Source: Candidatus Rokuibacteriota bacterium
Lineage (GTDB): Bacteria > Methylomirabilota > Methylomirabilia > Rokubacteriales > CSP1-6
Assembly: GCA_003221695.1 (NCBI GenBank)
Contig: QHSX01000040.1
Coordinates: 1-64,000 of the forward strand
DNA length: 64,000 nt
Direction: 5' to 3'
A program made the translations under genes and the position numbers. This document shows, one piece after another, positions 1-64,000 of this stretch (within the stretch, counting starts at the first letter, position 1; each line of letters starts with the position of its first letter). Below the pieces are notes generated by a model. That model was not told where the DNA came from. It saw only the letters and a program-made list of their open reading frames with translations, and ran no database searches.

Positions 1-178
1 ATGTCCGGCAGGGATAAGCGCTGAAGGCATCTAAGCGCGAAACCCGCCTGAAGATGAGACCTCCCGGGGCGTAAGCCCCCTGAAGGGCCCTCGTAGATTA
101 CGAGGTTGATAGGCCGGAGGTGTAAGCACCGTGAGGTGTTCAGCTTACCGGTACTAATCGCCCGTGCGGCTTGACCAC
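1..178 (+). rRNA. rrl: 23S ribosomal RNA, 3' end (partial)
   Basis: The first bases match the last ~175 nt of bacterial 23S rRNA (domain VI). They include the conserved runs around ataagcgctgaaggcatcta, gttgataggccgg and ccggtactaat, and end in a g-gcttgacc tail like the E. coli 3' terminus. The gene begins outside the window. The exact 3' end is placed by analogy and could be off by a few bases. Confidence 0.93.
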
Positions 179-277
179 GTTGTTCTCATCCATTCTTTGA
201 TCGGAGACGCAGCGTCTGGCTGCACTCGAGGATCTCCGTATTCGGCGACCGGCGCGCGATGCGCGCTGGGACGACTT

Positions 278-393
<116 letters not shown>

Positions 394-405
394 TTAATTT
401 AAGAT

Positions 406-428
406 GAGGGGGGCGAGGCGCCCCCCTC
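406..428 (+). terminator. Perfect GC hairpin after the 5S gene (terminator-like, no T-run)
   Basis: A perfect 10-bp stem (gaggggggcg paired with cgcccccctc) closes on a 3-nt loop 12 nt after the 5S gene. The following bases are pyrimidine-rich (C and T) but contain no T-tract. It may be the rRNA operon terminator or a processing signal; the missing U-tract leaves the mechanism open. Confidence 0.5.
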
Positions 429-543
429 GACCTCCCCCTCCCCCAAGAACAGATTGCGCGGGCGAAGCCCGCGCTCGAACGCGGCTGATTCGGCGCCCGG
501 GTTTCACGGCCCGGGCGTTCGTGTGTTCGGCGCCCGAGGAGGC

Positions 544-1371
544 TCAGCCGGCGAACGCCGTCCAGATGGCGAGCGCGAAGCCCGCGAGGGTCAGCGCGAT
601 CAGAGCGGCGCCGAGGAGCTTGTCGAGCGGCGTCTCGTCGCGGTGCTCGGCGAGGGAGAGACCGAGCCCAGAGAGGAAGCCGCCTGCGAATCCGCCGGCG
701 TGGGCCCAGTTGTTCACGCCCGCCATGAAGAAGCCCATGATGAAGAGGATCAGCGCCCACTGCCCGTACTGCTGCAGGACCATGCGCCCGTAGACACCCC
801 CGCGCTTCCTACCGTAGGCGACGATCGCCCCGAGGAGGCCGAAGATCGAGCCGGACGCACCGATCGTGAACGGCACCCCGAGGGAGTTCGAGACGACGAA
901 GCCGGCGGCGCCCGAGATCGTGAAGATGATGACGAGCCGAGCCGGCCCGTACACCTCTTCGACGGCGGGCCCGAGCTGGCGGATCCAGAGAATGTTGAAC
1001 AGGATGTGGAGAAGCCCGCCGTGGAGGTAGATCGCGGTGAGCAGCGTCCACCAGCGGCCGTAGTGCCACGGGATCGCCCCCGCGGCACCGAGCGCCCAGA
1101 GCGCGTCGGCGCTCGGCGAAAAGACTTCGAGGATACCCCGCGGTCGGAGCGCGGCGAGCGGATCGAAGATCAGGCTGATCACGTACAGCGCGACGCACGC
1201 CGCGGTGACCGCGTTGGTGAAGTTCCAGCGACGGAGGAGCGCGCCGAGCGGGCCGCCGAACCCCCACATGCCGGGATTGCGCCGGCCGCACACGAGGCAC
1301 ACCGGCGCGTCAGCGTTCGTCAGGCGGCCGCAGGAGGGGCAGAGGATCGCGCCCGAGGTCTTACGGAACAT
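544..1371 (-). CDS. Rhomboid family intramembrane serine protease with N-terminal zinc ribbon
   Basis: A 275-residue membrane protein. Residues ~11-30 hold two CxxC pairs (CPSCG and CLVCG), a small zinc ribbon. The rest is a six-helix rhomboid core: HGGLLHILFN in the loop/helix 2 region, the serine motif GASGSIFG (~170) and the helix-6 histidine in NNWAHAGGFAGG (~220). The catalytic Ser-His dyad is therefore present, so an active protease that cleaves membrane substrates is expected; the substrate is unknown. The ATG start overlaps the end of yacG by 11 bp, so the two are co-transcribed and probably translationally coupled. The zinc ribbon at a rhomboid N-terminus is a known arrangement. Confidence 0.9.
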   Translation of the reverse strand: MFRKTSGAILCPSCGRLTNADAPVCLVCGRRNPGMWGFGGPLGALLRRWNFTNAVTAACVALYVISLIFDPLAALRPRGILEVFSPSADALWALGAAGAIPWHYGRWWTLLTAIYLHGGLLHILFNILWIRQLGPAVEEVYGPARLVIIFTISGAAGFVVSNSLGVPFTIGASGSIFGLLGAIVAYGRKRGGVYGRMVLQQYGQWALILFIMGFFMAGVNNWAHAGGFAGGFLSGLGLSLAEHRDETPLDKLLGAALIALTLAGFALAIWTAFAG

Positions 1372-1552
1372 CGTCCCGATTCTCGGCGGAGATCCGGTAT
1401 CGCTCGTCGAGCCATACGCCGAGGTCGACGAGCCGGCAGGTGAGCGAACACAACGGGCGATACGGATTGCCCTGCCAGGAGGTCTTGGCTCGGCAGGTCG
1501 GGCACGTCACGCCGCGCTCCCGCGGCCGACGAGCGACGGCCTCGTCGTCCAT
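1361..1552 (-). CDS. yacG: YacG-like zinc-binding DNA gyrase inhibitor
   Basis: A 63-residue protein with the YacG signature: CPTCRAKTSW, then NPYRPLCSLTCRLVDLG and an acidic/aromatic tail with DERYRI. Two CxxC pairs bind zinc. In E. coli YacG binds GyrB and inhibits gyrase; that role is inferred here. The reading frame opens at 1591, but a TTGACA-N18-TACGAT promoter (1591-1562) sits inside that extension. I therefore place the start at ATG 1552, 9 nt after the -10 box, which gives the usual family length. First gene of a two-gene unit with the rhomboid protease. Confidence 0.85.
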   Translation of the reverse strand: MDDEAVARRPRERGVTCPTCRAKTSWQGNPYRPLCSLTCRLVDLGVWLDERYRISAENRDDVP

Positions 1553-1561
1553 CGTGGCTGC

Positions 1562-1591
1562 ATCGTACTGGCCGCCGACAAAGCCTGTCAA
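1562..1591 (-). promoter_or_regulatory. Sigma70-type promoter of yacG-rhomboid
   Basis: Reading the minus strand, TTGACA (1591-1586), an 18-bp spacer and TACGAT (1567-1562) precede ATG 1552 by 9 nt. A start site ~7 nt after the -10 would leave a 2-3 nt leader. The box lies back-to-back with the hppA promoter. Confidence 0.65.
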
Positions 1592-1627
1592 CTCGCGCCT
1601 TTGTCATCACGCGTGGGCGGTTTCGCG

Positions 1628-1656
1628 TTGACAGCCCTCGACGCGTCGCGTAGAGT
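1628..1656 (+). promoter_or_regulatory. Sigma70-type promoter of the pyrophosphatase gene
   Basis: TTGACA (1628-1633), 17-bp spacer, TAGAGT (1651-1656). The downstream ATG at 1693 has an aaggag ribosome site at 1680, so this transcript has a conventional leader of ~30 nt. Confidence 0.7.
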
Positions 1657-1692
1657 TTCGTCCGTCACGTCCTACCCCGAAGGAGTCAGCGT

Positions 1693-4176
<2,484 letters not shown>

Positions 4177-4183
4177 GCGCTCC

Positions 4184-4810
4184 GTGGAGTTTCTCCTCGG
4201 GGTCGTCACCGGGGCCCATTCCCTCGACGACCTGATCCGATGGGGCGGCTACGTGATCCTGGTCGTGATCGTTTTCACCGAGACGGGGCTGCTCGTCGGC
4301 TTCTTCCTGCCCGGCGATTCGCTCCTGATTACCGCGGGGCTCGTCGCCGCGGCGGGCGGGCTCAACATCTGGTGGATCAACGGGCTCCTGATCGTCGCCG
4401 CCGTCGTGGGAGACAGCGTCGGCTACGCCATCGGCGCCCGGATCGGTCCGCGCCTCTTCACGCGCGAGCAGTCGTGGCTCTTCAACCCGCGCCACGTCGA
4501 GCGGACCCGTCGCTTCTACGCGCGCCACGGGGCCAAGACGATCGTGATCGCGCGCTTCGTTCCCATCATCCGCACCTTTGCGCCGGTCGTGGCGGGCGTC
4601 GGCCAAATGCCATACCGTCGCTTCCTCTTCTACAATATCGCCGGCGGCGTGGGATGGGTCACCAGCATGACCTGGGCGGGCTTCCTGCTGGGCCGAGCGA
4701 TTCCGAACATCGCTGAGTACATCCACATCGTGGTCATCGTGGTGATCGTCCTCTCGGTGATCCCGATCGTCGTCGAGATCCTCAAGGAGCGCCGGCGGCG
4801 GGCGGCCTGA
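4184..4810 (+). CDS. DedA family membrane protein
   Basis: 208 residues, GTG start 7 bp after hppA. DedA/VTT features: an N-terminal hydrophobic stretch with ETGLLVGFFLPGDSLL (~35-50), then GDSVGYAIGARIG, and the conserved basic segment RFVPIIRTFAPVVAG (~125-140), followed by GGVGWV and a C-terminal helix ending in a basic tail. DedA proteins act as lipid flippase/transporters and support membrane homeostasis. Position after an ion-pumping pyrophosphatase and before a lipid A-type acyltransferase fits an envelope function. Confidence 0.9.
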   Translation: MEFLLGVVTGAHSLDDLIRWGGYVILVVIVFTETGLLVGFFLPGDSLLITAGLVAAAGGLNIWWINGLLIVAAVVGDSVGYAIGARIGPRLFTREQSWLFNPRHVERTRRFYARHGAKTIVIARFVPIIRTFAPVVAGVGQMPYRRFLFYNIAGGVGWVTSMTWAGFLLGRAIPNIAEYIHIVVIVVIVLSVIPIVVEILKERRRRAA

Positions 4811-5676
4811 TCCTGTCGGCGCTCGCCACCCTCATCGGGCGACTGCCCGCCGGCGCGGGGGCCTGGCTCGGGCGGCGTCTCGGCGATCTCGCGTTCGTGG
4901 CGCTGCCGGCGTGGCGGCGGGTAGCGCACGCCAATCTCGCCGTCGCCTTTCCCGCGCTGAGTGCGAGCGAGCGACGGCGGATCGGCCGGCGCTCGTTCCA
5001 GCACTTCGGCGTGTTGTTCGTCGAGCTCGCGGCGACCCTGGCGCGTCCGCTCGACCGCACGCTGGCCACGATCCGCCTCGAGGGCCTCGAGCACCTGCGC
5101 GGCGTCATGGCGGCTCACGGCCGGGCGCTCGTTCTCACGGCGCACCTCGGCAACTGGGAGCTCCTCGCCGCCGCCCACCGGCTGGCGGGATACCCGCTCT
5201 CGATCGTCGTGCGCCCGCTCGATTCTGCGTCACTGAACATGCTTGCGGGCCGACTCAGGCGGAAGTCGGGCGTCGAGCTGATCGACAAACGCGGCGCGCT
5301 CCGGCCGGTGCTTCGCGCCCTCGCCGCCGGGCGCATGGTGGCGATCCTGCTCGACCAGAATGCGGCCCGGCACGAGGGCGTGTTCGTGCCCTTCTTTGGG
5401 CGCACGGCGTCGACGTCCAAGAGCCTCGCGGTCCTGGCCGTCCGCACGCGGACGCCGGTCGTTCCGATCTTCATCCGCCGCGAAGGCCGACACCACCGCG
5501 TCACCATCCACCCGCCACTCGACCCTCCCGCGGTGAATGACGTCGAGCGTGCCGTCGTCGAACTGACCATGCGCTGCACGGCGGCGATCGAGGCCGCGAT
5601 CAGCGAGGTACCCGAGCAGTGGCTCTGGGCGCACAATCGCTGGCGCACACGACCCGCCGCGGAGGCGCGGCCGTGA
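4807..5676 (+). CDS. Lysophospholipid/lauroyl acyltransferase (LpxL/HtrB-like)
   Basis: Inner-membrane acyltransferase of the LpxL/HtrB family, which adds secondary acyl chains to lipid A or similar lipids. The HX4E-type motif is HLGNWE (~113-118), with VVRPLD and LLDQNAARHEGVFVPFFG downstream and a WLWAHNRW ending typical of the family. The first ATG/GTG/TTG is GTG 4897, but family-like residues (LATLIGRLPAGAG ... GDLAF) continue upstream in frame to 4813, and no ATG/GTG/TTG exists there. I place the start at CTG 4807, which overlaps the dedA TGA as CTGA and gives 289 residues, a normal length. If CTG is not used, the protein starts at 4897 with 259 residues. Confidence 0.85.
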   Translation: MILSALATLIGRLPAGAGAWLGRRLGDLAFVALPAWRRVAHANLAVAFPALSASERRRIGRRSFQHFGVLFVELAATLARPLDRTLATIRLEGLEHLRGVMAAHGRALVLTAHLGNWELLAAAHRLAGYPLSIVVRPLDSASLNMLAGRLRRKSGVELIDKRGALRPVLRALAAGRMVAILLDQNAARHEGVFVPFFGRTASTSKSLAVLAVRTRTPVVPIFIRREGRHHRVTIHPPLDPPAVNDVERAVVELTMRCTAAIEAAISEVPEQWLWAHNRWRTRPAAEARP

Positions 5677-6317
5677 TCGCGTGCGCGCTCGCAGCGGTGG
5701 TGGCGCTCGGAAGCGTCGCGGCGGGGTCCGTCGCCGACGTGCGGGTCGACGCGTATCGCCAGGCCGCCTCCTTGGAGGCGGTCGGGACCGTCACGGGCCA
5801 TGCGCGGGAGGAGCGCCGAAGGCCGGGCGACATCGAGCGGCCCCTCGTCGGCACCGTGGTGACGCTCGTCCCGCATTCGTCCGCGCTGCTGGCGCGGCTC
5901 GAGGAGATCCGGACGCACGCGCGAGACTCGGCCAGCGCCTACCGTGCGTCGGGGCGGGCGCTCCGGCTGGCGCGCGAGGCCTACGAGAAAGCGCTGTGGG
6001 AGGCGGGGGCAGCTGACTTTGTCAGAGCGAGCGTCGTCGACGCCGCCGGCGGGTTCAGGATGGAGGACCTGCCCGCGGGCGCCTGGCTCCTGATCGCCAC
6101 CCGGTCGGTCTTCACCGACAGGGCCTCACCCCGTATCGCGAAGCGGGAGCGCGAAACGTACGCCCCCGCCCTTCGACTGCGGGGCTTCAACGTGGTATCG
6201 GTCTGGGTGCGGGCACTCACGGTCTCTGCGGGCCGGACGGAAGAGGTGGAGCTCATGGATCGAAACGTCTGGTTTACGGGCATCGAGGAGGAGCGCGCGC
6301 TGGACGCCGGCCCGTAG
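5673..6317 (+). CDS. Secreted protein of unknown function
   Basis: I do not recognise the family. GTG 5673 overlaps the acyltransferase stop as GTGA and begins a clear signal sequence (MIACALAAVVALGSVAAG). The mature ~195 residues contain a charged helical middle (~80-115) flanked by beta-rich segments with GTVVTLVPH and GGFRMEDLPAGAWLLIA, reminiscent of a carboxypeptidase-regulatory/transthyretin-like fold interrupted by a helix. The frame opens further upstream at 5619, but that part overlaps the acyltransferase. Last gene of the hppA-dedA-acyltransferase string; probably an envelope protein. Confidence 0.7.
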   Translation: MIACALAAVVALGSVAAGSVADVRVDAYRQAASLEAVGTVTGHAREERRRPGDIERPLVGTVVTLVPHSSALLARLEEIRTHARDSASAYRASGRALRLAREAYEKALWEAGAADFVRASVVDAAGGFRMEDLPAGAWLLIATRSVFTDRASPRIAKRERETYAPALRLRGFNVVSVWVRALTVSAGRTEEVELMDRNVWFTGIEEERALDAGP

Positions 6318-6329
6318 GCCGGCGTCCAG
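6300..6329. terminator. Palindromic hairpin between convergent genes
   Basis: A perfect 13-bp stem (6300-6312 with 6317-6329) with a 4-nt loop lies between convergent genes. The TAG stop of the plus-strand gene falls at the loop, so the hairpin covers its last codons. No T-run is present on either side; it may act bidirectionally. Confidence 0.6.
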
Positions 6330-6339
6330 CGGGCGAGCG

Positions 6340-6735
6340 CTACTTCTTCTCGCTCTTGGCTTCCTTCTTCATCCCGCCGCCCTTCGCCATGATCGATTGG
6401 GCCACGGCCTTACCGTCCATGTTCGTGTAGCGGACGTGGACCGAGTCACCCGGCTTGAGGTCGGCAGCCGTGATCGACTTGCCGCCCCGTCGAATCGAGG
6501 TCTTCGGGTCGACGGCAAACGTCCACTCGACCTCCTTGTTCCTCGCCTTGCCAGCCACCACGATGCTGTCGGCCGACGCCGCCTTCACCGTGCCGTTGGC
6601 GTTCCTGAGCGGCGTCTTCTTCATCGCCCCCGGCTTGTCGGCCTTTGTGTCTGGTGTCGGGGTCTGCGCCAAGGCGACCCCGGCGGAGCCAGCGGCGAAC
6701 ACGAGTGCGACAACGAGAGCCAGTAGCTTCTTCAC
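6340..6735 (-). CDS. Small secreted DUF5666-like beta-barrel protein
   Basis: 131 residues, GTG start with a very strong GGAGGAGG ribosome site 8-10 nt upstream. Residues 1-23 form a signal peptide ending VALAQ. The core (~45-115) has the repeated pattern GTVKAASADSIVVAG, then a predicted strand with FAVDPKTSI, then LKPGDSVHVRYT, typical of DUF5666/OB-like small periplasmic proteins. Lysine-rich ends. No enzymatic residues are seen. The domain match is by pattern and not by search. Confidence 0.75.
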   Translation of the reverse strand: MKKLLALVVALVFAAGSAGVALAQTPTPDTKADKPGAMKKTPLRNANGTVKAASADSIVVAGKARNKEVEWTFAVDPKTSIRRGGKSITAADLKPGDSVHVRYTNMDGKAVAQSIMAKGGGMKKEAKSEKK

Positions 6736-7181
6736 AACGGTTCCTCCTCCACAAAAAGGATTAAAGAACCACTTCCGGGCGTACGACGAGCGGCGATCCG
6801 TCCTTATTCTCCGTCCATGTATCGATGAAATCTATCAGAAAGAACGGGCTGTGCGCTGTCGCCGCCCTCCCTTCCGTAAATTCCGATGCACCGGCCTGAA
6901 GCGGTGCATGCCTGAAAGAAATTGACCGCCGCTCTCAGCCAGGCTGCTGCCCGCGTGGCTTCCGGGCAGAGCCGGATGGTGGCGGTTCCTCGGCGTCAAC
7001 GAGAAATATCGAGCAACGTTTTCAGGGGAATGACGCGCACTGCCAGCACGACGCGGCGCGCGAGATGCCGGGGCAATCCGGAATTGGCGACCGACTTGCA
7101 CTCCTACTCGCGGCGATGCCACAAGGAGGCTTCTCGATGCGCCGAATTCGACGCCAACTCCGTGGGGCGGGGCCGGAAAAG
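6736..7181. other. Long intergenic region without a convincing gene
   Basis: This 446-bp stretch separates divergent genes. Close to 6735 it holds the RBS (6737-6746) of the minus-strand gene, with an AT-richer patch (6750-6840). A small inverted repeat atgcaccg/cggtgcat (6886-6893 and 6902-6909) could be an operator. An 87-codon plus-strand reading frame at 6922-7185 has no RBS and no recognisable composition, so I do not call it. Confidence 0.5.
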
Positions 7182-7211
7182 TTGACCCCGGCCGCGGGCC
7201 TGTGCTACCAA
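7182..7211 (+). promoter_or_regulatory. Probable promoter of the lytic transglycosylase
   Basis: TTGACC (7182-7187), 18-bp spacer, TACCAA (7206-7211), then 12 nt to ATG 7224. Predicted leader is ~5 nt and no Shine-Dalgarno is present in it. Confidence 0.45.
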
Positions 7212-7223
7212 GAGCGAACTTCC

Positions 7224-8450
7224 ATGACGACTCGACTCATCGTGCTCCTGCTCACGGCGGGTCTCGTGGGCATTCCGGTGATCGGTGTCGTTGCTCCCGT
7301 TGCCGCCGAACCCTTCCCGCCCGCGCCGACTTCGCCGGAAACGGTCGCCATGCCGGGCCCTCAAGTGGATTCGGGAAAAAGCCAGTCGGCGGAGGACTCG
7401 GGCGAGGTCGCCGAGATGGACCCGTGGGCGGACGCGCTCGCCGAGTCGGCCCGCCTCAATGCCGTGGCGCGGCTCCGAGCCGAGTTCCCCGACTATTCGG
7501 TGGCGCTGAACGACGACGTTCGGTACTTCCTCGATCGCTTCACCGGCAGCCGGCGCGAGGTCGTCGAGATGTGGATGGGGCGCTCCGGGCGCTACCTCGC
7601 GATGATCCGGGAGATTTTCCGGAGTCAGGGGTTGCCGACGGATCTCGCGTTCACGGCCATGATCGAGAGCGGCTTCAACCCACGCGCCGTCTCCCGCGTT
7701 GGCGCGAAGGGGCTCTGGCAGTTCATGGCTCCCACCGCGCGCCGCTACGGTCTGCGTGTCGACCGGTGGGTGGACGAGCGGCTCGATCCCGAGAAGTCCA
7801 CCGTCGCCGCCGCGGCGTACCTGCGCGATCTGTACCGCCAGTTCGGCTCGTGGGAGCTCGCGCAGGCCGCGTACAACGCCGGCGAGGTGGCGGTGATCCG
7901 GGCGATCCGCGTGACGGGCTCGTCGGACTTCTGGGATCTCACGCGTACGACGCATCTGCAACGCGAGACCCGCGAGTTCGTTCCCGCCATCCAGGCGGCG
8001 ACGCTCATCGGTCGCGACCCGGATCAGTACGGCTTCGCGGTCGGCGGCGACGCGTGGGACGACACCGAGCGCGTCTCGGTCCCTCCCTCGACGGATCTCC
8101 GTCGCCTGTCCACGGGCGCCGGGCTCTCGCTCGAGATGCTGCGGGGCCTGAATTCGACGCTCGTGCGAGGGATCACGCCACCGGGCACGCGATGGGAGGT
8201 CAGCATCCCGTCCGGCACCCGCGACGGCGTGCTGGCGGCGCTGGCGCCTCGGCGCTCGGTCGCCACGGCGAAAGCGCCGCGCCGCGCGGCGGCCGCGCGC
8301 GAGATCCACGTCGTCCGGCCGCAGGAAACGGTGAGCTCGATCGCCAGGCTGTACGGACTGTCGGTCGCCGAGGTGCTCCGTTGGAACCGCCTCGAGAGCC
8401 GGGACCCGATCCGGCCGGGGGATCGGCTGCGGATCGCTCAACTCCGCTGA
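7224..8450 (+). CDS. Membrane-bound/periplasmic lytic murein transglycosylase with LysM domain (MltD-like)
   Basis: 408 residues. Signal peptide (residues 1-~30), then an SLT/GH23 domain: catalytic Glu in AMIESGFNP (~150), [17 protein letters not shown] and AAYNAGE, the standard order. A C-terminal LysM (~363-406) includes [18 protein letters not shown] and NRL...IRPGDRLRI. It cleaves peptidoglycan glycan strands to 1,6-anhydro products in the periplasm. The frame opens at 7065, but the signal peptide and promoter favour ATG 7224. The stop TGA overlaps the CTG start of the MoaD-like gene. Confidence 0.92.
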
Positions 8451-8785
8451 AGGTCGAAGTCAAGCTCTTCGCGGCCTTCCTCGCGTATCTGCCCGCTCCG
8501 GACCCGCAGGGCGCGACGACGCTCGACGTCCCGGAAGGGACGACGGTCGACGACGTCGCGCGGCGCCTGGGGATTCCCGTCGACCTCGCGCGCGTCGTGC
8601 TCGTCAACGGTCAGGACGCGTCGCCCGGCCGTCCGCTCGCCCCGGGCGACGTCGTCGCGATCTTCCCGCCGCTGGCGGGAGGCGTCGGCGGAGGCGCGGG
8701 CCGGGCCGCGGCGCACTCGCCGTCCGCTTCGTCGAGCACAGAGTCGATCTCGGCCCCGACGAGCAGCGCGACGCCGCTCGCGTAG
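8447..8785 (+). CDS. MoaD/ThiS family ubiquitin-like sulfur carrier with C-terminal tail
   Basis: Beta-grasp sulfur carrier. Residues 1-78 match the family: a first strand [53 protein letters not shown]. The diglycine normally ends the protein and is the site of adenylation/thiocarboxylation. Here about 34 more residues (Gly/Ala/Ser-rich) follow before a stop. No ATG/GTG/TTG precedes the domain; CTG 8447, overlapping the upstream TGA as CTGA, is the likely start. The 3' end overlaps the convergent yihY gene by 175 bp. Either the tail is removed, as in some ubiquitin-like proteins, or a stop codon has been lost. No moaE, thiG or JAMM peptidase gene is nearby. Confidence 0.75.
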
Positions 8786-9603
8786 AGCCAGAGCATCAAG
8801 AGAATGACGCTGCCGATCGAACCGTAGGTGGCGTTGTAGTTCACGAACTCGGTCACGTAGAGCCTGAGCACGGAGGACATCACCAGCCACGCCACGAGGG
8901 CGAAGGTCGATCCCAGGGTGATCCAGTGCCAGCGCCGTCCCGTCGCGGGTGCGAGATGGTAGACGAGCGTGAGACCCGTGAGGGCCAGGACGATCGCGAC
9001 CGGCCACTGGAGCAGCGCCCACGCGAGCGTGAAGACCGGTCCCAGACCGACCCGCGTCGCCACGGCCTCACCGATGCGGCCTCCGAAAACGAGCAGCAGC
9101 AGCGCCGTCAGCGTGAACAGCGAGAACCCGATCGTGAGCCCGACGGCGACCAGCCGGGACTCCCACCAGGAACGTCGCGCGCTCACGCGAGAGGCCACGT
9201 TCAGGGCGGTCATGATGGACAGCATCCCGCTCGACGCCACCCACAGCGCGGCGAACACGCCGATCGAGAGCAGGCCGCCGCTCGCGCCGCTCACGACCTC
9301 CGCGAGCGTCTTCCTGAGGAGCGACGCCGCGTCGCCCGGCAGCATGCGATCGGCGTACTCGAGGAGCTGACTCATCAGATCGGGGAGCGGCAAGAGTCCG
9401 ACCAGGGCGGTCAAGAACAGCAGGGTGGGCAGGAGCGCGAACAAGAAATAGTACGAGAGCCCCGCCGCCCGGTCGAGAATCTCGTCCTCGCAGACCCGCC
9501 GATACACACGTTGGGCGAGTCGCCGGACCGAGCGTCCCCGGAGCCAGGGGGGAGACGGCGGGACCGGTTGAGGGTCAGGGCGCCCTCGATCCGTCAGGAG
9601 CAC
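8611..9603 (-). CDS. yihY: YihY/virulence factor BrkB family inner-membrane protein
   Basis: 330 residues from GTG 9603, 7 bp after the methyltransferase stop. The family pattern is clear: DRAAGLSYYFLFALLPTLLFL near the N-terminus, ~6 transmembrane helices, and the C-terminal [23 protein letters not shown](D). Older annotations call this RNase BN; there is no nuclease evidence. The last ~35 residues (Pro/Ala/Ser-rich) are not family-like and are encoded opposite the MoaD-like gene, so the true end of the conserved protein is near residue 293. The same frame continues upstream of 9603, but only as antisense of the methyltransferase. Confidence 0.88.
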   Translation of the reverse strand: MLLTDRGRPDPQPVPPSPPWLRGRSVRRLAQRVYRRVCEDEILDRAAGLSYYFLFALLPTLLFLTALVGLLPLPDLMSQLLEYADRMLPGDAASLLRKTLAEVVSGASGGLLSIGVFAALWVASSGMLSIMTALNVASRVSARRSWWESRLVAVGLTIGFSLFTLTALLLLVFGGRIGEAVATRVGLGPVFTLAWALLQWPVAIVLALTGLTLVYHLAPATGRRWHWITLGSTFALVAWLVMSSVLRLYVTEFVNYNATYGSIGSVILLMLWLYASGVALLVGAEIDSVLDEADGECAAARPAPPPTPPASGGKIATTSPGASGRPGDAS

Positions 9604-9610
9604 GGGGGCC

Positions 9611-10273
9611 CTAGGACGTCCGGCAGCGGAACGCGACGTTGCGGGCGAACAGGCGCATCGAGTACCGGGCGAGCCGTCCCTTGAGCGGGACGACCTCTTC
9701 GATCGTGAAGAAGCCTTCGAGCAGCTCGCGCAGCGAATCGTACGAGAAGTACTGGCAGTGGGTGGGATCGCTGTCGAGGCGCTTGCCACGCAGGACGCGC
9801 CAGCGCCCGTGGAGATGGTAGAAGAGCGGCACGTTGCCCACGAAGAGTCCCCGAGGCCGGAGGACGCGCTTGACCTCGCCGAGCGTGATGCGGGGATACG
9901 GAAGGTGCTCGAGGGTCTCCGCGAGCACGACGGCGTCGAACCGCGCATCCGAAAACGGAAGCGGCGCGTTGAGATTGACCCGCTGGACCTCGATCCCGTA
10001 CTGCGTGCGCGCTGCCTCCAGCGCCCGCCGGTCGATGTCGGCGCCGACGACCCGGTTTCCCTCCCGGAAGTGGCGGGTGAGGGTTCCGTCTCGGCATCCC
10101 AGATCAAGCAGGTCCTTGCCGCGCCCGATCCACCGGCCGAAGAGCCCGGCCCGTTCCGTCTCGAGGAACGCCTGTCCGATCCGCTTCCCGCCCGTCTGGT
10201 CACGGCGGTGGTGCTCGACGTAGATCCCCTCGAGCAGGTCGTCTTCCGTCACGACGTGGTCCTCGTGTGCCAC
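9611..10273 (-). CDS. Class I SAM-dependent methyltransferase
   Basis: 220 residues, GTG start 3 bp after the previous stop. Rossmann methyltransferase motifs: motif I DLLDLGCRDGTLT (~54-66), acidic end of strand 2 GADID (~77), motif DAVVLAETLEHLPYP (~113-127) and VLRPRGLFVGNVP. It resembles Methyltransf_11/23 enzymes acting on lipids, quinones or small molecules; the acceptor is not predictable. Third gene of a four-gene minus-strand unit (membrane protein, UbiE-like, this gene, YihY). Confidence 0.85.
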   Translation of the reverse strand: MAHEDHVVTEDDLLEGIYVEHHRRDQTGGKRIGQAFLETERAGLFGRWIGRGKDLLDLGCRDGTLTRHFREGNRVVGADIDRRALEAARTQYGIEVQRVNLNAPLPFSDARFDAVVLAETLEHLPYPRITLGEVKRVLRPRGLFVGNVPLFYHLHGRWRVLRGKRLDSDPTHCQYFSYDSLRELLEGFFTIEEVVPLKGRLARYSMRLFARNVAFRCRTS

Positions 10274-10276
10274 CGC

Positions 10277-11044
10277 TCAGGGCTTCCGGCCGATGTACTC
10301 GCTCAGGATCCCGAACCAACCGACGCGTCGGATGTTCACGAAGCCGCAGCTCGTCATCGTGGTCACGATCGTCTCGGGGGTGCCGAGGTGCTCGAGGGTG
10401 TCCCAACAGTACCGCACGAGGAGCTGCGCCTCCTTGCTGCCGGGGCCGAGGCGGGCCATCCAGGAGACGACGACGCCGAGGTAGAAGCGGGCGAGGCCGA
10501 GACCGATCCACGAGCGCGGACGCGAGAAGTCCGCGATGAGGAGCGTGCCTCCGCGCCGCAGCACGCGGAAGTGCTCGGCGAACACGCGCCGGAGATCCGC
10601 GACGTGGCGAACCGCGTATCCCATGGTCGAGAAGTCGAAGTGTCCGTCGCGGAACGGAAGCGCCTCCGCCACGCCCTGGCTGAGGCGGATCCCGAGCTTC
10701 TTCCCCGCTTGAGCCAGCATCCCCGTGCTGGGGTCGACGCCCACGACGACGCCCGACGGCCCCACGATGGTCGCGGCCGCGCTGGCGAACGCACCCGTTC
10801 CCACGGCGACGTCGAGGACCGTCATCCCTTCCGTGAGCCCCGCGCGTCGGAGCGCGTAGCGGCGGTACCACGCGCCCGAGCCGCACGACATGAGATCGGT
10901 GATGCGGTCGTACTGTGGGGCGGTGTCGTCGAAGAGACGCGTCAGGAACCGCCGGCGCTCGGCCTCGTCCCGATAGTAGGCGGTGAGGACAGGGTGCGGC
11001 GACAGCCTGCGCGGGTCGCGATCGTCCGGCGTCTCCGACCTCAT
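10277..11044 (-). CDS. UbiE/MenG-like methyltransferase
   Basis: 255 residues. ATG 11044 overlaps the upstream stop as ATGA. The N-terminus FDDTAPQYDRITDLMSCGSG and VLDVAVGTGAFA (~75-86), GVDPSTGML and FSTMGYAVRHVAD are characteristic of the UbiE/COQ5 family that C-methylates quinone precursors. No other quinone genes are adjacent, so a different lipid-like acceptor is possible. The frame opens far upstream, but that part is antisense of the membrane gene. Confidence 0.82.
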   Translation of the reverse strand: MRSETPDDRDPRRLSPHPVLTAYYRDEAERRRFLTRLFDDTAPQYDRITDLMSCGSGAWYRRYALRRAGLTEGMTVLDVAVGTGAFASAAATIVGPSGVVVGVDPSTGMLAQAGKKLGIRLSQGVAEALPFRDGHFDFSTMGYAVRHVADLRRVFAEHFRVLRRGGTLLIADFSRPRSWIGLGLARFYLGVVVSWMARLGPGSKEAQLLVRYCWDTLEHLGTPETIVTTMTSCGFVNIRRVGWFGILSEYIGRKP

Positions 11045-11637
11045 CCCTGTTCTCGAGGCGGAAAGATCCCGCGGAAGAGAGGGTCCGTCAACGACCCATC
11101 GTAGGGTCGGAACCGCCAATAGCGATAGACCAGCTCGGCCGCGAAGAGGATCCCGAGCAGCGCGTAGGAGACGACCCCCGTGTAGAACGTCCACCACGCC
11201 AGCGTCGCGCCCAGCGCGAGCCACAGGGTGACCCCCCCGTTGAGCGCGAAGAATAGACACCAGAGGGCGGTGACGACGCGGCAGTAGACGACCTCCTCGT
11301 CCGGGAGCTCGCGTCCGCGTAGCCGGGCGAAGGTCTCGACCATCGGGGGCCCCCAGAGGAGCGTGCGTCCGAAGGCGGTCAGCAGCACGAGGTTGATCAG
11401 CACCGGCACGAGGAGGAAGAACTGTCCCTGGTTGAAGAGCGCCGCCAGGAGCAGCACGACGACGACAGGGAGCAGGACCAGCCGCGACACCTGAGCCAGG
11501 CCGCGCTGGCGCCAAGTCGCGACGCCGTGCGCGAGTAGGAGGACCGCCAGAATGATGGCGAGGGTCCGCGGGCGGACGAGGGTGAGGCCGGCGTAGATCA
11601 GGACCGGATAGGAGATCGCCGTCAGCATCCGCAGCAC
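11041..11637 (-). CDS. Predicted integral membrane protein (COG4648-like)
   Basis: 198 residues, GTG start, five to six predicted helices with motifs WGPPMVETFARLRGRELP and VVYCRVVTALWCLFFALNG (~110-150). This pattern resembles the COG4648 membrane proteins found next to ketosynthase/aryl-polyene and lipid genes; the assignment is by recollection of the pattern. Its gene heads an operon with two methyltransferases and YihY. A TTGCGA-N18-TATGGT promoter lies 9 nt upstream of the GTG, with no RBS between, so translation is probably leaderless. Confidence 0.7.
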   Translation of the reverse strand: MLRMLTAISYPVLIYAGLTLVRPRTLAIILAVLLLAHGVATWRQRGLAQVSRLVLLPVVVVLLLAALFNQGQFFLLVPVLINLVLLTAFGRTLLWGPPMVETFARLRGRELPDEEVVYCRVVTALWCLFFALNGGVTLWLALGATLAWWTFYTGVVSYALLGILFAAELVYRYWRFRPYDGSLTDPLFRGIFPPREQG

Positions 11638-11646
11638 GACGCGTCA

Positions 11647-11676
11647 ACCATAAGCCGGGCCCTTGCGCGTTCGCAA
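11647..11676 (-). promoter_or_regulatory. Promoter of the membrane protein/methyltransferase operon
   Basis: On the minus strand TTGCGA (11676-11671), 18-bp spacer, TATGGT (11652-11647), then 9 nt to GTG 11637. Same geometry as the yacG and dsbA promoters. Confidence 0.6.
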
Positions 11677-11778
11677 GGGGAGCGGCGCCGCGGGGGGACG
11701 AATTCCCCTCGGGTCCGGGGTGAATCCCACCGCCGGTGGTACACTCGTAGCGCTTAAATGAAGCGTACTTCGAGCACC

Positions 11779-11876
11779 GGAAGCGTCTAGGAACCCGGTG
11801 GGCCTCCCGGACTTCAAATCCGGTGGACCGTTCTAGACAAACGGTCGATGGGTTCGACTCCCATACGCTTCCGCCA
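11779..11876 (+). tRNA. selC: tRNA-Sec (UCA), selenocysteine tRNA
   Basis: A 98-nt tRNA with an 8-bp acceptor stem (ggaagcgt/acgcttcc), anticodon stem ccgga/tccgg, 7-nt loop with anticodon TCA (11814-11816), a long variable arm (ggaccgt...acggtc), T-loop ggttcgactcc and encoded CCA (11874-11876). The 8-bp acceptor, long extra arm and TCA anticodon are diagnostic of bacterial tRNA-Sec. A TACACT -10-like box at 11740-11745 may drive it. It leads the selA/selB locus. Confidence 0.97.
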
Positions 11877-11883
11877 GGAGACT

Positions 11884-12417
11884 ATGGCTAGACACGACCG
11901 GCAGCCGCGCCCGCGCCGACGGATCTCGCGCCGGCAGCGACTCATTCTCGCGACGACGACGGCGGTCGTCGTCGCCGTTGGGGTCGGCTACTTCGCCTAC
12001 CGAGCCGCCGCGAACCTGCCTGGTGTCGCGATGCCCGATCAGGGGAACCTCCACATCGCCGCGGCGGACGCCCCGCACGAGGCCTACAACTCCGACCCGC
12101 CCACCTCGGGCCCGCACCTGCCGTACATCGCGCCGTGGGGCGTGCACACGCGCCCGATCCCGCCGCCGCTCCAGGTGCACAACCTCGAGGACGGCGGCGT
12201 GCTCATCCAGTACAACTGCGAGTGCCCGGACCTGGTCGAGCGGCTCCGCGCGATCGTGCGGCGGTACGATCGGCACGTGATCCTTGCACCGTACCCGCCG
12301 ATGAAGAGCCGGATCGCGCTGACCGCGTGGGCGCGCATCGACGCGTTCGAGGAGTTCGACGAGAAGCGGATCGTGCGGTTCGTCGAGGCCTACCGTGGGA
12401 TCGACCACCACAAGTAG
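11884..12417 (+). CDS. DUF3105 family membrane-anchored protein
   Basis: 177 residues from ATG 11884, 7 bp after the tRNA-Sec CCA. Basic N-terminus, one transmembrane helix (~20-40), then an extracytoplasmic domain with the DUF3105 signature: HEAYNSDPPTSGPHLPY (~62-78), a tryptophan-proline segment, and VHNLEDGGVLIQYNC(E)C (~98-113). The function of DUF3105 is unknown; His, Cys and aromatic residues suggest a metal or redox site. It overlaps the following lipoprotein gene, so it is transcribed into the selA/selB run. Confidence 0.8.
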   Translation: MARHDRQPRPRRRISRRQRLILATTTAVVVAVGVGYFAYRAAANLPGVAMPDQGNLHIAAADAPHEAYNSDPPTSGPHLPYIAPWGVHTRPIPPPLQVHNLEDGGVLIQYNCECPDLVERLRAIVRRYDRHVILAPYPPMKSRIALTAWARIDAFEEFDEKRIVRFVEAYRGIDHHK

Positions 12418-12889
12418 CGTCGGCCGCGCCGCCGTCGTGGCCGTGGCGCTGCTGCTCGCGGCCTGCGCGCGCCCCTACGTCTCGCCGCTCGCACCGCCGC
12501 CGCACCGCGACGCGATCGCCGCCGGCTACGACGCCGCGTGGGCGGCGATCGTGCACGCGCTGGCGAAGGAGAACGTGGCGCTCCGGGCGATCGCGCGCGA
12601 CTCCGGCGTCATCGCGTCCGACGACTTCGTCGCGCCGATCGGCGTCTATGCCGACTGTGGCCGGATAGGCGACGACCTCCTCGAGGGCGAGGCCCTCGTG
12701 TCCTTCACGCTCTTCGTCGAGCCCGACGGCGTTCACACGAACGTCCAGATCAACTCGAGGATGCGCACCCACATGTACCGGAAGGGCGGAAGCGGCAAGC
12801 TCCGTCCCACACCCGTCTACCAGTGCGCGTCGACCGGACGGTTCGAGGCGAACCTCCTCGACACCGTCCGGGAGCTCGTGCGGCACTAG
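12395..12889 (+). CDS. Predicted lipoprotein of unknown function
   Basis: 164 residues. GTG 12395 lies inside the end of the DUF3105 gene (23-bp overlap). Signal peptide with lipobox LLAAC (Cys24), so an outer- or inner-membrane lipoprotein. The mature domain (~40-160) alternates strands and helices (AGYDAAWAAIVHALAKENV, DSGVIASDDF, VSFTLFVEPDGVHTNVQIN), a pattern seen in small BamC/NlpC-like alpha-beta lipoproteins. I cannot name the family. Confidence 0.75.
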   Translation: MGSTTTSSVGRAAVVAVALLLAACARPYVSPLAPPPHRDAIAAGYDAAWAAIVHALAKENVALRAIARDSGVIASDDFVAPIGVYADCGRIGDDLLEGEALVSFTLFVEPDGVHTNVQINSRMRTHMYRKGGSGKLRPTPVYQCASTGRFEANLLDTVRELVRH

Positions 12890-12892
12890 GCG

Positions 12893-13166
12893 ATGCCCTC
12901 GCGGCTGGCCGATCTCATCCGGAAGGCGCGGCGTCTCGCCGCCGAGCGCGACCGGCTCATCGATGGTCTCGCCGAGGAGTGGGCGCGCGCGCTCCGCGGC
13001 CAGGGCCTGTCGCGCGCCGACCTCGACGAGCTGTGGGCGGGGCTCGTCGAGGACGCCGTGCGCCGCGGCCGCCAGGCGGGCGACGGCAAGTGGACGTCCC
13101 AGGCGTGGCGCCACGAGACCCAGGAGGTCGTCGCGCGCCTCCGGAAGCGGGTCGAGGCCGCGCTCG

Positions 13167-13177
<11 letters not shown>
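12893..13177 (+). CDS. Small helical protein upstream of selA
   Basis: 94 residues, ATG 12893 just after the lipoprotein stop; its end overlaps the selA start by 11 bp. Strongly helical and charged (many Arg/Glu), no membrane segment: LIRKARRLAAERDRLIDGLAEEW, then WTSQAWRHETQEVVARLRKRVEAAL. Not recognised. Its tight coupling to selA/selB makes a link to selenocysteine metabolism plausible, but only from context. Confidence 0.65.
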
Positions 13178-14565
<1,388 letters not shown>

Positions 14566-14573
<8 letters not shown>

Positions 14574-16470
14574 GCACGTCGTGGTCGGCACGGCGGGCCA
14601 CATCGACCACGGCAAGACCTCGCTGGTGAAGGCGCTCACCGGCATCGACACCGACCGCCTGCCCGAGGAGAAGGCGCGGGGGATCACCATCGACCTCGGG
14701 TTCGCCTTCCTCGAGGACCCCCCGGGCCCCGTCATCGAGATCGTCGACGTTCCTGGACATGAGCGCTTCGTCAAGAACATGCTCGCCGGCGTCGGCGGCA
14801 TCGACCTGGCGATGCTCGTCGTCGCCGCCGACGAGGGCGTGATGCCGCAGACGCGCGAGCACCTCGCGATCTGCTCGCTCCTGCACATCAAGCGCGGCCT
14901 CGTCGTGCTGACCAAGACCGATCTCGTCGAGCGCGACTGGCTCGAGCTCGTGAAGGACGACGTCACGGCGCTCGTCCGTGGGACGTTCCTCGAGGGGGCG
15001 CCGCGCCTCGCCGTCTCGGCGAAGACGGGTGAGGGGCTGTCGGAGCTTCGCGCGGCGCTCCGTACCCTCGCCGAGACGGTCGCGGCACGCGGCCTGGACC
15101 AGCTCCCGCGCCTGCCGATCGACCGCGTGTTCACCGTGCGCGGCTTCGGCACGGTCGTCACCGGGACGCTCACGGCGGGCCGGCTCGCGGTGGACGACCG
15201 CGTCCAGGTCTACCCCAAGGGCGTGGAGGCGAAGATCCGGGGCCTGCAGACGCACGGCCATCCGGTGCCGGAGGCGCTCGCCGGCCAGCGCACCGCCATC
15301 AACCTGCAGGGCGTAGAGCGGGCGGCGGTCGAGCGCGGCGACGTCGTCGGTCTCGCGGGGACACTCGTCGCCTCGTCGCTCGTGGATGGCACGCTCGAGC
15401 TCCTCGCGGACGCCCCGCGCCCGGTCAGATCACGCACCCGGGTGCGCTTCCACGTCGGGACGAGCGAGATCATGGCGCGCGTCCTCCTCCTGGACACGGC
15501 CGAGCTCGAGCCGGGCCAGACGGCCGCCGCGCGCTTCCGTCTGGAGGCGCCGCTCGTCGCGCTCCCCGGCGACCGGTTCGTCGTGCGCTCGTACTCGCCG
15601 ATCGTGACGATCGGGGGTGGAACGATCCTCGACGTGGATCCGCCGCGCTTCAAGCGCAAGGCGCCCGCGCTCGTGGCGCACCTCGCGCTCTTGCAGACAG
15701 GGAGTCCGGAGGTGATCGTCGAGGAGCACGTGCGCCACGTCGGCGCCTCGGGCGCGCGGCTCGCGACCCTGCTCGGGCGCGTGCCGTTCGGGCCCGAGAA
15801 GCTCCGCGGCCTGCTCGAGCGCCTCGTGGCGCAGGGCCGGGTGCTCGTCGTCGATCGCGAGTGGTACCTCCATCCCGAGAGCTCGGCGCGCCTTCGAGCG
15901 CTCGCCCTCGCGGCGCTGGAGGCCTACCACCGCGCCAACCCGCTCAAACCCGGGATGTCGCGCGAGGAGCTGCGCGTGCGGGCGGGTGGCGCCGACGAGC
16001 GGGTGTTTGCGACGCTCCTCACCGCACTGGAGACCGAGGGCGTCGTCGCGAGCGACCGGGACAAGGTCCGGCGGGCGTCTCACCAGGTGCGCCTGACGCC
16101 GGAGCAGCAGCGCGTCGTGGATCGCATCGAGCAGGAGTTCCTCCAGGCCGCGGCGTCGCCGCCGAGCCCCGAGGAGGCGCTTGGCCGCGCCGGCGTGAGC
16201 GGCGGCGACGAGCACGAACTCTTCCAGTTCCTCGTCGAAGGCAGGAAGCTCGTCCGGGTGAAGGAGTCTCTCTACTTCCACGCCGCGGCGCTCGACACGA
16301 TCCAGAACAAGGTCGTCGCGCTCTTGCGCGAGCGGAAGGAGATCGGGCCGGGGGACATCAAGGACCTCCTGGGGATCTCCAGGAAGTACGCCATCCCGCT
16401 CCTCGAGCACCTGGACGCACGTCGCGTGACCGTCCGGACGGGCGAGAAGCGGGTCTTGCGGGGCGCGTAG
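14566..16470 (+). CDS. selB: Selenocysteine-specific translation elongation factor
   Basis: 634 residues; GTG 14566 overlaps selA by 8 bp. GTPase domain with [10 protein letters not shown] (~11-20), [20 protein letters not shown] and TKTD; EF-Tu-like domains 2 and 3 to ~residue 350; C-terminal winged helices (~375-634) that bind the SECIS hairpin, ending [20 protein letters not shown]. Brings Sec-tRNA(Sec) to in-frame UGA codons. Last sel gene; tatA follows after 38 bp. Confidence 0.97.
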
Positions 16471-16508
16471 GGGCGGAGTATGGTGGAGGCGCCGGAAAGG
16501 AGTCCGTC

Positions 16509-16703
16509 ATGTTTGGGCTGGGTTATCAGGAGCTGTTGATCATCCTCGTGATCGTGCTGATCCTCTTCGGCGCCAACCGGCTGCCGGATCTGGCACGATC
16601 GCTGGGATCGAGCGTCAAGGAATTCAAGAAAGGCATCAGCGAAGCGTCGAAGGACGACGCGACCGCCGCCGCCAAGAAGGAAGAAGAGAAGAAGGCGTCG
16701 TAA
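16509..16703 (+). CDS. tatA: Sec-independent protein translocase TatA/E
   Basis: 64 residues: an N-terminal helix with [17 protein letters not shown], hinge, amphipathic helix [18 protein letters not shown], and a Lys/Glu-rich tail. This is the pore-forming Tat component. tatB/tatC are not adjacent. ATG 16509 is preceded by a ggaaagg ribosome site and by a TATGGT box (16479-16484). A Tat substrate is encoded at 44424-45839. Confidence 0.92.
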
Positions 16704-16781
16704 TCCCCTCCGGCTGCCCGCTCCCCCCGCGCTCGTTTTGCCAGCAACGGCGGGCCTCCCGCTTTCGATCCCGTGTACGGT

Positions 16782-17387
16782 ATGATGCGCCCAATGATTC
16801 TGGTCCCAGCGCTCGTCGTGGCGCTCTTGCTCGTGGCTTCCTCCGCACCCGCCGACGCCCAGATCTATCGCTGGGTGGACGAGCGCGGCGTGCCCCACTA
16901 CGCCGACGGTATCGACCGCGTGCCCGAGCGGTACCGGGCGAAGGTGGCGCCTCTCGAGCTCCGGAACGCGCCGATGTCAGCGAACGCGCCCGGTGCGTCA
17001 GGCCCGGGCGCGGAGATCAAGTTCACGAAGGGACAGCCGATCATCGTCGACGCGACCCTCAACGGCCGCACCTCGGCGAAGTTGATCCTCGACACGGGCG
17101 CGGACAGGACCGTCATCAGTCCGCGCGTGCTGGAGACGGCCGGGGTGCCGCTGACGCAGGGGCCGCCGGGCCAGATCCGCGGGGCGACGGGGACCGCGAG
17201 CGTGCAGGGGGCGGCGCTCGACTCCCTCGAGGTCGGCGGCGCGAGGGTCAGCGAGCTCGTTGTGATCGCGCATGACATCGAGGAGCGAACCGTGGACGGT
17301 CTCCTCGGTCGGGACTTCCTCGACCAGTTCAAGGTCTCGATCGACTCCGACACCGGCATCGTCACCCTCGCCCCGAAGACCCCGTAA
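16782..17387 (+). CDS. Secreted retropepsin-like aspartyl protease with DUF4124 N-terminus
   Basis: About 201 residues. Signal peptide (to ~24), then a DUF4124-like segment IYRWVDERGVPHYADG, then an aspartyl protease domain: the catalytic LILDTGADRTVIS (~101), the flap region, and DGLLGRDFLDQFKVSI (~168-183). Single-domain retropepsins of this type act as dimers in the periplasm. Three in-frame ATGs (16782, 16785, 16794) are possible; none has an RBS. 16782 keeps an Arg in the signal n-region. Confidence 0.82.
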   Translation: MMRPMILVPALVVALLLVASSAPADAQIYRWVDERGVPHYADGIDRVPERYRAKVAPLELRNAPMSANAPGASGPGAEIKFTKGQPIIVDATLNGRTSAKLILDTGADRTVISPRVLETAGVPLTQGPPGQIRGATGTASVQGAALDSLEVGGARVSELVVIAHDIEERTVDGLLGRDFLDQFKVSIDSDTGIVTLAPKTP

Positions 17388-17429
17388 GCCCGGCCCTCGA
17401 GGCCGCGTGGTACCATTCGTGACCTGGCC

Positions 17430-20249
17430 ATGGATTACAAAGCTACGCTGAACCTGCCGAAAACGGCCTTCCCCATGAAGGCCAACCTCGCGGAGAGCGA
17501 GCCCAAGATGCTCGCCTGGTGGGAGCAGTTCGGGATCTACAAGCGCCTCCGCCACGCCAACGTCGATCGGCCGCTTTGGATCCTGCACGACGGCCCGCCC
17601 TACGCGAACGGCCACATCCACATGGGCACCGTGCTCAACAAGGTGCTCAAGGACATCGTGGTGAAGTCCCGCACGATGCTCGGGTCGAACGCGGTGTACG
17701 TGCCGGGCTTCGACTGTCACGGCCTGCCGATCGAGCACGAGGTGGACAAGGAGCTCGGGCTGGATCGGCCGGGCGTGGACGTTCGTCAGGCCATGAGCCC
17801 GATCGAGAAGATCCGCAGGTGCCGCGAATACGCACTGAAGTTCGTCGATATCCAGCGAGAGGAGTTCAAGCGGCTGGGCGTCTTCGGCGACTGGGACGAT
17901 CCGTACATGACGATGGCACCCGCCTACGAGGCGGTGATCGCGCGGGAGTTCGGGCGGCTCGTGGGCCGCGGGCTCGTCTACAAGGGGCTGAAGCCGGTCC
18001 ACTGGTGCATGTACTGCAAGACGGCCCTCGCTCAGGCCGAGGTCGAGTACGAGGACCAGCGCACGCTGTCGGTGTACGTGCGGTTCCCGCTCGTCGGCGC
18101 GCTGCCGCAAGCGCCCTCGGCGCCGAAGCCGTCGCTCGTGATCTGGACGACGACCCCGTGGACGTTGCCGGCCAACCTCGCCATCGCCCTGCACCCCGAC
18201 GAGGAGTACGTCGCGCTCGAGGGGAACGGGGAGACGCTCGTCGTCGCCGCCAGGCTCGCCGATGCCTTTGCGTCGATCGCCGGGCTCGGATCGCCGCGGA
18301 GCCTGGCCCGCGTGCCCGGCCGAGCGCTCGTCGGGCTCGAGTTCCGCCACCCATGGATCGAGCGCACCGGCAGGGTGACCGCCGCGCCGTTCGTGGCGAT
18401 GGACACCGGGACGGGCCTCGTCCACATCGCGCCCGGCCACGGCGAGGAGGACTACGAGCTCGGTAAGTCGCTCGGGCTCAAGATCTACAACCCGGTGGAC
18501 GACGACGGGCGGTTCGTCCCGGAGGTGGAGCACTTCGCGGGGCTCACCGTCTGGGAGGCGAATCCAAGGATCGTGGAGCACCTCCGGTCGAGCGGGATGC
18601 TCGTCGCCGAGCGTGCGCTCTACCACACATACCCGCACTGCTGGCGGTGCAAGAACCCGACGCTGTTCCGCGCCACCGAGCAGTGGTTCGTCGCGTTGGA
18701 CCAGCAAGGGCTGCGGGCGCGGACGCTGGAGGCCATCCGGCGCGACGTGCGCTGGATCCCTCCCTGGGGCGAGGAGCGCATCTTCAACATGGTGGCGCAC
18801 CGCCCGGACTGGACGCTCTCCCGGCAGCGGGTCTGGGGCGTGCCGATCGTGGCGTTCTACTGCGCCGGCTGCGAGGCGCTCTTGCTCGAGCAGGCCGTCA
18901 TCGAGCACGTGGCGCGGCTCTTCGGCGCGGGCCGTGGGATCGAGGAGTGGTACCTGCGGAGCGACGCGGAGCTGCTCCCGCCGGGCGCCCGCTGCCGCCG
19001 GTGCGGAGGCACCGCCTTCCGCAAGGGGACCGACACGCTCGACGTCTGGTTCGACTCGGGCTGCAGCCACGCGGCGGTGCTCGAGACGCGACCGGAGCTC
19101 CGGTGGCCGGCGGAGCTCTACCTCGAGGGCTCGGACCAGCATCGCGGCTGGTTCCACTCCTCGCTGCTGGAGGCGATCGCGACGCGCGGTGCCCCACCCT
19201 ACAAGTCGGTGCTGACGTGCGGGTTCGTCGTCGACGGTGAGGGGCGAAAGATGTCGAAGTCTGTCGGCAACACCGTCGCCCCCGAGGACCTGATCCCGAA
19301 ATACGGTGCCGAGGTCTTGCGTCTCTGGGTGGCGGCAGAGGACTACACCGAGGACATCCGCGTCTCGACCGAGATCCTGGACCGCCTGGCCGACGCTTAC
19401 CGACGCATTCGCAACACCTTTCGGTTCCTGCTGGGCAACCTCTCGGACTTCGACCCGGCGCGCGACCGCCAGTCGTCCGCGCGGCTCGACGAGACCGACC
19501 GGTGGATCCTCGACCGCCTCGGCCGGCTCGTCGGCCGCGTGACCCGCGCCTACGAAACGTACGAGTTCCACACCGTGTTCCACGCGGTCCACAACTTTTG
19601 TGCCGTGGACCTCTCGGCGCAATACCTGGACATCATCAAGGACCGCCTCTACACCTCGGCCGCCGACGACCCACGACGGCGGGCGGCCCAGACGGCGTGC
19701 TACGACATCTTCAGCGCGCTCGCTCGCCTCATGGCGCCGATCCTCACGTTCACCGCGGAGGAGGCGTGGCGGCACGCGCCCGGGGTCAAGGCGGAGAGCG
19801 TCCACCTCGAGCGCTTCCCGGAGGTCTCGCGCGAATGGCTCGACGACACGCTCGCGCGCGAGTGGGGCCGCCTGCTCGAGGTGCGTCGCGAGGTCACCAA
19901 GGCGCTCGAGACGGCCCGCGCGCAGGGCCTGATCGGTAGCGGGCTCGAGGCCCGCCTGCGCGTCGCCGCAGCGCCGGAGGACCTGCCGGAGCTGCTTCGC
20001 GCCAAGCGCGCGCTCCTGCCCACGCTCTTCATCGTGTCGCAGGTCGAGCTGGGCGGGGCGCGGACGAGCTCGGCTGTCCAGTACGAGAGCCAGGAAATTC
20101 CCGGCCTCGTCATCGGTGTGGACAAGGCGCGCGGCCGGAAGTGCCAGCGCTGCTGGACGTGGAGCGAGCGGGTCGGCGAGCACCGCGCGCACCCCGGGCT
20201 GTGCGAGCGCTGCGTCCCGGTGGTCCTCGCCAGCGGCAGTGCGCGCTGA
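17430..20249 (+). CDS. ileS: Isoleucyl-tRNA synthetase
   Basis: 939 residues, class I aminoacyl-tRNA synthetase. HIGH motif in DGPPYANGHIHMG (~54-66), the editing CP1 domain with WTTTPWTLPANLAIA (~238), KMSKS as GRKMSKSVGN (~604-613), and a C-terminal zinc finger CQRC...CERC (~910-933) typical of the bacterial type. Attaches Ile to tRNA-Ile. A TACCAT box lies 14 nt upstream of the ATG; no T-box leader is present in the 42-bp gap. lspA follows. Confidence 0.97.
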   Translation: MDYKATLNLPKTAFPMKANLAESEPKMLAWWEQFGIYKRLRHANVDRPLWILHDGPPYANGHIHMGTVLNKVLKDIVVKSRTMLGSNAVYVPGFDCHGLPIEHEVDKELGLDRPGVDVRQAMSPIEKIRRCREYALKFVDIQREEFKRLGVFGDWDDPYMTMAPAYEAVIAREFGRLVGRGLVYKGLKPVHWCMYCKTALAQAEVEYEDQRTLSVYVRFPLVGALPQAPSAPKPSLVIWTTTPWTLPANLAIALHPDEEYVALEGNGETLVVAARLADAFASIAGLGSPRSLARVPGRALVGLEFRHPWIERTGRVTAAPFVAMDTGTGLVHIAPGHGEEDYELGKSLGLKIYNPVDDDGRFVPEVEHFAGLTVWEANPRIVEHLRSSGMLVAERALYHTYPHCWRCKNPTLFRATEQWFVALDQQGLRARTLEAIRRDVRWIPPWGEERIFNMVAHRPDWTLSRQRVWGVPIVAFYCAGCEALLLEQAVIEHVARLFGAGRGIEEWYLRSDAELLPPGARCRRCGGTAFRKGTDTLDVWFDSGCSHAAVLETRPELRWPAELYLEGSDQHRGWFHSSLLEAIATRGAPPYKSVLTCGFVVDGEGRKMSKSVGNTVAPEDLIPKYGAEVLRLWVAAEDYTEDIRVSTEILDRLADAYRRIRNTFRFLLGNLSDFDPARDRQSSARLDETDRWILDRLGRLVGRVTRAYETYEFHTVFHAVHNFCAVDLSAQYLDIIKDRLYTSAADDPRRRAAQTACYDIFSALARLMAPILTFTAEEAWRHAPGVKAESVHLERFPEVSREWLDDTLAREWGRLLEVRREVTKALETARAQGLIGSGLEARLRVAAAPEDLPELLRAKRALLPTLFIVSQVELGGARTSSAVQYESQEIPGLVIGVDKARGRKCQRCWTWSERVGEHRAHPGLCERCVPVVLASGSAR

Positions 20250-20287
20250 GCCGCGGCCGCGAGGCGACCGGTGACATCGTTCGAAGG

Positions 20288-20782
20288 ATGACGCCGGCCC
20301 CGTCCGTGCGCGTCGCCGCCCTCGCGGGCGTCGTGGTCGTGCTCGACCAGATCACCAAGCTGATCGCGCTCGGCCGGCTCGTCGAGCGCGCGCCCGTCCA
20401 CGTCATCGACGGCTTCCTCGCCCTGACGCTTGTCCGCAATCCGGGCCTCGCCTTCGGGCTCCTCGCGGACGTGCCGACGGGCTGGAACTGGGTCGCGGCG
20501 CTCCTGTCCGTCGTCGCGCTCGTGATCCTGGTGCGGGTGGCGCTCCGGGTCATGCCGCGCGGCGGGTGGCCCGACCACAGCGCGATCGGTCTGATCTTCG
20601 GCGGTGCCGTGGGAAATCTGATCGATCGGGCTCGCTTCGGCGCCGTCGTCGACTTCGTCGACGTCTACTATCGTGGCTGGCACTGGCCGGCGTTCAACGT
20701 CGCCGACTCCGCGATCACCGTGGGCGTGGCGCTCCTCGTCCTCCGTCTCCTCGGCGAGCGCTCCCCGGCGCCCTCCCCGTGA
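20288..20782 (+). CDS. lspA: Lipoprotein signal peptidase (signal peptidase II)
   Basis: 164 residues, four transmembrane helices. Conserved blocks: VVLDQITK near the N-terminus, LVRNPGLAFG, the first catalytic Asp in GNLIDRARFGAVVDFVD and the second in FNVADSAI. Cleaves prolipoproteins after lipidation in the inner membrane. ATG 20288 has a gaagg ribosome site. The TGA overlaps the GTG of the pseudouridine synthase, a usual ileS-lspA-rluD order. Confidence 0.95.
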   Translation: MTPAPSVRVAALAGVVVVLDQITKLIALGRLVERAPVHVIDGFLALTLVRNPGLAFGLLADVPTGWNWVAALLSVVALVILVRVALRVMPRGGWPDHSAIGLIFGGAVGNLIDRARFGAVVDFVDVYYRGWHWPAFNVADSAITVGVALLVLRLLGERSPAPSP

Positions 20783-21723
20783 GGGAAGCGCCCGCCGCGC
20801 CGCGGCTCATCAGCCTCGCCGTCGATCCTGCCGCGGCGGGCACGCGACTCGACCGCTGGCTCGCCGGGCAGCTGCCCGAGCTCTCGCGCGCGCGGCTCCA
20901 GGCGCTCGTCGAGGCCGGCCGCGTTCGCGTCGACGGCGCGGTCCGGAAGGCCGCGGCGCGGCTCGCAGGAGGCGAGCGTGTCGAGGTGGAGGTTCCGCCC
21001 CCAGCCCCCGAGGAGCTCGTCCCGGAACCGGCGGCGCTGTCCGTTCTCTTCGAGGACGCCGACGTCCTCGTTCTCGAGAAGCCCTCCGGCGTGGTCGTCC
21101 ATCCCGGCGCCGGTCACGCGCGGGGCACGCTCGCCGCCGCGCTCCTGGCTCACGCGCCCGAGGTCGCGGGGGTCGGCGGGCCGCGGCGCCCCGGCATCGT
21201 CCACCGCCTGGACAAGGACACCTCCGGCCTGCTGGTCGTCGCCAAGAGCAAGACCGCCTACGATGCGCTCGTGGCCCAGCTCGCGCGACGGACCGTCACG
21301 CGCCGGTATCTCGCGGTCGTCCACGGCCGTGTTCGCGCCGACGAGGGCGTGATCGACCGGCCGATCGGCCGTCACCCGCACGACCGCGTGAGGATGGCGG
21401 TGCGCCCTCCTGGTCAGGGCAAACGGGCAGTGACCCGATACCGGGTGCTCGAGCGCTTCGGAGGCTTCACCCTTCTCGAGGTGAGCCTCGAGACGGGGCG
21501 CACGCATCAGATCCGCGTGCACCTGGCCTCGGTCGGCCACCCGGTCGCCGGTGACGATGTCTACGGCGGCCGGCGCCGCGAGCCACTCCCGACCCCGCTC
21601 GAGGGCCTGGCGCTCCACGCCGCTCGCCTGGCGTTCGTCCACCCGGCGACCGGACGTCCGCTCGAGTTCGCGTCACCGGTGCCGGCTCGCATCGAGCGGC
21701 TCCTGTCTCACCTGCGCGACTGA
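20779..21723 (+). CDS. rluD: RluA/RluD family ribosomal RNA pseudouridine synthase
   Basis: 314 residues from GTG 20779. N-terminal S4 domain (~15-75: TRLDRWLAGQLPELSRARLQ), catalytic domain with the invariant Asp in HRLDKDTSGLLVVAKS (~140-155), GRTHQIRVHLA and ALHAARL. Isomerises specific uridines of 23S rRNA. Which RluA-group member it is cannot be fixed from sequence alone; the S4 domain favours RluD/RluC. Confidence 0.9.
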   Translation: MREAPAAPRLISLAVDPAAAGTRLDRWLAGQLPELSRARLQALVEAGRVRVDGAVRKAAARLAGGERVEVEVPPPAPEELVPEPAALSVLFEDADVLVLEKPSGVVVHPGAGHARGTLAAALLAHAPEVAGVGGPRRPGIVHRLDKDTSGLLVVAKSKTAYDALVAQLARRTVTRRYLAVVHGRVRADEGVIDRPIGRHPHDRVRMAVRPPGQGKRAVTRYRVLERFGGFTLLEVSLETGRTHQIRVHLASVGHPVAGDDVYGGRRREPLPTPLEGLALHAARLAFVHPATGRPLEFASPVPARIERLLSHLRD

Positions 21724-21732
21724 CTAACGTCG

Positions 21733-21754
21733 GGGGGAGCGACGCCGCTCCCCC
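21733..21754 (+). terminator. Hairpin downstream of the lspA-rluD unit
   Basis: Nine perfect base pairs (gggggagcg with cgctccccc) around an acgc loop, 9 nt after the rluD stop. No T-run follows. Similar in style to the hairpin after 5S. Confidence 0.45.
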
Positions 21755-21928
21755 GGACTGCCCCCACCAGTCACCCAGGGCGGCCGCGCCCGCAACCCGA
21801 TTGCGCCGGCTCACTCAGGCTCGCCTCGGGCGTCGGACGCCCTGCGGCTTCGCACTGCCACGCCGGCGCTCGAACGGCAGACCGCGGGCGCACGGGGTGT
21901 TAGGATAAAGGGCACACGTGAGGAGCCC

Positions 21929-23308
21929 ATGGGCCAACTGACCGCCGTCATTCTCGCCGCCGGAGAAGCGAAACGGATGCGCTCTCGACAACCCAAGGTG
22001 CTCCACCCACTCTGCGGTCGCCCGCTGATCGCCTACGCCCTCCGGACGGCACGGGCCGTCGCCGACCGCACCGTCGTCGTCGTCGGACCGAACGCCGCCG
22101 ACGTGCGCGCCACCGCGGGCGACGGCGTCCTTTTCGTCGAGCAGCGCGAGCGGCTCGGCACGGGCCACGCGCTCCAACAGGCGCGCGCGGCGTGCGGCGA
22201 GGGCCCCGTCGTGGTCCTGGCCGCAGACATGCCGCTGGTCTCGAGCGAGACGCTCGAACGCCTCATCGACCACCATCGGGCCACGTCCGCCGCCGCGACG
22301 CTCCTCACCGTGGTCGCGGGCCGCCCGCAGGGCTACGGGCGCATCCTGCGCCAGGGCGGCCGGGTCAAGCGGATCGTCGAGGACCGAGACGCCACCGACG
22401 ACCAGAAGAAGATCACCGAGATCAACGTGAGCGTCTACTGCTTCGACACGCGGCGCCTCTGGAAGGCGCTCGCCGAGGTCCGGCCCGACAACGAGCAGGG
22501 CGAATACTACGTGACGGATGTCATCGGCATCCTCGCCAAGGCGGGCGGCCGGATCGAAGCGGTCGTCGCCCCGGATCCGGTCGAAGGCCTCCAGGTCAAC
22601 GACCGCAAGCAGCTCGCGGCCGTCGCGGCGATCCTGCGCCGCCGCATCCTCGACCGCCTGATGACCGACGGCGTCACCATCGTCGACCCCGCCGCCACCT
22701 ACGTCGAGGACACGGTGGTGATCGGCGCGGACACCACGGTCTACCCGCACGTCGTCATCGAGGGGCCCACCAGCGTCGGCAGCGAATGCGTGATCGGGAG
22801 CGGTTGTCAGATCAGCGGCTCGCGCCTCGCCGACCGCGTGCACCTTCGGCCCTACTGCGTCCTCACCGAGGCGACGGTGGAGGAGGGCGCCCAGCTTGGT
22901 CCCTTCTGCCACCTCCGCCCGCTCTCCCACGTCGGCCCGCGGGCGAAGATCGGCAACTTCGTCGAGATGAAAAAATCCCGCATCGGGCCGGGCTCGAAGG
23001 TGCCCCACCTCTCGTACGTTGGCGACGCGACCGTGGGCGAAGGGGTGAACATCGGCGCCGGCACCATCACGTGCAACTACGACGGCGTCGCGAAGCACGA
23101 AACCCGGATCGGCGACGGCGTGTTCGTCGGGACGAACTCGAGCCTCGTGGCTCCGCTCACGATCGGCGAGGGTGCCTACATCGCCGCCGGCTCGACCATC
23201 ACCAAGGATGTGCCGCCGGGCGCACTCGCGGTCGGCCGCGCCCACCAGATCGTGAAAGAGGGCTGGGCCGCGCGGAAGGCGAAGAAGCGGACCGGGGTGG
23301 AGGACTAG
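21929..23308 (+). CDS. glmU: Bifunctional UDP-GlcNAc pyrophosphorylase / glucosamine-1-phosphate acetyltransferase
   Basis: 459 residues. N-terminal nucleotidyltransferase with VILAAGEAKRMRSRQPKVLH (~6-25) and left-handed beta-helix C-terminal half (~250-440: GSRLADRVHLRPYCVL, MKKSRIGPGSKVPHLSYVGD, GAGTITCNYDG). Makes UDP-GlcNAc for peptidoglycan and lipid A. gaggag ribosome site upstream and TAGGAT box at 21901-21906. glmS follows after 2 bp, so the two UDP-GlcNAc steps are co-expressed. Confidence 0.96.
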   Translation: MGQLTAVILAAGEAKRMRSRQPKVLHPLCGRPLIAYALRTARAVADRTVVVVGPNAADVRATAGDGVLFVEQRERLGTGHALQQARAACGEGPVVVLAADMPLVSSETLERLIDHHRATSAAATLLTVVAGRPQGYGRILRQGGRVKRIVEDRDATDDQKKITEINVSVYCFDTRRLWKALAEVRPDNEQGEYYVTDVIGILAKAGGRIEAVVAPDPVEGLQVNDRKQLAAVAAILRRRILDRLMTDGVTIVDPAATYVEDTVVIGADTTVYPHVVIEGPTSVGSECVIGSGCQISGSRLADRVHLRPYCVLTEATVEEGAQLGPFCHLRPLSHVGPRAKIGNFVEMKKSRIGPGSKVPHLSYVGDATVGEGVNIGAGTITCNYDGVAKHETRIGDGVFVGTNSSLVAPLTIGEGAYIAAGSTITKDVPPGALAVGRAHQIVKEGWAARKAKKRTGVED

Positions 23309-23310
23309 CC

Positions 23311-25149
<1,839 letters not shown>

Positions 25150-25193
25150 CTTCCGGGGAGAAGTCGGAGTCCGCGCTCAGGTACAATCGGCTG

Positions 25194-27350
25194 GTGCTGG
25201 ACCGCGATGCGCTCCTCGCCGAGCTGAATCCGCCGCAGCGCGACGCCGTGACGGCGGGCGACGGGCCCATCCTCGTGCTCGCGGGCGCAGGCAGCGGCAA
25301 GACGCGCGTCATCGCCCACCGGATCGTCTGGCTCTTGGCCGTGCGCGGCGTGCACCCGAAGAACGTCCTCGCGGTCACGTTCACCAACAAGGCGGCGGGC
25401 GAGATGGCGCGGCGGGTGGGGGACCTGCTCGCGCCCGTCGGAATCGCGGCGCCGCTGATCGCGACGTTCCACTCGGCGTGCGTGCGGATCCTCCGCCAAC
25501 ACATCCGCCACATCGGCTACCCGACACACTTCACGATCTACGACGAGGACGACCGTCTCCAGCTCGTGAAGGAGTGCATGCGGGAGCTCGACATGGCCGA
25601 CCGGACGTGGACGCCGGCGTCCCTCGTCCAGCGGATCAGCGCGGCGAAGAACCAGATGGTCTCGCTCGAGGAAGTCGAGCAGGCGGCGCGCGGGCCGCGC
25701 GAGGAGCGGATCGCCACGCTCTTCCGTCGCTATCAAGAGCGGCTCGCCCAGGCGGCCGCCGTGGATTTCGACGATCTACTGCTCCTGACGGTGCGGGTGT
25801 TCGCCGAGGCGCCCGCGGTGCTCGCGTGGTACCGCGGGCTCTGGACGCACGTGCTGGTGGACGAGTACCAGGACACGAACCGCGCCCAGTACCGGATCAT
25901 CCGCCAGCTCACGGGCGAGCACCGGAACGTCTGCGTTGTCGGCGATGCCGACCAGTCGATCTATAGGTGGCGCGGGGCCGACATCCGGAACATCCTCGAC
26001 TTCGAGACGGACTATCCGGGCACGCGGGTCATCCGGCTCGAGCAGAACTATCGCTCCACGAAGCGGATCCTCGCGCTCGCCTCCGCGGTGATCGCCAACA
26101 ACGCCTCGCGGAAGGACAAGGCGCTGTGGACCGAGAACGGCGAGGGCGAGCGCGCCGCGGTCTACCGCGCCTGGGACGAGCACGAGGAGGCCAACTTCGT
26201 CGCGCAGACGATCCTGGCCGCGCGCGGCGCCGGCGCCGCCTGGGACGACGTCGCCGTCTTCTACCGCACGAACGCCCAGTCGCGGGTGCTCGAGGACGCG
26301 CTCCGGCGGGGCGGGATCCCGTACGTGATCGTCGGCGCGGTACGCTTCTACGAGCGGAAGGAGATCAAGGACGCGCTCGCGTACCTCCGGCTCGTCGTGA
26401 ACCCGACGGACGACGTCGCCTTCCGCCGCGCGATCCAGGCGCCCGGCCGCGGCGTCGGCCGCGCCTCGCTGGTCCACCTGGAGGAGCTGGCGGCGCGCGA
26501 GGGGCGGTCGCTCCTCACGCTCGCGGCGGCGCCTCCCGTCGACGTCACCGGCAAGCCCCGGCGCGCGCTCGAGGAGTTCGCCGCGCTCGTGACGCGCCTC
26601 GCGGCCGAGCGGGAGAAGGCGCCGTTGCCGGCGTTCATCGACCTGGTCCTCGACGCGAGCGGCTATCGTGAGGATTTGAAGTCGGAGCGGTCCTCCGAGG
26701 CCGAGGCGCGGCTCGAGAACCTGGAGGAGCTGATCGCCGCGGCCGAGGACTACGCCCGGGTCCAGGAGCCCGCGACGCTCGAGGGCTTCCTCGACGGCGT
26801 CGCGCTCGTGAGTGACGTCGACGAGCTGCCGGACGGCGCGCGCGGCGTCACCCTCATGACGCTCCACTCGGCGAAGGGGCTCGAGTTCCCCGTGGTCTTC
26901 CTCACGGGCATGGAGGAAGGGGTCTTCCCGCACGCCCGCTCGATGGACTCGGTGGACGAGATCGAGGAGGAGCGGCGGCTCTGCTACGTCGGAATCACGC
27001 GCGCGAAGGCACAGCTCTGGATCTCGTACGCCCTCCATCGCCGGATCCACGGTTACGGTCTTGGCGAGCCGTCGCGCTTCCTGCTCGAGATGCCGCCGGA
27101 GCAGCTCGCCCTCCTCGGCGCCGCGGGCCGCGCCGACGCGCGGCCGGCGCCGGAGGCGGAGCCGGGGTTCGCCAACGCGGACGACGACCTGCCCCTCAAG
27201 GTCGGCGCGCGCGTCCGCCACGGCCGCTGGGGCGAGGGGCTCGTGGTCGGCGTCGAGCGGAGCGGGGGTGACACGCTGGTCACGGTCCGCTTCGCCTCCG
27301 TCGGAAGGAAGCAGCTCTCGCTCCAGTACGCGAACCTGGAAGAGCTCTGA
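25194..27350 (+). CDS. pcrA: ATP-dependent DNA helicase, UvrD/PcrA type
   Basis: 718 residues, superfamily 1A helicase. Walker [16 protein letters not shown] (~29-43), [11 protein letters not shown], Walker [10 protein letters not shown] (~220-228), [25 protein letters not shown], and motif VI region [12 protein letters not shown]-terminal Tudor-like tail ([12 protein letters not shown]...) is typical of PcrA. Roles: repair and removing RecA or stalled polymerase. GTG 25194 is chosen because homology ([13 protein letters not shown]) starts there. A TACAAT box ends 6 nt before the GTG. Stop and gatC start overlap (TGATG). Confidence 0.93.
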
Positions 27351-27649
27351 TGCCAGGGATCACCCGAGAGGACGTGCTCCACATCGCGCGGCTCGCGCGG
27401 CTCGAGCTCAGCGACCCCGAGCTCGAGACGATGCGCGCGCAGCTCGACTCGATCCTGACCTACATCGACCGGCTCAAGGTGCTCGACGTCACCGGCGTCG
27501 AGCCGACGTCGCACGCCGTGCCGCTCGTCAACGTGATGCGCGACGACGAGGTCGTGCCGAGCTTTCCTCAGGACGAAATGCTCCGGAACGCGCCCGACCG
27601 CGTCGGCGAGCTCTTCCGAGTCCCGCGGATCCTCGAGGACAGCGCGTGA
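27350..27649 (+). CDS. gatC: Aspartyl/glutamyl-tRNA amidotransferase subunit C
   Basis: 99 residues; [21 protein letters not shown], the [14 protein letters not shown] segment and the C-terminal [10 protein letters not shown] identify GatC, the small subunit that locks GatA to GatB. ATG overlaps the pcrA stop, and the gatA GTG overlaps its own stop. Confidence 0.95.
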
Positions 27650-29100
27650 TCGGGAGGCCGATCCACGAGCTGACCGAGGCCTATCGCCGGGGCGAGACGA
27701 CGCCGACGGCGGCGACCGAGACCTACCTCGCGAGGATCGCGAAGCTCGACGGCGAGCTCGGGGCCTACCTGACGGTCACACGCGAGCAGGCGCTACGGGC
27801 CGCCGCCGACTCGGACGCGCGCTACCGGGCGGGGAAGGCGCGCGGCCCGCTCGACGGCGCGCCGCTCGCCTACAAGGACGTTCTCTGCACGCGGGGGGTC
27901 GTGACCACGTGCGGCTCCAGGATGCTCGAGGCCTTCGTGCCGCCCTACGATGCGACCGCGATCGAGCGCCTGACCGCCGTGGGGGCGGTGATGCTCGGCA
28001 AGGGCAACATGGACGAGTTCGCCATGGGCTCCTCCACCGAGCACTCGGCGTTCAAGCCGACCCGCAACCCCTGGGATCTCGCGCGTGTCCCGGGCGGCTC
28101 GTCGGGCGGTCCCGCCGCTGCGGTCGCCGCCAGCCTCGCCGCGGGCGGGCTCGGCACCGACACGGGTGGTTCGATCCGACAGCCCGCCGCCTTTTGCGGC
28201 GTCGTGGGGCTCAAGCCGACCTACGGGCGCGTCTCGCGTTATGGGCTCGTCGCGTTCGGCTCCTCGCTCGACCACATTGGCCCGCTCGCGAGGGACGTCA
28301 CCGACGCGGCGCTCCTGCTGCAAGCGATCGCCGGCGCGGACGCGCGCGACGCGACGTGCCTCCCGGCACCTGTGCCGGACTACGCCGCGACACTGGCCCA
28401 GGGTGTGAAGGGGCTCCGGCTGGGGCTCCCCGACGAGTACTTCATCGAGGGTATGGACGCGGAGGTCGAGCGCGCCGTCCGCGCCGCGGTGGACGTTCTG
28501 CGTGGGCTCGGCGCCGCGGTCGAGCGCATCTCGCTCCCGGCCACGCCCCACGCGCTCGCGACCTACTACGTGATCGCTCCGGCGGAGGCCTCGTCGAATC
28601 TGGCGCGCTACGACGGTGTGAAGTACGGTCTGCGCGTCGCCGGAGCGAAGGACCTCGTCGAGATGTCGAGCCGCACGCGTGCGGCGGGCTTCGGCGCCGA
28701 GGTCAAGCGCCGGATCATGCTCGGGACCTACGTCCTCTCGGCCGGATACTACGAGGCGTATTACGGGCGCGCCCAGAAGGTGCGGACCCTCGTGCGCCGC
28801 GACTTCGACGCCGCGTTCGGTCGCGTGGACCTGATCGTGGCGCCCGTGACGCCGAACGTGGCCTTCAAGCACGGGGAGAAAGAAGACCCGCTCGCGATGT
28901 ACCTGAACGACATCTTCGCGGTCCCGGCGGACATGGCGGGGCTCCCCGCGATCTCGGTGCCGTGCGGGTTCAGCGCCGCGGGGCTCCCGATCGGTCTCCA
29001 GTTCATCGGCCGGGCCCTGGACGAGGCGAGCGTCCTGCGCGCCGCCTATGCGTATGAGCAGGCGACGCCGTGGCGCGAGCGGAGGCCGAGCCTGGGATGA
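27646..29100 (+). CDS. gatA: Aspartyl/glutamyl-tRNA amidotransferase subunit A
   Basis: 484 residues, amidase signature family. Catalytic Lys in LAYKDVLC (~70), cis-Ser/Ser in [14 protein letters not shown] (~150) and [16 protein letters not shown] (~169-184). Generates ammonia from glutamine for transamidation of mischarged Glu-tRNA(Gln)/Asp-tRNA(Asn). GTG 27646 overlaps gatC. The 3' end lies in the first copy of a 44-bp tandem repeat. Confidence 0.96.
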
Positions 29101-29223
29101 GCGGACGGAGCCACACCGCACCTCGGGCAGGCCAGGGCGTATGAGCGACCGGAGCCACACCGCACCTCGGGCAGGCCACGGCGTATGAGCGACCGGAGCC
29201 ACACCGCACCTTGGGCAGGCCAC
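29097..29223 (+). repeat. 44-bp tandem repeat, ~2.9 copies, between gatA and gatB
   Basis: Units begin at 29097, 29141 and 29185 (each ATGAGC...). Copies 1 and 2 differ at a few sites, copies 2 and 3 at about one. Unit core: ggagccacaccgcacc followed by cgggcaggcca. Period 44 is not a multiple of 3, so no continuous peptide is repeated. The first copy includes the gatA stop codon. It separates gatA from gatB in a run of otherwise overlapping genes. Confidence 0.9.
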
Positions 29224-29258
29224 CTACGGTGAAAGCTGGACTCGCGGCGCCCGCTACA

Positions 29259-30698
29259 ATGGAGACCGTCATCGGCCTCGAGGTCCACGCCCAGCTCCTC
29301 ACGCGCTCGAAGATGTTTTGCGGCTGCGCGACGACGTTCGGCGCCGTGCCCAACAGCCAGACGTGCCCGGTCTGCCAGGGGATGCCCGGCGTCCTGCCCG
29401 TGATCAACCGCCGGGCCGTCGAGTTCGGCATCACGACGGCGCTCGCCCTCAACTGTCGCGTGAACCCGACGTGCCGGTTCGCGCGGAAGCACTACTACTA
29501 CCCGGACATGCCGAAGAACTACCAGATCAGCCAGTACGAGGAGCCACTGGCCGAAGACGGCTCGCTCGAAATCGACGTCGATGGGGTGTCGCGCACGATC
29601 GGCATCCAGCGCCTCCACCTCGAGGAAGACGTCGGCAAGCTTCTCCACGAGGGGACGCTCGAGACGGCGCAGGCGAGCCTCGTCGATTACAACCGGTCGG
29701 GCGTTCCGCTCATGGAGACCGTGTCCAAACCTGATATCCGGTCGCCCGAGGAGGCCGCGGCGTACCTCAAGGCCTTCCGCGCCGTGCTGGTCTTCCTCGG
29801 CGTCTCGAACGGCAACATGGAGGAGGGGTCGCTGCGCTGCGACGCGAACGTCTCGCTCCGGCCGCGCGGCTCCCGCGAGCTCGGCACGAAGGTCGAGATC
29901 AAGAACATGAACTCGTTCCGGAGTGTGCGGCTGGCGCTCGAGTTCGAGGTGCGGCGCCAGGCCGAGGCCCTCGCGGCGGGTGAGCGCATCGTGCAGGAGA
30001 CGCGTCTCTGGGACGCCGATCGCGGCCTGACGCGCGCGATGCGCTCGAAGGAGTACGCGCACGACTACCGCTACTTCCCCGAGCCGGACCTCGTCCCCCT
30101 CACGATCGACCGCGCGTGGGTCGCGGGGATCCGTGCCGGCCTGCCGGAGCTGCCGCGCCAGCGGCGTCAGCGCTTCGTCACGCAGTACGGCCTGCCGCCG
30201 TACGATGCGGAGGTCCTCACCCAGAGCCGCGCGCTCGCCGAGTACTTCGAGGCCGCGGTGCGCGAGTTCCCGCAGCCGAAGGTGGTCTCCAACTGGGTCA
30301 TGTCCGAGCTGCTGCGTGTGCTGCCGGCCGACGACGAGCAGGCGATCCGAAACCTCCCGGTGACGCCCGGACGCCTCGGCGGCCTGCTCGCGCTCATCGA
30401 GGACGGGACGATCAGCGGCAAGATCGCGAAGGACGTCTTCGAGAAGATGCTCCGCTCCGGTGAGGACGCGCGCACGATCGTCGGCCGCGAGGGGCTCACG
30501 CAGGTCGCCGATGAAGCGGCGCTCGGCGCCGTCATCGACCAGGTCCTGGCCCAGAGCCCCAAGGCGGTCCTCGACTACAAGCGCGGCAAGACCGCGGCGG
30601 CCAAGGCCCTCGTGGGCCAGGTCATGAAGGCCACACGGGGCAAGGCCAATCCCGGCATGGTCAACCGTCTCCTGGAGGAGAAGCTCTCTAAAATCTGA
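29259..30698 (+). CDS. gatB: Aspartyl/glutamyl-tRNA amidotransferase subunit B
   Basis: 479 residues. [12 protein letters not shown] at the N-terminus, zinc-type cysteines FCGCATTFG...[38 protein letters not shown], and the YqeY-like C-terminal tail domain. Binds the mischarged tRNA and phosphorylates/amidates the aminoacyl group. ATG 29259 starts right at conserved sequence; GTG 29229, adding 10 residues, is an alternative. Confidence 0.96.
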
Positions 30699-30727
30699 GG
30701 CGGGCCGCTATAATCGAAGTGCCCGCG

Positions 30728-31399
30728 ATGATTGAGCTTCACCGCGTCTCGAAGGTCTATTCGGTCGGGCCCGTGAAGGTCCCCGCGCTGAGCGACGTCT
30801 CCCTTCGCGTCAACAAGGGCGAGTTCGTGGTCCTCACCGGAGCCTCCGGGGCGGGCAAGACGACGCTGCTCCGGCTCCTCTACCGTGATGATCTGCCCTC
30901 CGACGGCGACGTCGAGGTGTTCGGCCACGACCTCGGGGCGCTCAAGCACCGCGACGTGGCCGCGCTCAGGCGCTCGATCGGCGTCGTCTTCCAGGACGCG
31001 AAGCTCCTCCCGGTCCGCACCGTCTACGAGAACGTCGCCTTCGTCCTCCGCGTGTTGGGGACGCCCAAGCGCGAGATCACCCAGCGCGTCTTCGACGCGC
31101 TCCGCGTCGTCGGCCTCTCGTCCCGCGCGCAGGCCTACCCCGCGCAGCTCTCGCAGGGCGAGGCTCAGCGCGCGTCGCTCGCCCGCGCGATCGTGCGCAA
31201 GCCCCCGCTCCTCCTCGCCGACGAGCCGACGGGCAACCTCGACGAGGCGATGGAGGACGAGATCCTGGGCACGCTGCGCGACATCTGGGCCGGTGGCACG
31301 ACGGTCGTGCTCGCGACGCACCAGACGTACCTCGCGCAAGCGCTCCGGCGACGGACGCTCACGCTCCAGAGCGGGCGGCTCGTGAAGGACGAGGGCTGA
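30728..31399 (+). CDS. ftsE: Cell division ATP-binding protein FtsE
   Basis: 223 residues, ABC ATPase. Begins MIELHRVSKVYSVG; Walker A GASGAGKTT (~39-47), Q-loop FQDAKLLP, signature LSQGEAQRASLARAI, Walker B LLLADEPTGNLD. With FtsX it transmits septal signals to peptidoglycan hydrolases. A perfect TATAAT (30709-30714) lies just upstream; GTG 30719 is an alternative start 9 bp earlier. ftsX begins 4 bp after the stop. Confidence 0.94.
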   Translation: MIELHRVSKVYSVGPVKVPALSDVSLRVNKGEFVVLTGASGAGKTTLLRLLYRDDLPSDGDVEVFGHDLGALKHRDVAALRRSIGVVFQDAKLLPVRTVYENVAFVLRVLGTPKREITQRVFDALRVVGLSSRAQAYPAQLSQGEAQRASLARAIVRKPPLLLADEPTGNLDEAMEDEILGTLRDIWAGGTTVVLATHQTYLAQALRRRTLTLQSGRLVKDEG

Positions 31400-31403
31400 C
31401 CGC

Positions 31404-32288
31404 GTGCTCGGGTTCCTGATCGGCGAGGCGCTGCGCGATCTCCGACGGGCCGGGCGCGTGGCCGTCAGCGCGATCGTGCTGATCACCCTGTCGCTCGCGG
31501 CGCTGGGCGGGTTCTGGCTGCTCTCCGCGAATCTCGAGCGCGCGGTGGCGCGGTGGCGCGAGCGCGTGCGCATCATCGTCTACCTCAAGCGCGAGCCCGC
31601 GCCCGCCGAAGCCAAGGCGCTCGTCGAGCAGGTCCAGGCGGTCCCCGGCGTCGCCGGCGTCCTCTACATCGGCAAGGCCGAGGCGCTCGCGTCGCTGAGG
31701 CAGCTCCTCGGCAAGGACGCGAGCGTCGTCGCGCAGCTCCCGGCCAATCCGCTGCCCGCCTCGCTCGAGGTGACGCCCGCGGCGGCCGCGGCCACGCCCG
31801 AGGGCGCCCGCGCCCTGGTCGAGCGCCTGTCCACGCTCCCCGAGGCGGACGAGGTCGCCGGGAGCGGGGATTGGGTCGAGCGGCTCTCGCAGTGGCAGCG
31901 GCTCCTGACGACGATCGGGCTCGGGATCGGTATCGTCCTGGCGGCCGCGGCCTTTCTCACCGTGACGACCGCCACGACGCTGATCCTTCACGCGCGGCGA
32001 GAGGAGACGGAGATCATGCGCCTCGTGGGCGCGACCGAGGCGACGATCTGGCTCCCGCTCCTGCTGCAGGGCACGATGCAGGGCTTGATCGGCGCCGTCC
32101 TGGCACTCGCCGCGCTCGTGGCGACGCACTCCTTGGTGGCGCCGCGCCTCGAGCCGCTCGTGAGCATCACCCTCGGCCTCCCCGACCTCGCGTTCCTGCC
32201 GCCCGTCAACGTCCTTGCGCTGGTGCTCACGGGCGCGCTCCTCGGGGGCATGGGTGGATGGCTCGTGCGGCCTGGGCGTGAGCCATGA
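31404..32288 (+). CDS. ftsX: Cell division protein FtsX
   Basis: 294 residues, GTG start. Four transmembrane helices with a large periplasmic loop after the first (VRIIVYLKREPAPAEAKAL, IGKAEALASL) and the C-terminal FtsX permease domain (ETEIMRLVGATEATIWLP). Partner of FtsE; the periplasmic loop activates the hydrolase activator encoded next. Confidence 0.93.
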   Translation: MLGFLIGEALRDLRRAGRVAVSAIVLITLSLAALGGFWLLSANLERAVARWRERVRIIVYLKREPAPAEAKALVEQVQAVPGVAGVLYIGKAEALASLRQLLGKDASVVAQLPANPLPASLEVTPAAAAATPEGARALVERLSTLPEADEVAGSGDWVERLSQWQRLLTTIGLGIGIVLAAAAFLTVTTATTLILHARREETEIMRLVGATEATIWLPLLLQGTMQGLIGAVLALAALVATHSLVAPRLEPLVSITLGLPDLAFLPPVNVLALVLTGALLGGMGGWLVRPGREP

Positions 32289-32461
32289 GCCGCGACGAGC
32301 ACGAGAGGACGCTGGGGCAGGGGCCGGGGCCCTTCGTCGACCCCGACCGAACAGGGGGGAGGGGCGAGACTCCCTCCTCGACCGCGCTAGCTACCGATCC
32401 GTTGTGTCTAGTGATTCAGCAACGCGCCCGAGCAACGCCCAGAAGCTACGGGTCTCGGAGG

Positions 32462-33676
32462 GTGCCTCGCCCCTCCCCCAGCGCGGTCGCGCCGCTCGTG
32501 CTGCTGGTGCTGCTCGTCGCGCTCGCCGGGCCGGCGGGAGCGCAGCAAAAGCGCGACGAGACGCTGCAGAGCGAGCAGAAGAAGCTCCTTCAGACGCAGA
32601 AGCGTCTGAAGGAGGAGCGCGAGAAGGCGGCGGCCGCGCGCGCCCGCGAGACGTCGCTGCTCGCCGAGCTCGAGCGGATCGACCAACGCCTGGCGGAGAA
32701 GCAGGCGGAGGTCACGCGACTCGCGGCTCGCATCAAGCGCACGCAGTCCGACATCGCCACGCTCCGGGGCGAGGTCACGCGGCTCGAGGGGCAGCGTGAG
32801 GGCCAGGAGGAGACGCTCGCCCGGCGCCTCCGGGTCATGTACCGGGTGCACGCGCAGGGCGGCGCGCTGCCGTTGATCCTGAGCGGCGACGATCCTGTCA
32901 CGCGCGCGGTGGCGGTGCGCCACCTCGCGAGCCTCGCGGCGCTGGACGCTCGTTTGATTCGAGAGTATCGTGGGACATCGGAACGGCTCGCCGATCGCAA
33001 GGGTCGCGAAGAGGCGCGCCAGCGCGAGCTGGCGGCCCTGCACGCCGAAGCCCAGACCGAGCAGGCGGAAGTCGACCGCGAGGCCGCGAAGCGGCGGACC
33101 CTGCTCGCGAGGGTGCGCGACGAGCGCGCCTACCACGAGCGCATGGTGGGCGAGCTCACCGAAGCGTCCCGCCGACTCGAAGCCTTCATCAGCGAGTTGC
33201 AGGCCCGGCAGCGGAAGCTGGCCAGGGTGCCGCCGCCAAAGGGCGGGGTCGAGCCTCCCGGCGTCGGGTTCGGCAACCTTCGCGGCCGGCTCCCGTGGCC
33301 GGCCGAGGGGCGGATCGTCACGACGTTCGGCGCCCAGGTGCACCCACGGTTCGGCACGCGGACTTTCCGGAATGGGGTGGACATCGAGGCGGCCGAGGGC
33401 ACGGACGTCGCGGCGGTCTACGCCGGCCACGTGATTTACACGGGCTGGTTCAAGGGGTATGGGAACCTGATCATTGTGGACCACGGCAACGAGTACTACA
33501 CGCTCTACGCCCACATCGCCGAGATCGAGGCGAAGGAGGGCGAGGACGTGCGGCAGGGGCAGCGAATTGGTACGGTGGGGGACACGGCCTCCCTGGCGGG
33601 GCCTCGGCTATACTTCGAGGTACGCTACCAGGGGAAGCCACAGGACCCAGCGGAGTGGCTCCGGCAGCGGGGCTAG
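32462..33676 (+). CDS. EnvC-like murein hydrolase activator (M23 domain)
   Basis: About 404 residues from GTG 32462: signal peptide ending GPAGAQQ, a long coiled coil (~25-245, Lys/Glu/Arg heptads), and a C-terminal LytM/M23 domain with FGAQVHPRFGTRTFRNGVDI, YGNLIIVDHGNEYYTLYAHI and LYFEVRYQG. The histidines of an active M23 site are only partly present (no HxH pair before DIEA), so it is more likely an activator like EnvC than an endopeptidase. ftsE-ftsX-envC order supports this. The frame can also start at ATG 32285, overlapping ftsX, but the extra 59 residues precede the signal peptide. Confidence 0.88.
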   Translation: MPRPSPSAVAPLVLLVLLVALAGPAGAQQKRDETLQSEQKKLLQTQKRLKEEREKAAAARARETSLLAELERIDQRLAEKQAEVTRLAARIKRTQSDIATLRGEVTRLEGQREGQEETLARRLRVMYRVHAQGGALPLILSGDDPVTRAVAVRHLASLAALDARLIREYRGTSERLADRKGREEARQRELAALHAEAQTEQAEVDREAAKRRTLLARVRDERAYHERMVGELTEASRRLEAFISELQARQRKLARVPPPKGGVEPPGVGFGNLRGRLPWPAEGRIVTTFGAQVHPRFGTRTFRNGVDIEAAEGTDVAAVYAGHVIYTGWFKGYGNLIIVDHGNEYYTLYAHIAEIEAKEGEDVRQGQRIGTVGDTASLAGPRLYFEVRYQGKPQDPAEWLRQRG

Positions 33677-33698
33677 CGAGGGATTTGAGGGGGAATCC

Positions 33699-34937
33699 AT
33701 GAAGAAGGCATTTGTGATTGGCGCGCTCCTCGTCGTGCTCACCCTGTCGCTCGGCGGGTCCGTGGCCAGCAAGGGCACCGACAACGGCGCGACCTACGAG
33801 CAGCTCCGGTTATTCACGGAGGTGCTCTCGATTGTCCAGAACCAGTACGTCGACGAGGTCCCGCCCAAGGACCTCATCTACAGCGCGATCAAGGGCACAC
33901 TGCGCGGTCTCGATCCGCACAGCTCCTTCCTCGACCCCGAGAGCTACCGCGAGATGCAGGTGGAGACGTCGGGGAGCTTCGGGGGCCTCGGCATCGAGAT
34001 CACCCTGAAGGACGACATCCTCACGGTCGTCTCGCCGATCGAGGGGACGCCCGCATACCGTGCGGGGCTCCAGACGGGTGACCGGATCATCAAGATCGAC
34101 GGCCTCTCGACCAAGGACATGCAGCTCCCGGACGCCGTCAAGCGGATGCGCGGCAAGCCCGGCACCAAGGTGACGATCACGGTGGCCCGTGAGGGCTGGA
34201 CCGAGCCCAAGGACTTCGACATCACCCGCGAGCAGATCAGGGTGCAGTCGGTCCGCTCGGCCGACCTCGGTGGCGGCATCGCCTACGTGAAACTCCGCCA
34301 GTTCCAGGAACAGACCCCCGGCGACCTGTCCGGCACGCTCGAGAAGGCCGCCAAGAGCGGCATGAAGGCGCTGCTCCTCGACCTCCGCAACAACCCCGGC
34401 GGCCTGCTGACGGCAGCGGTCGAGGTGACGGAGGAGTTCGTCGACGACGGCAAGCTCGTCGTCTACACCGAGGGCCGGGTGCGGAACCAGAACATGCGGT
34501 TCACGGCGCACGCCAAGAAGTCCTATCCGACCTTGCCGATGGTGGTCCTCGTCAACCAGGGGAGCGCGTCGGCGTCGGAGATCGTGGCGGGGGCGCTCCA
34601 GGACTGGAAGCGCGCGATCGTCCTCGGCACGCAGACGTTCGGCAAGGGCTCCGTGCAGACGATCATCCCGCTCTCGGACGGCTCGGGGCTTCGGCTGACG
34701 ACCGCGAAGTACTTCACGCCGAACGGCCGCTCGATCCACGGCAAGGGCATCACGCCGGACATCGTGGTCGAGCTGCCCAAGGACGCGCAGAAAGACCGGC
34801 AGCCGTCCCTCGACCCGATGGAGGATCTGAAGAAGGACCTCCAGGTCCAGCGGGCGATCGACGTGATCAAGACCATGCGGATCATCGAGCAGCAGCGGCC
34901 GCCCCAGAATCTCCAGGGTCAGGTCCGGCCGCAGTAG
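33699..34937 (+). CDS. ctpA: C-terminal processing peptidase (S41, CtpA type)
   Basis: 412 residues. Signal peptide or anchor at 1-25, N-terminal helical region with DPHSSFLDPESY, PDZ domain (~85-170: GLGIEITLKDD...GDRIIKIDGL), S41 core with LRNNPGGLL, catalytic Ser in NQGSASASEIVAGALQD and Lys in TQTFGKGSVQT. Periplasmic tail-specific protease; in other bacteria it is tied to turnover of murein hydrolases, which fits its place after the EnvC-like gene. Confidence 0.93.
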   Translation: MKKAFVIGALLVVLTLSLGGSVASKGTDNGATYEQLRLFTEVLSIVQNQYVDEVPPKDLIYSAIKGTLRGLDPHSSFLDPESYREMQVETSGSFGGLGIEITLKDDILTVVSPIEGTPAYRAGLQTGDRIIKIDGLSTKDMQLPDAVKRMRGKPGTKVTITVAREGWTEPKDFDITREQIRVQSVRSADLGGGIAYVKLRQFQEQTPGDLSGTLEKAAKSGMKALLLDLRNNPGGLLTAAVEVTEEFVDDGKLVVYTEGRVRNQNMRFTAHAKKSYPTLPMVVLVNQGSASASEIVAGALQDWKRAIVLGTQTFGKGSVQTIIPLSDGSGLRLTTAKYFTPNGRSIHGKGITPDIVVELPKDAQKDRQPSLDPMEDLKKDLQVQRAIDVIKTMRIIEQQRPPQNLQGQVRPQ

Positions 34938-34954
34938 CGTTCGGCACGTTCTCG

Positions 34955-34999
34955 AGGGCGATGCGAGCCGGGGGCAGGGGGACTCGGCCTCATCGCCCT
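34955..34999 (+). terminator. Possible stem-loop between ctpA and tsaD
   Basis: Nine complementary bases agggcgatg (34955-34963) and catcgccct (34991-34999) enclose a 27-nt loop and are followed by tggctttt. A weak terminator candidate ending the ftsE-ctpA run. Confidence 0.3.
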
Positions 35000-35027
35000 T
35001 GGCTTTTGTAGAGGGGATTCGCCCGGG

Positions 35028-36059
35028 ATGCTCGTGCTGGGGATCGAGACCTCGTGCGATGAGACGGCGGCCGCGGTGCTGGCCGACGGCCGCCGGATCC
35101 TGTCGAACGTCGTCGCCTCGCAGGACGCGGTGCACGCGCCGTACGGCGGCGTCGTCCCCGAGCTCGCCTCGCGGCGCCACCTCGAGGTGATCGTGCCGGT
35201 CGTCGAGAAGGCGCTCGCCGACGCGGGCATCGGGCTCCCGGGCCTCGACGGCATCGCGGTGACCCAGGGCCCGGGGCTCGTCGGCTCGCTCCTCGTCGGG
35301 TGCTCGCTGGCGAAGGCCCTCGCCTACGCGCACGGAAAGCCGTTCGTCGGCGTCAACCACCTCGAGGGTCACATCTACGCCGCCTTCCTCACCGACGATC
35401 CGCCGGTCCACCCCTTCCTCGCCCTCGTCGTCTCCGGGGGCCACACCGCCCTCTACCACGCCCGCGCCCCGCTCGCCTACGCGCTCGTCGGCCAGACGCG
35501 CGACGACGCGGCGGGGGAGGCCTTCGACAAGGTCGCCAAGCTGCTCGGGCTCGGATTCCCGGGCGGGCCCGTCATCGAGCGGACGGCGACGACGGGCGAT
35601 CCGAAGGCGATCACGTTTCCGCTCGCACAGATGACGGACGGCGCCGACGACTTCTCGTTCAGCGGCATCAAGACGTCCGTGTCGTTCTACGTAAAGCGCC
35701 ACGCACCGCTCGGCGAGGGCCAGGTCGCCGACGTCGCCGCATCCTTCCAGGCCGCGGTCGTCAAGATGCTGGTGCGCAAGACCGTGCGGGCGGCGCTCCG
35801 CACGGGGGTCACGCGCGTGGTCCTCACGGGGGGCGTCGCGGCAAACGGGCCCCTCCGTGCCGGGCTCGCCGCCGAGGCGGCGCTCCACGGCATCACGCTC
35901 CACGTTCCGCCGCCCGGGCTCTGTACCGACAACGCCGCGATGATCACCGCGGCGGGCACGGCGCGGCTCCGGGCGGGCGAGCGGGCCCCGCTCGACATGA
36001 ACGCGCTCCCGGATATGGAGCTGGCATCCGCCGATGGAATGAGGGCCCCGTCACCATGA
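35028..36059 (+). CDS. tsaD: tRNA N6-adenosine threonylcarbamoyltransferase TsaD
   Basis: 343 residues, ASKHA fold. VLGIETSCDETAAAV, metal-binding HLEGHIYAAF (~110-119), SGGHTALY (~135) and GLCTDNAAMI. Transfers the threonylcarbamoyl group to A37 of ANN-decoding tRNAs. The last codons overlap the ATG of the histidine kinase gene (ATGA). Confidence 0.95.
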   Translation: MLVLGIETSCDETAAAVLADGRRILSNVVASQDAVHAPYGGVVPELASRRHLEVIVPVVEKALADAGIGLPGLDGIAVTQGPGLVGSLLVGCSLAKALAYAHGKPFVGVNHLEGHIYAAFLTDDPPVHPFLALVVSGGHTALYHARAPLAYALVGQTRDDAAGEAFDKVAKLLGLGFPGGPVIERTATTGDPKAITFPLAQMTDGADDFSFSGIKTSVSFYVKRHAPLGEGQVADVAASFQAAVVKMLVRKTVRAALRTGVTRVVLTGGVAANGPLRAGLAAEAALHGITLHVPPPGLCTDNAAMITAAGTARLRAGERAPLDMNALPDMELASADGMRAPSP

Positions 36060-37129
36060 ATTATGAGGCGGTCCTCGCCGGCCTGCCCGACGCGGTGATC
36101 GCCGTGGACGCGAGCCTGAGGGTCGTCTTCTGGAACGCCGCCGCCGAGGTGCTCACCGAGCGCTCGGCACGCCGCGCGGAGGGGCGGTACCTCAAGGAGG
36201 TGTTCCCGCCCGACGCCTCCGTCGTGCGCCGCCTGGGCGAGACGGTCTCGACCGGGGAGAGCCGCTCGGAGCCGGAGGGGTTCGTGGACCGCGGCGAGAG
36301 CCGGCGGGTGCCCGTGAGCCTCGTCACGGCGCCGCTCTTCGCGCGCGATGGGAGCGTCGAGGGCGCCGTCGCCGTGCTGCGCGACCTGTCGCGGATCCAC
36401 CAGCTCGAGGCGGAGGTGCGACGGGGCGAGACGCTCGCCGCCGCCGGCCGCATGGCGGTCGGCCTCGCCCACGAGGTCCGGAACCCGCTCGGCGCCATTC
36501 GGGGCGCCGTCCAGCTCTTGCAGCGCGAGCTCGGGACCGACTCCCGATGGAGCGAGTACACGAACGTGCTCCTCACCGAGGTCGACCGCGTCAACCGGAT
36601 CATCGAGATGCTGCTCGACCTGGCGCGCCCGGTCCAGTTGCGCCTGGTGCCCCTCAACCTCCACCAGCTCTTCGAGCGCGTCGCCACGCTCCACGGGGCG
36701 ACGTTCCGCGAGGGGAGGATCGCGCTCGTGCGGAGCTACGACCCGAGCCTGCCGCCGATCCTCGGCGACGAGGACCGGCTCCTGCAGGTGTTCCACAACC
36801 TCGTGCGCAACGCGCTCGACGCGATGCCGTCCGCCGGGCGGCTGACGCTCACGACCCGCGTGAGCCTCAACCCGCTGTTCGGCAAAATGGACCTCGGCGC
36901 GGGCCAGCGCACCATGGTCGAGGCCAAGGTGGCGGACGAGGGCGGCGGGATCCCCGCGGCGGTGCGCGCGCGGATCTTCGACCCGTTCTTCACCACCAAG
37001 GACAAGGGTCTCGGCCTCGGGCTCGCCATCTGCCACCGGATCCTCGAGGAGCACCGCGGCGCGATCCAGGTGGAGAGCGCCGAGGGGCGCGGGACGGTCG
37101 TGACGTGCTTCCTCCCCATCGCCAAGTGA
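36056..37129 (+). CDS. PAS-domain sensor histidine kinase (NtrB/AtoS-like)
   Basis: 357 residues, no membrane segment, so cytoplasmic. N-terminal PAS (~1-120), HisKA with phospho-His in VGLAHEVRNPLGAI (~137-150), HATPase with N-box LVRNALDAM, G1 DEGGGIP and G2 GLGLGLAI. Phosphorylates the adjacent NtrC-like regulator. The signal is unknown; NtrB-like layout hints at nitrogen status, but no glnA/glnB is visible. Confidence 0.9.
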   Translation: MNYEAVLAGLPDAVIAVDASLRVVFWNAAAEVLTERSARRAEGRYLKEVFPPDASVVRRLGETVSTGESRSEPEGFVDRGESRRVPVSLVTAPLFARDGSVEGAVAVLRDLSRIHQLEAEVRRGETLAAAGRMAVGLAHEVRNPLGAIRGAVQLLQRELGTDSRWSEYTNVLLTEVDRVNRIIEMLLDLARPVQLRLVPLNLHQLFERVATLHGATFREGRIALVRSYDPSLPPILGDEDRLLQVFHNLVRNALDAMPSAGRLTLTTRVSLNPLFGKMDLGAGQRTMVEAKVADEGGGIPAAVRARIFDPFFTTKDKGLGLGLAICHRILEEHRGAIQVESAEGRGTVVTCFLPIAK

Positions 37130-37133
37130 GGCC

Positions 37134-38564
<1,431 letters not shown>

Positions 38565-38567
38565 GGG

Positions 38568-39338
38568 CTACTTCGGCGCGGCGAGGAGCGCCTCGATCGC
38601 TTCCTTGAAGCGGGCGTACGGCTGCGCCCCGACGATCATCTTCACGACCCTGACCTGACCGGTCTTCGCGTCGGTGAGCCCCAGGAAGAACGTCGGCGTG
38701 CCCCTGACACCGGCCTTCTGTCCGTCCTCCAGGTCCTTGCGGATCTCGGCGGCGTACTTCCCGCTGTCGAGACACTCACCGAAGGCCTGCGCGGTCAAAC
38801 CGAGCGCTTGGGCGTGAACCGGCAGCTGGGCCCCGCCGAGGGCGCGTTGATTCGCGAAGAGGCGATCGTGCATCTCCCAGTATTTCCCCTGCTCACCCGC
38901 ACAGTGGGCCGCCTCGGCTGCCTTGAACGCGTCCCCGTGGATGGCCTCGAGGGGAAAGTTGCGGAAGACGTACTTCAGCTTGCCGGTCTCGACGTAGTCG
39001 CGCCGGATCTGCGAGGAGGTCTCTCGGACGTAGAGCCCGCAGAAGGGGCACTGGTAGTCCGAAAACTCCACGAGAGTGAGCACTGCGGTATCGCTCCCCT
39101 GGGAGGGGTGGCGGTCGACGCCGAGCGTCAGGTCGCGCACGTCACGGGTGCCGGGACCGCCCCGTTCGCGCAGCGAGTTCGCGAGGTCCTGGAGCTCCTT
39201 CCGGAGCGCGCGCTGCTCCTCTTTGAGCGCGTCGATCTCTTTTTTCAGTGTCTTGAGATCGTCGGCTTGCGGAAAGGCGGGCTGGCCGGAGAGGGTGATG
39301 GCGAGGAGCGCCAGCAGCACGACGCGGAGGGGACGCAT
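38568..39338 (-). CDS. Secreted DsbA-like thiol oxidoreductase with N-terminal coiled coil
   Basis: About 256 residues. Signal peptide (MRPLRVVLL...QPAFPQA), coiled coil (~28-60, LKTLKKEIDALKEEQRAL), then a DsbA/thioredoxin-4 domain: FSDYQCPFCGLYV with the CPFC active site (~95), helical insert, and cis-Pro loop GTPTFFLG (~205). Likely a periplasmic disulfide oxidase or isomerase; the coiled coil may dimerise it as in DsbC-like proteins. An ATG at 39347 lies within the -10 box; ATG 39338, at the predicted start site, is preferred. Confidence 0.88.
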   Translation of the reverse strand: MRPLRVVLLALLAITLSGQPAFPQADDLKTLKKEIDALKEEQRALRKELQDLANSLRERGGPGTRDVRDLTLGVDRHPSQGSDTAVLTLVEFSDYQCPFCGLYVRETSSQIRRDYVETGKLKYVFRNFPLEAIHGDAFKAAEAAHCAGEQGKYWEMHDRLFANQRALGGAQLPVHAQALGLTAQAFGECLDSGKYAAEIRKDLEDGQKAGVRGTPTFFLGLTDAKTGQVRVVKMIVGAQPYARFKEAIEALLAAPK

Positions 39339-39345
39339 GGCACTC

Positions 39346-39375
39346 ATGGTAACACTTCCGCGAGTGCCCGGTCAT
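39346..39375 (-). promoter_or_regulatory. Promoter of the DsbA-like gene
   Basis: Minus strand: ATGACC (39375-39370), 18-bp spacer, TACCAT (39351-39346), then 7 nt to ATG 39338. The transcript would start at or 1 nt before the start codon. Confidence 0.55.
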
Positions 39376-39479
39376 TCCCGACCGCGCACGCCCCCTTTCC
39401 GGAAAATATTGCGGTCACCACCGGCGACAGCGTTTTAGGCTCCGTCTAGGTCGCCATCACCCGCTCGTGGTCCGAGGAG

Positions 39480-41296
<1,817 letters not shown>

Positions 41297-41499
41297 TTAC
41301 AACGAGTCAGTGTGCGTTTGTCGCCAGCCCTAGGCTACGCCCGAACCCGCCGACGATCAAGTCGAGGCGCGCGACTCTCTCACGAGATCCCAGGGGCGGA
41401 CCTGCGCGACTGCCTTGTAGAAAAACGCCCGATGACGTAGTCTGCCGCGCAGCAACGACTGACGAAGGAGCACGCGAGCTGAGCAGGGGTCACGGGTTC

Positions 41500-42609
41500 G
41501 TGGTCGCCGCATTCGTCATCGTCTTTGGCGGCTGCGTCACCCTTACCCCACAGCAGCAAGAAATGGTCGCCGACGTTCAGCGCTTCGCCGATGGGACGGC
41601 CACAACCTACAACCTGCCTCGAATTCGCGTCACGATCGAGCCGGCCACCAACCTGGGGATCGGTGGGCGATATCGCCAGGGCAACTTCTACCTCAATGCG
41701 CGAACGCTCGGGTCGGGCAATCTGACCGCGCTCGTGGCCCACGAGTTGGCGCATTACGTCCTGGGACATGAGCCGCTGTCCGGGCCGTCTATGGCAGAGC
41801 TTCTGCGGGCACAGGAACTGCGCGAACTCGACGCCAACGCGAAAGCCGTGGAGATCCTGATGCGCGTTCGAGGCATGAGCCAGACGGAGGCGGTGCGAAC
41901 GATGGTCACCCATCTCCGTGGGGCCCAGGCAGCCATTCGGTGCGGCGGCGCGCTCGCGCCGGGCCATCGCCCGCCCGCGGACGAGATTGCGAACCTCCTC
42001 GCGCGCTTTCCCGACAGCGCGGGGACGGGAGCGCCAGCGGAGGAGAGACCGGCGTCGTCCCCGGCGGTTGCAGTGATACCGGTGGCGGTGCCCGTCTGGA
42101 AGCCGGGCGACACGTGGACCTTCTGCCTCGAGAGTCCCACTGGCAAAGGGGCGTATGTCTGGTCGGTCGACCGTGAAGAAATGGTCGAAGGCGTTTCCCA
42201 CTACGTGATCAAGCAAGGGATGCGCGAAATTTTCTATCGAACAGCCGATCTTGCTCACACACGTGAGACGGTGGACGGGGCGCTTGTCAGGCAGCACTCG
42301 CCGTCGAGAACCCGGTACGCGTGGCCGCTCGCGGTCGGAACGACGTGGGAGCAGGCGTTTCGCGAGGACCGACCCGTCGAGCGCCGCGTCATCGAGCGGG
42401 AGGACGTCGTGTCCGTCGAAGGTGAGGAGACACTCACGGTGCTCGCCGGTACGTTTCGGACGCTCAAGATCGCCTACCGAAACAAGCGGACGACGGCGAT
42501 TCGCTACGAAGAATGGTACGCTCCCGAACTCAAAAATGCCGTTCGGATCCGCGAGCGATTGGATTCGGGCCTTCAAGTTCGAGAGCTCGTCGCCTACAGC
42601 CTGCAGTGA
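41500..42609 (+). CDS. Lipoprotein with M48-like zinc metalloprotease domain
   Basis: 369 residues from GTG 41500. The short hydrophobic start ends in lipobox FGGC (Cys12), so it may be a lipoprotein. Residues ~75-130 hold VAHELAHYVLGHE (HExxH) and a downstream ELRELDANAKAVEIL, whose Glu would be the third ligand, as in M48 peptidases. The C-terminal half (~195-365) is a beta-rich domain starting VWKPGDTWTFCLE. Proteolysis is inferred; no partner genes. It stands alone between the thiC riboswitch and convergent ABC genes. Confidence 0.75.
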   Translation: MVAAFVIVFGGCVTLTPQQQEMVADVQRFADGTATTYNLPRIRVTIEPATNLGIGGRYRQGNFYLNARTLGSGNLTALVAHELAHYVLGHEPLSGPSMAELLRAQELRELDANAKAVEILMRVRGMSQTEAVRTMVTHLRGAQAAIRCGGALAPGHRPPADEIANLLARFPDSAGTGAPAEERPASSPAVAVIPVAVPVWKPGDTWTFCLESPTGKGAYVWSVDREEMVEGVSHYVIKQGMREIFYRTADLAHTRETVDGALVRQHSPSRTRYAWPLAVGTTWEQAFREDRPVERRVIEREDVVSVEGEETLTVLAGTFRTLKIAYRNKRTTAIRYEEWYAPELKNAVRIRERLDSGLQVRELVAYSLQ

Positions 42610-42660
42610 TCCTCGTCACCCCGCACGGAGTCGGGTTCGCGCTCATGCGCCGGCGCGCGC

Positions 42661-43518
42661 TCACGTCCCGGCGACGGCGCCCGAGACGAGCCCGCTGACG
42701 AGGTAGCGCTTGAAGCAGTAGTAGAGGACGACCGGCGGGATCGCGTACACGGTCGAGACGGCCATCAGGAGGTTCCACGGCGCGTTGTCGGTCGTCAGGA
42801 AGTTCGACATCGCCACGGGCAGGGTCACGCGCGGCTCGCCCGTGAGGAGGAGCAGGGCGTAGAGGTACTCGTTCCAGGCGTAGAGAAACGCGTAGGTTCC
42901 GATGGCGATCAGCGGCGGCCTGATCAACGGCAGGTAGAGGTGCAGGAACGTCGCGATCGTCCCCGCGCCATCGATCGCGCCGGCCTCCTCGATCTCGGGC
43001 GGCAGCGAGCGCGCGTAGTCGGAGAGCACCCAGAGGGCGTACGGCGCGGCGAACGTCACCATGGCGAGGATGAGGGAGAGCTTGGTGTCGATGAGGTCGT
43101 AGTCGGCCATCATCTTGAAAAACGGGATGGCGAGGAACGACGAGGGAATCACGTAGGTGAAGAGGGTCAGCCCCGATACGAAGCGCCGGAAGCGGAAGTG
43201 GAGCCGCGCCATCGCGAACGAGCCGAGCGCGGCGACGGCCGCGACGAGCGCCATGGCCCAGAGCGCCACGACGAGGCTGTTGCCGATCTGGTGCCAGAAG
43301 TAGCGGACGAAGGGGTTGTCCGCGCCCATCGTGTACGTGTAGCTCCTCACGGTCGGGTGCTCGACGTAGAAGCCGGGCTGGAACAGGTCGTCCGTCGGTG
43401 TGAACGACAGCAGCAGCATGTAGTAGACGGGGAAGAGCGTCCAGCCGAGGATGACGATCGCGAGCAAGGAGAGCCCGACCTGAAGTCCGCGCCGCTTCCG
43501 CCGGCCGGGGGCGCTCAT
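42661..43518 (-). CDS. ABC sugar-type transporter permease (MalG/UgpE-like)
   Basis: 285 residues, six helices. The permease EAA loop is EEAGAIDGAGTIATFLHLYLP (~190-210). Belongs to the carbohydrate uptake transporter-1 group, whose permeases come in MalF/MalG pairs. ATG 43518 follows the MalF-like gene after 22 bp. The imported solute is not predictable. Confidence 0.9.
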   Translation of the reverse strand: MSAPGRRKRRGLQVGLSLLAIVILGWTLFPVYYMLLLSFTPTDDLFQPGFYVEHPTVRSYTYTMGADNPFVRYFWHQIGNSLVVALWAMALVAAVAALGSFAMARLHFRFRRFVSGLTLFTYVIPSSFLAIPFFKMMADYDLIDTKLSLILAMVTFAAPYALWVLSDYARSLPPEIEEAGAIDGAGTIATFLHLYLPLIRPPLIAIGTYAFLYAWNEYLYALLLLTGEPRVTLPVAMSNFLTTDNAPWNLLMAVSTVYAIPPVVLYYCFKRYLVSGLVSGAVAGT

Positions 43519-43540
43519 CGGGTCACCCGTCCGCGTGCGC

Positions 43541-44413
43541 TCATATCTTCACCCAGCGGAGCAAGAGGCCGATGAAGCCGAGCGTCACGGGCAGCGCCAC
43601 CGCGAAGGTCGCGAGCCCCCACTCGAGCCGCCCCATCTGGAAGGTGTAGCGGTACGCGAGCGTCGCGAGCACGTGGGTCGAGTCGCCCGGCGCGCCGCCG
43701 GTCAGGAGCCAGGGCACCGTGAAGTCGCCGAGGGTGAAGACCATCGAAAGCAGCGTGCAGATCAGGTAGAGGTTCCGCAGCAGGGGGAACGTCACGTGGC
43801 GGAAGTTCTGGAGCGCCGAGGCGCCGTCGATCGCGGTCGCCTCGTAGAGCTCAATCGGGATCGCGCGGCGGCCCGCGAGGAAGATGATCGTCCAGAAGGG
43901 GAGGTACTTCCAGATGTGGAAGACGATCACCGCGCCCAGCGCGGTGTCGTGCTGCGCGAGCCACGGCACCGAGGCGAACCCGAATTTGCCGAGGAGATGG
44001 TTGAAGATGCCCCACTGCGAGTTGAGCATCCAGCGGAACGAGAGAATGCCCGGCAGCGCCGGGACGGCCCAGGGGATCAGGAAGAGCGCGGCGAGCACCC
44101 GAATCCACGCGAACTGGAAGTCCAGGATCCCCGAGAGGAGGAGCGCCAGGACGAGCTTCACGTTGACGGCGAAGCCCACGTACCAGAGGGTGTTGACGAC
44201 GGTCTGGCGGAAGGTCGGGTCCGAGAAGAGCGCGCGATAGCTGTCGGCGTCGAGGGCGTACCAGACGCCGAACGCCATCGGGTAGATCACGAACGCCGCG
44301 AAGAGGGCGAGGAGCGGCGCCGTGAAGAGGAAGCCCTGCGTCGTGCGGGAGCGGAAGAGCCGGGCGACGCGCGAAGGCGCCCGCCGGCCTCCGTCGCGCG
44401 TCGTCGGGCTCAT
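43541..44413 (-). CDS. ABC sugar-type transporter permease (MalF/UgpA-like)
   Basis: 290 residues, about six helices, EAA loop ELYEATAIDGASALQNFRHV (~190-209) with the usual Gly/Asp. Partner of the following MalG-like permease; starts 10 bp after the binding protein gene. No MalK-type ATPase is encoded nearby. Confidence 0.9.
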   Translation of the reverse strand: MSPTTRDGGRRAPSRVARLFRSRTTQGFLFTAPLLALFAAFVIYPMAFGVWYALDADSYRALFSDPTFRQTVVNTLWYVGFAVNVKLVLALLLSGILDFQFAWIRVLAALFLIPWAVPALPGILSFRWMLNSQWGIFNHLLGKFGFASVPWLAQHDTALGAVIVFHIWKYLPFWTIIFLAGRRAIPIELYEATAIDGASALQNFRHVTFPLLRNLYLICTLLSMVFTLGDFTVPWLLTGGAPGDSTHVLATLAYRYTFQMGRLEWGLATFAVALPVTLGFIGLLLRWVKI

Positions 44414-44423
44414 GCGGGTCGCG

Positions 44424-45839
44424 CTACTTGTAGCCGGCGAAGATCGCCTTCATGCGCTCGATCGCCTCGTCGGCGGCCTTCTCCGCCGGCCACTTGTCGA
44501 TGGCGATCCGCGCCATGGCCTTGCCCCAGACGTTCTCGTCGTAGAGCTGGGAGAACGCCGGGTTCTTGTAGTGCTCGAACACCTTGTTCTCACGGTCGAG
44601 GAAGATCGTCGTCGCCACGGGGACGTGCAGGTCCTTCTGGCCCTTGGGGCCGTGGTGCCCCATGCGCCAGAACGGGTCGGCCGCCACGTCGTTGAACGCG
44701 GGGAACCAGCGGCCGTTCGCCGCCTTGATGTATTCGGCGAACCGGTTCTTCTCGACGACGAACGTGATGAACTCCTTGGCGAGCCTCGGGTTCTTCGAGT
44801 CCTTGGGAATGATGATCGTCTTCACCGCCGAGAGATAGCGGGCCTTCTTGCCGTCCGGGCCGTCCGGCCACTCGATCGTCGCCATGTTGTCGAAGTAGTT
44901 CTTCTTCTCGGCGTCGTCCTTGTTGAAGAACTGCGCCGCGGGGATCGACTGCGACGGGTTCGGGGTCATGACGATCGTGCGGCTGTGGAAGCCGGCGTTG
45001 TTGTCGCCGTCGGTCCAGTTCGTCGCGTCGGGCGGGACGTAGCCCGAGGTGAAAAGGTCGCCGAACCATTTGAGCGTCGCCGCGATCGCCTCGCGATTCC
45101 GGGGCTGGTCCGCGACCACCTTGCCGTCCCGGTCCACCGTCTCGCCGTTGAACGAGAGCAGCGCCATCTCGAAGTTGTAGAGGGTGTCGCTGGCGCGCGT
45201 GGACTCGGTCATGCCGATGCCGTAGAGCTTGCCGTACTTGGCCGGATCCTTCTTGCGGAGCGCGTCCTGCGCCTTCTTCCAGAAGTTCCAGTAGTCGTCC
45301 CACTTCATCGGGATCTTGGCGGGGTCGTCCGGCATCCCGACCTCGCGCAGCAGGTCGCGCCAGTAGTGGATGTGCATCGTCTGGGCTTCGATCGGCACAC
45401 CGTAGTACGCCCGCTTCTTCGTCTTGCCGTTCAGCACGTACGCGACCGGGAGCATCTTCTGGTTATAGCGGGGCTTGAGCGCCTGGACGACATCGGAGAC
45501 GTCGGCGAGGTGATCGTCCCAGCCGAATTTGGGGACGACCTGCCAGTCGTTGTAGAAGCAGAACGCGACGTCCGGCACCCGCCGCGCGATGAGCGCGGCC
45601 GTGATCTTCTTGAGCAGGTCCTCCTGCGCGGTGAAGGAGAGGTCGACCTCCGCCTTGTGGGTCGCCTCGAACTCCTTCACGATCTTTTGCATCGCGGCGT
45701 CTTCTTCGGGGTAGTAGCCTTTGTTCCACCAGACGACGAGCTTCTGTCCCTGGGCGCTGGTCACCTGTGGCCGGGTGAGCGCGCCGGCACCGGCTCCCAG
45801 GGCGGTGGTCCTCAGAAACTCACGACGGGTCTGACGCAT
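44424..45839 (-). CDS. Tat-exported ABC solute-binding protein (family 1)
   Basis: 471 residues. N-terminal twin-arginine signal MRQTRREFLRTTALGAG, then VVWWNKGYYPEEDAAM and the extended fold of family-1 extracellular solute-binding proteins (KFGWDDHLADVSDV, YYGVPIEAQTMHIHYWRDLL, TTIFLDRENKVFEHY). Captures a sugar or related solute for the two permeases. A strong ggagg lies upstream of ATG 45839; the frame extends to 45917, but the signal peptide fixes the start. The Tat signal implies folding before export. Confidence 0.92.
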   Translation of the reverse strand: MRQTRREFLRTTALGAGAGALTRPQVTSAQGQKLVVWWNKGYYPEEDAAMQKIVKEFEATHKAEVDLSFTAQEDLLKKITAALIARRVPDVAFCFYNDWQVVPKFGWDDHLADVSDVVQALKPRYNQKMLPVAYVLNGKTKKRAYYGVPIEAQTMHIHYWRDLLREVGMPDDPAKIPMKWDDYWNFWKKAQDALRKKDPAKYGKLYGIGMTESTRASDTLYNFEMALLSFNGETVDRDGKVVADQPRNREAIAATLKWFGDLFTSGYVPPDATNWTDGDNNAGFHSRTIVMTPNPSQSIPAAQFFNKDDAEKKNYFDNMATIEWPDGPDGKKARYLSAVKTIIIPKDSKNPRLAKEFITFVVEKNRFAEYIKAANGRWFPAFNDVAADPFWRMGHHGPKGQKDLHVPVATTIFLDRENKVFEHYKNPAFSQLYDENVWGKAMARIAIDKWPAEKAADEAIERMKAIFAGYK

Positions 45840-46015
45840 ATCGGCGGCCTCCACGCTGAGGTTGAGCGGCACGCTCCGGCGGCGGATCGTCGTCGGCGAC
45901 CGGCAGTATACCGCCAAGCGCGCGGCGACGCCAAGGAAGGGGGTCGGCGGCGCTCTGCGGGGGCCGAGGCCGATCGAACCCGCCGTGGTATCATCGACGC
46001 CACTCGGAGGCGTCG
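45840..46015. promoter_or_regulatory. Divergent promoter region between the ABC importer and the LLM operon
   Basis: Minus strand: TATACT (45910-45905) ~65 nt upstream of the binding-protein ATG, which has a gtggagg ribosome site. Plus strand: TATCAT (45989-45994) followed by cggagg (46005-46010) and ATG 46016. No clear -35 boxes are seen for either. The shared 176-bp region suggests coordinated control of importer and catabolic genes. Confidence 0.5.
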
Positions 46016-47227
46016 ATGAAGATCTGCTTCTTCCACCTCATGCCGTACCGGTTTCTCCCTGACGACTTCGAACAGCGGTACCGGTCGGTCTGGGTGGATC
46101 CGCCCCACAGCCTCTTCGACCCCGAGAAGTGCGGCGACCTCTACCACGAATTCCTCGACGAGCTGGAGTTCGCCGAGCAGGCCGGCTTCGACGGGCTCTG
46201 CGTGAACGAGCACCACAACAACGCCTACGGCCTGATGCCCTCGCCGAACCTCATGGCCGCGACCCTGACGCGGCGGACGTCCCGCGCGGCGATCGTCGTG
46301 CTCGGCAACAGCCTCGCCGCCTACAATCCGCCTCTCCGCGTCGCCGAGGAGTTCGCCATGCTCGACCTGCTGAGCCGGGGCCGCCTGGTGGCGGGCTTCC
46401 CCGTCGGCACGTCGATGGACATGAACTTCGCCTACGGCATCGATCCGGCGACGCTCCGCGACCGGTACTACGAGGCGCACGACCTCGTCCTCCAGGCCTG
46501 GACGCGTCCCGAGGTCTTCGCCTTCAACGGCAAGTACACGCAGGTGCGCTACGTAAACATCTGGCCCCAGCCGCTGCAGAAGCCGCATCCGCCCGTGTGG
46601 ATCCCCGGCGGCGGCAGCGTCGAGACGTGGGAGTGGACGGCGAAGCTCGACTACGTGTACTGCTACCTCTCTTACTACGGCTACAAGCGCGGCAAGGCGA
46701 CGATGGACGGCTTCTGGGAGGCGATCGCGCGCCTGGGCGCCGACGACAACCCGTATCGGGCGGGGTTCCTGCAGCTCGTGTGCGTGGCCGACACCGACGC
46801 CGAGGCCGAGCGCCTCTACTTCCCGCACGTGCATTATTTTTACCAGAAGTGCCTGAACGTCTGGGAGGGCTTCGCCGAGGCGCCGGGCTACCGCACGGTG
46901 AAGACGCTCCAGACGGGAACCAAGCCGCAGGTCGGCGCCCAGGCGAAGAAGATCCGTCAGTCGCTCGACTGGCAGAAGTATCTCGACCAGGGCTACGTCA
47001 TCGCCGGGAGCCCGGCGACCGTCCGCCAGCAGCTCACGGAGTGCATCCGCTCGCTCCGCGTCGGCCACTTGATGGTGCTGCTCCAGATCGGCTCGATGCC
47101 GAAAGACCTCGTCCTCCACAACACGGACCTCTTCGCGCGCGAGGTGATGCCGCACGTCCGCGACGTGTGGTCGGGCTACAAGGACCGCTGGTGGCCCGCG
47201 GGCGCCGTCGCGGGCAACGGCCAGTGA
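46016..47227 (+). CDS. LLM class flavin-dependent oxidoreductase
   Basis: 403 residues, luciferase-like (bacterial luciferase alpha/F420 superfamily) TIM barrel. N-terminal MKICFFHLMPYRFLP, GFDGLCVNEHHNNAYG (~63-78) with the EHH motif, LGNSLAAYNPPLRVAEEFAMLDLLSRGR and PPVWIPGGGSVETWEW. FMN-dependent monooxygenation of a small organic substrate is expected. First gene of a four-gene overlapping operon; hydrolase GTG overlaps its stop. Confidence 0.9.
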   Translation: MKICFFHLMPYRFLPDDFEQRYRSVWVDPPHSLFDPEKCGDLYHEFLDELEFAEQAGFDGLCVNEHHNNAYGLMPSPNLMAATLTRRTSRAAIVVLGNSLAAYNPPLRVAEEFAMLDLLSRGRLVAGFPVGTSMDMNFAYGIDPATLRDRYYEAHDLVLQAWTRPEVFAFNGKYTQVRYVNIWPQPLQKPHPPVWIPGGGSVETWEWTAKLDYVYCYLSYYGYKRGKATMDGFWEAIARLGADDNPYRAGFLQLVCVADTDAEAERLYFPHVHYFYQKCLNVWEGFAEAPGYRTVKTLQTGTKPQVGAQAKKIRQSLDWQKYLDQGYVIAGSPATVRQQLTECIRSLRVGHLMVLLQIGSMPKDLVLHNTDLFAREVMPHVRDVWSGYKDRWWPAGAVAGNGQ

Positions 47228-48012
47228 CGCCAGACGACCGCACGCTCGACCTCCGCGACGGCGACGTCCGGTTCCGCGTGCTCTCGGCGGGGCGCGGAGA
47301 GCCCCTCGTCTACTTCCACTCGTTCCACGAGCGCGGCGGCTGGTCACCGTTCCTGGATCGCCTCGCGGGACGCTACACGGTGCACGCACCGCTCCACCCC
47401 GGGGTCCAGGGCTCGGGCGGCGTCGAGACGCTCGACGACGTCCTCGACCTCGTCCTCGCCTACGACGAGCTCCTCGACCGTCTCGGCATCGGTGCCGCCC
47501 ACCTGGTCGGCCACTTCTTCGGCGGGATGGTCGCCGCGGAGCTGGCCGCCACGCTCCGCGCGCGCGCGACGAAGCTCGTCCTGATCTCGCCCCTCGGGCT
47601 CTGGCGCGACGACGCCCCGTCGGCGGACCTGCTCATCCTGCCCCACGAGGACCTGCCGGCCGTGCTGTTCCGCGACCCGGCGTCGGAGGTGGCGCGCCGG
47701 TGGGCCACGCTGCCCGAGGGCGACAACGAGAACGTCGCGGCGCAGATCGAGTCCGTGCAGCGGCGCGCCGCGATGGCGAAGTTCGTGTGGCCGATCCCGG
47801 ACCGAGGGCTCCGGAAGCGGCTCCACCGGATTTCGGCGCCGACGCTCGTCCTGTGGGGCGACGCCGACCGCGCGAACCCCGTCGTCTACGCCGAGGAATG
47901 GCAGCGCCGGGTCAAGGGCGCGGCACTCTCCCTGGTGCCCGGCGGCCACATGGTCTTGCACGAGGCGCCCGATGCCGCCGCGGCGGCGGTCGCGGAGTTT
48001 CTCGCGACATGA
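47224..48012 (+). CDS. Alpha/beta hydrolase lacking the nucleophile serine
   Basis: 262 residues, alpha/beta hydrolase fold. Oxyanion region VYFHSFHERGGW, acid in LVLWGDADRANP (~220) and His in PGGHMVLHE (~242) are as expected. The nucleophile elbow reads LVGHFFGGMVAAEL (~96-109), where GxSxG should give Ser; Phe (ttc) replaces it. One base change (tcc to ttc) would explain this. The protein is otherwise intact and in frame, so either it has a non-hydrolytic role or this strain/sequence carries a recent lesion. GTG overlaps the LLM stop (GTGA) and its stop overlaps the SDR start. Confidence 0.85.
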   Translation: MTPDDRTLDLRDGDVRFRVLSAGRGEPLVYFHSFHERGGWSPFLDRLAGRYTVHAPLHPGVQGSGGVETLDDVLDLVLAYDELLDRLGIGAAHLVGHFFGGMVAAELAATLRARATKLVLISPLGLWRDDAPSADLLILPHEDLPAVLFRDPASEVARRWATLPEGDNENVAAQIESVQRRAAMAKFVWPIPDRGLRKRLHRISAPTLVLWGDADRANPVVYAEEWQRRVKGAALSLVPGGHMVLHEAPDAAAAAVAEFLAT

Positions 48013-48794
48013 GCCTCCTGCGCGGCAGCGCGTTCGTCACGGGCGGGGGCTCGGGCATCGGCCGGGCGATCGCCGAGGCGCTGGCGGCGCAGGGCGCGCC
48101 GGTCGCGGTCCTCGACCTCCTGCCCGACGGCGGCAAGGAGACGGTCGGCGCGATCGAGGCACGCGGCGGGCGCGCACGCTTCCTCCAGGGCGACGCGAGC
48201 CGCTGGTCGGACGTGGACGCGGCCGTCGCCGCGACCGTGGCCACGCTCGGGCCCCTCGGGATCATGGTCAATGCCGCCGGGATCCTCGACGGGTACGCGC
48301 CCGCCGACGAGCTGACGCTGGCGGTCTGGGACCGTGTGGTCTCCATCAACCTCACCGGCACGTTTCTGGGCTGCAAGCGCGCCCTCGCGGAGATGCTGCC
48401 GCGGTCCGCCGGACGCATCGTCAACATCGCCTCGGTCGCCGGCGTGGTCGGCTCGGGTGGCGGGCCCGCGTACGTCGCCTCCAAGCACGGCGTCGTCGGC
48501 CTCACCCGCCAGCTCGCGGTCAGCTACGCCGCGCGTGGCGTCACCGTCAACGCGATCTGCCCCGGCGCGGTCGCGACGAGCCTCCGCGCGAACTCCACGC
48601 GGATCCTCGGCAAGGACGCGCCGGAGATGCGCGGCATCGGCGGGGACGACGCGGCGGTGCGCGCGATCACGCCCGCGGGCCGCCGCGGGACGCTCGAGGA
48701 AGTCGCGGCCGCCGCCTGCTACCTCGCGGGCGAGGAGGCCGCCTACGTCACCGGACAGACGCTCGTCATCGATGGAGGATGGACCGCGCGATGA
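48009..48794 (+). CDS. Short-chain dehydrogenase/reductase
   Basis: 261 residues, classical SDR. NAD(P) motif TGGGSGIGRAIAEAL (~11-25), acidic VLDLLPD (NAD preference), NAAGILDGY, catalytic Ser in NIASVAG, YVASK (~154), and VNAICPGAV. Ends GQTLVIDGGWTAR. Probably oxidises or reduces the product of the LLM/hydrolase steps. ATG overlaps the upstream stop (ATGA). Confidence 0.92.
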   Translation: MSLLRGSAFVTGGGSGIGRAIAEALAAQGAPVAVLDLLPDGGKETVGAIEARGGRARFLQGDASRWSDVDAAVAATVATLGPLGIMVNAAGILDGYAPADELTLAVWDRVVSINLTGTFLGCKRALAEMLPRSAGRIVNIASVAGVVGSGGGPAYVASKHGVVGLTRQLAVSYAARGVTVNAICPGAVATSLRANSTRILGKDAPEMRGIGGDDAAVRAITPAGRRGTLEEVAAAACYLAGEEAAYVTGQTLVIDGGWTAR

Positions 48795-49933
48795 TCAAAC
48801 GATTCCACGTGCTCTACGTCGGTCAGATCGAGCTGGACAACCTCGGGTTGAAGGGCACGCCGGCCGACGCCCGGCGCTATGGGAACGAGCGGCTCAGCGA
48901 GGTGTTCTTCGCCGCGCGCGACGTCGCCCAGCTCATGGACGAGCTCGGGTACTACGCGCTGTGGACGGCGGAGCACCACTTCCAGCGCGAGGGCTACGAG
49001 TGCTTCCCGAACCTCATCCAGCTCTCGCTCTGGCTCGCCACCCAGACGAGGCGCCTCAAGCTCGGCTGCGCCTTCAACATCCTCCCGATGTGGCACCCCA
49101 TCCGCCTCGCCGAGGACTACGCGATGGCGGACATCGTCACGGACGGTCGCGTGATCATGGGCGTGGGGCGCGGCTATCACTCGCGTGAGGTGGAGACGTT
49201 CGGAGCGCCCGTCATCGACCAGGCGGCGAACCGCGAGCTGTTCGAGGAGCAGATCGACCTTCTGCTCAAGTGCTTCAACGAGGAGGCGCTGAGCCACCAC
49301 GGCAAGCGCTACGACTGCCCGCCGCCCGTCGACTACCGCGGCTACCAGCTCACGGAGATCACGTGTGTCCCGCGGCCCAAGCACCTGCCCGTGGAAATCT
49401 GGATGCCGATCGCGAGCAGCAAATCCATCGACTACATGGCCAGCAAGAACTTCAGGGCCATGGTGACTCTCAACGGCGAGAAGATCCTCGACGAGATGGT
49501 GCGGGCATACCGCGACGCCTGCGCCAAGTACGGCCACCGGAAGCAGCTCGGCGAGGACATGATCTGGGGCGCCGGGCTCTACCTGGCGGACACGCCCGAG
49601 GAGGCCAAGCGGCGTGTCGAGCCCTCGCACGACGAGCGTTACAAGTGGTTCGCGCCGTTCGGCTTCGTGCGCTACGCCGACGCCGAGGGCCGCACGTGGG
49701 GTACGCCGGGCGCGCCCGCGCGGGTCCCCACGCTCGCCGACGGCATCCAGCAGAAGGCCTGGTTCTGCGGCCCGCCGTCGCACGTCATCGAGGGGATCCA
49801 GTCCATCGCGGCGAAGTATCCCGGGCTCGAAGACTTCATGATCCACTGGGCCGAGGGCCTCCCGCCCAAGGAGTTCAAGGAGCAGCTCCGCTGGTTCGCG
49901 CGCGAGGTGATGCCGGCGTTCCCGATGCGCTAG
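48791..49933 (+). CDS. LLM class flavin-dependent oxidoreductase
   Basis: 380 residues, second luciferase-like enzyme of the operon, not closely similar to the first. ALWTAEHHFQREGYE (~57-71), CAFNILPMWHPIRLAEDYAMADIV, and GVGRGYHSREVETFG (~120-134) are the family signatures. ATG overlaps the SDR stop (ATGA). The pair of LLM enzymes with SDR and hydrolase points to stepwise breakdown of one organic compound. Confidence 0.9.
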   Translation: MIKRFHVLYVGQIELDNLGLKGTPADARRYGNERLSEVFFAARDVAQLMDELGYYALWTAEHHFQREGYECFPNLIQLSLWLATQTRRLKLGCAFNILPMWHPIRLAEDYAMADIVTDGRVIMGVGRGYHSREVETFGAPVIDQAANRELFEEQIDLLLKCFNEEALSHHGKRYDCPPPVDYRGYQLTEITCVPRPKHLPVEIWMPIASSKSIDYMASKNFRAMVTLNGEKILDEMVRAYRDACAKYGHRKQLGEDMIWGAGLYLADTPEEAKRRVEPSHDERYKWFAPFGFVRYADAEGRTWGTPGAPARVPTLADGIQQKAWFCGPPSHVIEGIQSIAAKYPGLEDFMIHWAEGLPPKEFKEQLRWFAREVMPAFPMR

Positions 49934-50098
49934 ATCCGGGCGTCGCGCCCGTCCCGGCCCCATACCCCACCCGGGTATTTCCCCGACGGCCGGGGACCCC
50001 CAAGCGATGGTGTTTTTCCTTTCTCTCCCCTCGTACCTGTGGTAGTAATACCCCCAGAAAGTCCACGCGACGGTTGCCCCACCACAAAGGAGGAGGAC

Positions 50099-50257
50099 AT
50101 GGCGAAGGGGAGGAAGGCGTTCGGCGGGTACGCGATCAGCTTCAAGGGCTGCAAGGACTCGGTGGAGAAGGTCTTCGGCAGCGGCCCGATCGGGCCGTCC
50201 GTGATGACCAAGAAGCTCTGGGCCTACGTGAAGCGCAAGAGACTCGGGAAGCGGTAA
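50099..50257 (+). CDS. 52-residue SWIB-like small protein
   Basis: A 52-residue basic protein with a very strong ribosome site (aaaggaggagga) and its own T-rich terminator, so likely well expressed. Residues ~20-52 (KDSVEKVFGSGPIGPS, MTKKLWAYVKRKRLG) look like the first half of a SWIB/MDM2 domain, whose full bacterial form is ~80 residues and chromatin- or topoisomerase-associated. The second half is absent, yet the gene ends cleanly. A role in nucleic-acid binding is inferred only. A tagtaatac -10-like patch at 50043-50051 may be its promoter. Confidence 0.75.
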   Translation: MAKGRKAFGGYAISFKGCKDSVEKVFGSGPIGPSVMTKKLWAYVKRKRLGKR

Positions 50258-50280
50258 GCGGACGCCGTTTCACCGTCTCG

Positions 50281-50312
50281 GGCGGCTCGCGTTCGGCGAG
50301 CCGCCTTTTTTT
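50281..50312 (+). terminator. Rho-independent terminator of the SWIB-like gene
   Basis: Ten perfect pairs ggcggctcgc/gcgagccgcc, a gttcg loop and a seven-T run (50306-50312). The clearest intrinsic terminator in the window. Confidence 0.95.
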
Positions 50313-50357
50313 GTCCGATGGTGCTGCGGCACGCCCGCGCTCCGACGCGGCCCCTCG

Positions 50358-51011
50358 TTACGCGGGAAGCTCGTCGAGCGCCCTGACGACGTAGTCGGCG
50401 CGTAGCCCGAGCTCCTCCTCGGGCGCGTCGCCGCGGTTGCACCAGGCGACCCGATACCCAAACGCCTTCGCGCCCGCCACGTCCCAGGCGTTCGACGACA
50501 CGAAGAGGAGGTCGCCCGCGGGGATCCCGAGCCGGCTCGGACCCAGCGCGTAGACTGCGGGCGCCGGCTTGTACGTGCGCACGGCGTCCACGGAGATCAC
50601 GTGCTGGAGGTAGTGGCCGAGGCCACTCGAGCGGACGGCCGCCTCGAGCATCCGGGGCGAGCCGTTGGAGAGGATCGCGCGCGGCCGCCCCGCGAGGCGC
50701 TCGAGCGCGCCGCGCACGTCGGGGAAGCACGCGAGCGACAGGTAGGCGTCCATGAGCCGCCGGACCTGGGCCTCGCTCGCGGTCAGGCCGAGCCGCCGGA
50801 TCGCGTGGCGCAGCGCCGCCTCGGTCACGGCCCAGAAGTCCTCGTACCGGCCCATCAGCGAGCGGAGCCAGGTGTACTCGAGCTGCTTCTGACGCCAGGT
50901 CGCCGAGAGCGCCGCGGGGTCGCTCGTGATCGCGCGGCCCGCCTCGACGACCGAGTGGACGTCGAACAGGGTGCCGTACGCGTCGAAGACGTAGCCGCGG
51001 ATCGGCGTCAC
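50358..51011 (-). CDS. Haloacid dehalogenase, type II
   Basis: 217 residues, HAD superfamily. Nucleophile Asp in YVFDAYGTLFDV (~8-19), ILSNGSPRML (motif II, ~110), Lys in YKPAPAVYALG and acidic VSSNAWDVAGAKAFGY (~165-180). SNAWD is the signature of type II (S)-2-haloacid dehalogenases. GTG 51011 overlaps the carboxypeptidase stop (GTGA); an upstream frame extension is antisense overlap. Cytoplasmic; native substrate may be another 2-substituted acid. Confidence 0.9.
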   Translation of the reverse strand: MTPIRGYVFDAYGTLFDVHSVVEAGRAITSDPAALSATWRQKQLEYTWLRSLMGRYEDFWAVTEAALRHAIRRLGLTASEAQVRRLMDAYLSLACFPDVRGALERLAGRPRAILSNGSPRMLEAAVRSSGLGHYLQHVISVDAVRTYKPAPAVYALGPSRLGIPAGDLLFVSSNAWDVAGAKAFGYRVAWCNRGDAPEEELGLRADYVVRALDELPA

Positions 51012-51922
51012 CGCGTGGCGGCGGCGCGCCGGGGGCGGCCCGGCATCCGCGGACCTCGGCGGGAGCGCTCGTCGGGCGGCTCGAGCCCGGCCTCGACGAA
51101 CGCGTAGTGCAGCAGCTTCTTGGCGTCGCGGAACGAGGACGTCCGGGTCCGCGCGCCGAGGAGGATCATGACGAACTGCTGCCCGCCCCGCCACGCCGCC
51201 ACCGCGAGGTTGTAGCCCCCCTGCTGCGTGAAGCCCGTCTTGAGCGCCTGCACGCCCCAGGGGTCGTCGAAGAGCGGGATGTGCCGCGCGTACACGCGGC
51301 GGTTGTAGACGAACGTCTGGCCGCCGAGCATCGTGCGCGACGCGGGGTAATCCTCGAGCAGGCGGGCGGTGAGCTGGGCGAGGTCACGGGCGGTGGACCG
51401 CTGGTTCGGGTCGGGCAGGCCGTGCGGGTTCGTGAACCGCGTGCCCGTCAGGCCCAGCTCTCGCGCCTTCGCGTTCATCCGCTCGACGAACACGCCCTCG
51501 TCGCCGGCGAGCCGCTCGGCGAGCGCCGTCGCCGCATCGTTGGCCGACGCGATCGCGGCGCCTTCCAGTAGAACGTGGAGCGGGACCCACTCGCCCGCGC
51601 GCAGGCCCATACGGTATTTCGGCGTCAACGCGGCGTAGTGGCTGATCTGGACCGGCTCGTCCAGCTCCGCCTTGCCGCGCTCGATGTCCTCGTTCGCGAG
51701 GTAGAGCGTCATGAGCTTGACGAGGCTTGCGGGCGCCCGCTCGTCGTCGGCGTTCTTCGCGTAGAGCGGCCGCCCAAAGGAGTCGAGCAGCAGGACGGCG
51801 CCGGAGGAGACGGACGCGGGCCGACCGTTCGAGCCGGGGAGACGCTCCTGTGCGACGGCGGCGGCGGGGACCAGCAGGGCGGTGAGCGCGGCCAGCGCGG
51901 CGAGCAGGCGACTCGGATGCAC
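51008..51922 (-). CDS. D-alanyl-D-alanine carboxypeptidase (S11, DacA-like)
   Basis: About 304 residues. Signal peptide ending AAAVAQ, then SxxK in APASLVKLMT (~65), SxN in IASANDAAT (~127) and KTG in ALKTGFTQQGGYN (~225). Periplasmic penicillin-binding protein trimming stem peptides; the C-terminal beta domain of DacA is missing and replaced by a short Arg/Pro-rich tail, so membrane anchoring is not obvious. An ATG at 51931 is formed by the -10 box TAGAAT; GTG 51922 at the predicted start site is preferred. Confidence 0.9.
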   Translation of the reverse strand: MHPSRLLAALAALTALLVPAAAVAQERLPGSNGRPASVSSGAVLLLDSFGRPLYAKNADDERAPASLVKLMTLYLANEDIERGKAELDEPVQISHYAALTPKYRMGLRAGEWVPLHVLLEGAAIASANDAATALAERLAGDEGVFVERMNAKARELGLTGTRFTNPHGLPDPNQRSTARDLAQLTARLLEDYPASRTMLGGQTFVYNRRVYARHIPLFDDPWGVQALKTGFTQQGGYNLAVAAWRGGQQFVMILLGARTRTSSFRDAKKLLHYAFVEAGLEPPDERSRRGPRMPGRPRRAAATR

Positions 51923-51929
51923 TGCCGCC

Positions 51930-51959
51930 ATTCTAGCGAGCGGCCGAAGCCACCAGCAA
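51930..51959 (-). promoter_or_regulatory. Promoter of the carboxypeptidase-dehalogenase pair
   Basis: Minus strand: TTGCTG (51959-51954), 18-bp spacer, TAGAAT (51935-51930), 7 nt to GTG 51922. Identical spacing to the dsbA-like promoter. Confidence 0.55.
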
Positions 51960-51970
51960 GGGAAAAGCCG

Positions 51971-52240
51971 TCAGCGGACCGCCTGCTTCAGCTCCTTCGA
52001 GGGCTTGAACCGCGGCACGCGCCCGCCGACCGTGACGGACTGGCCGGTGCGCGGGTTCTTCAGCGTGCGCGGTTTGCGTCGCGCCACGGAAAACGTCCCG
52101 AAGCCGACGAGCGTCACGGAGTCGCCGCGCTTGAGTGACGCGCGGATCCCGGCCAGCAGCGTGCGCATGGCGCGCTCGGTGGACGCCTTGGGCCACCCCG
52201 CGGCCGTCGCCATGCGTGCGACGAGGTCGGATTTCGTCAT
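51971..52240 (-). CDS. HU/IHF family DNA-binding protein
   Basis: 89 residues: MTKSDLVARMATAAGWPKAS, VTLVGFGTFSVARRKPRTLKNPRTGQ and the C-terminal VPRFKPSKELKQAVR are the HU/IHF fold with its DNA-bending arm. Nucleoid-associated. ATG 52240 lies 5 bp after the PCP_red gene, so they share a transcript. Confidence 0.95.
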   Translation of the reverse strand: MTKSDLVARMATAAGWPKASTERAMRTLLAGIRASLKRGDSVTLVGFGTFSVARRKPRTLKNPRTGQSVTVGGRVPRFKPSKELKQAVR

Positions 52241-52245
52241 CGGCC

Positions 52246-52737
52246 CTACATGCCGAAGGTCGAGCGCGCTTCGTCGATCACGGCTTCGGTGATGGTCGAG
52301 TAGCTGTGCTCCTCGGCGAACCGCTCGATCGCGCGCCGGGCCATCGGTCGGATGAACGCCGGGATGCGCTCGACGCGCGCCTCGGCTTCCGCGGTCCACG
52401 GAACGCGCGCCGGCGCCGTGCCCTCGTTGACCATCGCGGCGAACGGGCAGCCCGGGCCTTCCGCGCCGGGGGCGGTCGCGGTGGCGTCCTCGAACGCGTC
52501 GGGATGCGCGTTGGCCATCGAGCTCCGGAGCTGCTCGAACGGCGTCGCGGGCGCAGCCCGGCCGCCCACCTGAACGCCGAGGCTCTTCACCATCTGCGTC
52601 TCGAACGGGTTGGTCAGCATCGCCACGCGGAATCCGCACTCGGGGCAGCGGAAGACGACGGTCAGCGAGCCCGCGTCAGGGCCCTCGGTCGAGTGGAGCT
52701 TCATCGGCGCATCGCAGTCGAGGCAGAGGAATTTCAT
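52246..52737 (-). CDS. Zinc ribbon protein with PCP_red domain
   Basis: 163 residues. N-terminal CLDC...CPEC zinc ribbon (~4-45), a variable linker with CPF, then PWTAEAEARVERIPAFIRP and RRAIERFAEEHSYSTITEAV (~112-160), matching the PCP_red domain found at the C-terminus of protochlorophyllide reductase subunit B and in stand-alone proteins of non-phototrophs. No chlorophyll genes are nearby. ATG 52737 is 8 nt after a TAGAAT box (52751-52746), another short-leader start. Function unknown. Confidence 0.8.
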   Translation of the reverse strand: MKFLCLDCDAPMKLHSTEGPDAGSLTVVFRCPECGFRVAMLTNPFETQMVKSLGVQVGGRAAPATPFEQLRSSMANAHPDAFEDATATAPGAEGPGCPFAAMVNEGTAPARVPWTAEAEARVERIPAFIRPMARRAIERFAEEHSYSTITEAVIDEARSTFGM

Positions 52738-52853
52738 GGCCCGTGATTCTAGCAGAACTCTGCCGCGCGCGTGGGTCACGAGCCGGCGGAGCGCCGCGCC
52801 GGCCGGGCGCGGCTCGCTCACGGGCGCAAGGTATGTTAGCGTGAAGCTCCGGC

Positions 52854-52928
52854 GCCGGTGTAGCTCAGTGGCAGAGCAGCTGATTCGTAATCAGCAGGTC
52901 GCGGGTTCAAGTCCCGCCGCCGGCTCCA
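52854..52928 (+). tRNA. tRNA-Thr (CGU)
   Basis: 75 nt with acceptor gccggtg/cgccggc, D-arm tagctcagtggcaga, anticodon stem gctga/tcagc with loop ttCGTaa (anticodon CGT, 52886-52888), T-arm gcgggttcaagtcccgc and encoded CCA. Reads ACG. Its 3' end abuts an integrase remnant, so it was an integration site. Confidence 0.97.
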
Positions 52929-53586
52929 GTTCTCACCGCTACTTAGAGTACGATCCCACTCCGGTTCCTCCTCGATGGTTGCGTATAGGTTGCTGCTGGT
53001 TGCAGCTGCGAGACGGTCCACCGCGCTTCGGTTCGCGCCCGGCATCAAGTGGCCGTAGAGATCCACGGTCACCTGAATCGAGTGGTGTCCGAGTTGCTCC
53101 TTCACGTACGCAAGGGACTCCCTGCGCTGGATCAGAAGCGAGGCGACGGTCCTCGACGGCGTGGTTCAGGATCTCTCGGAGGAGCGCGACGATCTTGAGG
53201 GCCGTCGTGCGCTTCATACCGCCCTGGATTTTCTCAGCCAGCAGGGTTCGAGCCTGCTCACGCGTGAGATCGGTGAGCCTGACGCCCCCAAGAGCAGGGA
53301 AGAGGTGCCGACGGCAGAGGAAGCTGTACAGCTCGAGCGTCCGAGGCTTGCAGTTGACCGCCGCATAGGTTTCTAGCCACCGCTCGCCGTAGGTCTGGAT
53401 GGTGTGGATCTCGCGCGTCTTCTCGAGCACGGAGAGGTCACCGAGCAGGAGACGCGCGCGGAGCTTGGACGCGATCTCCTCTGCCGCGCGGCGGTCGCCG
53501 ACCAGCTTTGCCTTTCGGCGACGACGGTAGGTCACGAACACCCACCAGGAGCCCTTCCAGTGGCGGACGCGAACGCCCACGCTCAC
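52929..53586 (-). pseudogene. Tyrosine recombinase (integrase) with large internal deletion
   Basis: GTG 53586 opens an integrase N-terminus (RVRHWKGSWWVFVTYRRRRK, then a SAM-like core-binding domain with TREIHTIQTYGERWLETYA and LREILNHAVEDRRLASDP). Near 53120-53145 the sequence jumps, in another frame, to the family's C-terminal end: SLAYVKEQLGHHSIQVTVDLYGHLMPG with the nucleophile Tyr region. The catalytic core with Arg/Lys/His between them (~130 codons) is gone. The gene sits directly 3' of tRNA-Thr and reads toward it, the classic attachment layout. Confidence 0.88.
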
Positions 53587-53765
53587 CTCTCACGAACGCT
53601 GCGGTCGTTGGCGGCGATCCAGGGGTACGTGGGCAAGGGCCGGCGGCCGGTGTGCGTTTTGGGCGCTGAGCGAGCAGGCAGCGAGACTAGCAATTCGCGT
53701 CGGCCCGGACTATTCTCGCCTCAACCTTCTGACCGCCAGCTCCGACCTGCGCGTGAGGGCTGCCA

Positions 53766-56700
53766 ATGAAGTGTCCCCAGTGCCAGCAGGACAACCCGGC
53801 GGACGCGCGGTTCTGCAACGGCTGCGGAACCCGGCTGGTGCTGACGTGTCCCTCCTGCAACCAGGTCAATCCACCCGCCAGCCGCTTCTGCAACGGCTGC
53901 GGTGAAAAGCTCGGCAACCCCTCGGCGGCCCCGCTCGCGCCTCGATTCGCGGAACCGCAGGGCTACACCCCCAAGCACCTGGCCGAGAAGATCCTCATCT
54001 CGAAGGGCGCGCTGGAGGGCGAGCGCAAGCTCGTCACCGTCCTCTTCGTGGACGTCTCGGGCTTCACCGCACTGTCCGAGCGTCTCGACCCGGAGGACGT
54101 CCACCAGCTCATGGATCGCGCCTTCGAGCTGATGCTCGCCGAGGTCCACCGCTACGAGGGGACCGTGAACCAGTTCCTGGGCGACGGCCTCATGGCCCTC
54201 TTCGGCGCGCCCATCGCGCACGAGGACCATGCCGTCCGCGGCGTGCACGCCGCGCTGAACATCCAGCGGGCGCTGGCGGGCTACCGTGAGCAGCTCGTGC
54301 GCGAGCGCGGGATCGAGTTCCGGGTACGCATGGGGCTCAACACCGGCGCTGTCGTCGTGGGCAAGATCGGCGACAACCTGCGCATGGACTACACGGCGGT
54401 GGGCGACACCACCAACCTGGCGGCCCGCCTCCTCGCCCTCGCCGAGCCGGGCCAGATCCTGATCAGTGAGGCCCTCGCGAGGCCGGTCGGCCCCTACTTC
54501 GTCCTTCAGTCGCTGGGCGAGGTGGCCGTCAAGGGCAAGGCGCTACCCGTTCGCACGCACCGCGTCGAAGCGGCGCGGGCGGTGCGCGGTCGCCTCGAGG
54601 CCATCATGGAAGGCGGGCTCACCACGCTCGTCGGGCGCGAGCGCGAGCTGGCCCTGCTTCAAGATAGGTTCGCCGAGGTCCAGGCGGGACGCGGGCAGGT
54701 GGTCTTCGTCTTCGGCGAGCCGGGCGTGGGCAAGTCTCGCCTGCTGCTCGAGTTCCGCCGCCACGTCGAGGCGGCCGGCGCGCGCTGGCTGACCGGCCGC
54801 TGCGTGTCGTACAGCCGGACCACGTCCTACCTGGCCATCGCCGATCTCGTCCGGAACTTGCTGGGCATCCAGGAAGCCGACGGCGTGGAGGCGATCATCG
54901 GGAAGATCGCGGCCGGCGTGGCCGGCCTAGGTGGCGGCCTCGACCGGGCGGTTCCCTTCGTGAGGGCGATGCTGTCGATCGATCCCGGCGATGCCGAGGC
55001 GGCGGCCATGCCGCCTCATCAGCGCCGCGGCCGCATCGTCCAGGCGGTGACCGCGCTGCTGCTGCGGCTGAGCGAGCGGAGTCCGCTGGCCCTGGCGGTC
55101 GAGGATCTCCACTGGATCGATCCCCAGTCGGAGGAGGTGCTGCGCGCCCTCGTCGAGGGCATCGCGGCGACCCCTGTGCTGGTGCTGCTCACGCACCGGC
55201 CCGGCTACACGCCTCCGTTCCAGGACCAGACCTATGTGTCGCGGATCACGCTGCGCGGTCTGAGCGCGGCGGAGGCAGTCGGGCTCGTCGGGAGCGTCCT
55301 CCGAGCGGACTCGGTCCCGGCGGCGGCGGTCGAGCTCATCACCCGGCGGGCCGAGGGCAATCCGCTCTTCGTGGAAGAGCTGAGCCGCGCGCTCCTGGAG
55401 GACGGCACCCTGCAGCGCGACAACGGCGGCCTCAAGCTTGCGCGCCCACTGAGCGCCGTCGTCATTCCCGACACCGTGCAGGGGGTCATCATGGCCCGCA
55501 TCGACCGCCTGCCGGAAGCCCCAAAGGCCGCGCTTCAGGTAGCCTCGGTGATCGGGCGGGAGTTCAGCGCCCAGCTCGTCGAGCGAGTCGCGGCGCTACC
55601 GCAGGACGCCCGGCAGGCGCTCGGCGAGCTCCGCGCCGTGGAGCTCATCTACCAGAAGAGCGCGTTCCCCGAGCTGGCCTATCTGTTCAAGCACGCGCTC
55701 ACGCACGACGTGGCGTACGAGAGCCTGCTCAAGCAACACCGCCGCGCGCTGCACCGCCGCGCTGGTGAGGTCATCGAGGATCTGTACGCCGAGCGCCTCT
55801 CCGAGTTCTACGAGGCCCTGGCCGGGCACTACTTGCAGGGCGAGGTGTGGCCGCGTGCGGTCGAGTACTGCCTGAAGGCGGCCGGCAAGGCTCGCGCGCA
55901 CTATGCATACCGCCAGGCCATCCGCCAGTGCGAGGACGCTCTGCGGATTCTCGAGACGCACGGGGGACCGGCGGAGACGGCGCGAGCCGCGTTCGAGCTG
56001 CTCGGCGATCTCGAGAGCCTGGAAAGCCACATCGATCGCGCCAACGAAGCGTACGAGCGCGCCCTGGCTCTCGGCGGCCCCGAGGCCTCCCGGCATCGCA
56101 TCGCCGGCAAGCGCCATCGGCCGGGCGCCGTCTTTCGTGACGGTGCGCGCATCGCGTACTATGAGCACGGCGCCGGGGACACGACGCTGCTGCTGGCCCA
56201 CCCGCTGTTCTACGGAATCGGAACGTATCAACCCTTTTTGGAGGAGCTCTGCGGCGAATTTCGCATCGTCACGGTCGACCCGCGCGGAACCGCCGGCTCC
56301 GACCCGATCCCGGAGGACTACCGGGTCCGGGACCACGTCGCGGACGTCGCAGCCGTGATCCGCGCCCTCGGCGGGGCGCCAGTCGTCTTCATCGGGATTT
56401 CCCGGGCCGCCTCCATCGGTGCTTCCTTCGTCGCCGCCCACCCGGAACTGGTGGAGAAGCTCATCCTCGTGGGGCCGCCGACGATGCCGCCGGATCTACG
56501 CGAGGACCCCGAGTTCGTACTGCGAAGGGCGCACTTCACCCGCTTCGAGGAGCTGGTGAAGGCCGGCCAGTACCAGGATGTGCTGCGCGATTTCTGGACG
56601 CAGGTAGTGTCGGAGCCTGACTGCCGGGACCTCGTCCAAGAGCGCGTGGCCATGAGCGGCGAGTACTCACCTGCGGTGTACCGCACCTTTTTCCTCACGC

Positions 56701-56936
56701 AAGAGGCCGAGAGGCTCGTCGATCCGAACATCGCGAACATCCGGGTGCCGACTCTCGTCCTGAACGGCGACGCGGATCTCGTGACGCCAGTGGCCGGCGC
56801 CCGCCACCTCGCGAGCAGCATCACGGGGGCCGAGCTCTACGTGTTCAAGGGGCGCGGGCACTCGCTCTATGCCACGGCACCGCTCGAGTTCGCGCAGGTC
56901 GTGCGGAGCTTCGTGCGAACCGGTCGGCCCGTCTGA
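53766..56936 (+). CDS. Class III nucleotide cyclase-AAA ATPase-TPR protein fused to an alpha/beta hydrolase
   Basis: 1056 residues. 1-60: two zinc ribbons (CPQCQQDNPADARFCNGCG and CPSCNQVNPPASRFCNGCG). ~85-275: class III cyclase with metal Asp in FVDVSGFTALSERL and LGDGLMALFGAP, and NLAARLL near the transition-state Asn/Arg. ~290-560: STAND-like ATPase, Walker A FGEPGVGKSRLLLEF, VEDLHWID. ~560-780: winged-helix and TPR-like helices (RAVEYCLKAAGKARAHYAYRQA). ~790-1056: alpha/beta hydrolase with nucleophile FIGISRAAS, acid NGDADLVTP and His KGRGHSLY. Cyclase residues look complete. Lies in the tRNA-anchored island; no RBS is obvious. Confidence 0.9.
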   Translation: MKCPQCQQDNPADARFCNGCGTRLVLTCPSCNQVNPPASRFCNGCGEKLGNPSAAPLAPRFAEPQGYTPKHLAEKILISKGALEGERKLVTVLFVDVSGFTALSERLDPEDVHQLMDRAFELMLAEVHRYEGTVNQFLGDGLMALFGAPIAHEDHAVRGVHAALNIQRALAGYREQLVRERGIEFRVRMGLNTGAVVVGKIGDNLRMDYTAVGDTTNLAARLLALAEPGQILISEALARPVGPYFVLQSLGEVAVKGKALPVRTHRVEAARAVRGRLEAIMEGGLTTLVGRERELALLQDRFAEVQAGRGQVVFVFGEPGVGKSRLLLEFRRHVEAAGARWLTGRCVSYSRTTSYLAIADLVRNLLGIQEADGVEAIIGKIAAGVAGLGGGLDRAVPFVRAMLSIDPGDAEAAAMPPHQRRGRIVQAVTALLLRLSERSPLALAVEDLHWIDPQSEEVLRALVEGIAATPVLVLLTHRPGYTPPFQDQTYVSRITLRGLSAAEAVGLVGSVLRADSVPAAAVELITRRAEGNPLFVEELSRALLEDGTLQRDNGGLKLARPLSAVVIPDTVQGVIMARIDRLPEAPKAALQVASVIGREFSAQLVERVAALPQDARQALGELRAVELIYQKSAFPELAYLFKHALTHDVAYESLLKQHRRALHRRAGEVIEDLYAERLSEFYEALAGHYLQGEVWPRAVEYCLKAAGKARAHYAYRQAIRQCEDALRILETHGGPAETARAAFELLGDLESLESHIDRANEAYERALALGGPEASRHRIAGKRHRPGAVFRDGARIAYYEHGAGDTTLLLAHPLFYGIGTYQPFLEELCGEFRIVTVDPRGTAGSDPIPEDYRVRDHVADVAAVIRALGGAPVVFIGISRAASIGASFVAAHPELVEKLILVGPPTMPPDLREDPEFVLRRAHFTRFEELVKAGQYQDVLRDFWTQVVSEPDCRDLVQERVAMSGEYSPAVYRTFFLTQEAERLVDPNIANIRVPTLVLNGDADLVTPVAGARHLASSITGAELYVFKGRGHSLYATAPLEFAQVVRSFVRTGRPV

Positions 56937-57183
56937 TCTGGCGTCGCCCTCCCGCGCCTGGGGCGCGGCCGGGTCGTCAGGCTCTGTCGACGCCGACGAA
57001 CTCGCTCAGAAGGTCCGCCTGCCGGAGCTCCCCGGGTTGCCCTTTGTCGGTCCCGTGCGCTCCGGGTAACCAGTAAGTCCTTCGGATGGAACGATTGTCG
57101 AATTCAGAGCTGGGAGTGATGGAACGTGGAGATGTCGGACACTGCGCCGCCGCACTGCTGCAAGAGGGCATCGAACAACACGT

Positions 57184-57381
57184 TCGGCGCACGAGAGCAA
57201 GATAAGCGGCGGGCTTCTCCAGTACGGCGCGGACGTCTTTGGACCTCGGCCGCAGAGCGCCACCCACGTGGATAAGATCTTGAGAGGCGCAAAGCCTGGG
57301 GATCTTCCCGTCGAGCAGCCGACGAAGGTGGACTTGACGGTCAATCTGAGGACGGCGAAAGCCCTGGGAATTCCCACTCCA
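57184..57381 (+). pseudogene. C-terminal fragment of an ABC_sub_bind-type binding protein
   Basis: About 66 codons in one frame: GGLLQYGADVFGPRPQSATH, VDKILRGAKPGDLPVEQPTK and NLRTAKALGIPTP, the conserved end of PF04392-type substrate-binding proteins. The rest of the gene (~260 residues) is missing and upstream sequence is not recognisable. It runs in frame into a DUF5615 fragment, a fusion made by decay. Confidence 0.75.
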
Positions 57382-57402
57382 GTAGTCCGGCTGCCTGAGC
57401 AG

Positions 57403-57770
57403 CCACCCAGACTGCTTTTCGACGAGAATCTGGCGGCCCGTCTTGTTGACGCGCTGGCTGACCTGTACCCCGGTTCCGTCCATGTCAGTGAGGTCGGCCG
57501 GCCGCCTCCCCTGACCGTGCAATCTGGACCTATGCTCGCGATCACGGACTCGTCATCGTGACCAAGGACGAGAACTTTCACCGGCTGAGTGTCCTGCTCG
57601 GGCCGCCACCGAAGGTGATCTGGGTTCGGTTGGGTAATTGCTCGACGGACGACGTCATCCGGCTCCTCCAAGTGCGCCGCGAGGCGATCCCTTTCGTGAC
57701 GCCTCCCTTTCTCGAAAGTCGCTTGGCCCGTAGGACCTGCGTGCGGCGTGCCGCTCACGCGGTCCCCTGA
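57403..57770 (+). pseudogene. PIN-like DUF5615 toxin gene with a frameshift
   Basis: The N-terminal half (RLLFDENLAARLVDALADLY, PGSVHVSEVG) is in one frame; the second half (SPDRAIWTYARDHGLVIVTK, DENFHRL, GPPPKVIWVRLGNCSTDDV) is in another. The switch is at the ggccggcc palindrome 57496-57503. DUF5615 proteins are Mut7-C/PIN-like toxins usually paired with DUF433 antitoxins; no DUF433 gene is visible. The start codon is lost into the upstream ABC fragment. Confidence 0.8.
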
Positions 57771-57771
57771 C

Positions 57772-57807
57772 AAGAGTCGCACGCCGTCTAAGAGTCGCAC
57801 GTTGTCG
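57772..57807 (+). repeat. 18-bp tandem duplication
   Basis: Two consecutive 18-bp units both beginning aagagtcgcacg (57772 and 57790); the last six bases differ. Lies just past the DUF5615 pseudogene. From 57808 to 58021 I see no gene or other feature. Confidence 0.6.
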
Positions 57808-58021
57808 AGGAAAGCGACGCGCGTGATGCCAGAATGGACACGGGCGTTGTTACATGTAGCGCTTTCCGTCACTCATTCGCTCCGCTCGCGCACCGCTCGT
57901 CGGGCCCCGCGCAGCAGTCCTCTCTCGCAATTTCCGGAATTTAAAGCGCCTGCCCCCGCCGGACCGCTGTCTGGCACCACGTCTGCACTCGTCCCTCCCC
58001 AGTAAGTCAGTAAGGAAGACC

Positions 58022-58112
58022 CCTTCTCGATAAGGGCAAACCCGCCGTGAGGCGGGGACGCAAAGCTGCGGGTCAAGCGCGGCGCTTGACGGCCGGGCTA
58101 CCGAAGGAAGGG
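58022..58112 (+). promoter_or_regulatory. GEMM riboswitch (cyclic-di-GMP class I type)
   Basis: Conserved GEMM blocks occur in order: aAGGGCAAAcc (58032-58042), a P2 hairpin cccgcc-gtga-ggcggg with its GNRA-type loop, GGGACGCAAAGC (58055-58066), a P3 hairpin built on gtcaagcgc/gcgcttgac, and GGGCTACCG (58095-58103), closed by a P1 cttctcg/cgaagg. The GTGA loop and the C-rich receptor resemble class I aptamers that bind c-di-GMP; a cGAMP-specific variant cannot be excluded. No terminator hairpin with T-run follows, and the RBS is at 58150-58160, so translational control or an unrecognised terminator is likely. Confidence 0.92.
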
Positions 58113-58163
58113 AGACCGAGGCGCTCACCCGCCAGTCGCACGAAAAAGCAGGAGGGAGGCACG

Positions 58164-58937
58164 ATGAAATCACTATGTCGTTCTGGCCTGCGGACCGTGG
58201 CTGTCGTCGCGGCTGTTTTGGCGATCGCAGTCGCATCCACGTGGCTCGGGCCGTTGAGTGGTATCGCCGTGGCGCAGGAGCCCCAGTTCACCACCGATTT
58301 TCGACTGGAGGACTGCGAGTTCGTGGCGAGGGGAGCAAATCCCTACTTTATCCTCAGACCGGGCTATCAACTCGTGTTCGAGGGGCAGGAGGATGGGCAA
58401 ACGATCCGCCTCGTGATCACCGTTCTGCGCGAAACCAAGCAAATCTTTCTTCCTGATGTTGGGGTGGTCACGACGCGAGTCGTCGAGGAGCGGGAATCGG
58501 TGGATGGCGAACTGGTCGAGGTGTCGAGGAACTTCTTCGCGATATGCACCAAAACCGGCGACGTCTTCTATTTCGGAGAAAGGGTCAATATCTTCAATCC
58601 TGACGGAACCGTCAGTCATGAGGGGTCATGGCGTGCGGGCGTGGGAGACGCGGTGCCGGGCATGATCATGCCCGGGACATTTTTGCTGGGCGCGAGGTAC
58701 GTTCAGGAACAGGCGCCGGACGTCGCCATGGATCGTTCCGAGCACGTGGCGATGGGGCTCGAAGTGAATACGACGGCGGGCAGGTTTGAAAAGTGCGTCC
58801 AGGTGCGTGAGACCACTCCGCTCGAGCCAGGTGCGGTAGGTGTCAAGACTTACTGTCCTGGGGTAGGACTGGTCAGCGACGGAGTGCTTCAGCTGGTCGA
58901 ATTCGGCTTCCCCGGAGCCTCGGGCGCCGCGAAGTAA
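58164..58937 (+). CDS. Secreted protein of unknown function under GEMM control
   Basis: 257 residues from ATG 58164, ribosome site ggagggagg. Signal peptide 1-~38 (VVAAVLAIAVASTW ... AVAQEP). Mature part is beta-rich with DCEFVARGANPYFILRPGYQ, LVFEGQEDGQTIRLVITVL, ETKQIF, VVEERESVDGELVEVSRNFF, GDVFYFGE and C-terminal GVKTYCPGVGLVSDGVLQLV. Three cysteines (DCEF, AICT, KCVQ) plus TYCPG suggest disulfides. I do not recognise the family. Riboswitch control links it to c-di-GMP-dependent surface or sessile lifestyle, by inference. Confidence 0.85.
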   Translation: MKSLCRSGLRTVAVVAAVLAIAVASTWLGPLSGIAVAQEPQFTTDFRLEDCEFVARGANPYFILRPGYQLVFEGQEDGQTIRLVITVLRETKQIFLPDVGVVTTRVVEERESVDGELVEVSRNFFAICTKTGDVFYFGERVNIFNPDGTVSHEGSWRAGVGDAVPGMIMPGTFLLGARYVQEQAPDVAMDRSEHVAMGLEVNTTAGRFEKCVQVRETTPLEPGAVGVKTYCPGVGLVSDGVLQLVEFGFPGASGAAK

Positions 58938-58942
58938 CAGAA

Positions 58943-59046
58943 CGGTCCGGGTCCACGGGTGACAGATCCCAGAGCCTGGGGCTCCTCGGAAGGTGCCCCG
59001 ACGCCGTGAAGGAGGACGTCACCCGTGGACCGAGGCTCGGTCCGGG
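58943..59046. repeat. Inverted repeat flanked by 9-bp direct repeats between convergent genes
   Basis: A 14-bp perfect inverted repeat (58950-58963 and 59018-59031, core gtccacgggtgac) encloses 54 bp with two smaller hairpins. The 9-bp direct repeat cggtccggg occurs at 58943-58951 and 59038-59046, overlapping or adjacent to the ends. It could be a bidirectional terminator or a small MITE-like insertion. Confidence 0.6.
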
Positions 59047-59081
59047 CCCCCCGCCGGCTCGCGCACTCACGCCAGTCCTGA

Positions 59082-59303
59082 TCACGAGAGCCGGACGATG
59101 ACGAAGCCCCGCTCCTGAAGGTCGTCGTAGGTCTCCTGTCGCTTCCGCCGTTCCAAGTCGGCGGCGCCCCCCTGGATGGCGGCGAATGGGGCGAGGCGCC
59201 GATCGAGGAAGACCTTGATGTCCGCGATCCCGGCCAACATCCGCTCCAAATACTCGAAGAGCGCCGGCCGGTTCCTGGCGACGACTATAATGGCGCGCGG
59301 CAT
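59082..59303 (-). CDS. Small protein of unknown function
   Basis: 73 residues from ATG 59303, with ggagaagg 4-11 nt upstream. PRAIIVVARNRPALFEYLERM, an alpha-beta start, then IADIKVFLDRRLAP and a charged helix ending QERGFVIVRLS. The layout (short strand, helix, strand, DRR motif) recalls small proteins of unknown function in other high-GC genomes; I cannot name a family. The frame opens at 59378, but the RBS favours 59303. Confidence 0.6.
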   Translation of the reverse strand: MPRAIIVVARNRPALFEYLERMLAGIADIKVFLDRRLAPFAAIQGGAADLERRKRQETYDDLQERGFVIVRLS

Positions 59304-59470
59304 GGCCTTCTCCGTCATGACGTTGTACCGGCGACGGCGCCTTATCATGGCACGCCCGCGCAAATTCCATACTGGCATTCCTCCAAGACTCGGCCTCCCT
59401 CACCCCGAGGATTGATGTAGGGTGAGGTCGTCGTGGAGGCTCGGTACCCCCAAAACGCACGGAGCGAGAG

Positions 59471-59872
59471 ATGAGTGAGCTGGGTCGCCGCGAAGAGATT
59501 CGGGTTCCGGGCATGGCCGAGCCCATCAGCCACTTCACCCACGTCGTCAAGGCGGGGCGCCTCGTCTTCGTCTCGGGCTGCGTCGCCACGGACGCCGAGG
59601 GACGCACGGTGGGCGGGAAGGACGTCGTGGCGCAGGCCCGCCAGGTGCACGAGAACCTCAAGACGTGCCTCGCGGCCGCGGGCGCGACGTTCGCCGACGT
59701 GTGCAAGGTCACCGTGTTCCTGAGGAACGCCGCCGACCGTGAAAAGGTCAACATCGCGCGCCGCGAGTTCTTCGGCGCGCACCGGCCGGCCTCGACGCTG
59801 GTCGAGATCTCGCGCCTCGTGCGCGACGATCTGCTGGTGGAAATCGAGGCAATCGCCGTGCTTCCCGAGTAG
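59471..59872 (+). CDS. ridA: RidA family protein (enamine/imine deaminase)
   Basis: 133 residues. SHFTHVVKAGRLVFVSGCVA, QVHENLKTCLAAAGATFADV, KVTVFL and HRPASTLVEI are RidA/YjgF family marks. The key Arg of active RidA appears to be in the RPAST segment (R107 or so). Hydrolyses reactive enamines such as 2-aminoacrylate. ATG 59471, start of a two-gene unit with the TPR protein, whose ATG follows its stop directly. Confidence 0.9.
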   Translation: MSELGRREEIRVPGMAEPISHFTHVVKAGRLVFVSGCVATDAEGRTVGGKDVVAQARQVHENLKTCLAAAGATFADVCKVTVFLRNAADREKVNIARREFFGAHRPASTLVEISRLVRDDLLVEIEAIAVLPE

Positions 59873-61816
59873 ATGACACCCGACCCGGGGGGCCTCCGCG
59901 CGCGCGCGCAGCGCTGGGCGAGCCGCGGCCGCTACGGTGAGGCCGAAGCGGCGTACCGCGAAGCGCTCCGCCTGGCGCCAGACGACGTGCCGGCCCGCCT
60001 TGGCCTCGGGCTCTGTCTCCGTCGCCAGCGCCGCCCCGCGGACGCCGTAGCCGTCCTCCGCGAGGCGGTCCGGCTCCAGCCGGGCAGCGCCTCCGCCCAC
60101 GCCGAGCTCGGCGGAGCGTTCTTCGAGCAGGGCGAGTACGCCGCCGCCGCCGGGGCGTTCCGCGAGGCGACCCGCCTGCGGCCCGACTTCGCGCGGGCGC
60201 ACGTAGGCCTCGGGCTCGCGCTCGTCCGGCAGGGCGACCTCGCGCGGGCCGAGGCCGCGTTTCGCGACGCGCTCCGCGTGAAGCCGGACGATCACGTCGC
60301 CCGCGTCAACCTGGGCACCGTGCTCCGCCGCCAGCGGCGGCCGGCCGAGGCGGAGGCGCTCCACCGCGAAGCCGTCCAGCGAGCGCCGTCGCTCCCCGCG
60401 GCGCAGCTCGATCTCGCGGCGGCGCTCTTCGAGCAGGGGAAGTTCCCTGAGGCCGCGGCGGCGTACTCCGAGGCGCTGCGCATACGGCCCGACGACGCGA
60501 AGGCTCATCTGGGTCTCGGCCTCTCGCTCGAGCGCCAGCGTCTGTTGGACGGGGCGCTCGCCGCATACGGCGCGGCGATCCGGCTCCGTCCGGACGACGC
60601 AGCCCTGCGTCAGCGGCTCGGCCTGGCGCTCCGACGCCGGCGCCGGTACGCGGACGCCGCCGCGGCCCTGCGCGAGGCGATCCGGCTCAACCCGGGCGAT
60701 CCCCGTTCACACCACTACCTCGGCGTGGTGCTCGACCGCCAAGGCCAAGGGGACGACGCCGCGGCGGCGTACCGGACGGCGATCCGGATCCGTCCCGCGT
60801 ACCTGCCGGCCTATATCGGTCTCGCCGTGACGCTGCGACGCCAGGGCCGCTGGGCGGAGGAGGCGGCCGCCTACGCGGAGGCGCTCGCGATGCGGCCGAA
60901 CGACGCGGACCTGTGCGCGGGGTGGGGCCTCGCCCTCGGCGCGCTTGGTGACTACGCGGGCGCAGCGGCCGCCTTCCAGCGCGCGCTCGCGCTCCGCCGC
61001 GACGACGCGGATCTCCACTACGAGCTCGGCGTCGCGCTCGGCCGACAGGGCAAGCATGCGGAGGCCGAGGTCGCACTGCGCGAGGCGGTCCGCCTCCGCC
61101 CGGACTCGCTCAAGGCGCGAGCGAACCTTGCGCTCGGCCTCGGCCGCCAGGGCAGGCACGCCGACGCGGAGGCGGCGTACCGCGAGGCCCTCCGGCTCTG
61201 GCCCGGGCACCCCGCGCTGCACCGGGGGCTCGGCGTGTCGCTCTACTGGCAGGGCCGCGCCGCCGAGGCCGAGGCTGCCTTTCGTGAGGCGATCCAGCTC
61301 AAGCCCGATTACGTCCGCGCCCACTGCGACCTCGGCGAGTTGCTCGCCGAGCGCCACCGCTGGGCGGACGCGGAGGCCGCGTATCATGCCGCGGTTCGCA
61401 TCAAGCCGGACTCGGTGCGGGCGCAGACGGCGCTCGGCGGGGCGCTGCTCGCCCTGGCTCGGTACGCCGAGGCCGAAGACGTCTGCCGTGAGGCGATCCG
61501 CCTCAACGCCGACGAGGCCCGCGCGCACCACACCCTCTGGGACGCGCTCGAGGCGCAGGGCAAGTTCCGCGAGCTGGCGGCGGCCGCCCGCGTCGTCATC
61601 GCGACGACGCCCGACCACGCCGACGCGTACGCGCGGCTAGGACGGGCGCTCCTGGCGGAAGACCGCGGTGAGGCCGCCATCGTCGCCTACGAGACGGCGA
61701 TCCGGCTCAATCCGAACGTCGCGCGGTTCCGTGAGGGTCTCGCGCGCGCTAGGGAAGCCGCAGGAGCTGGCGGAACTCCTCGAGCTCGAGTCGCGACACG
61801 TCCGGACGCAGTCTGA
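59873..61816 (+). CDS. TPR repeat protein
   Basis: 647 residues built of about 17 tetratricopeptide repeats (34-residue units with the pattern AEAAYREALRL.PD...AR..LG). No signal peptide, membrane segment or enzymatic domain is seen. Very Ala/Arg-rich, consistent with its G+C content. ATG 59873 touches the ridA stop. Its 3' end overlaps the convergent secreted-protein gene by 68 bp. Scaffold or protein-interaction role is inferred only. Confidence 0.9.
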   Translation: MTPDPGGLRARAQRWASRGRYGEAEAAYREALRLAPDDVPARLGLGLCLRRQRRPADAVAVLREAVRLQPGSASAHAELGGAFFEQGEYAAAAGAFREATRLRPDFARAHVGLGLALVRQGDLARAEAAFRDALRVKPDDHVARVNLGTVLRRQRRPAEAEALHREAVQRAPSLPAAQLDLAAALFEQGKFPEAAAAYSEALRIRPDDAKAHLGLGLSLERQRLLDGALAAYGAAIRLRPDDAALRQRLGLALRRRRRYADAAAALREAIRLNPGDPRSHHYLGVVLDRQGQGDDAAAAYRTAIRIRPAYLPAYIGLAVTLRRQGRWAEEAAAYAEALAMRPNDADLCAGWGLALGALGDYAGAAAAFQRALALRRDDADLHYELGVALGRQGKHAEAEVALREAVRLRPDSLKARANLALGLGRQGRHADAEAAYREALRLWPGHPALHRGLGVSLYWQGRAAEAEAAFREAIQLKPDYVRAHCDLGELLAERHRWADAEAAYHAAVRIKPDSVRAQTALGGALLALARYAEAEDVCREAIRLNADEARAHHTLWDALEAQGKFRELAAAARVVIATTPDHADAYARLGRALLAEDRGEAAIVAYETAIRLNPNVARFREGLARAREAAGAGGTPRARVATRPDAV

Positions 61817-62477
61817 GCCGCTCGTGGACGGCCGCGGGGTCGTCTTCGATCGCGCGCGTGGTCCGCGCGAACACTTTGACGAGCTGCCGTGCCTCCCGCT
61901 CCGCCTTCGCCCTGGCGGTCGCGCTCAGGAGCTTGCTCGCCATCTCGACCAGCGGGTTGTCGAGCTTGACGAAGCCTGTCACCGCGGCGCTGATGACGCT
62001 CCTCCCGTCCGTCGCGGGCTCCACCCCGTACGCGATGACGACCACCGCCTGCCCGTGGATCGACGGCAGGAGCCAGTGCTTGTAGCGCCCGCGCGCGTGC
62101 ATCACGCGTGTCCCGTTGCCCGCGTACACGACGGAGAAGTGACCGACGGTGCCCCAGCCGTCGTCGAGCCAGAGGCCGTCCGGCTCGCGCCAGATCCGGT
62201 AGCGGGCGAGCCGGAGGGTTCGCGTCACGTGCGCCGCAAACTCGGGATGGTCCAGCAGGTACTCGAAGACCGCGCGCCGCGCGACGAAGGGCGCGCCCGC
62301 CGCGTGCGCCGCGAGCGACGCCGTCGCCGTGACCGCGGTGAGCCGGCTCCGCTCGGAGGCGGGAATGTCGACGGGGAGGGCCGGCTCGGGACGCGCGGCG
62401 AGCGCGCTCGACAGCAGCAGCACCACGGACGTGCCGGCGAGTGCCAGCACGCGGATCGGGCGATCCTTGATGCGCAC
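61749..62477 (-). CDS. Secreted protein of unknown function
   Basis: 242 residues from GTG 62477. Signal peptide (IRVLALAGTSVVLLLSSALA), then ~190 residues with HPEFAAHVTRTLRLARYRIW, DGWGTVGHFSVVYAG, RYKHWLLPSIHGQAVVVIA and a helical C-terminus with long charged helices. Not recognised; the beta-strand middle suggests a START/SRPBCC-like or lipid-binding fold, which is a guess. A CATAAT box (62492-62487) lies 9 nt upstream of the GTG. Confidence 0.7.
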   Translation of the reverse strand: MRIKDRPIRVLALAGTSVVLLLSSALAARPEPALPVDIPASERSRLTAVTATASLAAHAAGAPFVARRAVFEYLLDHPEFAAHVTRTLRLARYRIWREPDGLWLDDGWGTVGHFSVVYAGNGTRVMHARGRYKHWLLPSIHGQAVVVIAYGVEPATDGRSVISAAVTGFVKLDNPLVEMASKLLSATARAKAEREARQLVKVFARTTRAIEDDPAAVHERLRLRPDVSRLELEEFRQLLRLP

Positions 62478-62608
62478 GACCGTCCCATTATGTCATACGG
62501 CTTGACCTGGTCCGGAGCGCGCGCCTCCGACGAGCTCGTCGTCGGCCGACGCCTTGCCGGCGCGAGCCGTTTCGGGATACCCTTGGCCCGGCTTTCGAGG
62601 GGGACCTC

Positions 62609-62806
62609 ATGACGCGTCTCGCCAGAGCCGCCGTCGAGCAGATGATGACCGAGCGTCCGGACGCCACGCTCGAGGCGGCGCTCGGGGTCTTCGAGGTGTT
62701 CGCGAGCGGATCGCTCACGGACGAGGTGTACATCCTGGACGACGTCGCCGGCAAACGGATCGCGATCGCGCCGGCGGCGCTCAAAGAGAAGTACCGGCGG
62801 GGGTGA
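62609..62806 (+). CDS. Small protein upstream of the cytidylate kinase-like gene
   Basis: 65 residues: TRLARAAVEQMMTERPDATL, EAALGVFEVFASGSLTDEV, DDVAGKRIAIAPAALKEKYR. Acidic/basic mix, no membrane segment. gaggggg ribosome site. The stop lies 3 bp before the next ATG, so it is coupled to the kinase-like gene. Family not recognised. Confidence 0.7.
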   Translation: MTRLARAAVEQMMTERPDATLEAALGVFEVFASGSLTDEVYILDDVAGKRIAIAPAALKEKYRRG

Positions 62807-62809
62807 GCC

Positions 62810-63637
62810 ATGGCCATCGTTGTCATCTCCCATCAGATGGGCGCGGGGGGCCCCGAAATCGGTACGGCGCTCGCGCAGCGGCTCGGGTACCGCTACGTGA
62901 ACCAGGAGCTCTTGCTGGACGCGGCGCGCCGCTACGGGCTCGCTGAGGGGAAGCTCTCGCACCTCGAGGAATCCAAACCCACCCTGTTCGAGCGCTTCGA
63001 CACCGAGACGCGCCACCACATCACGGTGCTGCAGACGACGCAGTTCGAGTTCGCCGAGATGGACAACGCCGTCCTGATGCGCGGCGGCGGCCAGTGGCTG
63101 TTGCGGGGTGTGCCGCACGCGCTGCGCGTCCGGCTCGTCGCACCCTTCGAGCACCGCGTGAAGCAGTGGATCAAGCGCACGGCGGAGATGACGGGCGAGA
63201 CGCCGAACCAGCGGGCCGCCGCGGATTTCGTGCGCCGCGACGACGCCGAGAAAGCGGGCCGCATGCGCTACCTCTACGAGGTCGACATCGCGGACCCCCT
63301 GCTGTACGAGCTCATCATCAACACCGAGAAGCTCCGGCACGAGGCCGTCGTGGAGATCCTCGAGCGCCTCGTGCGCCGTCCGGAGATGGCGACCACCGAG
63401 GAGGGGCGGCGGATCGTCGCCTCCCGCGCCCTCGCCTCGCGCGTGCAGGTGGCGCTCGCCACGAACCCCGAGACGCGCCGCTACCGGATCAACGTGGAAG
63501 CCCAGGGGGACGTGGTGACGCTCGAAGGGACCACCGCGCTCGAGCGCGCAGTCGAGGTCGCGCAGAAGGTCCCGGGCGTGCGCGAGGTCCGGACGCAGCA
63601 GGTCGAGATCCCGCCGATCCCGCCCTTCGTCGCCTAG
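62810..63637 (+). CDS. Cytidylate kinase-like protein fused to a BON domain
   Basis: 275 residues. Residues 1-195: cytidylate-kinase-like family (PF13189) with P-loop-like ISHQMGAGGPEIGTALAQRLG (~6-26), VNQELLLDAARRYGL and FVRRDDAEKAGRMRYLY (~145-160, basic LID region). Residues ~205-270: BON domain, SRVQVALATNPETRRYRINV, VVTLEGTTALERAVEVAQ. BON domains usually act in the periplasm or at membranes, whereas the kinase part is cytoplasmic; no signal sequence is present. The substrate is unknown. The stop overlaps the convergent htrA-like stop. Confidence 0.85.
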   Translation: MAIVVISHQMGAGGPEIGTALAQRLGYRYVNQELLLDAARRYGLAEGKLSHLEESKPTLFERFDTETRHHITVLQTTQFEFAEMDNAVLMRGGGQWLLRGVPHALRVRLVAPFEHRVKQWIKRTAEMTGETPNQRAAADFVRRDDAEKAGRMRYLYEVDIADPLLYELIINTEKLRHEAVVEILERLVRRPEMATTEEGRRIVASRALASRVQVALATNPETRRYRINVEAQGDVVTLEGTTALERAVEVAQKVPGVREVRTQQVEIPPIPPFVA

Positions 63638-64000
63638 CGCGGTTCTCGGGCCGGGAGGGCGGTGTCGGCGGCGCGGTCGGGCGCCTCCGCGATACGGAGC
63701 TCGAGCGTACGGCGCTCGCGACTCCGTACAATCGCGAGCTTGACGGTTTTCCCCACCTCCGCGTCCGCCGACAGGCGCTGGAGGTGATGGTAGTCCTCGA
63801 CCTCCGTGCCGTCGAACGTGACGATCACGTCGTTCTGGACGAGGCCCGCCGCCGCGGCGGGGCTTCCCGGGTAGACGCGGGCGACCACTGCGCCGCGCGC
63901 GTCCCGCACCCCCAGCGTCTGCGCGAGCTCCGTCGTCAGCGGCTCCATCGCGACGCCGATCCAACCCCGGATGACCTTGCCGCGGTCGATGAGCTGGCTC
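63634..64000 (-). CDS. HtrA/DegP-type serine protease, C-terminal PDZ (partial)
   Basis: The gene enters from the right edge; only ~121 C-terminal residues are seen. GKVIRGWIGVAMEPLTTELAQ, then GAVVARVYPGSPAAAAGLVQNDVIVTFDGTEVEDYHHLQ and VKLAIVRSRERRTLEL are the last PDZ domain of an HtrA/DegP/DegQ protease. The trypsin-like domain lies outside the window. Short Pro/Arg-rich tail. Confidence 0.85.
   Translation of the reverse strand, partial: SQLIDRGKVIRGWIGVAMEPLTTELAQTLGVRDARGAVVARVYPGSPAAAAGLVQNDVIVTFDGTEVEDYHHLQRLSADAEVGKTVKLAIVRSRERRTLELRIAEAPDRAADTALPAREPR

Follow-up and report, generated by a model that had tools for sequence, protein, structure and literature searches.

The secreted-protein gene at 58164-58937 of the DNA analyzed here (64,000 nucleotides of a Candidatus Rokuibacteriota contig, hereafter the window) follows a complete c-di-GMP-I (GEMM-I) aptamer whose output part appears to have been deleted. 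The reading that we favor, with somewhat more than even confidence, is that of a sigma-54-dependent leader with a c-di-GMP-I aptamer and a lost Shine-Dalgarno (SD) platform. The leader, predicted to be transcribed with sigma-54, would be one of eight related leaders in this Rokubacterium; a 58-nt deletion would have taken out the anti-SD strand together with the SD and the original start, so that the gene would rely on an SD of its own, 44 nt downstream of the aptamer; and the aptamer would still bind c-di-GMP, with ligand-dependent control of the gene probably weak, lost or re-invented. The features of the locus were:

57972 to 57987, forward strand: predicted sigma-54 promoter, -24/-12, TGGCAC-CACGT-CTGCA (GG-N10-GC), weighted consensus 19 of 20.2.
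58014 to 58021, forward strand: 5′ segment GGAAGACC, the P0 strand in sister copies, its partner missing here (covariation by permutation).
58026 to 58106, forward strand: c-di-GMP-I (GEMM-I) aptamer with intact contact bases (RF03167, RF01051 and contact-base check).
58107 to 58121, forward strand: platform remnant GAAGGGAGACCGAGG, the 3′ side of extended P1 plus a few more bases (agrees with G001:C197, a sister copy, as far as the deletion).
58122 to 58139, forward strand: CGCTCACCCGCCAGTCGC, which matches codons of the sister signal peptide (16 of 18 identical to G001:C197).
58150 to 58159, forward strand: SD AGGAGGGAGG of the present gene (from sequence).
58164 to 58937, forward strand: gene for a 257-aa secreted protein, its mature part predicted all-beta with four cysteines (ORF, homologue search and fold prediction).

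A covariance-model search with Rfam GEMM models, proposed as a check in an earlier note on this DNA, bore out that note's call of a complete GEMM aptamer. The sequence matched c-di-GMP-I-GGC over its full length (RF03167; model positions 1–80 of 80, 71.9 bits, gathering score 59, E 4.5e-15) and likewise the plain GEMM-I model RF01051 (positions 1–87 of 87, 71.4 bits, cut-off 35). All of the c-di-GMP-contact bases of the c-di-GMP-I aptamer, G20, A47, A48 and C92 (PMC3764141), were present. As in the c-di-GMP-I riboswitch RF01051, the window copy has all helices, a GNRA-type P2 loop (GUGA) and these contact bases and precedes a secreted-protein gene; it differs in the sigma-54 promoter on its 5′ side and in the absence of the SD hairpin of its sister copies. 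The RF03167 score lay above the gathering cut-off and was marginally better than that for plain GEMM-I; however, the position equivalent to A47 is G in the RF03167 consensus and A in the window copy and in all 69 other aptamers examined. Strict filing under the GGC subclass was therefore rejected and, judged by the A47-position base, from which we infer the GGC family name to derive, the window copy is an ordinary GEMM-I aptamer.

Transcription of the window leader most likely depends on sigma-54. The site at 57972-57987 reads TGGCACCACGTCTGCA, a GG-N10-GC element in TGGCAC/TTGC context; no other site scoring 19 of 20.2 was found in the window on either strand, and a transcript start would be expected near 57998. 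No sigma-70-type site was found within 57900-59100, and the source genome has one sigma-54 gene (rpoN). Among the 69 clade aptamers with enough upstream sequence, 57 had a sigma-54 site scoring at least 17 (the threshold used), mostly 20–38 nt upstream, where shuffles predicted 1.3 of 69 and the score was reached by 1.6% of random 110-nt stretches of real sequence. A pattern scan of named genomes, which required the pairing itself and gives its occurrence, not its frequency, returned sigma-54 sites with c-di-GMP-I aptamers from many Candidatus Rokubacteria/Rokuibacteriota and also from Deltaproteobacteria/Desulfobacterota, Acidobacteria, Gemmatimonadota and others. No description of a sigma-54/c-di-GMP-I riboswitch pairing was found in the open-access papers searched.

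The source genome contains eight c-di-GMP-I aptamers, which corrects the earlier note, where the gene was singled out as the only one in the island with an identifiable second-messenger switch, and nine GGDEF domain matches; at least one such aptamer was found in 34 of the 60 genomes searched (its own and those of relatives). Two of the eight sit at contig ends. The genes that follow others encode a protein with Ig-like/fn3 domains (aptamer on C5), a glycosyltransferase of family 2 (C55), a protein whose N-terminus resembles that of type IV pilins (C27) and secreted proteins without a Pfam match (C49 and C73). Elsewhere the window holds a TPP riboswitch at 41195-41304 on the reverse strand (RF00059, 60 bits), a selenocysteine tRNA gene at 11779-11872 on the forward strand (RF01852, 69.8 bits) and, at 57268-57770, two adjoining ORFs, one matching the front of DUF5615 and the other its back, as if a gene had been split by a frameshift.

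In most sister leaders the sequence that follows the aptamer (e.g., GGTGGTCTTCCGC-loop-AGGAGGACCACC-ATG) is able to pair the SD away. The mean predicted cost of opening the sister SD was 6.9 kcal/mol in the free RNA and 8.8 kcal/mol with the aptamer enforced, compared with 4.5 and 4.9 kcal/mol for shuffled platforms (46 leaders, p = 4e-5). Enforcing the aptamer raised the cost in 39 of 62 leaders and lowered it in 6, as calculated from equilibrium folds of 180-nt RNAs, a crude and imprecise procedure. The higher cost with the aptamer enforced suggests translation OFF at high c-di-GMP in the sister copies, whose aptamers probably control translation through the downstream SD-hiding hairpin. In many copies the short segment GGAAGACC 5′ of the aptamer can base-pair with the anti-SD strand (helix P0), and the two covary, with a mean pairing score of 8.47 vs 7.42 ± 0.25 in 5,000 permutations, none of which was as high (33 leaders of one family); because related copies are not independent, the test looks stronger than it is. 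The sister copies may also use a P0-mediated ON mechanism. Translational riboswitches with an SD-sequestering hairpin resemble the sister leaders, in which a hairpin hides the SD and is predicted to gain stability when the aptamer is enforced; they differ from them in that the sister 5′ segment covaries with the anti-SD strand, and from the window copy in that its platform is gone.

The closest sister of the window copy is G001:C197 (95% identity over 109 nt), and by comparison with this sister, which lies at another locus and is not a strict ortholog, 58 nt are missing from the window copy at 58121/58122, after GACCGAGG. In G001:C197 the 58 nt hold CTCCCCGAGAACATCGGGGTCTTCCGCACAGCGGAGGGCCATGGTG..., with the anti-SD strand, SD and original start all among them. 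The match resumes after the gap with 16 of 18 nucleotides, a value reached by 0 of 20,000 shuffles, and the junction could have arisen by recombination. No GGTCTTCC-like partner for the 5′ segment was found downstream of the aptamer in the window copy. The predicted cost of opening the present SD, 4.5 kcal/mol free and 5.5 kcal/mol bound, is at the level of shuffled platforms. Enforcing the aptamer shifted it by +1.1 kcal/mol, near the sister median, and it is the absolute cost and the missing hairpin, not the change in cost, that set the window copy apart.

The corresponding loci of two same-genus genomes are also altered. In G001 the aptamer core carries A48U and A49C and scores 42.9 bits on the GGC model, and in G002 the riboswitch lies approximately 310 nt upstream of the gene, separated from it by an 83-codon ORF that is apparently frameshifted relative to the G001 signal peptide. 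No aptamer was found near the other members of the protein family that were fetched. The window aptamer is nearer to the C134 and C197 copies of G001 than to the riboswitches of either orthologous locus, so exchange between aptamer copies is likely. The position of the aptamer close upstream of a secreted-protein gene, as described previously, was confirmed (SD at 58150-58159, ATG at 58164, 57 nt from the aptamer end), and the claim that it controls this gene was not supported, given the deletion of the sister-type SD-sequestering platform, the SD opening cost equal to that of shuffled platforms and the changes at both orthologous loci.

That the aptamer has not decayed hints at continued use. 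In the alternative that survives best, which we nonetheless consider unlikely, the leader is a fully working switch in which CCCUUC of the 5′ P1 strand pairs with GGAGGG of the new SD without ligand, and ligand binding frees the SD (ON). The complementary 6-mers are present, the aptamer is intact and the new SD stands at the usual distance, the 57 nt from aptamer to ATG being like that of most sisters; against it, the rise in SD opening cost from the free to the bound state is small and in the opposite direction. Pairing of these 6-mers could also make for a switch that is new but weak. Action of the aptamer on transcription, through Rho access or a terminator in the coding start and not on translation, is decidedly less probable. 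GEMM-I riboswitches that act on transcription are known (PMC9262584), and the early part of the ORF contains terminator-like stem-loops (58195-58212 and 58329-58344), but these stems are weak, are located in coding sequence and were uncoupled from P1 in every predicted fold. An intrinsic-terminator platform was ruled out: as the earlier note had stated, the stretch from aptamer to ATG holds no terminator, and the three terminator-like sites on the forward strand are all inside the ORF. The gene may also be under Rho-dependent or RNA-stability control.

On the favored reading of a leader that has kept its aptamer and lost its platform, the window aptamer most likely binds c-di-GMP, the ligand named in the earlier note and supported by the identity of the aptamer and its contact bases. 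Another ligand was rejected for this copy on the strength of the intact G20, A47 and C92. An A at position 20 marks cGAMP-sensing GEMM-Ib riboswitches, and the window copy has G20. Sensing of another dinucleotide such as 3′,3′-cGAMP is the least probable of the alternatives, and very improbable. In its favor, the GEMM-Ib riboswitches share the same architecture and two aptamers of relatives have A20; against it, the window copy carries the c-di-GMP set. The two aptamers in which A replaces G at position 20 are L133 (G030:C56) and L134 (G033:C100); L105, the G015 copy, precedes the same kind of gene and has G20. Positions 24 and 43 varied together across 70 clade aptamers, L005–L008 of the source genome among them (A/A in 55, C/C in 8, C/T in 2, A/G in 4 and T/A in 1), which suggests that the two form an alternative non-canonical pair within the internal loop of P2.

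The product of the gene was correctly described as secreted and Cys-containing, as it has a signal-peptide-like stretch at the N-terminus and four cysteines in the mature part. The earlier note could not place it in a family, a point that is corrected here. The window protein had no family match in Pfam, NCBIfam or PHROGs; however, homologues were found in 15 of the 99 genomes searched, the source genome included, and the profile search proposed earlier, which gave no family for the window protein itself, matched 13 of 27 homologues to the DUF3108-like family PF21347 (best 4.6e-08). The Rokubacterial family to which the window protein belongs is a distant relative of the DUF3108-like proteins. 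Two same-genus orthologues are approximately 70% identical to it, and no relatives were found in named genomes. A sequence search of the PDB gave weak matches only (best E 0.43 for the single protein and 0.011 for the profile).

AlphaFold2 predicted a confident all-beta fold (pLDDT 95.5, pTM 0.90), and comparison of this fold with PDB and viral libraries returned nothing significant. The largest TM-score among the PDB matches listed was that of EipB/DUF1849 (6ntr; TM 0.44, E 0.92), a Brucella periplasmic beta-barrel-like protein tied to envelope integrity (PMC10787603). Like EipB and the PF21347 proteins, the window protein is secreted and beta-rich; it differs in its lack of a Pfam match, and the resemblance to EipB is weak. 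The window protein would be a secreted, beta-barrel-like protein of the envelope, probably periplasmic. Paralogues in the source genome (C3) and in G072 adjoin AcrB-type RND efflux genes, in G072 with a MacB-type ABC transporter as well. The earlier suggestion of a surface or matrix factor suits this protein, whose paralogues lie beside efflux genes, less well than it does the pilin-like, Ig/fn3 and glycosyltransferase targets of the regulon. Loci L047, L048 and L050, with matches in G053 and G056, hold two diverged family members approximately 6–14 kb apart; pairs of this type recur without a riboswitch, and RND efflux genes adjoin them in the fetched loci.

Neither this class of aptamer nor its association with surface genes is new. 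Control of a gene does not follow from an intact aptamer ahead of it, since the output part of the present one appears to be deleted. The near-constant pairing of a sigma-54 promoter with a c-di-GMP-I riboswitch in an uncultured phylum may be new, and it predicts transcript starts and a two-signal logic. More tentatively, and at a little under even confidence, we propose that Rokubacteria and their relatives, together with several other phyla (e.g., Desulfobacterota), rely on leaders with two inputs: sigma-54 would set transcription, and the c-di-GMP-I aptamer would set translation by way of an SD hairpin, itself tuned by a segment 5′ of the aptamer that covaries with the anti-SD strand. The window copy would be a natural loss-of-platform mutant of such a leader.
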